A DNA stretch of 37,091 nucleotides, taken from positions 1 through 37,091 of IMG/VR virus record IMGVR_UViG_3300033149_000442, one strand, 5' to 3'. This stretch comes from a virus. A model generated the notes under the pieces. The model searched no databases. It had not been told where the DNA came from and saw nothing but the letters and a program-made list of their open reading frames with translations. A program made the translations under genes and the position numbers. Each line of letters opens with the position of its first letter. Within the stretch, counting starts at the first letter, position 1. Shown here piece by piece: positions 1 to 37,091 of the stretch.

Positions 1-425
1 ATTTTTATAGGATAAAAGCCCTAAGAGACTTTAGTAACATAAAAAAGGGTGATTTAGGAGGCCTTATTTCTAAAGAATCTAATTTATCCCATGAAGGTGA
101 TGCTTGGGTTTACGGAGATGCTCAAGTTTCTGATAATGCTAGAGTTTATGGAAATGCTAGAGTTTATGGAAATGCTTGGGTTCACGGAGATGCTAGAGTT
201 TATGGAAGTGCTTGGGTTTCTGGTAATGCTTGGGTTTCTGGTTATGCTCAAGTTTCTGGTAATGCTAAAGTTTCTGGTTATGCTTGGGTTCACGGAGATG
301 CTAAAGTTTCTGGTTATGCTCAAGTTTCTGGTTATGCTTGGGTTTCTGGTAATGCTGAAGTTTCTGGTTATGCTTGGGTTCACGGAGATGCTAAAGTTTC
401 TGGTAATGCTAAAGTTTATGACTAA
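1..425 (+). CDS. Hexapeptide-repeat (left-handed beta-helix-like) phage protein, 3' part of a gene that crosses the window edge
   Basis: The frame is open from the first base (codons start at position 3) and ends with TAA at 423-425. The visible part starts FYRIKALRDFSN, then KKGDLGGLISKESNLSHEG, followed by 18 six-residue repeats of the form G-(D/N/Y)-A-x-V-(S/Y/H). Such hexapeptide repeats fold as a left-handed parallel beta-helix in known families. The N-terminal RIKALRDFSNIKKGDLGG segment is typical of a phage protein family of unknown function. The start lies at 37031 on the other side of the edge; joined, the product is 161 aa. Long frames on the other strand and in the third frame here are artefacts of the repeat. 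It is an early gene just upstream of the ubiquitin-like cassette. Function is unknown; a structural scaffold or a binding surface is possible. Confidence 0.8.
   Translation, partial: FYRIKALRDFSNIKKGDLGGLISKESNLSHEGDAWVYGDAQVSDNARVYGNARVYGNAWVHGDARVYGSAWVSGNAWVSGYAQVSGNAKVSGYAWVHGDAKVSGYAQVSGYAWVSGNAEVSGYAWVHGDAKVSGNAKVYD
96..419 (+). repeat. 18 tandem copies of an 18-bp coding repeat
   Basis: In frame, 18 copies of a six-codon unit follow each other without interruption, each coding G-x-A-x-V-x. Copies are degenerate, but some pairs are identical: the two-unit block coding GYAWVHGDAKVS occurs twice with the same DNA, near 276-311 and 366-401. The pattern suggests expansion and contraction by slippage or recombination. 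Confidence 0.9.
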
Positions 426-479
426 TATGACTAAGAGGGCATAAAGTCCTATATATAACATTAACTAAGGAGTTAAGAA

Positions 480-521
480 ATGAAAGAACAAAAAGAAATT
501 GAAACAATCTCTATCAACTAA
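480..521 (+). CDS. Possible 13-aa peptide (leader-like)
   Basis: A strong Shine-Dalgarno sequence AAGGAG (467-472) precedes ATG at 480, which opens a 13-codon frame MKEQKEIETISIN ending in TAA. It lies between the hexapeptide gene and the Ubl gene. It may be a real micro-peptide, a leader peptide, or the remnant of a gene. The good ribosome-binding site is the only support. Confidence 0.3.
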   Translation: MKEQKEIETISIN

Positions 522-589
522 GTTGAGTACGTTAGAAAAAGTAACATGTATAGGATTATTAAAACAACCCACTAACGGGTTTTATAGCC

Positions 590-601
590 GCCCTATAGGG
601 C
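590..601. other. 12-bp perfect palindrome before the Ubl ribosome-binding site
   Basis: GCCCTATAGGGC reads the same on both strands and ends one base before the AAGGAGAA ribosome-binding site of the gene at 614. A short AACCC/GGGTT stem lies just upstream (567-581). Either could be a protein-binding site or an RNA hairpin affecting Ubl translation. Function is not shown. Confidence 0.4.
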
Positions 602-613
602 AAGGAGAACATT

Positions 614-817
614 ATGGCAAAGAATATCACAGTATTAGCAACAGGTGGAACACCAAAAGTAGTTGAAGTATCTACAGTGCAACAAGCATACGATGCACTT
701 AACCTTACTGGTGCAATGACAGCGACAGTTAACGGCGAACCTGCAAACATGACAGATTCAGTATCTGATTTTGCACACGTATCATTTTCTGCTCAAGTAA
801 AGGGTGGAAACAAGTAA
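614..817 (+). CDS. Ubiquitin-like modifier (Prok_Ub / PRTRC protein C-like)
   Basis: A 67-aa protein starting MAKNITVLATGG. Alternating strands (ITVLA, KVVEV), a helix (VQQAYDAL) and further strands (TATVNGE, HVSFSAQVK) fit a small beta-grasp fold. The C-terminus ends VKGGNK: Gly64-Gly65 followed by Asn-Lys. This resembles ubiquitin-like precursors that must be trimmed after Gly-Gly before E1 activation. The start has a strong AAGGAGAA ribosome-binding site. The next three genes code an E2-like protein, a JAMM peptidase and an E1, in the order of PRTRC cassettes (C, B, A, ThiF), which is the strongest support. A terminator directly follows the gene. Sequence alone could also fit a ThiS/MoaD-type sulfur carrier, but the E2 neighbour argues for protein conjugation. 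Confidence 0.72.
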   Translation: MAKNITVLATGGTPKVVEVSTVQQAYDALNLTGAMTATVNGEPANMTDSVSDFAHVSFSAQVKGGNK

Positions 818-863
818 TTATTATTAACTATATAGTTTAATTATAATTCATCTTCTTTTTGAC

Positions 864-913
864 AACCCCCCGATCTTACTAACTACTACACATAGCGTTT
901 GTCGGGGGTTTTT
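864..913 (+). terminator. Rho-independent terminator after the Ubl gene
   Basis: AACCCCCCGA (864-873) can pair with TCGGGGGTTTT (902-912), followed by a T-run to 913. The loop is long (about 28 nt). It sits between the Ubl gene and the E2-like gene, so it should attenuate rather than block the cassette. This would leave Ubl transcripts more abundant than those for the enzymes. Confidence 0.7.
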
Positions 914-933
914 ATTAACTAAACGGAGTATTT

Positions 934-2700
934 ATGGGCAAGAAATACGCAGATTATACAGTGGATGATCTAGTTAGGTTAGATTTATCCTTCTTATTGA
1001 AAGATAAGACAGATGAAGAGAAAGTCGCTCAACGTGACGCTTTCATCTATTTAAAGAATACAGCACGTAGCTGTCGTATAGACATAGGCAATTGGAAACT
1101 ATTGGAAATGTTTGGTGATGGTACGTCTAGCAATATGGTCACAGATAAGGCTAAGATCAATGAGATACTGTTTAGCCGTATCCATGAGTCGAAGGAAGCG
1201 GACGCTACTAATGGCCTAGGGTTTTCATTACTTGGTAATTTCAAGGGTGAGATACTAGAGGCTACTAAGGTTGATTACGATTCCGTTATTAGGAGCCATA
1301 AGAGAGACTTGGAATCAGTGAATACATATCTGACTGACTATCAGAATCGTGTAAATAAGTATATCCGTAGAGCTAGGAATCATCATAAGGAGATTGATGA
1401 GCTAGAGGCTAAGAAATTAGCGGGTATTGCAGACGATACTGTTTATAAAGCAGTACAGCAGATATTATCTAACCCTTACTGGCAATTCATCGGTATTAAG
1501 GACGATGGTAATAAGTTATTGTTCGCTACTACTGAGTATGTGAAGCAATCATTGGTAAATCCGGCCGCAGGGATTAATATACATGTGGAGTATGGTGTTT
1601 ACTACGTAGAGATTAATTTAACCGGAAAGCTTATAAATTGCTACCCGTACATGGATTCGTTGTATGTTTATAATCCGCACCCTCATGTGAGTAGTGGAGG
1701 TACTATATGTTGGGGTAATTACAGTTCTACGGTTCAAGAACATATAGGAGCTGATAGATGGAAAGATGTAATGGATATTTTACAGACGTTATTAACTACA
1801 TACTGCGGTGATAATCCATATACAGCTATTGAAACAATTAATGATTATTATAAGACGTTATTCACACCGCCTGAACAGGTAGATTCAGCTTCTATACTTG
1901 AACAGGTATTTTCAGGTTCAAGTGAGGAGAGCCATAGGCGAGTGATTACTAAGGGTAATTTGGATATGGATACTTATCCGCTCCATGTAACACCGACTCG
2001 TGATGTACCTATCTATTTACCTGCTAATTCATCTTTAGATGAGACACATGAGGATTATCCTTTTATGGCTTATACTCTATCAGGACGTGAGGAAGGGTTA
2101 TTCATCTGGAACATGGAACATAGACGTTTGTATATGACAATGAAGCATAGTGACACACCTGACAGGATTAAGGCTGTGCGTATGTGTTCTGATAGTTCCG
2201 CTAGTGTGTTTGTAGGCCGCGAAGGTGAGATGAATTATAATAAATTTAAGGTGTTTAAGAGTTATAAACACATGCTTAATTCAATACCATTCATGGGTCA
2301 GTCTTTTAGAGAGGAACATGTATTAGATGTGTTCAACTCACATGGTATTTTCATTGGTTCACCTATCGCTAAGATTAGAGAGGATGGGAGTATCCGACGC
2401 AATGGTATACTTAGATCGTTTAACGGTAGACCTACTACTAATAGCTTCTTTAGTGATTACTGGAGTAATGCTACATTTATCTACGGGTATGGTAGTAGCG
2501 ATTGTTACTTCGAGTCAATAGTCCCTCGACCACTTAGAGGTGAGAGTAAGGTCGATTACATAGATAGATTAGAGAAGTATAAATGCAAACTAGCAGAACG
2601 AGGTAACAGGATAATATGTGAGGATAATTGGTCAGTGGCATTAGGTAATTTACTAGACGAGTGGACTAAGATTAATGGAGAGGAATCAAATGAAAGTTAA
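934..2700 (+). CDS. E2-like ubiquitin-conjugating protein (Prok-E2 family D / PRTRC protein B-like), long form
   Basis: 588 aa. Residues 248-262 read PHPHVSSGGTICWGN, matching the UBC-fold active-site signature (HPH...G-x-I-C) with Cys259 as the expected thioester residue and His249/His251 upstream. The C-W-G-N ending resembles PRTRC protein B as I remember that family. Residues 120-165 are charged and helical, probably coiled. The part after about residue 330 (260 residues) has no domain I recognise; it is rich in Tyr, Ser and Gly and contains an FIWNMEHRRLYMTMKHSD strand-like segment. The protein is much longer than a minimal E2 (about 150 aa), so it may carry substrate or Ubl recognition parts. 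Its 3' end overlaps the JAMM gene by 11 bp. Expected role: accept Ubl from the E1 at 3583 and pass it to a target. Confidence 0.7.
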   Translation: MGKKYADYTVDDLVRLDLSFLLKDKTDEEKVAQRDAFIYLKNTARSCRIDIGNWKLLEMFGDGTSSNMVTDKAKINEILFSRIHESKEADATNGLGFSLLGNFKGEILEATKVDYDSVIRSHKRDLESVNTYLTDYQNRVNKYIRRARNHHKEIDELEAKKLAGIADDTVYKAVQQILSNPYWQFIGIKDDGNKLLFATTEYVKQSLVNPAAGINIHVEYGVYYVEINLTGKLINCYPYMDSLYVYNPHPHVSSGGTICWGNYSSTVQEHIGADRWKDVMDILQTLLTTYCGDNPYTAIETINDYYKTLFTPPEQVDSASILEQVFSGSSEESHRRVITKGNLDMDTYPLHVTPTRDVPIYLPANSSLDETHEDYPFMAYTLSGREEGLFIWNMEHRRLYMTMKHSDTPDRIKAVRMCSDSSASVFVGREGEMNYNKFKVFKSYKHMLNSIPFMGQSFREEHVLDVFNSHGIFIGSPIAKIREDGSIRRNGILRSFNGRPTTNSFFSDYWSNATFIYGYGSSDCYFESIVPRPLRGESKVDYIDRLEKYKCKLAERGNRIICEDNWSVALGNLLDEWTKINGEESNES

Positions 2701-3586
2701 AATACCATACGAATTACATGATAAAATTATGTTCTTCGTTCATAAAAGTAGTATCGAAATAAGCATGATGGCACGTATAAAGAAAGAGAAGGATACCTTC
2801 ATACTTACTAACGTGTATTTATTAGATCAAGAGAATACAGCTACCTCTACAGACATTGATGCTACGGCATTAGGTAAGCTGATGTATGAGAGTAGAGAGG
2901 ACGAGGGATTCCTGAATTGTTGGATACATTCTCACGTAAACATGGGTGTGTTCTGGTCGGGGACTGATAAGGATACTATTAAGGAGTTCGGGAGCAATGG
3001 CTTCCTACTCTCCCTAGTATTTAATAAGAAGGGTGAGGTTAGGGCGCATTACTTCCAAGGAGAGCAAGGTGCAGACTCACCGCTTCCTTGGCTAGAGATT
3101 GACGATATACCTGTAGAGATTACATACCCTACAGTTAAAGGTAGAAAAGATTGGGAGAAGGAGTATAGGGAGAAGTGTAGAACTAAAACTTATAATCAAT
3201 CAACATTACCAATGCCGGGAAAGCATCATACCACCACCTTTCCGAACAGCAACTTTGGTGGGAAGAGTGGTGGGAAGCTCAAAGAACAAGCGACTTTAGC
3301 TACTGAAAGAGAACATGGCATGATTAATCCTAAGAACATTAACCAACGGTGGCACACTAACCAATATGGTAAAGGTTCCTGGATGAATTATAAGAAGTTT
3401 GTAAGGAACAACGCTTGGTATGATTCACTTAATGTACTTGACCAGTTAGACGGTGCAAGGAACGCATGGATTAAAATTTATCAGAGAGATAAAGGTGAGA
3501 TGCCACTAGATGATTATGCAGTTAATGACTTCTATATGGAGGTTAAGAAGATGAGTCCTATGGATTTCTATGAGGAGGTAGTATGA
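2690..3586 (+). CDS. JAMM/JAB metallopeptidase (PRTRC protein A-like deubiquitinase)
   Basis: 298 aa from the ATG at 2690, which has GGAGAGG six bases upstream; an ATG at 2675 overlaps that site and is less likely. The JAMM zinc signature is complete: His80-Ser-His82, seven residues, Ser90, two residues, Asp93, with Glu23 on an early strand as the likely catalytic acid. The JAB domain fills about residues 1-150. A Lys/Gly/His-rich linker (about 155-210) and a 90-residue C-terminal part with aromatic and helical character follow; I do not recognise it. Probable role: remove the Asn-Lys tail from the Ubl after Gly65 and/or cleave Ubl from targets. Stop and next start overlap as ATGA. Confidence 0.85.
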   Translation: MKVKIPYELHDKIMFFVHKSSIEISMMARIKKEKDTFILTNVYLLDQENTATSTDIDATALGKLMYESREDEGFLNCWIHSHVNMGVFWSGTDKDTIKEFGSNGFLLSLVFNKKGEVRAHYFQGEQGADSPLPWLEIDDIPVEITYPTVKGRKDWEKEYREKCRTKTYNQSTLPMPGKHHTTTFPNSNFGGKSGGKLKEQATLATEREHGMINPKNINQRWHTNQYGKGSWMNYKKFVRNNAWYDSLNVLDQLDGARNAWIKIYQRDKGEMPLDDYAVNDFYMEVKKMSPMDFYEEVV

Positions 3587-4257
3587 AAGCAAGTTACACA
3601 TTTAAAGATACGTTAGTACGTCAGTCGGATTTAATTCCGATTGATGTACTAAGTAAGAAGATAACTATCATTGGAGCAGGGGCCGTGGGTTCATGGACTG
3701 CTCTAGCATTAGCTAAGATGGGGTTCCTTAACCTTGAGATATGGGACGATGATGTTGTTAGTGTTGAGAATATGAACAACCAAATGTACCCGATCACATC
3801 AATAGATGAACCAAAGGTACAGGCATTAGGGGATATGATTAACATGTTCACTGGTCGCAGGGTTGTAACCATCAATGGTAGATATGAAGGGGAGAAATTA
3901 ACTGGGGATATAGTTATCTCCGCTGTTGATAATATGAAAGTCCGTAAAAGCATTTGGGATAATTCTCGAGCATCATGGCTTATAGACCCTCGAATGGGGG
4001 CTGAGTCTGCGCTGTTATATGTGATGAACCGACAAGACCCTGCTGATAAGGTTACTTATACCAAGACTTTACATACGGACGAAGAGGGGGTGCATGAGCC
4101 ATGTACTGCTAAGTCTACGATCTACTGCTCTAACTTCCTATCCGGTTTGGTAGCTAGGTCAGTGAAGCAGATAGCTACTGCATCTCCTCATACTAGAATC
4201 ATGCAGGCTAACCTGTCTGGTGCTGAGAATATTGTCCAGAGTTGGGGGAAGAAATAA
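3583..4257 (+). CDS. ThiF/E1-like adenylating enzyme (PRTRC ThiF-like), short form
   Basis: 224 aa, a single Rossmann-type adenylation domain. The ATP-binding loop is GAGAVGS at residues 31-37. Acidic residues Asp55-Asp57 precede VENMNNQ, and the conserved Asp116 and Arg121 are in SAVDNMKVR. Cys174 in EPCTAKSTIYC is the best candidate catalytic cysteine; Cys184 is nearby. Most ThiF/E1 proteins have Asn-x-x-Arg-Gln where this one has Asn63-Met-Asn-Asn66-Gln, so the usual nucleotide-contacting Arg is missing. There is no C-terminal ubiquitin-fold domain. Expected role: adenylate the Gly65 end of the Ubl and transfer it to the E2-like protein. It is the last gene of the cassette and is followed by a hairpin. 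Confidence 0.85.
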   Translation: MKASYTFKDTLVRQSDLIPIDVLSKKITIIGAGAVGSWTALALAKMGFLNLEIWDDDVVSVENMNNQMYPITSIDEPKVQALGDMINMFTGRRVVTINGRYEGEKLTGDIVISAVDNMKVRKSIWDNSRASWLIDPRMGAESALLYVMNRQDPADKVTYTKTLHTDEEGVHEPCTAKSTIYCSNFLSGLVARSVKQIATASPHTRIMQANLSGAENIVQSWGKK

Positions 4258-4260
4258 AAA

Positions 4261-4279
4261 CAGGGGGACTATCCCCCTG
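4261..4279. terminator. Terminator-like hairpin after the E1 gene
   Basis: Perfect 8-bp stem CAGGGGGA/TCCCCCTG with a 3-nt loop. On the + strand it is followed only by AATTTAC, a weak T-tract. On the - strand it is followed by TTTTTATTTC, a good one. It can end the Ubl cassette transcript and would stop antisense transcripts coming from the convergent late block. Confidence 0.65.
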
Positions 4280-4340
4280 AATTTACACACAACTATCTGA
4301 TTACTATAGGCATTATTGCCTGAGAGGAAGCTACCACACC

Positions 4341-4369
4341 TTGACAATAATGTTAAGGGAAATTAACCT
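4341..4369 (+). promoter_or_regulatory. Possible sigma-70 promoter for the replication genes
   Basis: TTGACA (4341-4346) matches the -35 consensus fully. A 17-nt spacer leads to TAACCT (4364-4369), a weak -10. It lies in the only real gap between the Ubl cassette and the primase gene, just after a terminator, which is where a new promoter would be expected. Confidence 0.4.
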
Positions 4370-4396
4370 AGTATTTTACAATTACATGGGGGTAAT

Positions 4397-6736
4397 ATGT
4401 TCATCCAATTGCTAGGACTGAGGGACTACACTTGCACTAAGGAGAATAGACTCAAGAAGAGAGAGACTTTCTATAGTAAGGGGTGGAGAGCGAACTCGGT
4501 TAAAGATTTATTCGATAACTTAGAAACATACATAGAGCAGATACCAGAGAGTGAAAGATACAATATGTTCTACACTGTGGCTAACTGTATAGAGGATAGA
4601 GGAAGGAACCTAGCATATCAGGACGTTATCCCTTTTGATATTGATGACATAGATTTAGATAAGATAGATTTATATGTAAAGGTGGTCATTGATTGCCTCG
4701 GTTTAAACTTAGAGGACACAGGTGTTGTTGCCACTGGTAACGGGCTTCACTTCCTTATAGGTATCAACCAGCGTATAGATCATACAGAATATTTTGACGA
4801 GCACAAAGCTTATTATAAATCCCTATGTGGTAACATAGCAAATGCCCTGTTCACTGCCGGCCTAACCGGTAACGTGGATACTTCAGTTTTTAGTAAGGGG
4901 CGGCTACTACGTCTGCCTCTTACTAAGAACATTAAACCGAACAAGGGAGAAAAAGATGCCACGTTCATACAGAGAACCATTAACCCGATTGACTTCAACC
5001 TCGTCGAACGATCAGGGATACCTGTCCTTGGTATTGACGACTCGCTCAACGAGGATTTGCTTAAGCGCTTGCCTCCACCTGATACAGAGGGCGTACTCAA
5101 TGGCTGTGACTTCATCAAATGGTGTGGCGAGAATCAAGATCAAGTTAGTGAGCCGCAATGGTATGCTATGCTTTCTATTGTCGCTCGACTCAATGATGGG
5201 ATGGAGCTTGCTAAAGCGTATAGCCAAGGGCATCCAGACTACAATGAACTCCACACCGTTTCCAAGTCTCAGCAGGCAATTGAGTCCGCAGGCCCAAGAA
5301 CATGTGCTAACATCAACTCTTTATGGGAAGGGTGCGGAACGTGTAAGAATTATGGTAAGTGTACCTCACCCATATCATTACAGTCTAAGGAGTTCATCAA
5401 GACTTCCGTAACCGGATTCTATGATATGGTTGTTGACAACCAAGGTGTTGTTAAGAGGGGTAAGCCTAACTACGATGACCTGATGAAACAGTTTGAGCAA
5501 GACCATGACTTCATCTGTACTGAAGAGGGGCGTATGCTTTACGTCCACGATGGCACTCATTGGCAAGACTTCTCAGCGTTAAAGATTGAGTCGTATGCTG
5601 AGCAACACTTTGACCCTACACCTAACAATACTATGTGTCAGGAGTTTAAGTCTAAGTTACAAAGAAATAATATTAGAAGTATCCAATGGTTTAATGTTGA
5701 GAACAAACTTAACATGGCTAACGGTGTATTAGATATGGATACACTAACCCTTAGTCACCATACAGATGGTCTAGGTTTTAGATATGTACTACCATTCGAC
5801 TATGACCCTACTGCTACCTGTCCAGTGTTCGATAGTATCCTACACAAGGTGACCTTGGGTGATGAACAAATGAAGCTACTCCTCCTTGAGTATATGGCTT
5901 ATAGTATCTCGGGTATGGACTCTGCCATTGGACAGAAAGCTCTCATCTTAACAGGTGAAGGTTCCAATGGTAAGTCCGTATTCCTTGATATACTTAAGCA
6001 TCTAGTCGGGAAGGATAACTACTGTACCCTATCAATGGGTACGGAGATAAATAAGTTGGAGAACAGATACCAATTAGAGGGTAAGCTGTTTAACATCTCA
6101 GAAGAAACACCTAGTAATGCCATGGTTGAGGGGTCTATCTTTAAAGCCTTGGTAACAGGCGGTGAGGTGCAGGCAAGGAAGCTGTATTGCGATTCGTACT
6201 CCATGAAGAACAATGCAAAGATTATCATGGCGTGTAACGAGTTACCCCCAACAACTGATAGCACACATGGTATGTTCCGCCGGCTCCTCATCGTTCCTTT
6301 CTCTGCTACGTTTAGCAAGAGTGATGCGGATTATGATCCACTGATTAAGAAGAAAGCCTTTGCTGAGGCATCGGGTATCTTTAATAAAGTGATAGCAGTA
6401 CTACCTGCACTGAGGGATAGGGGATTCTTTAGTGAGTCTGATGCGGTAGAGGAAACGGTTGCTGATTATATGAGCGACAACGATGACATCAGTACATGGT
6501 GGGATAACGTATCCGTTGAGTGTAGTACCAGTGAGATACCATCATCATTATTGTACTCCATGTATCAGTCACAGATGTTAACCAATGGTATCAGACCTAA
6601 GACTGAGACTTTATTTAGAAAGAGAATGAATAAGATAATACCAAAAGAGAAGAGAAGTAGACGAAGAGTTAATGGATTAAGACAGGTAGTATTTAAAGGC
6701 TACCGTATGGCGGAGGCACAAGACGATGACAAGTAA
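4397..6736 (+). CDS. Primase-polymerase / SF3 (D5-like) helicase
   Basis: 779 aa. The N-terminal part looks like an archaeo-eukaryotic primase-polymerase: acidic pair Asp81/Asp83 in PFDIDDID, GNGLHF with His118, and a downstream SKGRLLRLP. A middle segment holds CGTCKNYGKC, probably zinc-binding, in a PriCT-like region (about 230-330). From about residue 345 it resembles D5_N, followed by an SF3 helicase with Walker A GEGSNGKS at 520-527 and ACNELPP as a sensor-type motif. It should prime and unwind the phage DNA, replacing the T7 gp4-type enzyme. The ribosome-binding site is a modest GGGGGT. The stop region overlaps the next start by 11 bp. Confidence 0.85.
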   Translation: MFIQLLGLRDYTCTKENRLKKRETFYSKGWRANSVKDLFDNLETYIEQIPESERYNMFYTVANCIEDRGRNLAYQDVIPFDIDDIDLDKIDLYVKVVIDCLGLNLEDTGVVATGNGLHFLIGINQRIDHTEYFDEHKAYYKSLCGNIANALFTAGLTGNVDTSVFSKGRLLRLPLTKNIKPNKGEKDATFIQRTINPIDFNLVERSGIPVLGIDDSLNEDLLKRLPPPDTEGVLNGCDFIKWCGENQDQVSEPQWYAMLSIVARLNDGMELAKAYSQGHPDYNELHTVSKSQQAIESAGPRTCANINSLWEGCGTCKNYGKCTSPISLQSKEFIKTSVTGFYDMVVDNQGVVKRGKPNYDDLMKQFEQDHDFICTEEGRMLYVHDGTHWQDFSALKIESYAEQHFDPTPNNTMCQEFKSKLQRNNIRSIQWFNVENKLNMANGVLDMDTLTLSHHTDGLGFRYVLPFDYDPTATCPVFDSILHKVTLGDEQMKLLLLEYMAYSISGMDSAIGQKALILTGEGSNGKSVFLDILKHLVGKDNYCTLSMGTEINKLENRYQLEGKLFNISEETPSNAMVEGSIFKALVTGGEVQARKLYCDSYSMKNNAKIIMACNELPPTTDSTHGMFRRLLIVPFSATFSKSDADYDPLIKKKAFAEASGIFNKVIAVLPALRDRGFFSESDAVEETVADYMSDNDDISTWWDNVSVECSTSEIPSSLLYSMYQSQMLTNGIRPKTETLFRKRMNKIIPKEKRSRRRVNGLRQVVFKGYRMAEAQDDDK

Positions 6737-7358
6737 ATGGGAACAATTTAGGCAGTGGTTAGATTCAGATGGGTACATACACATTAAGAAGAATCCAGCG
6801 ATAGATCAGAGCGAGAACAACCCGATGTATGAGGGTCTGTTAGCAGCATCAGGGCATCCTGTGTTTGGTATGTTCAATAGGATACACGATATAAAGAGTG
6901 GACTGTTCAGGGCTAATGCTCATCGTGAATGGGGTAGTCACTTTAGCCACGATAACATGACAGGTATGTACTGCACATATAAGAGTAAATACAGTCAGTA
7001 TATGGTAGATACATTACCCGTTATGAGATGGAATAATAGATGGTGGTTACACCCAAAAGATATTAGCTTCTATTTCTGGGCCAAGAATCCAAGACTAGGG
7101 CTACCGTTTCTGTGGATAGCCTCACTGTGTATGATTATCAGTTGCTACCAAGAATACAAGGTGCGTAACGGCAACAAGATATTAAAGACAGATGGCAAGC
7201 TTCTTGCATGGATGAGATGTAAGTCATTCGGTATGCACCGTACACTTAAGATATGTACGTGGTTGATAGAACGTAACCCTAAGTTTGGTAGTTGGAACAA
7301 CGTAGCCAAGATATATTTCAGAGAAGAGGGTCACCCATTAAGGGATTTGGTTAAATGA
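6726..7358 (+). CDS. Unknown phage protein in the replication operon
   Basis: 210 aa, not recognised. It has a conserved-looking FSHDNMTGMYC segment (residues 73-83) and many Trp and Tyr. One hydrophobic stretch, LPFLWIASLCMIISCY (about residues 126-141), might cross a membrane or be a buried helix. The C-terminal third is basic with a Trp-rich segment. It overlaps the primase gene by 11 bp and the helicase gene by 4 bp, so it is co-translated with replication genes. A nuclease or accessory role is only a guess. Confidence 0.8.
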   Translation: MTSKWEQFRQWLDSDGYIHIKKNPAIDQSENNPMYEGLLAASGHPVFGMFNRIHDIKSGLFRANAHREWGSHFSHDNMTGMYCTYKSKYSQYMVDTLPVMRWNNRWWLHPKDISFYFWAKNPRLGLPFLWIASLCMIISCYQEYKVRNGNKILKTDGKLLAWMRCKSFGMHRTLKICTWLIERNPKFGSWNNVAKIYFREEGHPLRDLVK

Positions 7359-8824
7359 AGTTTAAATTAAAACCATACCCTCACCAGATGTATGCTATTG
7401 ATATGGCAAAACGTCTAGGTAATGTAGGATTACTATGGGAAATGGGGGCAGGTAAAACTGGTGGACTTATAAATATTTTGCGTGATCTATACGCCACCGA
7501 TGGGAGGCTTAAGAGAACCTTAATCCTCTCACCTGCTGTTACCCTATATAACTGGAAAGAAGAGTTTGGTATCCATTCATACGTACCAAAAGAGTACATA
7601 CATGTACTGTCTAAGGGCGGTAGTAAGGGCAAGATTCGGGAGTTTGTCAAGTACGCCATGAACCCTACGACAAAGGCTATGGACGGCCATCATATATTCA
7701 TCACTAACTATGAGTCGATGAATAGTGAGGAGCTGTTTAAGTTACTAATGGAGTGGAACCCAGAGATAATGGTACTGGATGAAGCCCACTATATAAAGAA
7801 CCCCCAAGCTAAGAGATCGAAGGCGATCATCAAACTTGGAGACAAGGTTAAGCATAAGTATATCTTGACAGGTACACCTATCCTTAACTCAATACAAGAT
7901 GTGTATAACCTATTCAGATTCCTTGATGGTGGTGAGACATTCGGAAAGAACTTCCATGTGTTCAGACATACATACATGGAAGATGAGAACCAAGGTTGGT
8001 CAGGTAAGAAGGGACACTTCCCAAAATTTGTAGCTAGGTCTGAGATGTACGGCCACATGACTGACTTGATATACACCAAGTGCCACCGAGTCTTGAAGGC
8101 TGATGTGATTAAAGACCTGCCACCACTGATTAAAACTACTCGACTGATAGAGATGTCACCGGAGCAGAAGAAACACTATAAACTAATGGAGCGAGACTTT
8201 ATAACCTTTGTTGAATCTAAAGAGAAATCAGGGGAGTCAGCGGCAGTGGTTGCACAGTTAGCAGTTACCAAAGCATTAAGACTACAGCAGATTGCATCAG
8301 GTTTCCTACAGACAGAGGAAGGTGAGGTGATTGAGATTACCAAGAACCCAAGACTTGACGTTACCAAGGAACTACTACAGGAATTAGTGGTTGATGGTAA
8401 GAATAAGGTAATACTGTGGTGTTCATTTAAACATAACTATAAACAACTGAGTCGTATATGTACTGAACTAGGTATTAAGCATGGCTTTATAACAGGGGAG
8501 CAGAAGCTTGAAGACAAACAAAAAGCAATGGATGAGTTTAACAAAGGGGATGACTCCGTGGTCATTGCCAATAGGAGAGCTGGGGGTATTGGTATTAACC
8601 TCGTCGCTGCTGCTTATTCTATTGTATATTCTAGAAACTTCTCATTAGGTGAGGAGCTACAGTCTGAGGCACGTAACCATAGAGGTGGGTCACAGATACA
8701 TGAGCAGATAGTTAAGATTGATTTAGCTTCCAAGGACACAGTAGACGAACTGGTACTTGAGGCTCTGATAAATAAGAACGATGTTAGTAAACAGGTCATT
8801 GACCTAGTAAGGAGAAAGAGATGA
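7355..8824 (+). CDS. SNF2-like superfamily 2 DNA helicase/ATPase
   Basis: 489 aa. Residues 6-12 (KPYPHQM) look like the Q-type entry motif. Walker A is EMGAGKT with Lys34, and Walker B is the DEAH box at 142-145 in VLDEAHYIKNP. Motif III is ILTGTPI. The second RecA domain includes VILWCSF and an ending motif SEARNHRGGSQ, corresponding to motif VI. The DEAH-x-hydrophobic-KN sequence and compact length fit phage SNF2-type translocases found near DNA polymerase genes. It may remodel replication forks or strip proteins from DNA. ATGA overlaps join it to genes on both sides. Confidence 0.9.
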   Translation: MKFKLKPYPHQMYAIDMAKRLGNVGLLWEMGAGKTGGLINILRDLYATDGRLKRTLILSPAVTLYNWKEEFGIHSYVPKEYIHVLSKGGSKGKIREFVKYAMNPTTKAMDGHHIFITNYESMNSEELFKLLMEWNPEIMVLDEAHYIKNPQAKRSKAIIKLGDKVKHKYILTGTPILNSIQDVYNLFRFLDGGETFGKNFHVFRHTYMEDENQGWSGKKGHFPKFVARSEMYGHMTDLIYTKCHRVLKADVIKDLPPLIKTTRLIEMSPEQKKHYKLMERDFITFVESKEKSGESAAVVAQLAVTKALRLQQIASGFLQTEEGEVIEITKNPRLDVTKELLQELVVDGKNKVILWCSFKHNYKQLSRICTELGIKHGFITGEQKLEDKQKAMDEFNKGDDSVVIANRRAGGIGINLVAAAYSIVYSRNFSLGEELQSEARNHRGGSQIHEQIVKIDLASKDTVDELVLEALINKNDVSKQVIDLVRRKR

Positions 8825-9291
8825 TTGAGGCGAATGAGTTTGACACAGTAGACACAGAGATAACAACACAACAGATGGATGATGCTCTGATTGAGTTCCA
8901 TGAAGCGAAGCGTGAGTATGATGAGGCTAAGTCTGAGTCCAATGCTAAGCATGGGTTGATGGAAGAAAAGAAGTATGTTCTAATGGAGATGCTTAAAGCC
9001 ACTGGCAAATCTAAGTACCAAGTAGATGGTCATGGTACAGCATCACTTAATGAGAAATTAAAAGTAACAACACCTAAAGATGTAGAGTCTAAGCAAGCGT
9101 TGTTTGAATGGTTGAAGAGTAAGCATGGCGACATCGGAGCTACCGCACTGATGAGTGTTAATGCCAATACACTTAACAAGATATTCAATGATGCTTTCCA
9201 AGAAGCTAAGGAAGAAGGAACGGCTGATACCTTTGAGATTCCGGGGCTAGGTCAGGGTGAAGTAGTGCATACACTATCGTTTAGGAAATAG
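8821..9291 (+). CDS. Unknown phage protein with coiled N-terminus
   Basis: 156 aa. Residues 15-62 are strongly helical and charged (DEAKSESNAKHGLMEEKK), likely a coiled coil. The second half contains TGKSKYQVDGHGTASLNEKL and a helical segment, ending GEVVHTLSFRK. I have the impression that similar proteins occur next to helicase and SSB genes in other phages, but I cannot name a family. It overlaps the helicase gene by 4 bp. Confidence 0.75.
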   Translation: MIEANEFDTVDTEITTQQMDDALIEFHEAKREYDEAKSESNAKHGLMEEKKYVLMEMLKATGKSKYQVDGHGTASLNEKLKVTTPKDVESKQALFEWLKSKHGDIGATALMSVNANTLNKIFNDAFQEAKEEGTADTFEIPGLGQGEVVHTLSFRK

Positions 9292-9320
9292 AACTAAGAA
9301 TACTGTAGGAGATAAAAAAG

Positions 9321-9572
9321 ATGAATAGGTTTTTAGGAGGCATGACTGGGCCACAATATAAAGTAGAAGCGTTGTCTGAAGTTAAAGATGAACCACTTGT
9401 TAATGTTAAGCACTATATACATTTAGACGAATATAGAAAACTTAAAGAAGAAAACGAGAAGTTGAAAGAAATTCTAGCTAAAGCCGCAAAGTCGTCACAT
9501 AAATGCAAAGAACTATACGAGTGGTATAGAGAGTTCGAGAAAGATAGGACAAGTAGTACCATAACAAAATAA
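9321..9572 (+). CDS. Small unknown protein with coiled coil
   Basis: 83 aa with a good ribosome-binding site (AGGAG). The middle segment DEYRKLKEENEKLKEILAKA has heptad spacing and should form a coiled coil, probably a dimer. The C-terminal part is charged with a Trp-Tyr pair. No known family recognised. It stands between the coiled protein at 8821 and the putative SSB. Confidence 0.65.
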   Translation: MNRFLGGMTGPQYKVEALSEVKDEPLVNVKHYIHLDEYRKLKEENEKLKEILAKAAKSSHKCKELYEWYREFEKDRTSSTITK

Positions 9573-9614
9573 TAACTCACCAATAATGGTGGTTAAATAA
9601 CAGGAGTAAGAACA

Positions 9615-10358
9615 ATGACTAAGAAGAATGAAGTAGTAAAAGCAGAAGCAAATGAAATCTCAGCAGCAGACTCAGCAGCTATGATGGATATGTTTGGCGA
9701 TTCACCTGTATCATCTAACGATGTTATCATCCCTAAGATTAGAGTAATGCAACCCGGTTCAGCATTAGTGACAGACGGAGCCGCTAAGTTTGGTGACTTC
9801 GTAGATTCATTAACTAATGAAGTGATAGGTAACATTGCTGAGGCTCCAATAGAATTAATCCCATTCTATGTAGAAAAAATCTGGATTATCTCTAAGTGGA
9901 ACGGTGCTAAGTTTGAGTTTGATAAGGTTGAACCAATCACTCCTATGAATGAGAACAAGCAATGGGAAGAGGACACAGCTCAAGGTAAATTTAAAAACGA
10001 AAGATGCTTCAACTTCTACTGCCTAGATCCGAAGGATACTGGACTACCAGTAATCGTAGCCTTCAAAGGTTCATCTATGAGATCAGGTAGAGAGCTTATG
10101 ACACAGATGTATGTTAAGAACAGGGCAGCAGGTAAAGCTCCTTGTGCCAAGGTGATAGGAATATCTGGTGACAAGATTTCTAATGACAAAGGTACATACG
10201 CTGTACTTAAAACTTCTACTGTTAGAGATACTAACATGGAAGAGATGGAGAAGTGTTTAGAGTGGTTCAAAGCAGTACAATCAGGTGATGCTAAAGCAGA
10301 CAACTCTGACGTAATGGAAACAAAACCTCAAGCAACAGAAGTTAAACCACAGTTCTAA
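9615..10358 (+). CDS. Putative single-stranded DNA-binding protein
   Basis: 247 aa. After a polar N-terminus (1-37) comes VIIPKIRVMQPGSALVTDG and strand-rich sequence (PIELIPFYVEKIWIISKW). The centre holds SSMRSGRELMTQMYVK, and the tail is polar and acidic, ending in phenylalanine (EVKPQF). The acidic C-terminus with a final aromatic residue parallels T7 gp2.5 and other SSBs. Its place between helicase and polymerase genes fits. The family is widespread in phages, usually unnamed; the SSB call is an inference. A terminator directly follows, suggesting high expression of this gene. Confidence 0.55.
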   Translation: MTKKNEVVKAEANEISAADSAAMMDMFGDSPVSSNDVIIPKIRVMQPGSALVTDGAAKFGDFVDSLTNEVIGNIAEAPIELIPFYVEKIWIISKWNGAKFEFDKVEPITPMNENKQWEEDTAQGKFKNERCFNFYCLDPKDTGLPVIVAFKGSSMRSGRELMTQMYVKNRAAGKAPCAKVIGISGDKISNDKGTYAVLKTSTVRDTNMEEMEKCLEWFKAVQSGDAKADNSDVMETKPQATEVKPQF

Positions 10359-10363
10359 TTAAC

Positions 10364-10387
10364 GGCCCCCTTAATCGGGGGCTTTTT
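10364..10387 (+). terminator. Rho-independent terminator after the putative SSB gene
   Basis: Stem GCCCCC (10365-10370) and GGGGGC (10377-10382) with a 6-nt loop, then TTTTT. The next gene starts 14 bases later, so the terminator must be leaky, giving a step down in expression before the polymerase. Confidence 0.85.
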
Positions 10388-10400
10388 CATGGAGAAGAAT

Positions 10401-10667
10401 ATGGATTTCAGAGAAGGTATTCTACATAGTGTTGTAGATATAATAGAGGAAGCTAAGAATAATAAAGTTAGAGCTGTAAACTGCGGTAAGGTACTGGTAG
10501 ATGGTACAGAGATTAAGTTCACATTGTGTGCTGAACCTCCTGTATTCAGTAAAACTAAGTACGCACCTGATGATACTGGTATTGCTATAGGCACTGGTAG
10601 ATATGGTGATGATAATCAAAAATTCACTACCTCAGTAATAGAACAACTGAAACAACTGGAACAGTAA
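10401..10667 (+). CDS. Small unknown protein
   Basis: 88 aa from ATG at 10401, which has GGAGAA four bases upstream; the ATG at 10389 lies right after the terminator T-run and is less likely. It reads MDFREGILHSVVDIIEEAKN, followed by strand-like DGTEIKFTLC and a Gly-rich part. No family recognised. Its TAA overlaps the polymerase ATG (TAATG), so translation is coupled to the polymerase. Confidence 0.7.
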   Translation: MDFREGILHSVVDIIEEAKNNKVRAVNCGKVLVDGTEIKFTLCAEPPVFSKTKYAPDDTGIAIGTGRYGDDNQKFTTSVIEQLKQLEQ

Positions 10668-12418
10668 TGAGATTAGTATTCGATATTGAAACCGATGGGT
10701 TCCTCAATGTCCTTACTAAGATACACTGCATAGCCGCCAAAGATATCGACACTGGTAGGAGCTATAACTTCACTGACCATGATTACCAATACAAGTCAGG
10801 GGGCATCCTAGAAGGTCTAGGATTACTCTCAACGGCTGATGAATTATGGGGCCACAACATACAGGCTTTTGATTTACCGGCCATTAGAAAGGTATTTCCT
10901 GACTGGACATGGCTTGGTAAGACAATGGATACCCTAATCCTATCACGCTTACAGCATGTTCATGATATGCAACGTCACTCATTAGAAGAATGGGGACAGA
11001 GATTGAAGTGCCCGAAGGGTGACTTCGGTAAGCAGAATGGTTGGGAGTTTTGGTCAGTGGCAATGCACAAGTATTGTATCCAAGACGTTGAGGTTAATTA
11101 TAAACTAATAGAGTTCCTAGCTAAGTCACGGCCATCAGATGAGGCCATTAAGTTAGAGCATGAGTTCGCTTATGAGCTAGAGCTAATGATGAAAACAGGT
11201 GCCCCCTTCGATACAGAGAAAGCGAGGGTACTAGAGGCAGGGTTGATACATGAAGAGGCGAAGCTACGACGAGAGATTACGGACGGGATACCAGCCTTTG
11301 AGGACAGAACCATATTTATACCAAAAGTTAATAACCGCACTAGAAATTATGTTAAAGGAGTTCCGTTCACGAAGGTCAAGAAAACGCCCTTCAACCCCGG
11401 ATCAAGACAGCAAGTTGTCAGACTGTTCAAAGAAAAATACAAGTGGCGTCCAACTATCCTTACCGATAAAGGGAATCCAAAAGTAGACGCAGATGTACTT
11501 AAAGGGTTACCATATCCAGAGGCTAAGATTATAGCTGAGTATTATGACGTGAAGAAACTATTAGGTCAGTGTTCCACTGGTCAAGCAGCATGGTTAAAGC
11601 TATGCAAGAATGGGAGAATACATGGATACATTAATCACAATGGGGCTGTTACTGGTCGTTGCACTCACAGTTCGCCTAATCTCGGGCAGATACCTACACC
11701 TCGCAGTTATAAAGGGAAAGAATCTCGTAGTCTTTTTCGGGCTAACATCGGTCATTCCATTGTGGGTTGTGATGCTAGTGGGTTGGAGCTTAGGAACTTG
11801 GCTCACTATATGTTTAGATATGATGGCGGAAAATATGCGGAGGTTATTTTAAATGGAGAAATACACACCGAAAACCAAAAAGCAGCTGGACTCCCTACTA
11901 GAGATGCAGCCAAAACTTTTATTTACTCTCACAATTATGGAGCAGGGGATGCAAAACTTGGAAGCATCGTACTCCCGAACGTTAGCGAAGCACGTCAAAA
12001 GATCGAAGGAACCAAACTACGATCACAGTTTATGGCACGAATCCCTGCACTTAGGAACTTGGTTGCAGCTGTTAAAGCTACAGCTAAAGCGAGGGGATAC
12101 CTTGTTGGTCTGGACGGTCGTAGGTTGTACGTCCATTCCGATCATGTTGCGCTCAATGTTCTATTACAGGGAGCTGGCGCTGTCTTCATGAAGAAGGCAA
12201 CAGTTATAGCTATGAGGAAGATTCGTAAGCTAGGGCTTAATGCCAAGCTTGTACTTCACGTACACGATGAACTTCAATTGGAAGTAGCTGATGCTGATGT
12301 TGATAAGACTAAAGAAATACTGGAACAATCTATGGAAAGAGCAGGTGAGTATTTCAATTACAATATTAAGATGGAAGGTGAAGCAGTTCACGGGGAGACA
12401 TGGTATGACACACACTGA
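10667..12418 (+). CDS. Family A DNA polymerase with 3'-5' exonuclease (T7 gp5-like)
   Basis: 583 aa, shorter than T7 gp5 (704 aa). The exonuclease motif I is FDIETDG with Asp6 and Glu8. Polymerase motif A is GCDASGLELRNLAH with Asp369. Motif B is AKTFIYSHNYGAGDAK with Lys416, Tyr420 and Tyr424. Motif C is VHDELQ with Asp534. All catalytic residues are present, so it should be an active proofreading replicase. Tyr420 aligns with the T7 Tyr526 position. No thioredoxin-binding insert is evident given the short length. Confidence 0.95.
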   Translation: MRLVFDIETDGFLNVLTKIHCIAAKDIDTGRSYNFTDHDYQYKSGGILEGLGLLSTADELWGHNIQAFDLPAIRKVFPDWTWLGKTMDTLILSRLQHVHDMQRHSLEEWGQRLKCPKGDFGKQNGWEFWSVAMHKYCIQDVEVNYKLIEFLAKSRPSDEAIKLEHEFAYELELMMKTGAPFDTEKARVLEAGLIHEEAKLRREITDGIPAFEDRTIFIPKVNNRTRNYVKGVPFTKVKKTPFNPGSRQQVVRLFKEKYKWRPTILTDKGNPKVDADVLKGLPYPEAKIIAEYYDVKKLLGQCSTGQAAWLKLCKNGRIHGYINHNGAVTGRCTHSSPNLGQIPTPRSYKGKESRSLFRANIGHSIVGCDASGLELRNLAHYMFRYDGGKYAEVILNGEIHTENQKAAGLPTRDAAKTFIYSHNYGAGDAKLGSIVLPNVSEARQKIEGTKLRSQFMARIPALRNLVAAVKATAKARGYLVGLDGRRLYVHSDHVALNVLLQGAGAVFMKKATVIAMRKIRKLGLNAKLVLHVHDELQLEVADADVDKTKEILEQSMERAGEYFNYNIKMEGEAVHGETWYDTH

Positions 12419-12728
12419 TTTAGAATCTAAGTTTCAACGTAAGTTTAAAAAGAGATTAGATGAGTTACCAAATTCAATCTTCTTCGTGAAGGAGGCAGGG
12501 TCAATCAGGGGAATCTCTGACATCATTGGCTGTGTCAACGGTAAGTTCGTAGCATTGGAGCTTAAGCGTTCCTTGAGAGAAGCCAGTAAGAATACAGGAA
12601 GGATTGTATTGCAGAAGCATTTCCTTAATAAGATTAGCAGAGCCAATGGGTTCTCTGCTCTAGTCTATCCTGAGAATGAAGATGAGATATTTACTCTTCT
12701 CTCTTTACTGGCACACAAGATACAATAG
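12405..12728 (+). CDS. VRR-NUC family nuclease (PD-(D/E)XK fold)
   Basis: 107 aa from ATG at 12405, supported by GGGGAG upstream and the overlap with the polymerase stop. The nuclease core is GISD39 followed by ALE52LK54, then QKH at 70-72 and GFSALVYPE. This D...ExK...Q arrangement is that of VRR-NUC, a structure-specific nuclease fold found as a stand-alone domain in phages. It probably cuts branched replication or recombination intermediates before packaging, the job T7 gp3 does. It is the last gene of the + block; its 3' end overlaps the convergent gene at 12691. Confidence 0.85.
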   Translation: MTHTDLESKFQRKFKKRLDELPNSIFFVKEAGSIRGISDIIGCVNGKFVALELKRSLREASKNTGRIVLQKHFLNKISRANGFSALVYPENEDEIFTLLSLLAHKIQ

Positions 12729-12939
12729 CTCCTTTAGCTAAGCTCACTTCTTCGAGGTTACCAAGGAAGGTAGCCTCATCTTCTGTATCCACTAGCCACC
12801 AAGTAAAGGTAACACTAGTCTTGGATGATCGTAGGAACCAACCACATAACTCACACACTACAGTATCATCACCAATAGCATGATCTATAAATCTTATTCT
12901 ATATAATTGACGCTTCTTAAATCTAGGGAGTTTTGCCAT
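12691..12939 (-). CDS. Small unknown protein, last gene of the late operon
   Basis: 82 aa, reading MAKLPRFKKRQLYRIRFIDH then VVCELCGWFLR and TFTWWLVDTED. It looks like a small beta-rich protein with a CELC pair. The start has AGGAAG upstream and overlaps the phosphoesterase gene by 17 bp. Its 3' end overlaps the convergent nuclease gene by 38 bp. No function assigned. Confidence 0.7.
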   Translation of the reverse strand: MAKLPRFKKRQLYRIRFIDHAIGDDTVVCELCGWFLRSSKTSVTFTWWLVDTEDEATFLGNLEEVSLAKGAIVSCVPVKREE

Positions 12940-13630
12940 TCCATCTTCCTGATGATGTTAGCGGCATAGGTAGTATCCTTGCTACACCGTCTATGATTAT
13001 ACCATGTGATATGATCGGTTCTACTGTGAAGTTCTTATTGTATGCGTAAGCGTAGCTATTGTTATCAATACTACAACCAACAGTCATACCAAAGTGAACC
13101 TTGTTCTTTATCGAATAGAAGCGAACATCAGCTTGTGAGTGGTGGTGACCTTGTACAAAAGAATGACCACGACACTGAGCTTCCGCTATTACATTTTTTC
13201 TACGGCCGTGGGCAAACGTAACCTTGTTACCATTACTCATCTTTAATGTTAAAGAAGGATGCCAGTTCCATTCCTTCGGGGCGTCTAATACTTCCTTGTA
13301 ACTCTTAAGTAAGTGACGAGGCATCCCATGGTGCTTGGCTTTTCTATAGCTCATGCTCCCATGGTTAGATTCTAATACGTCACACTCAGGAAATAAACTG
13401 AATAAACCTTGCATGTGAGCTAACCCTTTCTGTAGCTCCTTACCTGCACTATCTAAGTCAGGGTCAGAATCATGGAAGGACATAGCATGGTAGTCTAGTT
13501 CATCACCAAGGCATACCACTTTATCTGGTCTGTATTTCTTTTTAATTGCAGCTAGGAACTTAAGGGAATCCTTATGTGAGTAAGGAAAGTGTAGATCAGA
13601 TATACACAATATCGTCTTGTATTTTTTCAC
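12923..13630 (-). CDS. Calcineurin-like metallophosphoesterase
   Basis: 235 aa with a GTG start preceded by AGGAAG. The five metal motifs are in order: SDLH (Asp12, His14), GDELD (Asp43, Asp46), SNHG (Asn89, His90), AHG (His141) and GHHH (162-164). This is a complete set for a dinuclear metallophosphoesterase. Gly-Asn-His-Asp/Glu is altered to Ser-Asn-His-Gly, which may change substrate. Phage enzymes of this family include phosphatases and nucleases; substrate cannot be told here. It lies downstream of the lysis genes in the late block. Confidence 0.9.
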   Translation of the reverse strand: MKKYKTILCISDLHFPYSHKDSLKFLAAIKKKYRPDKVVCLGDELDYHAMSFHDSDPDLDSAGKELQKGLAHMQGLFSLFPECDVLESNHGSMSYRKAKHHGMPRHLLKSYKEVLDAPKEWNWHPSLTLKMSNGNKVTFAHGRRKNVIAEAQCRGHSFVQGHHHSQADVRFYSIKNKVHFGMTVGCSIDNNSYAYAYNKNFTVEPIISHGIIIDGVARILPMPLTSSGRWNGKTP

Positions 13631-13655
13631 CTAATAACTTCCTTGTTATTGTTGG

Positions 13656-13964
13656 CTAATTACAGTATTCACTATCAGCACAAATCTCTGATAACTCTCT
13701 TATGTTTGGTTCAATAGTACCATAGAATACGTCATGTTTCACACCATGAATTTTACTACAGTTTATTAAACTAGTCTTAACGAAATCAGATACACGCTCC
13801 CCTGTATCGAAGTCATACTCTGCTACGAAGCAATGCGCTCCATCTTCTTCGTCAATAAATATAGTGTATAAATCTTGGATACCTGTTTCGGGTAAAGAGA
13901 TGTTACCAAATTGGCAACTACTTATTAAGAGTGTTAAGGTAATCATCAGCAGTTTCAGCATCAT
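13656..13964 (-). CDS. Small lipoprotein (possible outer-membrane spanin component)
   Basis: 102 aa. The N-terminus MMLKLLMITLTLLISSC has a hydrophobic core and a lipobox ISSC, with Cys17 the expected lipidated residue. The mature part is polar and has three more Cys (CFVAEYD, LINCSK, ICADSEYC). It overlaps the upstream gene by 47 bp in another frame, as Rz1-type genes often overlap Rz. It is not proline-rich as many o-spanins are, so the spanin idea is tentative. A superinfection-excluding lipoprotein is another option. Confidence 0.7.
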   Translation of the reverse strand: MMLKLLMITLTLLISSCQFGNISLPETGIQDLYTIFIDEEDGAHCFVAEYDFDTGERVSDFVKTSLINCSKIHGVKHDVFYGTIEPNIRELSEICADSEYCN

Positions 13965-14187
13965 TCATTCTCCTAACTTTCTTCTTAGCTTTTACTTTAT
14001 TAATTATCTTGTTCATCTTTTGAGATGACTTTAGATACAGTGGTTTTAATATCCTGTCTAATAGAACAGGAGCTAACCACTTAACAACCCATCCGTATGG
14101 CCCTGTGACAGACTTAAGGATGAGACTGAGGAGCTTACTTCTCAGCAAGCTCCAAGCAATGTGTTTTAAACTATGCTTCTTTTCCAT
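13918..14187 (-). CDS. Small basic protein with hydrophobic segment (possible lysis accessory)
   Basis: 89 aa from ATG at 14187; a TTG 12 bases upstream is possible but has no better ribosome-binding site. Residues 10-50 are hydrophobic with basic residues (HIAWSLLRSKLLSLILK, then GPYGWVVKWLAPVLLDRIL), suggesting membrane association. The C-terminal half is very basic (KVKAKKKVRR). It overlaps the gene upstream by 17 bp and the lipoprotein gene by 47 bp. It could be a holin or i-spanin-like partner of the lipoprotein; this is inference from position only. Confidence 0.6.
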   Translation of the reverse strand: MEKKHSLKHIAWSLLRSKLLSLILKSVTGPYGWVVKWLAPVLLDRILKPLYLKSSQKMNKIINKVKAKKKVRRMNDAETADDYLNTLNK

Positions 14188-14389
14188 CAATCTTATCAAT
14201 TAGGTCAAGAACAACACCGTCAATAGATGCTACTACTAAGTCATCAATCTTATTCTCAGAAGCGTCAACTACGATCTTAGCTGCTTTCCAACCAAGTCTT
14301 GCCATATCTTCTGCAAATTCGATTAAATGCTCTTTACCTTCTTCTTTTAACATCTCTTTAATTTTTACTAATACTTCGTCTTTGTTCAT
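14171..14389 (-). CDS. Small acidic helical protein downstream of endolysin
   Basis: 72 aa, starting MNKDEVLVKIKEMLKEEGKE and ending LIDKIDGKEA. It is mostly charged helix with no membrane segment. GGAGG lies five bases before the ATG, and the start overlaps the endolysin stop by 4 bp. Function unknown; position suggests a lysis-module protein. Confidence 0.7.
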   Translation of the reverse strand: MNKDEVLVKIKEMLKEEGKEHLIEFAEDMARLGWKAAKIVVDASENKIDDLVVASIDGVVLDLIDKIDGKEA

Positions 14390-15450
14390 AGTTCCTCCCG
14401 AACATTATAAAGTTTCTTATACATATTCCAATAGTACAGAAAATCTTTATGTCTTTTGTTTTTAGGTTTCAACACAGCCCAATAGTGACCGCTATTAAAT
14501 AATAGTCTACCATGCTTGGCTACCAACTTGTCTAGTATAATCATACCACATTCTAAGTTCTTCTGTGGATCAAAGATTGTCTTGCTAGTATCTGATTCAT
14601 GTTTATTCTTATCAGCTTCCCAATTAAAATCACACCCATAGTATTCGTGATCTGAATAAGATAGTTGAAGTAATCCCTCGGATAAGTATTTAGTACCTGT
14701 CACTGGATCGTAACCCTTTGGTTTTCCTAGACTTTTCTCCCAATAAGTATCGAATGGGTCAAGCCCCGATTCTGAAGCAGCTAGGGCCCTAAAGAAAGCA
14801 CACCAGAAATGTTTATCTTCCCTATAGTTCTTAAGGTTACCAAGGTAGTTCTCAATACCATTAATGATTATATCATCGTAGCTGTCCAACCAACCCTTAA
14901 TCTTTGGAGGCTTAGGGATTGTAGTGTTCACATCTTCCAAGAAAACTCTACGCCTATCAAGAAGCCTTGACTTTGGATACTCCTTAAAGCAAACCATATT
15001 GTTCTGGTTACCGCCAAGAACTATGTAGTGAGTCTCTGTTTCCCCTGCATAGAATCCAACATGCCCCTTCCAACTATTCTTACTACCACGCCAGAAGACT
15101 AGGATATCACCCTTGACCGGAGCTAAATCTATTACCGATGCTCCGAACTTAAGGAAGCTACGAGCCGCTAAGCTCTTAGTCCCTTTAATACCTGCTGTCT
15201 CTAAGCAGTAGTTAGCGAAGGCCGCACACCATGGAGTCTCATCTGGTTCAATCCAACCGACAGCTTTCTTATACATCTGCTGTATCTTGGAGTTATGCTT
15301 CGCACCTTTAATCTCCTCAGTACCAAGCAAACCTTCAGCCACAGTATAGTGTTTTAAATCCATACTATTGACTGTCCCTGTGTCAACCGAAGTCTTCACA
15401 GGGGTTTTAGTTTCCTTCTTTTTAAATAAACTTTTAACCCATTTCCACAT
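14386..15450 (-). CDS. Endolysin with CHAP/NlpC-like amidase and lytic transglycosylase-like domains
   Basis: 354 aa. Residues 30-170 resemble the CHAP/TIGR02594-type cysteine peptidase: Cys75 in TPWCAAFANYC, His130 in GHVGFYAG and a polar GGNQNN. Residues 185-350 look like a lysozyme-fold transglycosylase: Glu227 in AASESGLDPF and SEGLLQLSYSD, the E...GL(L/M)Q pattern of SLT enzymes. Two bond types in peptidoglycan would be cut. The N-terminus MWKWVKSLFKKKE is basic and amphipathic but not a clear signal peptide. A SLT-bearing protein could also be virion-associated, but the neighbours (XhlA-like upstream, small membrane proteins downstream) favour lysis. The start overlaps the previous stop (TAATG). 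Confidence 0.8.
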   Translation of the reverse strand: MWKWVKSLFKKKETKTPVKTSVDTGTVNSMDLKHYTVAEGLLGTEEIKGAKHNSKIQQMYKKAVGWIEPDETPWCAAFANYCLETAGIKGTKSLAARSFLKFGASVIDLAPVKGDILVFWRGSKNSWKGHVGFYAGETETHYIVLGGNQNNMVCFKEYPKSRLLDRRRVFLEDVNTTIPKPPKIKGWLDSYDDIIINGIENYLGNLKNYREDKHFWCAFFRALAASESGLDPFDTYWEKSLGKPKGYDPVTGTKYLSEGLLQLSYSDHEYYGCDFNWEADKNKHESDTSKTIFDPQKNLECGMIILDKLVAKHGRLLFNSGHYWAVLKPKNKRHKDFLYYWNMYKKLYNVREEL

Positions 15451-16958
15451 TATCTCACCACCACATCGTTAAATATTGCTGAAGTTGCATTAGGGATAAG
15501 TAAGTTACCCTTCTTACTCCAATTCTTACCATCAGAATCTACCCATTTCATCTCGTATTTATAAGTATCAGACCTACCGTTGGATATTGCTTCCGTAGAT
15601 GTTATCTTAGAGTAGTTCGGTATGACTAAAGGCATCTCGAAGAATCCCTCATTACCAACTACGTCAAATCTTATATTTACAGTATCGTCAATGGATATAA
15701 TGTTACCCTGAGTAGGTATAGGTTTCTTAGTATAGACCCTAACAGTGCCAGATACCACATCTCTACAATTATCCTTAATGAAACCGTATAAAGTGCACTC
15801 AGTACAAGATGTAGGAAAAGCAAAAAAGTCATATACTATAGTAGTAGATACTAAAGATGGGTTAAAGGTCTGCTTTACCCCTGATTGAAGCACTGGAATC
15901 ATTGTAACCTTAGCCCCTGATGCGATAAAAGTAGTGACTGCATCTACGTTAGCATTCCAATCAGCTAGGCTTGTAGATTGAGCGTACGTACCGTCAGAAA
16001 CGGTGACCACCCCACCAACTAAATAATAGAAAGTACTCTCTATTTTTAATTGGTAACGTATTGCTGAATCTGATGGGGTATTTGAATTGTCTGCAAAAGA
16101 TACTATACCTTCCGCTGTAATAGTTTCCGATGGGACAATCCTAGATTCGGAAGGGTAGATATTTACGGCCCTAGGTATTTCTCCTGTAAAGTTTGAGGTA
16201 TGTTGAATCTCGTTAAAGATTTGGATATCCTCTACAGATAATTCACTAGTAAAAGCACCAGTATAATCTGCGCCAAAGTAGAAGTAGTCTCTAGGGTTAG
16301 CTCCTAGTCTTACACTACCTGAACCGAATAGGACACCATCTAAATACAGTTCACATGTACCTACTGTTGAGTTAATACTAAATTCCCATTCTACGGTTTC
16401 CCCTGCTACTGCAACGTAAGAACCTAGTGTAGCGACTATTTCACCCCCACCCCCTGAGTTTCTTGTACTCAGGATTAAAGACCCTGCCGAACTATGTCTA
16501 AGTGTTATCAAAGAACCAAACCCTGCCAGTGTAGTAGAACCGCCAGTAGAAAATATAAAGTTATCAGTAGAGGGAGAGCCGTTATAAGGTAAGGTAATCT
16601 TAGCTCTAACAGTACCTATCTCACCAAAATTAAAATGAGCTGTAGGGGTTAGCGGTGTAACACCATCCCTACCAGAGTCGTCATTCAAAGATAGTGCAGA
16701 ACCTGCTGTCGTGTCTGTAAGATCAAAAAGCTTATTAGTAGAATCCCAGAAAGCATTAACATTAAAGTAATTGGTAGGAGTACCAATAGCCCTATCAGCA
16801 TTAGCAGAAACCTCTGCTGTTGCCATATACATTTCGTCAGTCTCTAGTGGGAAAGGTTTAAGCGTAGCCCCAGAGACGTCTATTAATACCTCAGCAGTAT
16901 TATGTGCGAAAAGATTCTGATCGGCTGAATCAAATTCAATCATTGTAGTTGATGACAT
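15450..16958 (-). CDS. Tail appendage / receptor-binding protein with LamG-like domain
   Basis: 502 aa starting MSSTTMIEFDSADQNLF. Residues about 110-245 look like a concanavalin/LamG-type sandwich: GEIGTVRAKITLPYNG, SLITLRHSSAGSLILSTRN and CELYLDGVLFGSG. The C-terminal 200 residues are strand-rich with repeated SDGTYAQS/TFIASGAK elements and a CTECTLYGFIKDNC cluster. Such domains bind carbohydrates in tail fibres. It lies between an XhlA-like gene and the endolysin, TAATG-coupled to both. Likely host-recognition or virion surface role. Confidence 0.65.
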   Translation of the reverse strand: MSSTTMIEFDSADQNLFAHNTAEVLIDVSGATLKPFPLETDEMYMATAEVSANADRAIGTPTNYFNVNAFWDSTNKLFDLTDTTAGSALSLNDDSGRDGVTPLTPTAHFNFGEIGTVRAKITLPYNGSPSTDNFIFSTGGSTTLAGFGSLITLRHSSAGSLILSTRNSGGGGEIVATLGSYVAVAGETVEWEFSINSTVGTCELYLDGVLFGSGSVRLGANPRDYFYFGADYTGAFTSELSVEDIQIFNEIQHTSNFTGEIPRAVNIYPSESRIVPSETITAEGIVSFADNSNTPSDSAIRYQLKIESTFYYLVGGVVTVSDGTYAQSTSLADWNANVDAVTTFIASGAKVTMIPVLQSGVKQTFNPSLVSTTIVYDFFAFPTSCTECTLYGFIKDNCRDVVSGTVRVYTKKPIPTQGNIISIDDTVNIRFDVVGNEGFFEMPLVIPNYSKITSTEAISNGRSDTYKYEMKWVDSDGKNWSKKGNLLIPNATSAIFNDVVVR

Positions 16959-17134
16959 TAGGACTTACCTCCAAAGAACATTATAGCAGGCTTAATAAAT
17001 CCACCAAGGAATCCAAAGATCACCGCTATCATTCCAAATTTAACTTTAAGAGAGGTTACGTCTTCACGTAACCTGCTCACTTCTTTTCTATTTTCTTTAA
17101 TCTCTGTTAAGATCATTTTAGTTATATCGTCCAT
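16958..17134 (-). CDS. XhlA-like small membrane protein (holin-associated)
   Basis: 58 aa. The N-terminal half is a charged coiled helix (ITKMILTEIKENRKEVSRL, then REDVTSLKVK) and the C-terminal half a membrane segment (FGMIAVIFGFLGGFIK). This layout is that of the XhlA haemolysin/holin-accessory family. ATG at 17134 overlaps the stop of the gene upstream (TAATG), and its TAA overlaps the start of the gene downstream. It probably works with or as the holin to release the endolysin. Confidence 0.75.
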   Translation of the reverse strand: MDDITKMILTEIKENRKEVSRLREDVTSLKVKFGMIAVIFGFLGGFIKPAIMFFGGKS

Positions 17135-19209
17135 TACTTAACCTTTACGATTTTGACTGTAGTGTAGGCTTCAAAAGGTATACTATTACCTACCCTATTA
17201 GTAGTCTGAATACCTAGACCATCGGAAGCCTTTGCATTGTCTATAAAATGCCTTAATTCAAACTGAGTTGGTGCTGCGATTGTTAGGCTACCCGATATTG
17301 TTGCGTTAGTCTGCGCTACAACGGTAGTACTATAAGAGGACATACCAACTAGGTCTGTAATATAAGCACTGTTGGTTAGATCATAGAAAGCTATTTGATG
17401 TGATCCTGAGTCAACTGCTGGGGCATTTGCCGATATCTCATATTCCCCTACATCAAGAGTGAAATCATCATAGTAGAAATTACTAACAAAATCCGTATTG
17501 CTTGTTAATGCACCCTTAGTTAAGAAACTACAATCACCACTTAGTGCTGTAGAGTCAAACCATCTAACATTAATCCCTGCTGAAGAAGCACCCCCGTTTT
17601 GACCGCTATCCCTAATATCCTTAATCCAACAAGTATTCTTTGGAGATATTAGACCTACTACATCAGCCTCTGAAATAGTTGCTTGCTTGGTTATATTTAT
17701 ATAGTGCAATGATGTACTTACTGATTGTAACGACATTGATACGTTTAATCTTAAGGATAATTCTTCCCCTTCCTCTAAATATGCAGTGTGTGAAAAGGGT
17801 CTAGTTTGTTTATTAAGCTCATGAATCGTTCCTTTACTCACACCATCAACGTAAAAATTCAACCTTGCATCTGTGGATACAGCTGTATATACAGAACCAG
17901 AGAAGTTATAGATACCAGACTTAGGTGCAGTAAATTTAGAACCGTCCCAAGCATTATCTGAATCTAAAATTTCGGTAAAAGGGATGTCCGTAACATCTGC
18001 TGTTAGCGATTGGTTTGAATTTCCTGCACCTTCAACGATTATATCTGTATCTGTTATAGAGTCGCTAGCAACAACATGCTCTGAGTACCCTGTTGCCGTT
18101 ATGGAAAAATTTGTCTCGGGTAAGTTTTGCAACGGGTCGTCAGTGTGGAGTAGAACATAATCACCGACATTAAGGCTATAAGTTAAGCCGAGTGTAACAT
18201 GTCGTAAATCCTCAGTATAGGCTTCTGTGTAATGTAGTAATGTTCCAGCAGAATTATAAACCCTAATTTGTGAGTTCATCCCACTGGTCGAACCCCCTCG
18301 CGCGACACCTGCGTTGGCGACTATGTGTATAGGTTTCAATGCTGTAAATATTGCATGAGTTGTGTTGTCTGTACTAAGCAAACTGCTTCCTTCATTTTTA
18401 ATCAAAGTTCCGAGCTTGATAAACCCACTACCAGTCCTACTAGTATACCCAGTGTATGTTATCGTTTCAGACTTAGAAACATTCGCAACCTTGTTGTCAT
18501 CATTGATAGCAAATTCATCAAAGAATAACTCCGAAGAGGCGTTAGTCGCCATTACTTGGAAACCAAACTTAATATTTAAACAGTCCTTTGGTACTACGAT
18601 AGAACCGATCAACTTATTAGACTCTACTGGAACCTCTGGTTGACCATTAGTATCGTCAAGTAACATAACACCAGACGTGGTACATTTAATTCTAACCTGT
18701 AGATCAGAATCTAGCCCATCGTAAGCATATCTTAAGTTGTAATGCACAGTCATATCAGACTTAGTAATTACATTAGGTAAGCTTATTTCCTTAAAAGAAA
18801 TCCAATCATTTACCGTTACGTTTGAGTATTTAAATACCTTAGTACCGTCTAACTGATCTGCTGCTGTAGTATCAATAGCCAGTGTACCAGTGATTGTACC
18901 TCCGTTATCAAATGTAGCATTATTACCAGTAGTAAACTTAGATGTATCAGCGTTGAACCTCGCATCACCTAACGAGTTAGACATAAAGTTTCTGTATGGA
19001 ATACTTACATCTGGTAGGTTCATGAGGTCATCTAAATCATCTGACCAGTAACTTAGTGCTTCTGAGTCACTATTGTAGAACATCATACCTTTAGAATAAG
19101 TAGGAGTGCTTGTGTTCACGTCAAACTGTAATTGTCCTATAAAGTCATACCACTGAGCCTGAGCTGCAAGAGTTATAACTACTAGGAGTGCTGCTAAAAA
19201 TCTTTTCAT
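17134..19209 (-). CDS. Tail fibre/appendage protein with N-terminal signal-like peptide and C1q-like domain
   Basis: 691 aa. Residues 1-18 (MKRFLAALLVVITLAAQA) look like a Sec signal peptide with an AQA cleavage site. The next part, FIGQLQFDVNTSTPTYSKGM followed by MFYNSDSEAL, resembles the start of phage fibre proteins. Around residues 395-510 the pattern FTAPKSGIYNFSGSVYTA ... LNFYVDGVSKG ... GEELSLRLN matches C1q/TNF-like trimeric heads. A second similar unit occupies the end. A signal peptide is unexpected for a virion protein. It is preceded directly by the repeat-rich structural gene. Confidence 0.65.
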   Translation of the reverse strand: MKRFLAALLVVITLAAQAQWYDFIGQLQFDVNTSTPTYSKGMMFYNSDSEALSYWSDDLDDLMNLPDVSIPYRNFMSNSLGDARFNADTSKFTTGNNATFDNGGTITGTLAIDTTAADQLDGTKVFKYSNVTVNDWISFKEISLPNVITKSDMTVHYNLRYAYDGLDSDLQVRIKCTTSGVMLLDDTNGQPEVPVESNKLIGSIVVPKDCLNIKFGFQVMATNASSELFFDEFAINDDNKVANVSKSETITYTGYTSRTGSGFIKLGTLIKNEGSSLLSTDNTTHAIFTALKPIHIVANAGVARGGSTSGMNSQIRVYNSAGTLLHYTEAYTEDLRHVTLGLTYSLNVGDYVLLHTDDPLQNLPETNFSITATGYSEHVVASDSITDTDIIVEGAGNSNQSLTADVTDIPFTEILDSDNAWDGSKFTAPKSGIYNFSGSVYTAVSTDARLNFYVDGVSKGTIHELNKQTRPFSHTAYLEEGEELSLRLNVSMSLQSVSTSLHYINITKQATISEADVVGLISPKNTCWIKDIRDSGQNGGASSAGINVRWFDSTALSGDCSFLTKGALTSNTDFVSNFYYDDFTLDVGEYEISANAPAVDSGSHQIAFYDLTNSAYITDLVGMSSYSTTVVAQTNATISGSLTIAAPTQFELRHFIDNAKASDGLGIQTTNRVGNSIPFEAYTTVKIVKVK

Positions 19210-19212
19210 TTC

Positions 19213-20700
19213 TTACCCCATTCCGTTAATGATTATATTACCAGATGTTACCGTACCGCCTAAAGATTTAACAGACAATCTTGATCCAGCAGGTATAGCT
19301 ATATCAATTCTACCGTCAGCAAATCCACCGGGTGGTATGATACAAGTATCAACCTCAGAAGCAGCAGCTCCGATAGCTAGTAATAGTGGCGTACCTGACG
19401 ACATAAATATCTTTAGCTGTGTTAGAGCATCCGTACCAACATTGGCAATAAGTTCTGTGTACGCAGCGTTGGTAATATTCCCTGCTGATATATCGTGATT
19501 AACAAACGTCTTAACTGCGAAAGCTGAACCCGGAAGCGAACCTTCATCATTAGAGATTGTTACTGATAATGAACCTGCACTTGCTTGTTTACCAATTACA
19601 GCAGGTAGTTTAGCTGACTGAGCTAGTAATGTAGCCTCTGTCGCTGCACCTGTAGGTAGTGGTAAAGTAGCCGCTGATACTGGTTGAGTCTCTGTTAAGT
19701 CAGCCTTAAGCTGTAACTCTGTAAGTAAGTTACCGAGAGCTGTGTTAGTAGCTGCTAGAGTCGTCTCCTTAGCTACGGCTGTATTCATATTTGATAGAGT
19801 TGTCTCTGTAGCTGCTGCTGCTAATAAGGCTGCAAGGGTTACCTCTGTTGCTGCTCCTGTAGGTAGTGGTGATGTTGCTATTGATACAGGTTGAGTCTCT
19901 GTTAAGTCAGCCTTAAGCTGTAACTCTGTAAGCAAGTCACCGAGAGCTGTTATAACGTCATCCTGTTTAGTTTCTGTAGAAGGAGCGGCAATAATCTTTG
20001 CTAAAATAGATTGCAATTCCGTTATTGCATCTCCATCTCTAACCGTTGCTTCCAGTGCAGCGTTTACTGCCATTAGGTTAGTACCGTCACCGATTCTCAT
20101 CGAATCATGTGAAGCACCTGCATGTGATGTCTGTACGTTTAGGTCACCTGCTGTGATGTTTACGTCACCAGTTACGCCAGTTAATTTCACCGGTAGTGGC
20201 GCATTGTTAGCCGGAGTTACTGTGTCCTCATTAACTGTAGTGGCTACAGAATCCAACATAAATTGAATAGGAGGTGATACTATTGTTGCTAGAGATGAAC
20301 CATCTTGCGCTAGTTTCTCTGTAACGAATCTGAGAATATCAATCGTATCCCCTGCTGCGAACTGAGCAGATGTAGCACCTGCTAGTGTAAAGTTATTGGC
20401 ATCAACAACTTCGCCTACGAACATTTCGTATTCTTCTATACCATTAGCGGTAGTCATAATACGGATTAAGTCACCACGATTTGCGCCGTGGCCTGTGATT
20501 ACAATTAAGTTATCGTCTGAACCCGCTTCAACTACAGCAGCAGTAGCCACCTCGTAGAATCCACCAGTTACAACGTCTAAACCTCTACGATTAACACCTT
20601 TTGGTACAACAGTTGAGTGTTTTGCTTTTAATTGTCTGAATTGTTCTTGATCTTTATCTTGTCTTCCCTCGATCGGAAAACCTTTAGGTGAAGCTGTCAT
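19213..20700 (-). CDS. Tail/virion structural protein with internal repeats
   Basis: 495 aa starting MTASPKGFPIEGRQDKDQEQ. The middle holds two near-identical units containing LGDLLTELQLKADLTETQPV and PLPTGAATE, 69 residues apart, with shorter ATETTLSN/KETTLAAT motifs between them. Low-complexity Ala/Thr composition and such repeats are common in fibrous tail proteins. The C-terminus is Gly-rich (GTVTSGNIIINGMG). It lies between the ejection protein and the C1q-like fibre. Confidence 0.65.
   Translation of the reverse strand: MTASPKGFPIEGRQDKDQEQFRQLKAKHSTVVPKGVNRRGLDVVTGGFYEVATAAVVEAGSDDNLIVITGHGANRGDLIRIMTTANGIEEYEMFVGEVVDANNFTLAGATSAQFAAGDTIDILRFVTEKLAQDGSSLATIVSPPIQFMLDSVATTVNEDTVTPANNAPLPVKLTGVTGDVNITAGDLNVQTSHAGASHDSMRIGDGTNLMAVNAALEATVRDGDAITELQSILAKIIAAPSTETKQDDVITALGDLLTELQLKADLTETQPVSIATSPLPTGAATEVTLAALLAAAATETTLSNMNTAVAKETTLAATNTALGNLLTELQLKADLTETQPVSAATLPLPTGAATEATLLAQSAKLPAVIGKQASAGSLSVTISNDEGSLPGSAFAVKTFVNHDISAGNITNAAYTELIANVGTDALTQLKIFMSSGTPLLLAIGAAASEVDTCIIPPGGFADGRIDIAIPAGSRLSVKSLGGTVTSGNIIINGMG
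19650..19950 (-). repeat. Two roughly 100-bp direct repeats within the virion gene
   Basis: Blocks starting GGTTGAGTCTCTG at 19682 and 19889 (207 bp apart, in frame) are nearly identical for about 62 bp. Similarity extends another 30-40 bp on the lower-coordinate side of each. They code the LLTELQLKADLTETQPVS unit. Confidence 0.8.
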
Positions 20701-20751
20701 TACTCGACTCCTTATTGGGCTTCTGTGTTAATAACTTAGTATATAGAGTAA

Positions 20752-20770
20752 CAGGGGATTGCTCCCCCTG
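20752..20770 (-). terminator. Hairpin between the ejection protein and tail gene
   Basis: CAGGGG (20752-20757) pairs with CCCCTG (20765-20770) across a 7-nt loop. No clear T-tract follows on the - strand, so this is a weak terminator or an RNA-processing site. Confidence 0.45.
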
Positions 20771-20779
20771 CAACTTATC

Positions 20780-23700
20780 TTATTTTATAAAAGGCTGAGA
20801 TGCTTTCTTAAGTCCTGCTTTAATTTCTTCTTCATCAATGAACTTACCTTGGAACATCTCACGACCTGTTTTATGGTATTCAGCTATCATCTCTTTAACT
20901 AGACTTCCCTTAGCTTTCTGAGATAGAGCCTTGTATTCACTACCTTTGAACAGCACTTTCAAGGTATCTTTAAGAGGTATTCCTCCCTCATAATTACCTG
21001 ATGAAAGTAGTACCAATTGCTCATACTCTTCTAATCGGAGGTTACGCATCATAGAGACACCACCCTTAGCAACACGGATAGACTTCTGTGGCATTAGAAT
21101 ATCGATGAAGTCGTCTTCACTTCTAAACTCTGTCTCACCTACTTTGATCTTACGGTCAGGGTCAAGGATATGATCTGCTCCTGATAACTTAGCAAGCTCT
21201 TGGATTACTGGATCATTGATCTCTTTAGTAACACCAAATGGAGATACTACGTCAGGCCCTAATCCTGTCTTATGCATTATTGGGTCACCAAGAATGTTAC
21301 GCTTAACCGCTAAACTAGCCGGCGCATATACATCTTGAACCCTATTCATAAATGTATTTATAACTGATGTAGGGTCAAACACTTCACGCTTAACTCTACC
21401 TTCCTCAGTCATTTGTCTAGTGTATTGTCTAGCAGCACCAGACCATGGAACGAACTGTGTACCAACAGATACACTCGCTTTCATTAATGCCTGTGCTGAT
21501 TTAACATCGTTGTCTGCCATTGCTTTGAACAGGTCACTAACTACAGATGTTAAGTATTCAGGGTTATATAATTGAGCTACTAATGCCACAGCCACAGCCG
21601 CAGAGTCATTCACATACTGCTCATTGTCCCCATTAACCATATCTATTAAGTCAGCACCATCAGCGATTAAACCAAGTAAGCCACCTAGCGGAGTTTCCCT
21701 ACGGAACTCTATCCAACTGTCACCAACTTTTATAGAATTCCTCTGGTAACCTGCTTGCTCAAACATCTTGTACTTCCTAGAATCCTTCGGCCCTGATCCA
21801 ATGATTGCATCTGATTGGTGAAGGTAGGCTCCAAGAGCTGTCATAGTAGTCGAAGCGAAGGCCATGCGTCCTACCTGAGTTTGTCTAACTACAGGGTCAA
21901 TGTTGACCCTATGGTTCAAGTTAGCTCTAACATCTTTCAGTAATAGGTTGATCCCCGGAATCCGCTCAAACTTATACATCATTGCATTTAAGTTTACCTT
22001 AGCGTATGGAGCTACAAGCTTACCAATAGTTGTCCCCGTACTAACATCAGCTAATGACTTAGCAATACCTTGTGATAGGTCGTTAGTCAGGGTTACATAT
22101 TCAGCATCCTTATACATCTTCTTGAGAGTAGCTGCTGATGGGTCTGCCATCTCCTTAGCGACAGCTGCTACCTTTTCATCAGCTGATGCGCCCTTCATAA
22201 ACTTAGCTTTTCTATAAGCTTCCTTACGTAGAGTCATCATAGCGTTTACATGCTTAACAAAGTTATCCTCAAACCTTAGAGCATCACCAACAAACTTTCC
22301 TTGGACGATCTGCTTGTCCATGAAATCAAATGCCTGACCAACCTTACCAGATGGTAGGTTCTGTGCATCTATACCTGCTTGGAATACCTTAGCTTTGTTA
22401 GGATCAACACCCATAAACTTAGCTTCTTTCCCTCTTAATTTCTGACCCGTGATACTTATAGCATCCATAAATCCGTGAGCCATACCTGCTAGTTCGTGGT
22501 ATGCATCACTGAAATTAACCCCCCTTGGATTCTTCTCAATAGCGTTTAATGTTGCTGCTACTAATGTTTCACCCGGCCTTAAGGCTGTGTTAGTGAAACC
22601 ACCAAGTATGTTACGTGCGTGTGTTGCAGGGTTAGATAAGTTAGAAGCGTGTCTCATGTTAGTGATACGGTCAGCTAGTTTACCTATTGGTATTTTCCTA
22701 AACGCTTTCATAACAACATTGTTACTAAGCCCTGAATTATTTAAAGCTTTAGCTGCTGCCTTAGCATCGTCACCAAATACTTTAGTCATTTCTTTAATTC
22801 GTTGTGGAGTAAGCTTACCTTTAGCTACAGGAATGTCAGCTTCTTTTAAAAGCAAACCTGCCATACTCTTCATATCTGTTGACTTAGACACAAGTGAAGC
22901 AGCCTTAGAATAAACTATAGCTAGTTCCTCATCAGTTGCTAATCCTTCTGCATGTCTCTTAGCTGTAGTAGCAAAGGCATCAGTAGCATCTAAAGCAATA
23001 TGGGCAGAAGCTTTGATCTGTCCGATATGTAACCCTGTCTCTCTTGACCAAGCATTAACATCTGCCACAGTCATACCAAGGCTGTCGGCTATCTCTGCAA
23101 CTTCTGATGTTGTATATTTCCTAGCTCCGAAATCCTCTGGGCTTTCTTTAACCATTGCTGAAATAGTTTTTCTTAAGTCATCAGTAGTATCAAACTTAGT
23201 TAAGTTAATTGAAGCAGGGTTCCCCTCTACATCTAAGAATCTAGCTTCGTTTACTCCACCTTTCTTATTCCTTGCTACGTTCTTAGCTGATGTAATATCA
23301 GCAGACGTAGGGATAAAAGCCTCTTCTGCACCCTCTTTAGCTACAGGAGTGGCAGATGCTTCATCAATAGACTTCTGAGCTTTCCTACCCTCTTTAGCTA
23401 CAGGAGTGGCAGATGCTTCATCAATAGACTTCTGAGCTTTCCTAAGCCCTGCTACCATCTTAATACCTTTGAACATTAGCTCAGCCATCTCACCTTGGGC
23501 TACACCAAGGATAGATGCTTTAGCTCTAGCCTCTAATCCTGTATCCTCTGGGTCATTTAACCAAGCATATACATCGTCACCGATGAATGGCACATTCTTT
23601 ACGAATGATTCAGTTAATGTCTCCAACTCTGGCTTAGCTAATAGGAACTCAGTAGTAGCACCGGCTACAGCTTGTGAACCTTTAATACCTGCTCTTGTTG

Positions 23701-24217
23701 CAGGGTTAGAGATAGCTTGGATTCCCTTAAGGATTCCTGAGTAACCTACCATGAACTTACCGATCTCTCTTGAGATTTCCCAACCAGTTCCTTGTGGAGC
23801 TAGTGATGCCATAGCATGTGATCTCTTGGCTAGGTTCTTTCCATCACCAAAGGTTTTATCTGCGAAGTTGATTACGTCAACTCCTGTATTATATAGGTCT
23901 TCTAAACTTGTAGTTATCAATGAACCAAACTGTAAAGCTCCCTTAACTGGTAAGCTCTGAGCTTCAACCATCTTTGTTAAGAGTTCATTACGCATCTTGA
24001 TCTTAAAGTCGTCGTCAATCTTCTTCTTAGCTTCGGCATCATACTTACCTAGACCGTACTTCTTATCAATGTTTTCCCAAGGATTAGATGTGTTAGCTAC
24101 ATCTCTTCTAGGCTTGAATGAAGGTTCTTCTATCTCTAATGTAGGCTGTTCTATCTCTGGCTCTACAGCCTCTACTGGAGGTAGTGTATTATTCGACTCT
24201 GGTACAGTGATGGCCAT
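20780..24217 (-). CDS. Large internal virion / DNA-ejection protein (T7 gp16-position)
   Basis: 1145 aa, the largest gene. The N-terminal 50 residues are Pro/Glu-rich and disordered-looking. The rest is helical with hydrophobic stretches (VGYSGILKGIQAI; MTALGAYLHQ; AAVAVALVAQLY). Its position after the gp14- and gp15-like genes and its size match the third internal core protein that forms the ejection channel in podoviruses. No lysozyme or transglycosylase motif is visible. A perfect 19-residue tandem duplication lies at about residues 258-296. Confidence 0.7.
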   Translation of the reverse strand: MAITVPESNNTLPPVEAVEPEIEQPTLEIEEPSFKPRRDVANTSNPWENIDKKYGLGKYDAEAKKKIDDDFKIKMRNELLTKMVEAQSLPVKGALQFGSLITTSLEDLYNTGVDVINFADKTFGDGKNLAKRSHAMASLAPQGTGWEISREIGKFMVGYSGILKGIQAISNPATRAGIKGSQAVAGATTEFLLAKPELETLTESFVKNVPFIGDDVYAWLNDPEDTGLEARAKASILGVAQGEMAELMFKGIKMVAGLRKAQKSIDEASATPVAKEGRKAQKSIDEASATPVAKEGAEEAFIPTSADITSAKNVARNKKGGVNEARFLDVEGNPASINLTKFDTTDDLRKTISAMVKESPEDFGARKYTTSEVAEIADSLGMTVADVNAWSRETGLHIGQIKASAHIALDATDAFATTAKRHAEGLATDEELAIVYSKAASLVSKSTDMKSMAGLLLKEADIPVAKGKLTPQRIKEMTKVFGDDAKAAAKALNNSGLSNNVVMKAFRKIPIGKLADRITNMRHASNLSNPATHARNILGGFTNTALRPGETLVAATLNAIEKNPRGVNFSDAYHELAGMAHGFMDAISITGQKLRGKEAKFMGVDPNKAKVFQAGIDAQNLPSGKVGQAFDFMDKQIVQGKFVGDALRFEDNFVKHVNAMMTLRKEAYRKAKFMKGASADEKVAAVAKEMADPSAATLKKMYKDAEYVTLTNDLSQGIAKSLADVSTGTTIGKLVAPYAKVNLNAMMYKFERIPGINLLLKDVRANLNHRVNIDPVVRQTQVGRMAFASTTMTALGAYLHQSDAIIGSGPKDSRKYKMFEQAGYQRNSIKVGDSWIEFRRETPLGGLLGLIADGADLIDMVNGDNEQYVNDSAAVAVALVAQLYNPEYLTSVVSDLFKAMADNDVKSAQALMKASVSVGTQFVPWSGAARQYTRQMTEEGRVKREVFDPTSVINTFMNRVQDVYAPASLAVKRNILGDPIMHKTGLGPDVVSPFGVTKEINDPVIQELAKLSGADHILDPDRKIKVGETEFRSEDDFIDILMPQKSIRVAKGGVSMMRNLRLEEYEQLVLLSSGNYEGGIPLKDTLKVLFKGSEYKALSQKAKGSLVKEMIAEYHKTGREMFQGKFIDEEEIKAGLKKASQPFIK
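23330..23443 (-). repeat. Perfect 57-bp tandem duplication
   Basis: Bases 23330-23386 and 23387-23443 are identical, giving two in-frame copies of a 19-residue unit (RKAQKSIDEASATPVAKEG). There is no divergence between the copies, so the event is recent. The unit adds flexible, charged sequence to the ejection protein. Confidence 0.95.
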
Positions 24218-24218
24218 A

Positions 24219-25887
24219 TTATCTCCTGAATATTAGAGGGAGCTGATTACCTCTTGGTTTTGTTAATTCATCTAAGTCTAGAAAATCTTCTATAACTTGT
24301 ATATTCTTCTCTGCCGCAGCTTCTACACTTAAAGATTTAAGTCTTTGAATTGTATGCTCTCTTGACAAGGCATTTTCTAGTTCACCTAAATACGAGCTAA
24401 ATACCGGAACTTTACTGTCAGGTAGTGATGTTCTCCCCCACTGGACAAACTCATGTATCTCTTGACTGTTCTTAGGCACTTTATTATATCCCGGAAACAG
24501 TTCAATTGATTCAAATCCCGGATAGTTGTCACGAACTGCCACAGCGTAGGCTAGCTCAGGGCTTGTCCCATTCAACACTGCGAATTTATACTGAGCTTCT
24601 GTCTGTACTTTTTTCTTTAAAGCAATCTGACCGTTGATGTTATCCATCATCTTCTCAATCATTCCCATAGGTTTAGTGAACTCTTGGAGCTTATCGAAAT
24701 ATATCTTAGCCTCTGCTGTCGCTAATGGTTTCCCTATCCTAGTCTTCTTTAATTGGTGAATAGTTCTTTCCCATCTCTCTGCTGTTTTAGCATCTATGTT
24801 TTTTGTATGTACCAACTGATTAAGAGATTCTCTAACCTTGTCTAGATCAGCAGGGGTTTTTGCGTTATACACTTTCTCAGATATAGAGTAACTACTTGTA
24901 GTTACTATCTCCTTAAACCTATCATCTGCAAAGTTTAGTAGTCCACCAAACGCCGAGTATGCTACACTACCTTCCTTACCCATCTCTATAATCTCATCTT
25001 TGATCTTAGCGATTACTTTAGGATCTTCAGTTTTAGCTAAAGCAGAGTAAGCGTTAGCTGCGTTCTCAACTTGAGTCTGCTTAGTATTTGCATCTAATTG
25101 TTTCTGTATCCTATCTTCCTCTTTCCGTCTAGTAGATATAGCTTGGAGCTTCCTATCTCTAATATTCTTTAAAGCTTTGTTCTGATCTTCTGTATTGTAT
25201 AGGTGACTATACTTATTGATTAACAAGTCCACAGCTTGATCGTAGTTCCCCTTCTGGATATGTCCTTCAATAGCTGAGTCAATCAGCGGTCTATGCCCTG
25301 CGAATACAGCTTTAGTAGTTGTATCCTGTGAGGCTCCTGTGTCGGCCATGATCCCACCAACAGTTGATGTGTAGTCTGTAACTATCTCATCAATAGCTTC
25401 GGGGCTAGTGAAAGCCTGTCCGTTCAACTTACTAGTTGTAGCTTCAATTCCTTGAGCAATGAAGTTCTTCTGCTTAGTTAATCCGTTAGCAATAACACCT
25501 TGGCGTACACCATTGATTAGCCCGTTACCAGTTATATTAAACTCAGTACCATACTTACCACCGTACTTCTTATCGTACTCTTTAAGTACAGAGTTAAGTA
25601 CATCAGCAGACTTCCTATCATAGAACTCTTTATCATCTGCTCCTGACCCACCTCTCTGACTTAGTTGTTCATTTAAATCTTGGAGTTTTCTAGTCATAGC
25701 CTGTTTGAAATCAGCTTGTGCTAAAGTCTTCTCTGCTCTAGCTTGCCTCTGCTCTAGTTGATGTAACTTAGAACCAACTGCTGATACACCTCTACCCGCC
25801 TATCCTCGCTGCTGACGATGATTGGAATCCTGTAGGGTTTGAAGGAGCTAATCTTTGACTCTCTTTGAATGATGGTATCGTTGCCAT
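24219..25887 (-). CDS. Internal virion protein (gp15-like), reading frame broken by an apparent +1 frameshift
   Basis: An ATG at 25887 opens MATIPSFKESQRLAPSNPTG..., which ends at TAG (25792-25794) after 31 residues. Shifting +1 at GGC-GGG-TAG continues as GRGVSAVGSKLHQLEQRQAR and runs on into the long frame through MTRKLQDLNEQL to 24219. The two frames overlap only in the six bases 25794-25799. The joined protein is about 555 aa. The first part matches how gp15-like internal proteins begin, so the ATG at 25697 alone would give a truncated protein (492 aa). The rest is helical with long charged segments. Either one extra G in a GGG run (mutation or sequence error) or recoding at a GGG-UAG site explains it. 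Confidence 0.7.
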
Positions 25888-25894
25888 AGTTATC

Positions 25895-26285
25895 CTATAT
25901 TAAGCTTGCCGAACCAGATAGGATAGTCCCACCGGCTTGTAAGAAGTTAGTTGTAGGGTCTGTTAATCTCGCTGCATTAGCTCTAGCTGCATGTGCTTTC
26001 AACGCTGCTTCCTGCTCTAAAACTGTCGTTAAGTATATCAATAGCAGTACCAGAAATCTCAAAGCCTGATGCTCCAAGTCCGGCCATCTGCTCACCTATC
26101 TGTAGTTCAGACTGACGTGCAAATATGTCTTGCTCACGTTGAGAGGCTGCCGCAGCAAACTCAGCTTGCTCATCCAACCATAAGGCGTTCTGTCTCTCAG
26201 CTTCCGCTTGAGCTTTGTTAGCTTGTATCTTCCCAAATACACTGAGGGCTGAACCTGCTGCAAATAGGGCTAGACCTGGTGCCAT
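25895..26285 (-). CDS. Small internal virion protein (gp14-like), reading frame broken by an apparent +1 frameshift
   Basis: ATG at 26285 opens MAPGLALFAAGSALSVFGKI..., with a coiled region AEAERQNALWLDEQAEF, typical of gp14-like internal proteins. This frame turns nonsensical after ILNDS (residue 88) and ends at 25983. A +1 shift within the AAAA run at 26019-26022 (TTTT on the coding strand) continues as LEQEAALKAHAARANAARL, TDPTTNFLQAGG and ends at TAG 25895-25897. That tail is what such proteins normally have. Joined length is 129 aa. GGAGG seven bases before the ATG supports this start. The stop lies 7 bp before the gp15-like ATG. Confidence 0.7.
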
Positions 26286-26286
26286 A

Positions 26287-28395
26287 TTAACCTCCGTTAT
26301 TAGACCCTCTCATAACCATACCTAGTATGTTCATCGGGAGAGGCTCATCTGTTTCCACTATTACAAAGTTCTCATCATCTGGTGACTGAGGTAAGTCCAC
26401 TTGAACATTACCAGAGAACTCTACAGTAGGGTCTTCTAATTCAAAATCATATAGTGACGAACCAACAGAACCATAAGTCCCTGTCTTCGTCTTATATAGT
26501 TTAAGTGTAACACGATCTATTCTATTTATATCGCCCTGACTATTCAAGAGTGGATTAGGCCCTACCTCTAAATTAAGAGTGATTAGCCTAGATGTGTACT
26601 GTAGTCCTACCAGTAACGTAGCTCCTTCGACACCCGGAATAACATTACCTGAACCATCTACAGTTAAATCCTTGTAGACAGTACCAGTAGTTACGTCGAT
26701 AGCTGTTACCACTGTACTAGCTGCGTATGAAGTAGGATACTCACCCGGAGTTCCTCCCTCTATAGTTAATTCAGAATAGTCTAAGTAGTGATCGAAAGCT
26801 TCCTTATCAGTCAGACGTAACACCTGCATACCCACACCACTTGGTGCTACATAGCCAACAAGGTCAATCTTGTCTGTGATTACGTTTAAAGTATCGTCAC
26901 CGGATAATTCTTTCTCTACATAGAAATCAACTACATTACCTTCTACTGGTACAGAACTAAATCCTGTAACCTGTGCTGATCTGTGGAGAGTTACTGAGTA
27001 TAATTTATTATCATCAGTCATGAAATATAAAGTATTAGAAGGTGCATACCAAGTTAATTTCTTTATCCTAGAACTGCCTATTAGATCGTCTGAAAGAGTA
27101 GTAATATTCCTAGAAATGAAAGAACCATTATCATTCGAGTAACCAATCTCGTGTATAGACTTCCTATCTCTTGATACATAGTAAATAAAGTTATCAGCAG
27201 ATGAAGCCTGTATAGATGCTCCACCTTCCCTAGTTTGTGGTAGTGCTGTCCCCGCTGCCATATCCACGGCGAACTCTGTAGATGTAGTGCCTACTAGTAA
27301 AGTCCTAGCTGACTTCATCCAAGAGATTGCATCGCCTTGGGAATCCCCTAGTGTCCTCTCGAAAGGGGAAGCGGCTGTTACTACAGGTGTCCTACTGTAA
27401 GTACCTTCCGACCCTTGAGTGGAATCGAAGTAAAAATTAAACTCAAACATAGACCCTACTTCTGAACTCCATAGAGTTGTAGGTTGAGTCTTGTTACCAC
27501 CGAAGACTAATGCTCCGTTATGCATCTGTACGGTCTTAGGCCATCCACGATAGTTAGACCAGTTGGCTTCATACCAGTAATCCGAGGCTGCTCCTGTAGG
27601 AGTATTAGCGACTAGGACAACAGTACCGGATACCGATGTTGAACTATTGTATGTAACAACCTTAAAAGCATACGTATTAAAGTTGGGAGCTGTTCCACCT
27701 TGATCTACATAGAAGAAAGTGTTCTCATGCCCTTCATCAAATATAGGATCAGAGGCTACGAACGTAAGTGAGGCCCCAATAGTAGGCGTAGCACTTGGTG
27801 ATATAGTTGTAGATGTATTATTAGGCTTACCTATAGGCATACCAAATACTCTGTGTGTATTAACTTGGCTAGTTGAATCAGCTGATAAAGTTATCTCATC
27901 AGTCCAGTTCTGGAACGTGAACTTACTACTTAACGGTAGCGCACTTGGGAAAGTCTCGCTGATTATAATAGGCTCTAAATCACCAGTGGCGTGTACTATA
28001 ATTAAGTCTCTATTATGCTGTACCCAACCTAATTGAGAAGCGTCATCCACGTTCTCTAAGTTAGTAATAACCCCTGCACTTATAAAATCGTTTGTAAACG
28101 TAGGGTCATTCTCCTGATATATCTCAGCGTTGTTACCAACTTTTACAATGACGTTAACAGTAGAACCATCGAGTTGTGTGAATGGGATACGAGTGTAGTT
28201 ACCTAGAGTATCTACGAAATCATTCCCACCAAGTTTAAATCCATTACGCCTAGATGCTCCACCTGATCTGTAGATGTGCATGTTAGTCAGTTCTTTTAAA
28301 CCTGTCTTATACTCATTCACCTCTGTACGTGAAACTAGCTTAGGGCTGACCTGCCCAGAAATGAATGAGTTCTGCATATAGTGATATCTAGGCAT
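26287..28395 (-). CDS. Tail tubular protein B (T7 gp12-like nozzle)
   Basis: 702 aa starting MPRYHYMQNSFISGQVSPKL. The opening SFISGQVSPKL...TEVNEYKTGLKELTNMHIYRSGGASRRNGFK is characteristic of the podovirus tail-nozzle family. The body is beta-rich with WTDEITLSAD and ANWSNYRGWPKTVQMHNGAL. It follows the gp11-like gene directly. It should form the distal tail tube through which DNA passes. Confidence 0.85.
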   Translation of the reverse strand: MPRYHYMQNSFISGQVSPKLVSRTEVNEYKTGLKELTNMHIYRSGGASRRNGFKLGGNDFVDTLGNYTRIPFTQLDGSTVNVIVKVGNNAEIYQENDPTFTNDFISAGVITNLENVDDASQLGWVQHNRDLIIVHATGDLEPIIISETFPSALPLSSKFTFQNWTDEITLSADSTSQVNTHRVFGMPIGKPNNTSTTISPSATPTIGASLTFVASDPIFDEGHENTFFYVDQGGTAPNFNTYAFKVVTYNSSTSVSGTVVLVANTPTGAASDYWYEANWSNYRGWPKTVQMHNGALVFGGNKTQPTTLWSSEVGSMFEFNFYFDSTQGSEGTYSRTPVVTAASPFERTLGDSQGDAISWMKSARTLLVGTTSTEFAVDMAAGTALPQTREGGASIQASSADNFIYYVSRDRKSIHEIGYSNDNGSFISRNITTLSDDLIGSSRIKKLTWYAPSNTLYFMTDDNKLYSVTLHRSAQVTGFSSVPVEGNVVDFYVEKELSGDDTLNVITDKIDLVGYVAPSGVGMQVLRLTDKEAFDHYLDYSELTIEGGTPGEYPTSYAASTVVTAIDVTTGTVYKDLTVDGSGNVIPGVEGATLLVGLQYTSRLITLNLEVGPNPLLNSQGDINRIDRVTLKLYKTKTGTYGSVGSSLYDFELEDPTVEFSGNVQVDLPQSPDDENFVIVETDEPLPMNILGMVMRGSNNGG

Positions 28396-28403
28396 TTTAT
28401 CTC

Positions 28404-28997
28404 CTACGGTATATCGTGCACAAAAGGAATGTCAGAAGCAAAGTGATCTCTAGCTACCAAGAAACTATCATCAGTCAACTGAGGAGGTGTTCCTTCCTGA
28501 GCGTTGAATGACCTAGCTTGTGCTAGTGCGAACTCTTTCTCTTGCTGTAATTGCGACCTATAAGCTTTATCCTGCACTAGTGCATAAGATAAGTCATAGG
28601 CTATATCTAAGGCTAGGGCTTCTTCAAAAGCAGGTGAGAATATATCCTCATCAACTTCTGCGATATACCTAACTCTGATTGTATCATCATTTGCTAATAT
28701 AGTTTCGCCTTCCATCTTCCACTCTTTAGATAAGACTTCCAAATCTAAGATTCTTAAATAATCTGTTGGTAGATCGAATTTGTTATCAAACCCAAATACA
28801 GGTACTTCACCTGTAGCAGTGAGTTCTTCTCTTTGGATAGCGAAGTTCCAAGGATCATTGTAAAGCATCTTACGCTTTGACTTTGAGTATTGTTGATTGC
28901 AGAGCTTAGCTCTTTTATTGTTATCTGTAAGAGCAGTGATAGGTTCCGCCCCTAATTTGATTAATGCTGAATTGCAAATATCTAGCTGCGTAGCCAT
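28404..28997 (-). CDS. Tail tubular protein A (T7 gp11-like adaptor)
   Basis: 197 aa starting MATQLDICNSALIKLGAEPI. The N-terminal ICNSALIKLG...QQYSKSKRKMLYNDPWNFA is typical of gp11-like head-tail adaptor proteins, which form a 12-fold ring between portal and nozzle. An ILDLEV strand region and a helical C-terminus follow. It lies between the decoration gene and the nozzle gene. Confidence 0.85.
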   Translation of the reverse strand: MATQLDICNSALIKLGAEPITALTDNNKRAKLCNQQYSKSKRKMLYNDPWNFAIQREELTATGEVPVFGFDNKFDLPTDYLRILDLEVLSKEWKMEGETILANDDTIRVRYIAEVDEDIFSPAFEEALALDIAYDLSYALVQDKAYRSQLQQEKEFALAQARSFNAQEGTPPQLTDDSFLVARDHFASDIPFVHDIP

Positions 28998-29017
28998 ATC
29001 ATCTCCAAGAAAAGGGA

Positions 29018-29045
29018 AGCCCTTGGTGGATAGTTACCAAGGGCT
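29018..29045 (-). terminator. Rho-independent terminator upstream of the gp11-like gene
   Basis: Perfect 10-bp stem AGCCCTTGGT (29018-29027) and ACCAAGGGCT (29036-29045), 8-nt loop, then TCCCTTTTCTT on the - strand. It follows the decoration gene and would lower expression of tail genes relative to capsid genes. Confidence 0.8.
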
Positions 29046-29054
29046 AAGAGTATT

Positions 29055-29510
29055 CTAGTCGATTACGTATAATAGTTCAACTTTAACTAAGTCACCAGAC
29101 CAACCAACAGAATCAACTGATGCTGATAAGATAACGTCAACGTCTTCAGAAAAACGCTTGTTAATTAGTCCTGCTTCTGTAGCAGATAAATCTCTTTCCT
29201 CGTTTACAGCCGCGTTACCTGCGATACCTGCGATAAAAGAATCAGCGTCAGCTGCTTCGTTCTCACCTGCTCCATTACCTAGAGCTAAAGTACCACCAGT
29301 ACCACCCGGAGCTACGATGTGTGCTTTAACAACAACAGCGTTAGCAGGTAGTTTGGCTACGAAAAGAGAATCAGCAGTAGTGATCTCTGCACCTAATGTA
29401 ACGTCAGCGTAGATACGTCTGATACGTCCATTTAATTCACCCGGAAGTAATTTCTCAACAGGCTCGCTGATAAGAGACTTCTGGTATTGATTTGAATAAA
29501 AGTTAGCCAT
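29055..29510 (-). CDS. Probable capsid decoration/minor head protein
   Basis: 151 aa starting MANFYSNQYQKSLISEPVEK. It is beta-rich and Ala/Gly-rich (GGTGGTLALGNGAGENEAAD), without Cys. Its place directly after the major capsid gene, between an RNA hairpin and a terminator, suggests high expression and a structural role such as head decoration. The family is not named by me. Confidence 0.6.
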   Translation of the reverse strand: MANFYSNQYQKSLISEPVEKLLPGELNGRIRRIYADVTLGAEITTADSLFVAKLPANAVVVKAHIVAPGGTGGTLALGNGAGENEAADADSFIAGIAGNAAVNEERDLSATEAGLINKRFSEDVDVILSASVDSVGWSGDLVKVELLYVID

Positions 29511-29527
29511 TGCTATCTCCTCATAAG

Positions 29528-29545
29528 AGAGGGCCGAAGCCCCCT
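29528..29545 (-). other. UUCG-capped RNA hairpin between capsid and decoration genes
   Basis: On the - strand AGGGGGC-TTCG-GCCCTCT forms a 7-bp stem (one G-U pair) closed by the extra-stable UUCG tetraloop. On the + strand the same spot has an A-C mismatch, so the element is built for - strand RNA. Without a following T-run it may be an mRNA end-stabiliser or processing site rather than a terminator. Confidence 0.65.
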
Positions 29546-29554
29546 AAGTTTTTA

Positions 29555-30490
29555 TTATTCTTTACAGAAAACTTCTACAACACGTACTTCTTCCATACGT
29601 GTTCCACCGATAGACATTGATGCATACACTTGGTGAGCATAATGTTTACCCGGAAGCTCGTCGATTCTACCTTTAACTTCTGAAGCAGTAGCTAAAAGAA
29701 CACCCGGCATAGACCAAGCAAAACAACGTCTTGAACCGATTGGCATAGTAGCACTACCGGCTCCAACAGAACCGTCAGTCTCATCGTAAGTAATAGCCGC
29801 AGTAGTTACAGGAAGTCTTTCAATTCTGATGAATTTGAATCCCATAAAAGTATCTACGTCACCTTGTACTAGAGACTTAACAGAAGCGTAGTCAGCGTTA
29901 GTGATTTCTAACTGACCTAACATGTTATCTAACTGCTCAGCAGTGATAGCCATGTAAAGTGTTTCGTCAAAGATTTCATTTTGGTTAAACTTCTTCTTGA
30001 TCGCTCTCAAAGTTTTAACAGTAAGACCTGAACCAGTAAGAGTTGTTCCGTCAAAACCTGCGATTCTGTTTGAATCTGCTAAGTCTACAGGAGTTCCACC
30101 ATCAACACCTGCTGATGCTGTACCTAAAGCAGAATCAATAATCACGTCATCCATAGCTCTTGCAAGTGCCATCTTAGCAGCTTGAGCATATTCAGACTCA
30201 GGGTTCATGATGATACGAAGCTTATCTTCCTTATCAACTAAATCAGCGTGGAAGTAATCTTCAGTAGTTACTCTACGTCTTGAATGTGGAGTGTCTTGGT
30301 AAGTAGTATCAGAGTGACGACCTGTTTTCTTCATAGCCGTTACTGCACCGATTCTGTCATAAAAAGCAGATTCAGCATTTTGTGTTTCTCTTCTTACGAA
30401 TGGCGCAAGACGAGAATCTTTCTGTTGAGCTAAGTGGAAAACATTACTTGAGTATTGCTTAACCATAGCTTCTGTAATTTGAAAAGACAT
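29555..30490 (-). CDS. Major capsid protein (Phage_capsid_2 family)
   Basis: 311 aa starting MSFQITEAMVKQYSSNVFHL. The N-terminal FHLAQQKDSRLAPFVRRE and the block SAFYDRIGA...GRHSDTTYQDTPHSRRRVT are hallmarks of the Phage_capsid_2 (HK97-fold) family. Further conserved-looking parts are EYAQAAKMALARAMDDVI and the ending RMEEVRVVEVFCKE. Scaffold gene upstream and decoration gene downstream agree. Confidence 0.9.
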   Translation of the reverse strand: MSFQITEAMVKQYSSNVFHLAQQKDSRLAPFVRRETQNAESAFYDRIGAVTAMKKTGRHSDTTYQDTPHSRRRVTTEDYFHADLVDKEDKLRIIMNPESEYAQAAKMALARAMDDVIIDSALGTASAGVDGGTPVDLADSNRIAGFDGTTLTGSGLTVKTLRAIKKKFNQNEIFDETLYMAITAEQLDNMLGQLEITNADYASVKSLVQGDVDTFMGFKFIRIERLPVTTAAITYDETDGSVGAGSATMPIGSRRCFAWSMPGVLLATASEVKGRIDELPGKHYAHQVYASMSIGGTRMEEVRVVEVFCKE

Positions 30491-30503
30491 AAACTATTCC
30501 TTG

Positions 30504-30533
30504 TTACGTTTAAGTTATTGTTATTACGTTTAA
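30504..30533. repeat. Pair of 10-bp direct repeats 20 bp apart upstream of the capsid gene
   Basis: TTACGTTTAA occurs at 30504-30513 and 30524-30533. The 20-bp period, about two helical turns, would put both on the same DNA face. They lie in the capsid mRNA leader and could bind a regulator or arise by chance. Confidence 0.45.
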
Positions 30534-30583
30534 CTGTTATCCTTATGGGCAGTTGAGTTCATACCTACATGTCTTGGGCCATA

Positions 30584-30616
30584 CGGTTATCCTATAGATA
30601 TACAATAGAATAACCG
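30584..30616. promoter_or_regulatory. 33-bp inverted repeat upstream of the capsid gene
   Basis: Arms CGGTTATCCTAT and ATAGAATAACCG are complementary at 11 of 12 positions; the odd pair becomes G-U in - strand RNA, giving a 12-bp hairpin with a 9-nt loop. It overlaps a possible promoter -10. It may be an operator, or an RNA hairpin in longer late transcripts. Confidence 0.6.
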
Positions 30617-30629
30617 ATACATGCGTCAA
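30602..30629 (-). promoter_or_regulatory. Possible promoter for the capsid gene
   Basis: On the - strand TTGACG (30624-30629), a 16-nt spacer and TATTGT (30602-30607). The 146-bp gap between the scaffold and capsid genes, unusual in this packed block, supports regulation here. The -10 lies inside the inverted repeat. Confidence 0.4.
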
Positions 30630-30636
30630 GTCAAGC

Positions 30637-31491
30637 CTAACTAGCTAAAACTTCCTGATATTTCAACATATCAGCTACAGCTTTAGAGTGGTTAGGGTGA
30701 TCTTTATTCCAGTAAGGGTGATCCATATCAGCCATCATGGAGTTAGCTTTATCCTTAGCTTCATCTTTAGTAAGACCAAAGTGCTTAACAGCGTTTGGAT
30801 CAAACGTATCTTCGTTCATCTTGCTTCCAAGGTTGGCGAAGAATTTAATAAGTGTAGGGTCAGTAGCTAATCCTGATTCCTTTAAGTAGTTCTTAAACGA
30901 GTCATCAGCCAGAGTATTGAGAGCCTCTCTTGCTGTTGCCACCTGCTTGTCGAAGCCGTTTCCCCACTCCTTTCTAAGTGAAGCCAAGTTTTCTTGCTGA
31001 GTAAGCTTCTGTGCTTCGGCTGCTTCTGCGTTAGAAGTTTCGATTTGTCCGTGTAAGAACCCGAACATTGCTTCTGCTTGCTTCGGCATGACTCCGGCTT
31101 TATGTGCAGTTTCGATAAAGGATTTCTTAAAGTCGTCACCATACTTAGCTTCTCCAAAGTCTACTTCATACTTGTCAAGCTCAGGTCTACCTAGCTTATT
31201 GTAAAATGCACTGATGTCTTCTTCAGTTGCATGTTCATCAGGAAGAACGATCTTGTCCTTACCAACCATCTTCTGTCCATGGATATAACTCTTAACTAAT
31301 GAGTTAATGTCCTTGATAGCTCCCATAGATGGGTCATTAGCTAGTTCAGAATCAACACCTGCTAACCATCCTTCTGAGATAGTTGTCGGCTCTACTGGAT
31401 CAGTAGTAGTCGTAGTGTCAGGCGCTCCACCTCCTGTTAAATCAACAGGGTCAGTAGCTTGTTCTTGTTTCATGTAATACTTAAATTTCAT
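30637..31491 (-). CDS. Head scaffolding protein
   Basis: 284 aa, ATG at 31491 with GGAGAAAG upstream. The N-terminus is acidic and Pro/Thr-rich (DPVDLTGGGAPDTTTTTDPV); the rest is helical, with a coil-like region EAAEAQKLTQQENLASLRKE. It matches podovirus assembly proteins in length, composition and position between portal and capsid. It should guide capsid assembly and be absent from mature virions. It overlaps the Bbp19-like gene by 11 bp. Confidence 0.8.
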   Translation of the reverse strand: MKFKYYMKQEQATDPVDLTGGGAPDTTTTTDPVEPTTISEGWLAGVDSELANDPSMGAIKDINSLVKSYIHGQKMVGKDKIVLPDEHATEEDISAFYNKLGRPELDKYEVDFGEAKYGDDFKKSFIETAHKAGVMPKQAEAMFGFLHGQIETSNAEAAEAQKLTQQENLASLRKEWGNGFDKQVATAREALNTLADDSFKNYLKESGLATDPTLIKFFANLGSKMNEDTFDPNAVKHFGLTKDEAKDKANSMMADMDHPYWNKDHPNHSKAVADMLKYQEVLAS

Positions 31492-31753
31492 AATCTTTCT
31501 CCAATTGTCCTTTAACGATTCTTGCGAATTGCTCAGGGTCGGTGTTTATAGTTTTAAGGATACGCATCACTACTGAGCGCGCACCCTCGTTATAGGCGTG
31601 TACGTGTGGGTCTGAATCGAATGTACTGTCGAGAATACTAAACGTCTTCATCAGATCGTGTAATACAATCTGACCATCTTCCGAATTAAATACAGCACTG
31701 TATCTTGAAAACAGTGCTACCTGTTCCTTTTCTTTCTTGCCAAAAATATCCAT
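31481..31753 (-). CDS. Bbp19-like small head protein
   Basis: 90 aa. The core GQIVLHDLMKTFSILDSTFD followed by HAYNEGARSVVMRIL matches the Bbp19 structural-domain family found between portal and scaffold genes in many podophages. Exact role is unknown. Its ATG overlaps the portal stop (TAATG). Confidence 0.8.
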   Translation of the reverse strand: MDIFGKKEKEQVALFSRYSAVFNSEDGQIVLHDLMKTFSILDSTFDSDPHVHAYNEGARSVVMRILKTINTDPEQFARIVKGQLEKDYEI

Positions 31754-33357
31754 TAAACATTCGCCTCCGTTGCTGTCTTGGCTACATCAGCTTGTTGCTG
31801 AGCAGTCTCAAGTTCTTGTTGTTCTTTCATCTGTTGTTGTCTCTGCTGTCTTAATGTAGCAACATCTTCCTCATCTAGTAAGTACTTAGCGTTCAATCCG
31901 AACTTAGCTACTGTATCCCTAGTGATAACATCACCATTAAAGTTATCTAGCATCTGCGGTTTAGTCTGTGCTAGTGGAGCGATCAAGTTAAATACTCTAA
32001 CTAGGTCATCTGCATCTGCTGTCTTCTGTGCCTTAGCGATCTGAGATACGAACTCAACCTCAACACCCCTACCTTGGATAATCTCTGGCGCAGGTTTGAA
32101 TAGACCCTTCTTAGCTAGGATAGAGAACACTCTATCCACTAATGGCTTCAATAATTCAAAGTGCTGTCTACCAAGTACAGGCCCTAGCTTACGTAACTGC
32201 TCCTCTCTTCTCTGAACAATCTCCGTAGCTGTCATTCTATCAGCTTCACGAATCTGTAACTGGTCAATGAAAAAAGCTTTCTCAATATCACCTGTAGTTA
32301 TCTGAATCAACTGCTCACCTAGGCCCGGATTAGACCCTGTAGTGATCGGCTCAATCCTATCCTTAGTACCTGCTCTATAGTAGTTAATACTCCCCGGAGC
32401 AGACCTTAGTGGTAATACAACACCTGTATCTGGTGCCTGTAATGGTGGGTTGATCGCCTTCTGAGCTGCCTGTATCACAGACTTCTTCATCTCATTAAGC
32501 ATACGAATATCAGGCATTGCTGTCATAGCAGGTGACCTACCATATACCTCACCTGAAACCTTAGACCAACGAGTTACCACATACGGCATCTCATTGAACC
32601 CTGATTCCTTAAGCACATGTCCATCCTCTAACACAACATGAAAAGATGCGAAGGGCTTATTCGTTACATTTATCTTCTGTGGGTCAAACGATTCTCTTGG
32701 CTCTACCAAATGAATGATGGTGAACTTCTTCTGTTCAGCATCGTTAAGAGAATCCTTGATAGTATCATTAACATTATCTTCACCAAATTCTTGTATAATC
32801 TGGCGAGCTGTCATCTGACGTTTAAAAGCTACAGTATCAACTAAGCCTTTGTTGTTCTCATCAATATACGCCATATAGATCGGACGTGATAGGAACCTAA
32901 CTCCTAACTCATCGTCTTCCTCAATCAATAGTAGCGAAGTACCAAAACTACCTAAGTCCATAAATACTTCATGTATCTGTGGTTGGAAGTTCGATTGGTT
33001 CATTACATTAATCATTCTTTCTGTAGAATCCTGCAACCACTCCTGTACTGATTGGAGTGCATCTAAGTCTCTATCACCAGATGACAAGCCAAACCAAGTC
33101 GTCGCCGGGTTTGTGAGCATCCCGTGTAATGCCGAAGCTAATGCTTCGTTTGTGTGGATTGGCATACCTGTGAAGATACGTCTTCCACGCTTGTCCCCGC
33201 CAGTTCTTGTTTGCCATATATCATCCTTGTTAGGAATTACATATCGGGCGACTTCTTCCCAATTATTCTCCCAATTAACTCTCTGACCTTCCATACGCTT
33301 AAACTTGCGTAGAACTTTCTGACCTGTTTCATTTGAATCTGTCGTTATAATAGTCAT
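31753..33357 (-). CDS. Portal (head-to-tail connector) protein
   Basis: 534 aa. WENNWEEVARYVIPNKDDIW and ALASALHGMLTNPATTWFGL are typical of the head-tail connecting protein family of T7-like podoviruses. The C-terminal 40 residues are Gln-rich and coiled (RQQRQQQMKEQQELETAQQQ). It forms the 12-fold portal ring that docks the terminase. Ribosome-binding sequence AGGATAAG lies just upstream of the ATG. Confidence 0.9.
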   Translation of the reverse strand: MTIITTDSNETGQKVLRKFKRMEGQRVNWENNWEEVARYVIPNKDDIWQTRTGGDKRGRRIFTGMPIHTNEALASALHGMLTNPATTWFGLSSGDRDLDALQSVQEWLQDSTERMINVMNQSNFQPQIHEVFMDLGSFGTSLLLIEEDDELGVRFLSRPIYMAYIDENNKGLVDTVAFKRQMTARQIIQEFGEDNVNDTIKDSLNDAEQKKFTIIHLVEPRESFDPQKINVTNKPFASFHVVLEDGHVLKESGFNEMPYVVTRWSKVSGEVYGRSPAMTAMPDIRMLNEMKKSVIQAAQKAINPPLQAPDTGVVLPLRSAPGSINYYRAGTKDRIEPITTGSNPGLGEQLIQITTGDIEKAFFIDQLQIREADRMTATEIVQRREEQLRKLGPVLGRQHFELLKPLVDRVFSILAKKGLFKPAPEIIQGRGVEVEFVSQIAKAQKTADADDLVRVFNLIAPLAQTKPQMLDNFNGDVITRDTVAKFGLNAKYLLDEEDVATLRQQRQQQMKEQQELETAQQQADVAKTATEANV

Positions 33358-33360
33358 ATC

Positions 33361-33720
33361 TTATCCTAATAAAGTTGGTTGCTCTGCTTGTGGTGTTAAT
33401 ATGTTAGCTGTCTGAGTAGTGACACTCCTAGCTCCACGCTGTCCTCTAGGGTCACGCGCCTCTGGTAACTGTGCATCCTCTACCAATGAAACATCTACCA
33501 CCTCTTCTGATCTTTGCTTCGGCATAAGTCTACCAAACTGGTGACCTACATCTTTAAATAACTTAGAACCGAAATCCTCAGTAGCTTCACCAATTCCTCC
33601 GAATAGGGAAGTCAAAGGCTTCTCTACTAAGTCTCTAGTTATATCCGTAGCACCCTCAGCTACATCACCTACGAAATCGGTTACATCCCCTAAAGCATCA
33701 TCAATAAAACCAAAAGCCAT
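33361..33720 (-). CDS. Small virion-associated protein between terminase and portal
   Basis: 119 aa starting MAFGFIDDALGDVTDFVGDV. The first 45 residues have an amphipathic, Gly/Ala/Asp-rich pattern, and the C-terminal half is polar and disordered-looking with PRGQRGARSV. Similar short proteins sit at this place in many podophages; function unknown. Confidence 0.7.
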   Translation of the reverse strand: MAFGFIDDALGDVTDFVGDVAEGATDITRDLVEKPLTSLFGGIGEATEDFGSKLFKDVGHQFGRLMPKQRSEEVVDVSLVEDAQLPEARDPRGQRGARSVTTQTANILTPQAEQPTLLG

Positions 33721-33728
33721 GTTATCTC

Positions 33729-35093
33729 CTAAATGATATCGTAATCATCCATTATTGCCTGTCTTTGTAAGTCTTCCGTATTACGACGACCTGTACGAGC
33801 AGGGTTGTATATCAGACCTAATTGCCTGAAAGCATCTGACCCATTAGAAGCCCAATCATGTAAAGGCTTATCCATAAACATCTTAGCCTTTGTATCATAC
33901 TTCCTCTGATAATTCTTCAACGCTGCTAACCCCTGCGCACAGTTCTGACCATCGAACCAACACTTAGGGAGTATCATCCTCACGGCATGGATACCATCAG
34001 CAACACTCTGTCTCTGTACTATATTAGTCCTTAATCCTAAATCCATCAAGGTTTCTTGTCTAGTCTGACCTGTCCCTAATTCCCTAGCCGCTCCATCGTG
34101 AGGTATATAGTGATCCCCATACACGTACGGCTTAAGCTTAATCTCTGCGGCATACCACTCAAGACCCTTACCTGCCATCTCTATATAATCAATGACGTGA
34201 ATCTCATTACCTACGTACTGGACAAACCAGATAGCAGTAGTATCGGATACCCCCAAATCCCAAAAGGTATCAACAGGTATAGTGTTGTCATAAGGTACTT
34301 TAGTAATCTGACCTGCTTTCTCCAAGTCGTTAATATACTTACCATAGTAGGCTCCCATCAATGCAGCTGCGAATGAACACTCATATTCCTGATCGTATTC
34401 TTCCTCCGTCATCGTCGCCCGTGCATCCTCTAATTCATCAAACTCCAATACCTTAGTCTCTGATGCCCTGTGGATTGCCACATACCAAGAATCAATACCC
34501 TTAGCTGCGTTAAATATATCCCAGAAATGGTTCTGCCCTTTAGGTGTACCAATAAATATAGCCCACCCCCTACGGTCAGATAGTGCAGGACGTATTACCT
34601 GCCCCCAAATCGTAGGGTCACACTGCGCATACTCATCCAGAATACAACCATCCAAGTAAATACCACGCAATGAATCAGGGTTCTCAGCCCCTAATAACAT
34701 AAATCTAATCTTATCACCCTTATCAGGGCGAGCAATATCAATCCGTAAGTCACCCTCATGTACCTTCACACCCGGAATATTCTTAGTAAAGTCTTTCAAA
34801 TACTCCCAAGCAACCCTCTTGGCCTGCCCGTATGTTGGTGCAATATAAGCATACTGCGGATTCTTCAAGTCACATCTAAGCCCTTGGTCAATCATCTCCA
34901 TAATAGCGAAGACTGTTTTACCAAAACGCCTGTGACATACCAGTACGTTAAATCTCTTCAGCTTCCCATGTAACCTAGCCTGAAACGGTCTAGGCGTATA
35001 GCCCATCTCTATGACCTGCTTACCTGCGTAAGCGTCCACCTCTTCGGGTGTAGGCATCAATGGATCTGAATATACGTTATATGGGTTGCTCAT
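33729..35093 (-). CDS. Terminase large subunit
   Basis: 454 aa. Walker A is VCHRRFGKT with Lys59-Thr60. Walker B and catalytic Glu are ILDEYAQ (Asp153, Glu154). The coupling motif is FIGTPKGQNHFWD. The nuclease domain begins DTFWDLGVSDTTAIWF with Asp279 and Asp284. It packages DNA through the portal and cuts concatemers. The start overlaps the previous stop (TAATG). Confidence 0.95.
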   Translation of the reverse strand: MSNPYNVYSDPLMPTPEEVDAYAGKQVIEMGYTPRPFQARLHGKLKRFNVLVCHRRFGKTVFAIMEMIDQGLRCDLKNPQYAYIAPTYGQAKRVAWEYLKDFTKNIPGVKVHEGDLRIDIARPDKGDKIRFMLLGAENPDSLRGIYLDGCILDEYAQCDPTIWGQVIRPALSDRRGWAIFIGTPKGQNHFWDIFNAAKGIDSWYVAIHRASETKVLEFDELEDARATMTEEEYDQEYECSFAAALMGAYYGKYINDLEKAGQITKVPYDNTIPVDTFWDLGVSDTTAIWFVQYVGNEIHVIDYIEMAGKGLEWYAAEIKLKPYVYGDHYIPHDGAARELGTGQTRQETLMDLGLRTNIVQRQSVADGIHAVRMILPKCWFDGQNCAQGLAALKNYQRKYDTKAKMFMDKPLHDWASNGSDAFRQLGLIYNPARTGRRNTEDLQRQAIMDDYDII

Positions 35094-35440
35094 TAAGATA
35101 ACCTTTTCTTCTTCTCTCTAATTGGATCAACTATCTTAGAAGGTGGTCTATTCATCCCACCCGGCTTAGTCGGATCAGGTGCAAGATCATATAGTCTCTG
35201 TATATGCTGGCGTACTCTATCTACACCATAAGACTTCATCAGCTCTATAGTCCCCTCCCGTGGGAACCCTGCTCTAACTGCCGCATCAAGGACACCACGG
35301 CCCACCTGCTCTTTAGTCTGCATAGAATCAATACCTAAATCAGCCATTGTCTGCTTAACCAGTTGAGTAGCAGCTACCTTAACTCTACGAGAGGATAGTC
35401 TACCTTCAGGTGTGGTTTCTAAATCCTTGAACTTAGACAT
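35093..35440 (-). CDS. Small unknown protein between small and large terminase genes
   Basis: 115 aa starting MSKFKDLETTPEGRLSSRRV. It is basic with helical segments (VKVAATQLVKQTMADLGI; TIELMKSYGVDRVRQHIQRL), which might form a helix-turn-helix. The ending IREKKKRLS is basic. It overlaps both neighbours by one base. A DNA-packaging accessory role is possible. Confidence 0.7.
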   Translation of the reverse strand: MSKFKDLETTPEGRLSSRRVKVAATQLVKQTMADLGIDSMQTKEQVGRGVLDAAVRAGFPREGTIELMKSYGVDRVRQHIQRLYDLAPDPTKPGGMNRPPSKIVDPIREKKKRLS

Positions 35441-35628
35441 TACTTACTCGCTTTCTTTTTAGATACCTTCTTCTTAGCTTTCTTCTTCACTACTGGCTTC
35501 TCCTCAGTCTTCGGTTCCTCCGATTTCTGCTCCGATAGCTTCAATAGCTTCTTCTCTTCCGCTTCCTTCTGCTCCATGAACGTGTTGAATGGAATCCTCT
35601 GACCGTTCACCAATACAAATTTCTTCAT
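35440..35628 (-). CDS. Small Lys-rich protein
   Basis: 62 aa, MKKFVLVNGQRIPFNTFMEQ then Glu/Lys-rich sequence ending in an extremely basic tail (KKKAKKKVSKKKASK). The tail resembles histone-like DNA- or RNA-binding tails. AGAGGT seven bases before the ATG supports translation. It overlaps the end of the small terminase gene by 125 bp in another frame, which is unusual. Its last 64 bp are free of overlap. Confidence 0.55.
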   Translation of the reverse strand: MKKFVLVNGQRIPFNTFMEQKEAEEKKLLKLSEQKSEEPKTEEKPVVKKKAKKKVSKKKASK

Positions 35629-36142
35629 TATTTACCTCTATAGTAGTTGGTTCTCTATTTATTCCAGTGTTTATTACAATCATAGCAGGAGCCGCGCTCT
35701 GCTGCAACACTTGTGGTTTAGCATTGAAAGCCTCTGGATTGCCACGTTCCGCTAATTTGAGGAATCCGTCGAACTGTAACTTATGCCCCGGAACTTCCTC
35801 CTTACTTGCACCATCCGCTCCCTTAAGTACCTCAACTGCTTTATCGTGGTAGTATTCTGCTCTATCCTTCCTAGCTATCTCCAAATTCTTTTTAAAATCT
35901 GGGTGGAATCTGCGCCAATTATACATTAAATGTAGAGGCGGCATCCCCTCAATCTCTGATATCTCATTCAGAGTCTTCCCTTCCCTCACCAAGTTGCAGA
36001 TCGCTTCCGCTATTTCCAAACTGTAGACGAAACTTGCGACGAGTCTCCCTGATGTCGCTACCAGTTCCCCTGTGTGGATATTGAATGTCTCTAATTCTTT
36101 TGTCTGCTTGTTTAGCAGTGTCATTGTGCTGCTTGTTTCCAA
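35504..36142 (-). CDS. Terminase small subunit (putative)
   Basis: 212 aa from a TTG start at 36142, chosen because a perfect GGAGG lies five bases upstream; the next ATG is at 36124. Residues 45-95 look like a helix-turn-helix plus helices: ICNLVREGKTLNEISEIEGM, then WRRFHPDFKKNLEIARKDRA. That pattern is typical of phage small terminases. The C-terminal 45 residues are acidic. It should recognise the packaging site. It is the first secure late gene, 180 bp downstream of a terminator. Confidence 0.7.
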   Translation of the reverse strand: METSSTMTLLNKQTKELETFNIHTGELVATSGRLVASFVYSLEIAEAICNLVREGKTLNEISEIEGMPPLHLMYNWRRFHPDFKKNLEIARKDRAEYYHDKAVEVLKGADGASKEEVPGHKLQFDGFLKLAERGNPEAFNAKPQVLQQSAAPAMIVINTGINREPTTIEVNNEEICIGERSEDSIQHVHGAEGSGREEAIEAIGAEIGGTED

Positions 36143-36287
36143 GGTTACCTCCCTTATGAAGACCTTTCTTTAGCTTCCTGACAACATTAGTCAGGTATCT
36201 ATAGCGTCGATTCGCTTTTTTTAATTTATTCCTTAGCTCTTTATTCTCTTCCCAGAGCTTCTTCAATAGTTCTTGCTCTTTATCCAT
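35964..36287 (-). CDS. Possible small coiled protein overlapping the small terminase gene
   Basis: ATG at 36287 opens MDKEQELLKKLWEENKELRN, a charged coiled helix, then basic sequence; 107 aa in all. No ribosome-binding site is visible. More than half lies inside the small terminase gene in another frame. The N-terminal half looks like protein, the C-terminal half like shadow sequence. It may be real, or chance. Confidence 0.3.
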   Translation of the reverse strand: MDKEQELLKKLWEENKELRNKLKKANRRYRYLTNVVRKLKKGLHKGGNLGNKQHNDTAKQADKRIRDIQYPHRGTGSDIRETRRKFRLQFGNSGSDLQLGEGREDSE

Positions 36288-36321
36288 AACATAGCGTAGC
36301 AGTGTCGCCAAGAAAAAGGAA

Positions 36322-36346
36322 GCCCCAGCTCATGGAAAACTGGGGC
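36322..36346 (-). terminator. Rho-independent terminator upstream of the late block
   Basis: GCCCCAG (36322-36328) pairs with CTGGGGC (36340-36346), loop 11 nt, followed on the - strand by TTCCTTTTTCTT. Transcripts entering from 36350 and beyond must pass it to reach the terminase and structural genes. Confidence 0.8.
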
Positions 36347-36377
36347 GGCGAACTAAGAGTTTTTCTGGCGAAGAAAA

Positions 36378-36430
36378 GACACTACTCAATGCTATACGGT
36401 TTACTGTTTTAGGTCATTGGGTAGTGCGTC
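36378..36430. repeat. Long-armed inverted repeat in the divergent region
   Basis: GACACTACTCAATG (36378-36391) and CATTGGGTAGTGCGTC (36415-36430) are inverted copies apart from a 2-base gap and one mismatch. They flank 23 bp. A TATAAT (36435-36440) lies just outside. Candidate operator or cruciform in the region between the two transcription blocks. Confidence 0.5.
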
Positions 36431-36499
36431 ATAGTATAATCGGTTTTTTGGTCTGTAGGCTAGGGGTGACCTATCGATGCCCTACAAGTTATAAAGGGG

Positions 36500-36571
36500 G
36501 GAGCCCCGACCCGCTAAAGCGCGCGCATACGCGCCCACGCGCCCGCGATGAATGAACGGGTGCGCCCGTGC
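36500..36571. other. GC-rich island in an AT-rich genome
   Basis: Roughly 70 bp dense in GCGC and CGCG steps, including two ACGCGCCC copies and ACGGGTGCGCCCGT, which can form a 5-bp stem. The composition differs sharply from the rest. No gene is present. Candidate origin, packaging or regulatory element. Confidence 0.5.
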
Positions 36572-36580
36572 TATACATAT

Positions 36581-36676
36581 CCCGTGGGATCAATTCGATA
36601 CTACCCTGTGGAGTCAATCTGACACTGACTGGTGTCACAATGCACCGCCGGTTCGGTGTCACATCGACACTAGGCT
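36581..36676. repeat. Degenerate 24-bp repeat (iteron-like) array
   Basis: Blocks at 36581 and 36605 align over 22 bp with six differences, all transitions. TCA-N4-GA(T/C)ACT-type cores lie at 36590-36602, 36614-36626 and 36659-36671. GGTGTCACA occurs at 36631-36639 and 36655-36663, again 24 bp apart. Dyads TGACAC-N6-GTGTCA (36620-36637) and GTGTC-N5-GACAC (36656-36670) are embedded. It may be a replication origin or binding sites for an activator of the promoter at 36701. Confidence 0.55.
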
Positions 36677-36700
36677 ACCTGATTTCAGCTACTTACAACT

Positions 36701-36716
36701 TGGCACAGGGCTTGCT
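36701..36716 (+). promoter_or_regulatory. Near-consensus sigma-54 promoter (-24/-12) for the early block
   Basis: TGGCACAGGGCTTGCT follows the sigma-54 pattern TGGCAC-R-N4-TTGC-W at every fixed position, with GG and GC separated by exactly 10 bp and a T before it. A start about 12 bp downstream, near 36727, would drive the + strand block, with repeat dyads 30-80 bp upstream in the usual place for activator sites. Confidence 0.6.
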
Positions 36717-36783
36717 TGTTAATTGGCAACGACATCATGGGCAATTGTGCTTGTGACAATATGCACTACTAAATCACGAACAG

Positions 36784-36948
36784 GTGAGGCGTAGGCACCT
36801 TTTAAGGGATGCGTACGACAAGCAAATAATTAAACCGGCAGATACTTACGCTAGGGTAAAGAAATTGGAAAAGTCTAAGAGATTAGTAGATAGATTATAC
36901 AACCAACTGCTAGATGCTTATGGAGTACCACCGTTACCAAAACAATAG
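36784..36948 (+). CDS. Small basic protein, first gene of the early block (putative)
   Basis: 54 aa from GTG at 36784, ending LDAYGVPPLPKQ at TAG 36946-36948. It is basic and helical (KKLEKSKRLVDRLYNQLL). No good ribosome-binding site is seen and the start is uncertain; the frame is open from 36757. It follows the sigma-54-like promoter and precedes the hexapeptide gene. Confidence 0.4.
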   Translation: MRRRHLLRDAYDKQIIKPADTYARVKKLEKSKRLVDRLYNQLLDAYGVPPLPKQ

Positions 36949-36952
36949 AACT

Positions 36953-36968
36953 TGGCATGATACGTGCA
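36953..36968 (+). promoter_or_regulatory. Second, weaker sigma-54-like element
   Basis: TGGCATGATACGTGCA has GG and GC exactly 10 bp apart and differs from the -24/-12 consensus at two positions. It lies about 60 bp before the hexapeptide gene start. A GTGAC-N6-GTCAC dyad follows at 36983-36998. Confidence 0.3.
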
Positions 36969-37030
36969 TAATAATAGTAAACGTGACGCTAATGTCACAT
37001 AATAGCCAAATAATGGCAAAGGATAGAATT

Positions 37031-37091
37031 ATGAGTATTTTCGATGGAATTAAGATTGACGTTGTTAAACCAGTAACAAGAGATGGAGAGG
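37031..37091 (+). CDS. 5' part of the hexapeptide-repeat protein (continues at base 1)
   Basis: ATG at 37031 follows a weak AGGAT ribosome-binding site. The visible part reads MSIFDGIKIDVVKPVTRDGE. The frame runs off the right edge with one base of the next codon (G). The first two bases of the window (AT) complete it to GAT, and the frame then continues as FYRIKALRDF. This exact continuity is the main evidence that the window is a circle cut inside this gene. A sigma-54-like element at 36953-36968 lies about 60 bp upstream. Confidence 0.8.
   Translation, partial: MSIFDGIKIDVVKPVTRDGE

Follow-up and report, generated by a model that had tools for sequence, protein, structure and literature searches.

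The window analysed here is the complete 37,091-nucleotide stretch of the IMG/VR virus record IMGVR_UViG_3300033149_000442. Positions 614–4257 carry four plus-strand genes for a putative ubiquitin-like protein (Ubl), an E2-like enzyme, a JAB/JAMM metalloprotease, and a ThiF/E1-like activating enzyme. The features of this cassette and its 3' flank are as follows.

614..817, plus strand: Ubl, 67 aa, C-terminus ...VKGG-NK, with the di-glycine at 803-808 and a two-residue tail at 809-814; ORF with ribosome-binding site (RBS) AGGAG
about 866-914, plus strand: terminator-like hairpin and T run in the Ubl/E2 gap; RNA fold -14.5 kcal/mol, z -2.4
934..2700, plus strand: E2-like enzyme with a predicted UBC fold, 588 aa, PHPHVSSGGTICWGN; His249, His251, and Cys259 (1708-1710)
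1678..1710, plus strand: E2 active-site motif HPHVSSGGTIC, His249 to Cys259
2690..3586, plus strand: JAB/JAMM metalloprotease, 298 aa; RBS GGAGAGG before 2690; Glu23
2927-2968: JAMM motif HSHVNMGVFWSGTD, H80-S-H82-x7-S90-x2-D93; complete
3583..4257, plus strand: 224-aa ThiF/E1-like activating enzyme with one adenylation domain, GAGAVGS, Cys174 at 4102-4104
4261..4279, no strand assigned: hairpin 3' of ThiF with a strong stem, z -3.6; terminator-like only on the minus strand (T run)
4397..6736, plus strand: D5-type primase/helicase, the first gene of the replication module (Pfam D5_N / DUF5906; PHROGs primase)

All four ORFs were present where the original prediction had placed them. The signatures it had read from them were borne out as well: the Gly-Gly-Asn-Lys terminus of the 67-aa product, the HPH...Cys259 signature in the 934-2700 product, the complete JAMM motif, and the GAGAVGS and Cys174 of ThiF. 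The JAB start was set to 2690 by its RBS (the mechanical ORF start is 2675), which gives the expected 11-bp overlap with the E2 gene, and the 4-bp overlap of JAB and ThiF was also recovered. The tight order ascribed to the genes holds for these three but not for Ubl and E2, which are separated by a 116-bp gap containing the terminator-like hairpin. This hairpin may allow Ubl to be produced in excess. A location next to an early promoter region had also been proposed and is not supported: no sigma-70-like promoter was found immediately upstream of the cassette, and promoter-like matches are fewer than in shuffled controls. The description of the virus as a lytic phage is plausible, with no tyrosine integrase seen in this phage, and can be put no more firmly than that. 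The 4261..4279 hairpin closes the cassette ahead of the primase.

The AlphaFold2 model of the 67-aa protein (pLDDT 82) has a beta-beta-alpha-beta-beta-beta topology. Its top 50 Foldseek matches in the PDB are led by SUMO, ubiquitin, MoaD, ThiS, and SAMP, with a probability of 1.00 for the top matches. A profile search of the PDB matched SAMP2 (1.1e-7, with the alignment reaching the SAMP2 di-glycine) and MoaD, and a Myxococcota homologue scored above the Pfam ThiS cut-off (3.7e-8). The beta-grasp fold on which the original prediction depended is present in the model, in keeping with a Ubl modifier. Across 20 aligned homologues the C-termini read K/E-G-G/A followed by 0-22 aa, and the domain keeps its terminal di-glycine (or Gly-Ala/Ala-Gly). 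In three of the related loci (L011, L013, and L016) the Ubl already ends at the last Gly, yet the JAB is retained. A PF18815 match of the Ubl fell below the cut-off and was attributed to chance.

The activating enzyme matches Pfam ThiF (PF00899; 8.8e-18, 64.7 bits against a cut-off of 28.1), and its profile matches in the PDB include TcdA, UBA5, the NEDD8 and SUMO E1s, ThiF, MoeB, Cap2, and BubCD. Residues G31, G33, D55, D57, N63, Q67, K78, D116, R121, and C174 are common to E. coli ThiF and MoeB. Cys174 aligns with the cysteine of E. coli ThiF and is retained in every intact copy. The enzyme has neither the CxxC zinc pairs of ThiF/MoeB nor a separate Cys domain. For the protease, the best profile match in the PDB is a Caldiarchaeum Rpn11-like enzyme (1.1e-5), followed by Rpn11, JAMM1, and AMSH-like proteins. 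The JAMM motif (E and H-x-H-x7-S-x2-D) is retained in all intact JABs found. The JAB copy of L030 is split by an insertion; an Rfam search of L030 revealed no intron.

The E2-like protein consists of a helical/coiled-coil N-terminus (1-165), a UBC core (168-312), and a variable C-terminal region (320-588). In the predicted model, pLDDT for the core is mostly >90. The best six Foldseek matches in the PDB are all E2s, the best with a probability of 0.95, a TM of 0.57 to the target, and an E value of 0.075. Profile searches of the PDB agree, in that 20 of 21 matches at E<=10 are E2s and HPH..C is aligned onto their HPN..C. The best of these has an E value of 0.39, so that the support is collectively good and each match is weak alone. 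Cys259 and the Gly at +2 are invariant in 28/28 homologues, and His-Pro-His is present in at least 90%. No Pfam E2 family matched, tblastn with E2 and JAB as queries recovered nothing from annotated phages, and Foldseek of the model against viral models gave one match, to an unnamed protein (A0A516LW79, E 2.2e-4). A PF21017 match was below the cut-off and was attributed to chance. The core model and the structural and profile matches argue, with moderate strength, for the UBC fold that had been expected around Cys259.

The same four genes occur in identical order in the window and 15 other distinct IMG/VR contigs, and also in Myxococcota and Planctomycetota MAG contigs. The first relative came from a primase query and the remainder from alignment queries; single-sequence viral scans using E2 and ThiF gave no matches. 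Pairwise distances of Ubl, JAB, and E1 correlate (rho 0.57-0.70, permutation p 0.0005), indicating that these three travel together, and E2 co-varies weakly with them (rho 0.18-0.26). Judged from sequence, the grouping is more than chance and represents a conserved viral system. The identification of the parts as Ubl, E2, JAB, and E1 of one cassette, all intact, is likewise supported. No earlier description of the cassette was found in the literature or family libraries searched. Its plus-strand genes lie upstream of the primase; the minus strand carries the structural genes, between 14 and 36 kb. Replication-side synteny, with the primase downstream of the cassette, is shared by the window, L005, L014, and L030. 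Cultured HTVC010P-like relatives apparently have no such cassette, which makes it accessory.

Gene order had been likened to that of PRTRC cassettes, and this analogy (C-F-B-A-ThiF) stands. PRTRC sets comprise the Ubl PRTRC-C, PRTRC-B (Prok-E2_D), the JAB PRTRC-A, and PRTRC ThiF, and can be compared with row 6d in Iyer et al. 2006 (PMC1779556). They resemble the phage cassette in kinds of parts, in their order, and in their location on mobile DNA. The PRTRC-B motif GKICVGS is similar to GTICWGN in the phage E2, and the E1 proteins are clearly related (hhalign 1.6e-10). Membership in PRTRC was rejected after searches with Pfam and NCBIfam models, hhalign comparisons, and a search for ParB. Neither Prok_Ub nor Prok-E2_D matched in the window or the 28 E2 homologues, whereas Azonexus PRTRC proteins do match these models. 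No DUF2016 domain was found, and the PRTRC ThiF model TIGR03736 scored 40.5 bits against a cut-off of 144.75. The record has no ParB_N match (positive controls matched), and the E2 core gave no significant hhalign alignment to PRTRC-B. The phage E2 also has the classical HPH histidine, which the row 6d E2s do not (PMC1779556).

A specific kinship with CBASS Cap2/Cap3 or Bil, raised in the original prediction, is not supported, and the defining features of those systems are missing. Bil/Bub operons and type II CBASS Cap2-Cap3 are work-alikes in which bacterial E1, E2, and JAB act with a Ubl (or cGAS), and the phage E1 profile does match Cap2 and BubCD. BilABCD has a two-domain Ubl (BilA) and an E1 with inactive and active adenylation domains and a Cys domain (PMC11354881), whereas the phage Ubl is one 67-aa domain and its E1 a separate 224-aa protein with one ThiF domain. 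Type II CBASS and 6A-MBL require a fused E2-E1 Cap2 and a cGAS-like nucleotidyltransferase; here E1 and E2 are separate genes, and no cGAS-like enzyme was found (SMODS gave no match, with a few controls positive). PADLOC E1-E2 models were matched through the generic E1 domain only.

Similarities were also found to ThiF loci of crAss-like and Flavobacterium phages, FpV4 among the latter (phrog_15670, 16107, 15310, and 15560, all annotated 'unknown function'). These match in E1 profile (1e-32 to 3e-34) and JAB (3e-5 to 3e-7) and have the same order beside a primase, the upstream positions being taken by a Cys/His protein and a larger protein whose N-terminus is Ubl-like. They differ in that the Ubl-like domain has a 110-200 aa extension and aligns weakly (hhalign P 0.0012), and the candidate E2 of the crAss-like loci showed no significant hhalign relation to the E2 core. 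On the E1 tree they form a distant branch. In the PDB, the best match by sequence is SAMP2 for the Ubl and the Caldiarchaeum Rpn11-like enzyme for the JAB, which points to the archaeal SAMP/JAMM1 and Caldiarchaeum ubiquitin-Rpn11 systems, but the cassette differs from them in its phage context and in an E1 with no Cys domain.

From the computed genes, folds, motifs, conservation, and order we infer the chemical steps, timing, and targets proposed below. The cassette probably encodes a self-contained, reversible Ubl-conjugation pathway used by the phage in its replication phase. The JAMM protease would cut the Asn-Lys tail off the Ubl and expose Gly65, which the ThiF-type E1 would adenylate with ATP and then hold as a thioester on Cys174. 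The Ubl would be handed on to Cys259 of the E2, which would join it to a target amine, probably a lysine, with no separate E3; the long N- and C-terminal extensions of the E2 could choose the partner. No E3 is known in the genome; a RING E3 search matched neither the genome nor any control. The same JAMM protease would finally strip the Ubl off again, and the retention of JAB across Ubl tails of 0-22 aa, even where there is no tail, fits this second role in deconjugation. Since the cassette sits immediately upstream of the replication genes and runs in their direction, it would most likely be used during replication and takeover. Likely targets would be phage replication proteins, or host factors acting in that phase.

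It is less probable, and in our judgement unlikely, that the cassette mainly opposes host Ubl defence (CBASS Cap2/Cap3, Bil), with the JAMM protease clearing phage proteins of host Ubl, or with the phage's own Ubl competing for or occupying host machinery. Bacterial Ubl conjugation does act against phages (CBASS, PMC10097602; the Bil operon, reviewed in PMC11354881), JAMM deSAMPylases have been proposed as counter-measures in a study of Borgs (PMC12660748), and the cassette is accessory among the phages of its group. A decoy or deconjugase alone, however, would need no E1 and E2 of its own, yet all four genes are kept together with active sites intact. The JAB profile is also nearest to Rpn11-type enzymes, and Cap3 models are matched weakly and solely by distant Planctomycetota JABs.

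Quite unlikely is a sulfur-carrier role, in which Ubl, JAB, and ThiF would make a C-terminal thiocarboxylate that, as in ThiS/MoaD, donates sulfur for a modified nucleotide or cofactor, with the E2-like protein as an accessory acceptor. Among NCBIfam models the E1 scores best against ThiF, ThiS and MoaD are among the relatives of the Ubl, and sulfur-assimilation gene clusters with ThiF, Ubl, and JAB exist (PMC1779556). Against this, every complete cassette includes an E2 with an invariant Cys and near-invariant His, and rhodanese, cysteine desulfurase, ThiG, and MoaE are all absent among the window proteins scanned. Urm1 is a conjugation Ubl that also carries sulfur, and a dual role is conceivable.

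We consider it very unlikely that the 934-2700 product is an unrelated Cys protein beside an E1-Ubl-JAB set, any conjugation then proceeding directly from the E1. Archaeal SAMPylation works without an E2 in this way, and no E2 match is significant on its own, but the consistency of the structural and profile matches, the residue-by-residue alignment with HPN-C, and the invariant Cys argue against it. A part for the Ubl and JAMM proteins in virion assembly, equivalent to that of lambda/T1 proteins I and K in building the tail, is extremely improbable: Ubl and JAB domains do occur in phage tail genes (PMC1779556) and Lambda_tail_I weakly matches the Myxococcota Ubl (E 0.078), but lambda-type sets belong to a tail module with NlpC/P60 and have no E1 or E2, and this cassette has both and lies beside the primase, in another genome region and on the strand opposite the structural genes.

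A reversible phage-encoded conjugation pathway may also have a wider setting. In a broader proposal, for and against which we see the case as evenly balanced, such cassettes would form a distinct viral lineage of complete reversible Ubl pathways, exchanged among phages (podoviruses to 182-kb contigs) and between these and Myxococcota or Planctomycetota mobile elements. Phages would use them to tag proteins, their own or the host's, while the genome is replicated, with no need of host ubiquitin machinery. The cassette also brings a so far nameless E2 lineage, with HPx-Cys in its classical arrangement, to the known prokaryotic relatives of ubiquitin pathways, which is useful for understanding how the ubiquitin system evolved. 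Because the cassette is small, has no recognised helper, and offers four knock-out points (G65, C174, C259, and the JAMM His), phage Ubl conjugation and its targets are directly testable. Bacterial Ubl conjugation is an anti-phage weapon; a phage equipped with its own Ubl-E2-JAMM-E1 set reverses the roles, a sign that phages may themselves tag proteins inside infected cells.

The virus record comprises 37,091 bases with a GC content of 41%. An ORF for a YdcK-type beta-solenoid repeat protein reads across the joined contig ends (about 36.9 kb to 425), so the record is probably a complete circular permutation. The portal, capsid, and terminase are podovirus-like, with portal identities of up to 45% to HTVC010P-type Pelagibacter phages. 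Four genes of a putative ubiquitin-like (Ubl) conjugation cassette are followed by replication genes:

614-817, plus strand, Ubl
934-2700, plus strand, E2-like protein
2690-3586, plus strand, JAB (JAMM) peptidase
3583-4257, plus strand, ThiF-type E1
then, plus strand, D5-type primase, SNF2 helicase, and DNA polymerase A

The favoured JAB start, 2690, has a ribosome-binding site (GGAGAGG) and yields the 11-bp E2/JAB overlap of the original prediction; 4 bp are shared by JAB and ThiF. The tight spacing claimed for Ubl was unsupported, since a 116-bp gap with a terminator-like hairpin precedes E2, and an early promoter beside the cassette was likewise unsupported. A calcineurin-like phosphoesterase gene (12923-13630, minus strand) lies close to the switch between gene strands.

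The identities predicted for all four parts were upheld. The Ubl model (pLDDT 82) has the element order of a beta-grasp domain, and its best solved-structure matches are SUMO, Mth1743, archaeal ubiquitin, MoaD, ubiquitin, TtuB, ThiS, and SAMP1. Its profile matches Pyrococcus SAMP2 (1.1e-7) and MoaD, with the alignment extending to the di-glycine. The closest match to the JAB profile is a Caldiarchaeum Rpn11-like enzyme (1.1e-5), followed by Rpn11, JAMM1, and AMSH-like proteins. The E1 profile matches TcdA, UBA5, NEDD8 and SUMO E1s, ThiF, MoeB, Cap2, and BubCD; its cysteine aligns to that of E. coli ThiF and MoeB. The protein consists of a minimal adenylation domain and lacks the zinc CxxC pairs of ThiF and MoeB.

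The product of 934-2700 is predicted to be an E2 by absence of competitors and exact register, the individual matches being weak. Its full-length model has low confidence (pLDDT 65), but residues 168-312 are mostly above 90 and form a helix, six strands, an HPH..Cys loop, and three helices. In a fold search, each of the top six PDB matches is an E2 enzyme or an E2 fusion; the best has probability 0.95 and E 0.075. The core profile matches 21 PDB sequences at E<=10, of which 20 are E2s, with HPH..G-x-C superposed on HPNINANGNIC. Gly221, Cys259, and Gly261 are invariant across 28 homologues; His249 is invariant in the full-length alignment and present in 90% or more in the core alignment, and at least 90% have the complete HPH. 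Regions 1-165 and 320-588 differ in length among relatives and could house target selection. Neither Ubl nor E2 has a family in Pfam, PHROGs, PADLOC, or NCBIfam. One Myxococcota Ubl exceeds the Pfam ThiS cut-off; at E<=0.01, Pfam gave no family among the 28 E2 members except one zinc-ribbon match. In Planctomycetota E2 homologues (L045:4310-5329, L047:4366-5409, L050:4142-5332) the UBC core is followed by a Cys-rich C-terminal domain with many CxxC, which may be a zinc-binding, E3-like unit.

A ThiF of this kind was identified by alignment searches in 15 other distinct IMG/VR contigs (10 to 182 kb). When their ORFs were searched with HMMs, all four genes were recovered in identical order in all 15; the one exception was the Ubl of L028, spotted by eye directly upstream of E2. 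Genome bins of bacteria and archaea contributed 22 loci with relatives, which come from Myxococcota, Planctomycetota, and two contigs grouping with viruses. One of the latter, L030, carries phage genes and, like the window and virus contigs L005 and L014, has the same primase and helicase after the cassette. The other, L029 (8 kb, full cassette), clusters with virus contigs L023 and L024 and is probably a virus contig inside a Lokiarchaeota MAG bin. The Myxococcota cassette at L034:1475-7841 is flanked by a VirD4/TraG-like ATPase and a TOPRIM primase-like gene, as in mobile elements, and a serine-recombinase-like gene lies upstream in L050. The 182-kb virus contig L022 has a second Ubl-like ORF (9132-9407) without a terminal di-glycine.

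Every uninterrupted JAB has an intact JAMM motif. In L030 (3979-5584) an insert of about 0.75 kb, containing a LAGLIDADG-like ORF (4300-4875), splits the gene exactly within the HSH codons; an Rfam search gave no intron match. Homing elements often insert at conserved codons of active sites.

Pairwise distances among Ubl, JAB, and E1 are correlated (rho 0.57-0.70, 20 loci), and those of E2 far less with the other three (0.18-0.26). This would be expected of a part meeting changing targets; poor alignment could give the same. The E1 tree has one group each for Planctomycetota, Myxococcota, and crAss/Flavobacterium phages, and needs three changes for virus contigs.

PRTRC cassettes share these parts and gene order, but the original PRTRC label was not supported: the window proteins do not match Prok_Ub and Prok-E2_D, the families of the PRTRC Ubl and E2, ParB is absent from the window, and the window E2 keeps the classical histidine, unlike E2s of row 6d-type operons (Iyer et al. 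2006, PMC1779556). The PRTRC branch in the E1 tree is too long to place. A ParB-like protein upstream of the cassette in virus contig L011 (457-1422) is reminiscent of PRTRC ParB. CBASS and Bil are built differently. A distant version of the cassette occurs at crAss-like and Flavobacterium phage loci, whose annotations go no further than thiamine biosynthesis protein, E1 enzyme, or metalloprotease, with "unknown function" in PHROGs. No account of such a cassette appeared in the papers searched, among them an overview of jumbo phages (PMC7824862) and a survey of crAss-like phages (PMC7886860); coverage was partial and priority is unproven.

We propose that the cassette would form a reversible Ubl conjugation pathway, with JAB trimming, E1, and E2 steps drawn from established knowledge of their families. 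The tail beyond the di-glycine (or GA/AG) is two residues in the window and 0 to 22 among relatives. A protease would be required where a tail exists; JAB is retained even where there is none, which points to a role in deconjugation also. Judged by position alone, the cassette may act in the replication phase. The complete pathway appears to be widespread among phages.

Follow-up and report, generated by a model that had tools for sequence, protein, structure and literature searches.

A putative enhancer-dependent sigma-54 promoter with tandem NorR-like sites ahead of the rightward genes of a podovirus clade

As a rule, phages drive their early genes from strong sigma-70 promoters that need no activator, and sigma-54 promoters remain silent without an ATP-driven activator. 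The DNA considered here (the window) is a viral record of 37,091 nucleotides in which a complete sigma-54 consensus match faces the rightward genes, raising the question of whether these genes could depend on such a promoter and, if so, which protein would activate it. An earlier note had read positions 36701–36716 on the + strand (TGGCACAGGGCTTGCT) as a complete −24/−12 element, and this reading holds on the grounds of both the full consensus match and its conservation within a clade of relatives. Nowhere else does the window match TGGCACN5TTGCW exactly, 100 dinucleotide shuffles of the same sequence giving a mean of 0.03, and the site satisfies the TGGCAYR-N4-TTGCW pattern in all respects (GG at −24/−25, GC at −12/−13, exact spacing). 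Allowing two mismatches yields seven sites against 7.1 expected, which is chance level, so that the full match alone is informative; the score matrix used for sigma-54 sites was set from the published consensus. The geometry of sigma-54 promoters predicts a transcription start at 36727 (+ strand), 12 nt past the C of the −12 GC and in agreement with the note, an inference for which there are no transcript data. A second, weaker sigma-54-like site with one mismatch (TGGCATGATACGTGCA, 36953–36968, + strand), absent from the note, lies 62 bp ahead of the start codon (ATG, 37031) and has a counterpart in the related contig L002; no dyads of the kind described below were found upstream of it.

The position of the main site is also as the note had described it, within the divergent region and in the appropriate direction. 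It falls between the leftward small-terminase gene and the rightward genes. The former, terS (35504–36142, − strand; phrog_1482, E 1e-17), is the first gene of the leftward structural block, and the large divergent region separates leftward terminase and structural genes from rightward replication genes, which include a D5-type primase, a SNF2 helicase and a family A polymerase. The first possible frame past the promoter in the ORF list is a small one of 54 aa (36784–36948, + strand), which matched no protein family and shares 76% identity over 50 residues with its L002 counterpart. It is followed by the first substantial downstream gene, encoding a beta-solenoid protein (37031–37091, + strand, and on through the junction to 425; YdcK beta-solenoid repeats, E 1e-22). 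This ORF, rich in YdcK repeats, runs in frame from 37031 over the contig ends into ORF 3–425, so that the record represents a circularly closed genome and the sigma-54 site is internal to it. Position and gene content suggest that the rightward genes are probably early. No integrase or repressor gene was matched in the window, which is the only basis for inferring a strictly lytic phage.

Two other observations concern the rightward genes themselves. An operon at 614–4257 encodes, among its members, a 67-aa protein ending near GG and then a 588-aa protein, together with a protein resembling ThiF/E1 (E 9e-18) and another with a weak, below-cut-off resemblance to JAB (E 0.035), and is possibly a phage ubiquitin-like conjugation module; its gene order is kept in L004, L005 and L020. 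Elsewhere, 8821–9291 and 9615–10358 match the gp33-like and gp34-like families of phage Pam3.

Upstream of the sigma-54 site the note had mentioned inverted repeats, and these are not only real but more specific than stated, forming three tandem 11-bp dyads of the type GTCA-N3-TGAC spaced about 22 bp apart. The phage dyad sequence is GGTGTCANNNTGACACC, with outer bases GGTGTCA..TGACACC. Repeats were read from the 230 bp ahead of each sigma-54 site, their best form being GTGTCA-N3-TGACAC, and offsets are given relative to the T of TGGCA. In the window, the activator-type dyad 1 (GTCAATCTGAC, 36613–36623) begins 88 bp before the −24 element and dyad 3 (GTCACATCGAC, 36658–36668) begins 43 bp before it, while the intervening dyad 2 (GTCACAATGCA, 36634–36644, 67 bp before) is degenerate and nonetheless in phase with the other two; its counterparts are better preserved in L004, L017 and L013. 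A possible fourth, weak dyad (ATCAATTCGAT, 36589–36599, score 6.5) lies 112 bp ahead of the −24 element, on the same ~22-bp grid. The dyads are separated from the promoter by a spacer element (TGATTTCAGCTACTTAC, 36680–36696, + strand), found in nearly all clade promoters. Mismatches aside, it looks like an IHF site (WATCAANNNNTTR), and any function it has is a matter of inference only.

Since 0.03 matches are expected per window, some windows of a large scan will contain a full consensus match by chance, and a non-functional coincidence has to be weighed against the record of the relatives. These were diverged contigs recruited through large- and small-terminase searches. Counting near-identical pairs once, the clade comprises 11 members (the window, L004, L005, L013, L017, L031, L039, L042, L045/L046, L129/L130 and L295), the last being a distant member added later, after recovery by a pattern of two dyads plus a promoter that gave eight matches over all viral contigs, six of them in the clade. 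Members share only 38–67% identity in the promoter region (median 53%), and all 11 carry a sigma-54 site within 800 nt of the small-terminase start in matching place and direction, where shuffles predict 0.15; in the ten members other than L295 the same-direction site lies 365–717 nt upstream of that start. Phased dyads precede the sigma-54 site in ten of the 11, the exception being L005, in which the gap differs. A chance match is thus already contradicted by conservation and can hardly be entertained. The arrangement has limits: more distant terminase relatives (L010, L020, L021, L043, L044 and others) have no sigma-54 site at this place, and L138, L147, L154, L162 and L176 have the site without the 3-bp-gap array. 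Among isolates, the closest by large terminase are HTVC010P-type pelagiphages and Rhodoferax phage P26218 (42–48% identity), whose genomes are similar in size to the window. No phage isolate, these included, gave a DNA-level match, and the small terminase found no relatives among cultured isolates, its one weak match being to an uncultured record.

A sigma-54 enhancer is expected to present upstream activator-type sites helically phased to the promoter, and the window meets this description, with no binding data to accompany it. Across the clade, dyad starts settle on a grid near −88/−66/−44: −88, −67, −43 in the window; −87, −65, −44 in L004; −86, −65, −43 in L017; −89, −66, −44 in L013; −88, −68, −44 in L031; −90, −66, −47 in L130; −109, −90, −66, −47 in L042; −80, −60, −45 in L045; and −100, −80, −66 in L039. 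In L295, four GGTGTCACTTTGACCCC-type repeats are followed by CTCAGCTACTTACGACTTGGCACGGCAATTGCTT. Moreover, L004, L017, L042, L045 and L130 possess a second sigma-54-like site some 1.1–1.8 kb downstream, equipped with its own dyads. A sigma-54-like element facing the opposite way (TGGCATGAAACTTGCA, other strand) stands directly past the last dyad at the second promoters of L004, L130 and L042 and at the first of L039; it could be a divergent promoter, a decoy or another protein's site.

The dyads could instead be operators of a repressor or a replication protein, with an incidental sigma-54 match and a sigma-70 promoter driving the early genes. Repressor operators do often sit in divergent phage regulatory regions, and the conservation of the spacer element along with the dyads is compatible with such a role. 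Against this, the only sigma-70-like site in 35500–37091 is on the − strand and none was found on the + strand, no repressor was matched, the sigma-54 site is kept in every clade member, and across diverged phages the dyads hold their phase relative to the −24 element, appearing again at second promoters. We regard such operators as improbable. It is mainly because one architecture recurs at two places, and because of the phasing, that the dyads are read as an enhancer serving a promoter; as far as sequence can tell, dyads and sigma-54 site together are the anatomy of a sigma-54 enhancer.

Which activator would recognize this array is harder to decide. In published NorR enhancers, three GT-N7-AC sites stand in tandem ahead of a sigma-54 promoter (PMC1274295), and at norVW all three sites are essential (PMC2941729). 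In E. coli norV the dyads GTCAATTTGAC, GTCATATCGAC and GTCATTTTGAC lie at −111, −90 and −66, and the window shares both these dyads and their spacing of 21 and 24 bp. Similar arrays occur in norR-linked regions of other proteobacteria, with the last dyad mostly at −51 to −55 or −62 to −66; Salinimonas hmp carries GTGTCATTTTGACAC twice, no dyad was seen in the norR-linked region of Desulfosarcina, and that of Variovorax was left out of the dyad scoring. Within the window, GT-N7-AC fits dyads 1 and 3 and not the degenerate dyad 2, all three being in register, and the full three-dyad pattern is met in relatives such as L031 and, for most copies, L129/L130. A matrix of bacterial NorR dyads ranked dyads 3 and 1 first and second among all 37,091 positions. 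Across ten phages a gap of 3 bp was the best of gaps 0–9 (L005 alone favouring 6 bp), and scrambling the palindromic matrix 400 times never gave the observed sum, the best attempt coming close (−71.7 vs −73.6). As the bacterial dyads had been picked with the GTCA-N3-TGAC pattern, the matrix test is supportive and not fully independent.

This likeness does not single out NorR. With a control matrix built without E. coli, the norV dyads scored 16.9–17.4, the FhlA site at hyc/hyp (CGTGTCATTTCGACATC) nearly as high at 15.5, and ZraR about 10, so that the test for NorR-specificity was not passed; the dyad is, on the evidence of these scores, the mark of a group of related activators. PspF, NtrC and PrpR were rejected as its source, with best scores of no more than 4.3 with the NorR matrix, and PilR was considered, its site not being found in the literature searched. 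The sigma-54 promoter may therefore be real and respond to an FhlA-like or other host protein with the same recognition, and hence to another signal. L005 lends weight to this, as its half sites are the same and separated by 6 bp (TGTCA-N6-TGACA), so that activator identity may vary between hosts; L147 has the same gap, and in both cases this hints that the host concerned has a different activator. The NifA site, TGT-N10-ACA, was also considered and fits the L005 repeats only. Searching viral contigs for the 6-bp-gap pattern gave 60 matches, probably mostly due to chance because only the L147 contig was recognized, by its small terminase, as clade-related. What speaks against another activator is that a triple array with a ~22-bp period matches NorR promoters, whereas in E. 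coli, used as the control, the FhlA and ZraR promoters matched at only one or two dyads. Placement is a point against the main reading, since in many phage promoters the last dyad lies 43–47 bp before the −24 element as opposed to 51–66 in most bacterial ones, the usual phage position (−44) being about one helical turn nearer the promoter than in bacterial NorR arrays. On the strength of the tandem array and its spacing, and without binding data, NorR is the most likely activator at roughly even odds, and FhlA-like and other proteins of the same recognition jointly keep an appreciable, smaller share. Because the dyad is common to FhlA sites, NorR is favoured and not proven, and the promoter is best termed NorR-like.

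The activator is unlikely to come from the phage. Were it phage-encoded, a sigma-54 activator domain (PF00158) should appear in the genome; the domain is absent from the window and from 10 related records, several of which are only fragmentary, in keeping with the note's remark that no activator gene is seen, and no sigma-54 DNA-binding domain was found in the window. With no activator gene found in these phages, the protein should be the host's, as an inference. A separate observation was made in a huge virus (L298/G385, IMG/VR 3300028833_000001, 361,445 bases), which has 14 exact TTGGCAYRN5TGCW sites compared with one for a backwards-pattern control. Twelve of the 14 lie on one strand within ~18 kb (132859–151054) and the others at 256441 and 339845; most are followed by ATA-rich DNA, and one, accompanied by two GTCA-N3-TGRC dyads, stands ahead of a tRNA-His gene. 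A huge phage may thus possess a sigma-54 regulon, and the same genome has one PF00158 match, in an 850-aa frame.

The host of the window phage could not be named. No tRNA genes were found as a hint, the best terminase match in bacterial genomes (56%) is too distant, and a composite-pattern search of 369 sampled Gammaproteobacteria genomes returned seven matches that were uninformative on this point. If the sigma-54 and dyad assignments are correct, the host must possess rpoN and an activator recognizing GTCA-N3-TGAC, so enhancer and promoter provide a concrete handle on its identity.

A plausible sequence of events can be inferred. The host sigma-54 holoenzyme would bind 36701–36716 as a closed complex, and a host AAA+ enhancer-binding protein, as phasing and similarity suggest, would assemble as a hexamer on the dyads (36613–36668) and open it, the spacer element perhaps, speculatively, bending the DNA between them. 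Transcription would then start near 36727 and read the rightward genes, with RpoN being needed. With no transcript, binding or host data available, we still think it highly probable that the site forms the core of a sigma-54 promoter that depends on an enhancer and drives the podovirus's rightward genes, which lie on the replication side and are probably early. Since sigma-54 promoters are silent without their activator, a clade that keeps promoter and array would make the onset of infection dependent on a signalling protein of the host. Were this NorR, infection would be linked to nitric oxide and, through it, phage success to denitrification and nitrosative stress. That a clade of lytic-type podoviruses acquired a nitric oxide-responsive NorR enhancer and sigma-54 arrangement to gate its early genes is a proposal that we consider possible, though less likely than not; if true, the host would need nitric oxide or nitrogen-oxide respiration for infection to be productive.

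In bacteria, both sigma-54 promoters and NorR enhancers are already known. In the literature searched, no phage early promoter combined with an enhancer array of this kind was reported, which is weak evidence as most subscription journals were not covered. Phages of the Yuavirus group, which is a different phage group, are predicted to use host sigma-54 and are not known to carry tandem NorR-type enhancers. FhlA promoters (E. coli hyc/hyp) share the dyad core with the phage, and hyc-hyp has one strong dyad only, in contrast to the triple array. The NorR promoters (norVW in E. coli; norAB, hmp and nnrS elsewhere) have tandem GTCA-N3-TGAC dyads spaced ~19–26 bp apart upstream of a −24/−12 element, as in the phage, where, unlike in bacteria, the array occurs without a norR gene. 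Among the NorR-linked promoters, it is Salinimonas hmp that comes closest to the phage dyad in its outer bases.

Follow-up and report, generated by a model that had tools for sequence, protein, structure and literature searches.

The 37,091-nucleotide stretch analyzed here (IMG/VR record IMGVR_UViG_3300033149_000442, hereafter the window) comes from an uncultured short-tailed phage (podovirus) and covers all or nearly all of its genome. The gene map, judged by the gene order of related contigs, closes into a ring. We consider it probable that this ring was broken during assembly at a strain variant, within a small gene for a hexapeptide-repeat protein that is now split between the two ends. 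The window encodes packaging, portal, capsid, tail, internal virion and lysis-type genes as well as primase-helicase, SNF2 helicase, polymerase and nuclease genes (main features in Table 1). A first-pass annotation had taken the window to be probably complete, and this was borne out, at least to near completeness, by the presence of all expected modules and by relatives that span the junction reciprocally.

Table 1. Coordinates and supporting evidence of the features discussed in the text
Feature	Positions	Strand	Evidence or remark
3' part of split gene	1..425	+	rest of codon 21, FYRIKALRDF...KKGDLGG core, 18-nt (hexapeptide) repeats, stop at 423-425
67-aa Ubl-like protein	614..817	+	first intact early gene past the junction; synteny marker, divergent from terS-terL in L004, L005, L017 and L020
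Tail protein and p197	26287..28997	-	neighbors in the window; G004 is opened between them
Terminase large subunit	33729..35093	-	PHROG 2, 2e-41; 48% to HTVC204P
Terminase small subunit, Sf6 gp1-like	35504..36142	-	PF20901, 6.1e-18; PDB 3hef, 1.7e-6; annotated from the longest open frame
Variable interval upstream of terS	36143..37030		window and L002 differ by strain indels
5' part of split gene	37031..37091	+	ATG, 19 codons and first base of codon 21 (MSIFDGIKIDVVKPVTRDGE + G); sequence, AAGGA

Ring order in related contigs

Four related contigs (L004, L005, L017 and L020) each carry, on a single contig, a gene for a ubiquitin-like protein (Ubl) upstream of and divergent from terS-terL, and this gene is accompanied by those for the E2-like, JAB and ThiF proteins wherever the contig extends that far. 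In two others (L021 and L029), the D5 and SNF2 genes take this place and orientation relative to terS-terL, again on one contig. The gene order in all six is the one predicted by joining the ends of the window. The reverse case is found in G004 (IMGVR_UViG_3300027996_000002; 42,249 bp), in which the two ends overlap by 127 bp, a length that is also the maximum k-mer size in common use with SPAdes. G004 shares the ring order with the window, including the Ubl-E2-JAB-E1 cassette and the divergent terS-terL genes, but its opening separates p197 from the tail gene, two genes that adjoin inside the window. Unlike the window, however, it has no hexapeptide gene at the place of the junction. The window and G004 thus each run through the opening of the other, and their maps show a common ring order.

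The interval between the Ubl gene and terS would measure 1.56 kb in the joined window compared to about 2.4 to 4.0 kb in L004, L005, L017 and L020. Its gene content varies among the relatives, and we found no gene in it that is common to most of them, so that the absence of any one gene from the window is uninformative. A search for early-module neighbors of the same species gave none with the 588-aa protein and only G004 (53%) with the D5 protein. The window had been described as a closed circle; of this, the ring-like map stands, whereas the exact adjacency of the two ends is only probable.

The gene probably divided between the ends

The window ends in ...AGAGATGGAGAGG, and its last base, G37091, forms a GAT codon (Asp) with A1 and T2. 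From the ATG at 37031, 20 whole codons and this single base lead up to the end of the window, and the joined frame then continues, with FYRIKALRDF directly after the Asp, to a stop ending at 425. The resulting 161 codons agree with the first-pass annotation, which had read the last gene in frame into base 1 and given its product as 161 aa. The open stretch in this frame is longer, starting 178 bases before the junction (200 codons). A Shine-Dalgarno (SD)-like AAGGA lies 7 nt upstream of the ATG, which is preceded by AAAGGATAGAATT. A gap of 0 or 3n nt at the junction keeps the start fragment in phase, whereas a gap of 1 or 2 nt puts it out of phase, with a stop after 2 or 4 codons.

The joined protein matches PHROG 7964 (E value, 1.4e-62) and PHROG 5070 (5.8e-57), a hexapeptide-repeat family with which it shares the core YRIKALRDFxxxKKGDLGG...NLS and the VxGxA repeats. 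However, most homologues in these families have an N-terminal KYELTxET segment, and the joined protein does not. Among 80 homologues taken from IMG/VR, most start with M(K)KYELTxETKxxxGKTLYRIKAL, and no segment of the KYELTxET type is present in the joined N terminus, MSIFDGIKIDVVKPVTRDGE. We had expected a fixed-register N-terminal profile to support the join, but the result went against it: the joined N terminus scored -19 compared to at least -8 for the homologues, below all 64 distinct ones, and in a gapped HMM it contributed only about 2 bits beyond the core. The claim that the known-looking motif gains an N terminus by joining is in agreement with the length and the ribosome-binding site, although the residues are unlike the N-terminal consensus of the family.

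At any junction, the phase alone would match in one case out of three. We therefore paired every possible end in the genome (73,784 on both strands) with base 1. An open frame with an ATG 12 to 28 codons back was obtained for 10.9% of these hypothetical ends, and an SD-like 5-mer was present in addition for 0.8%; only 0.09% also reached or exceeded the profile score of the real end (profile of 68 homologous N termini). When 0 to 15 missing codons were allowed at the junction, 0 and 1 fitted best, by about 3 bits. The junction 24-mer was found in no IMG/VR contig, and the sequence just after base 1 had no match there. IFDGIKID was also encoded in 14 further contigs, always in an unrelated reading frame, and no contig with the hexapeptide gene carried the early cassette of this phage or its terS.

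As proposed by the first-pass annotation, the two broken genes at the ends are very probably one, with frame, ATG and SD-like sequence all fitting. Direct adjacency of the ends, or a single missing codon, is favored by the sequence; because the N terminus does not match the family (KYEL being absent), we regard the join as probable and not as proven. A different reading keeps the ring order but supposes that tens of bases to about 2 kb were lost at the junction and that the in-frame join is a coincidence. The start at 37031 would then be that of a different gene, or this gene would have lost part of its sequence in the record. The deviating N terminus and the larger Ubl-terS spacing of the relatives, which have extra small genes there, speak for such a loss, whereas the small share of arbitrary ends that combine an ATG, an SD-like sequence and an open frame speaks against it. 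Moreover, since the interval holds no gene common to most relatives, nothing specific is lost. We consider a missing stretch rather doubtful.

The break at base 37091 and the ends of the virion DNA

A second contig, L002 (IMGVR_UViG_3300033141_000445), starts at exactly window base 37091. Under arbitrary opening of the ring, such a shared end would be expected about once in 37,000 cases; because of this coincidence, the opening is unlikely to be random and a shared cause is needed. We rejected L002 as an independent strain, as it comes from the same population as the window. The two differ at about 4 positions between 26.5 and 36.5 kb, while a cluster of differences lies at 25.7 to 26.5 kb and a cluster of indels at 36.58 to 36.88 kb. 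The former (25683-26500, next to the other end of L002) holds 82 of about 100 differences, which suggests recombination or an assembly that switched between strains. In the latter (36578-36880 in the window and 1-520 in L002), about 84 nt are inserted near 36799 and about 64 nt are lost near 36578-36642. This stretch is non-coding and contains a short conserved block in common with L031 (80% over 91 nt, 36620-36708). A strong terminator-like hairpin (10 pairs and a T-rich tail) is found upstream of terS at 36322-36346 on the minus strand.

When coexisting strains differ by an indel that a de Bruijn graph does not resolve, the left and right contigs would be expected to abut without overlap. 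We propose that the opening lies where the early and late operons diverge, the former running rightward and the latter leftward with terS first, and that the assembly met such a variant, probably an indel, at 37091 in the variable interval between them. The opening would fall inside codon 21 of the small hexapeptide-repeat gene, whose two fragments would adjoin directly or be separated by a few missing codons. We prefer this cause to a true DNA end, which is less likely, because the same population was present in both assemblies and because the interval shows strain indels and variable gene content.

If 37091|1 were instead a physical end of linear virion DNA, cohesive or blunt, it would lie inside an open reading frame, and the gene, split between the packaged ends, would be whole and expressible only once the DNA circularizes on infection. 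That the window and L002, contigs of one virus, share this terminal base is in line with such an end, but is also explained by strain variation. The site is located about 950 bp upstream of terS, and cos or pac sites of tailed phages often lie upstream of this gene. On the other hand, the end would cut a gene, and the short overlap between termini that filling-in of 5' overhangs leaves is not seen. The relatives assemble through the region, with G004 closing as a ring, and TerS resembles that of Sf6, a headful phage. Since L002 represents the same population, a common assembly cause is sufficient, and the shared end argues less strongly for a physical terminus. Taken together, we judge a physical end improbable. 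We give slightly less credence still to a reading along the lines of the first-pass annotation, which took the genome to be circularly permuted or terminally redundant; in this reading it would be both, and the assembly would have been opened at an arbitrary point. In its favor, most Skadi isolates (see below) were assembled as circles and their records place terL at many positions, and MEP301 has been interpreted in this way (PMC8024684). However, the record has no k-mer end overlap, unlike G004, and the shared end at 37091 argues against random opening, although permutation as such may hold.

Neither permutation nor terminal redundancy found support in the record, which has no terminal direct repeat of 1 to 399 bases and no terminal inverted repeat of 8 to 399 bases. 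Fixed direct terminal repeats of the T7-like kind are thus not seen in the record either, although such repeats are collapsed by assembly. A permuted or redundant virion does not follow from the closing map, because cohesive ends give the same join; gene order carries no information on virion ends. The terminases do not decide the question either, TerS being Sf6-like and the relatives of TerL including T5-like phages and P74-26. Of ten Skadi isolates, which are of the HTVC010P type, nine were assembled as circles, and 125-bp end repeats were reported in four (PMC10504331). Their records (OP131293-OP131302) are near-identical, yet terL lies at many different places in them and varies in strand. 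Because of this variation, the "direct terminal repeats" that were published may represent overlaps left by assembly instead of genuine termini.

In our preferred account, the window is a ring whose opening falls in the interval between early and late genes, and it has one split gene instead of two. The junction finding in itself is ordinary: contig ends that join in frame are weak evidence for virion topology, as the phase matches in one case out of three and unresolved strain variants can make ends abut.

The ubiquitin-like cassette and the relation to pelagiphages

Of more interest than the junction is the four-gene cassette beside it (614-4257, plus strand) in the early operon of this podovirus, which also occurs in L004, L005/L036, L017 (Ubl only) and L020. 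The 67-aa Ubl has an invariant KGG near its C terminus, the 588-aa protein an E2-like H.H...(I/V)C(W/Y)G motif and the JAB protein a perfect HSH-x7-SGTD metalloprotease motif. The ThiF/E1 protein (Pfam, 8.8e-18) contains GAGAVGS and a conserved cysteine in E-x-CTAKST; PADLOC models matched only this E1 in the cassette. By these motifs, the cassette looks like a complete ubiquitin-like conjugation system. Iyer et al. (2006, PMC1779556) described Ubl together with JAB in clusters of phage tail genes, and operons of the Ubl-JAB-E1-E2 type in bacteria. No HTVC010P-type isolate was present among the best ThiF matches listed.

At the DNA level, positions 1-24000 of the window had no match in the phage collection. 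No TerL match was obtained in cellular genomes. The nearest relatives of TerL are those of HTVC010P-type pelagiphages, followed by a spread that includes T5-like phages and P74-26. It is 43 to 48% identical, over about 90%, to the TerL proteins of HTVC010P, HTVC204P and Polarivirus skadi. HTVC010P-type Pelagibacter podoviruses also have the late genes terL, connector, capsid and tail tube in the same order as the window, and, like the window, they have genomes of 34 to 37 kb and circular assemblies. The homologous TerL and connector and the shared late gene order indicate that the virus is a podovirus related to the HTVC010P-type pelagiphages.
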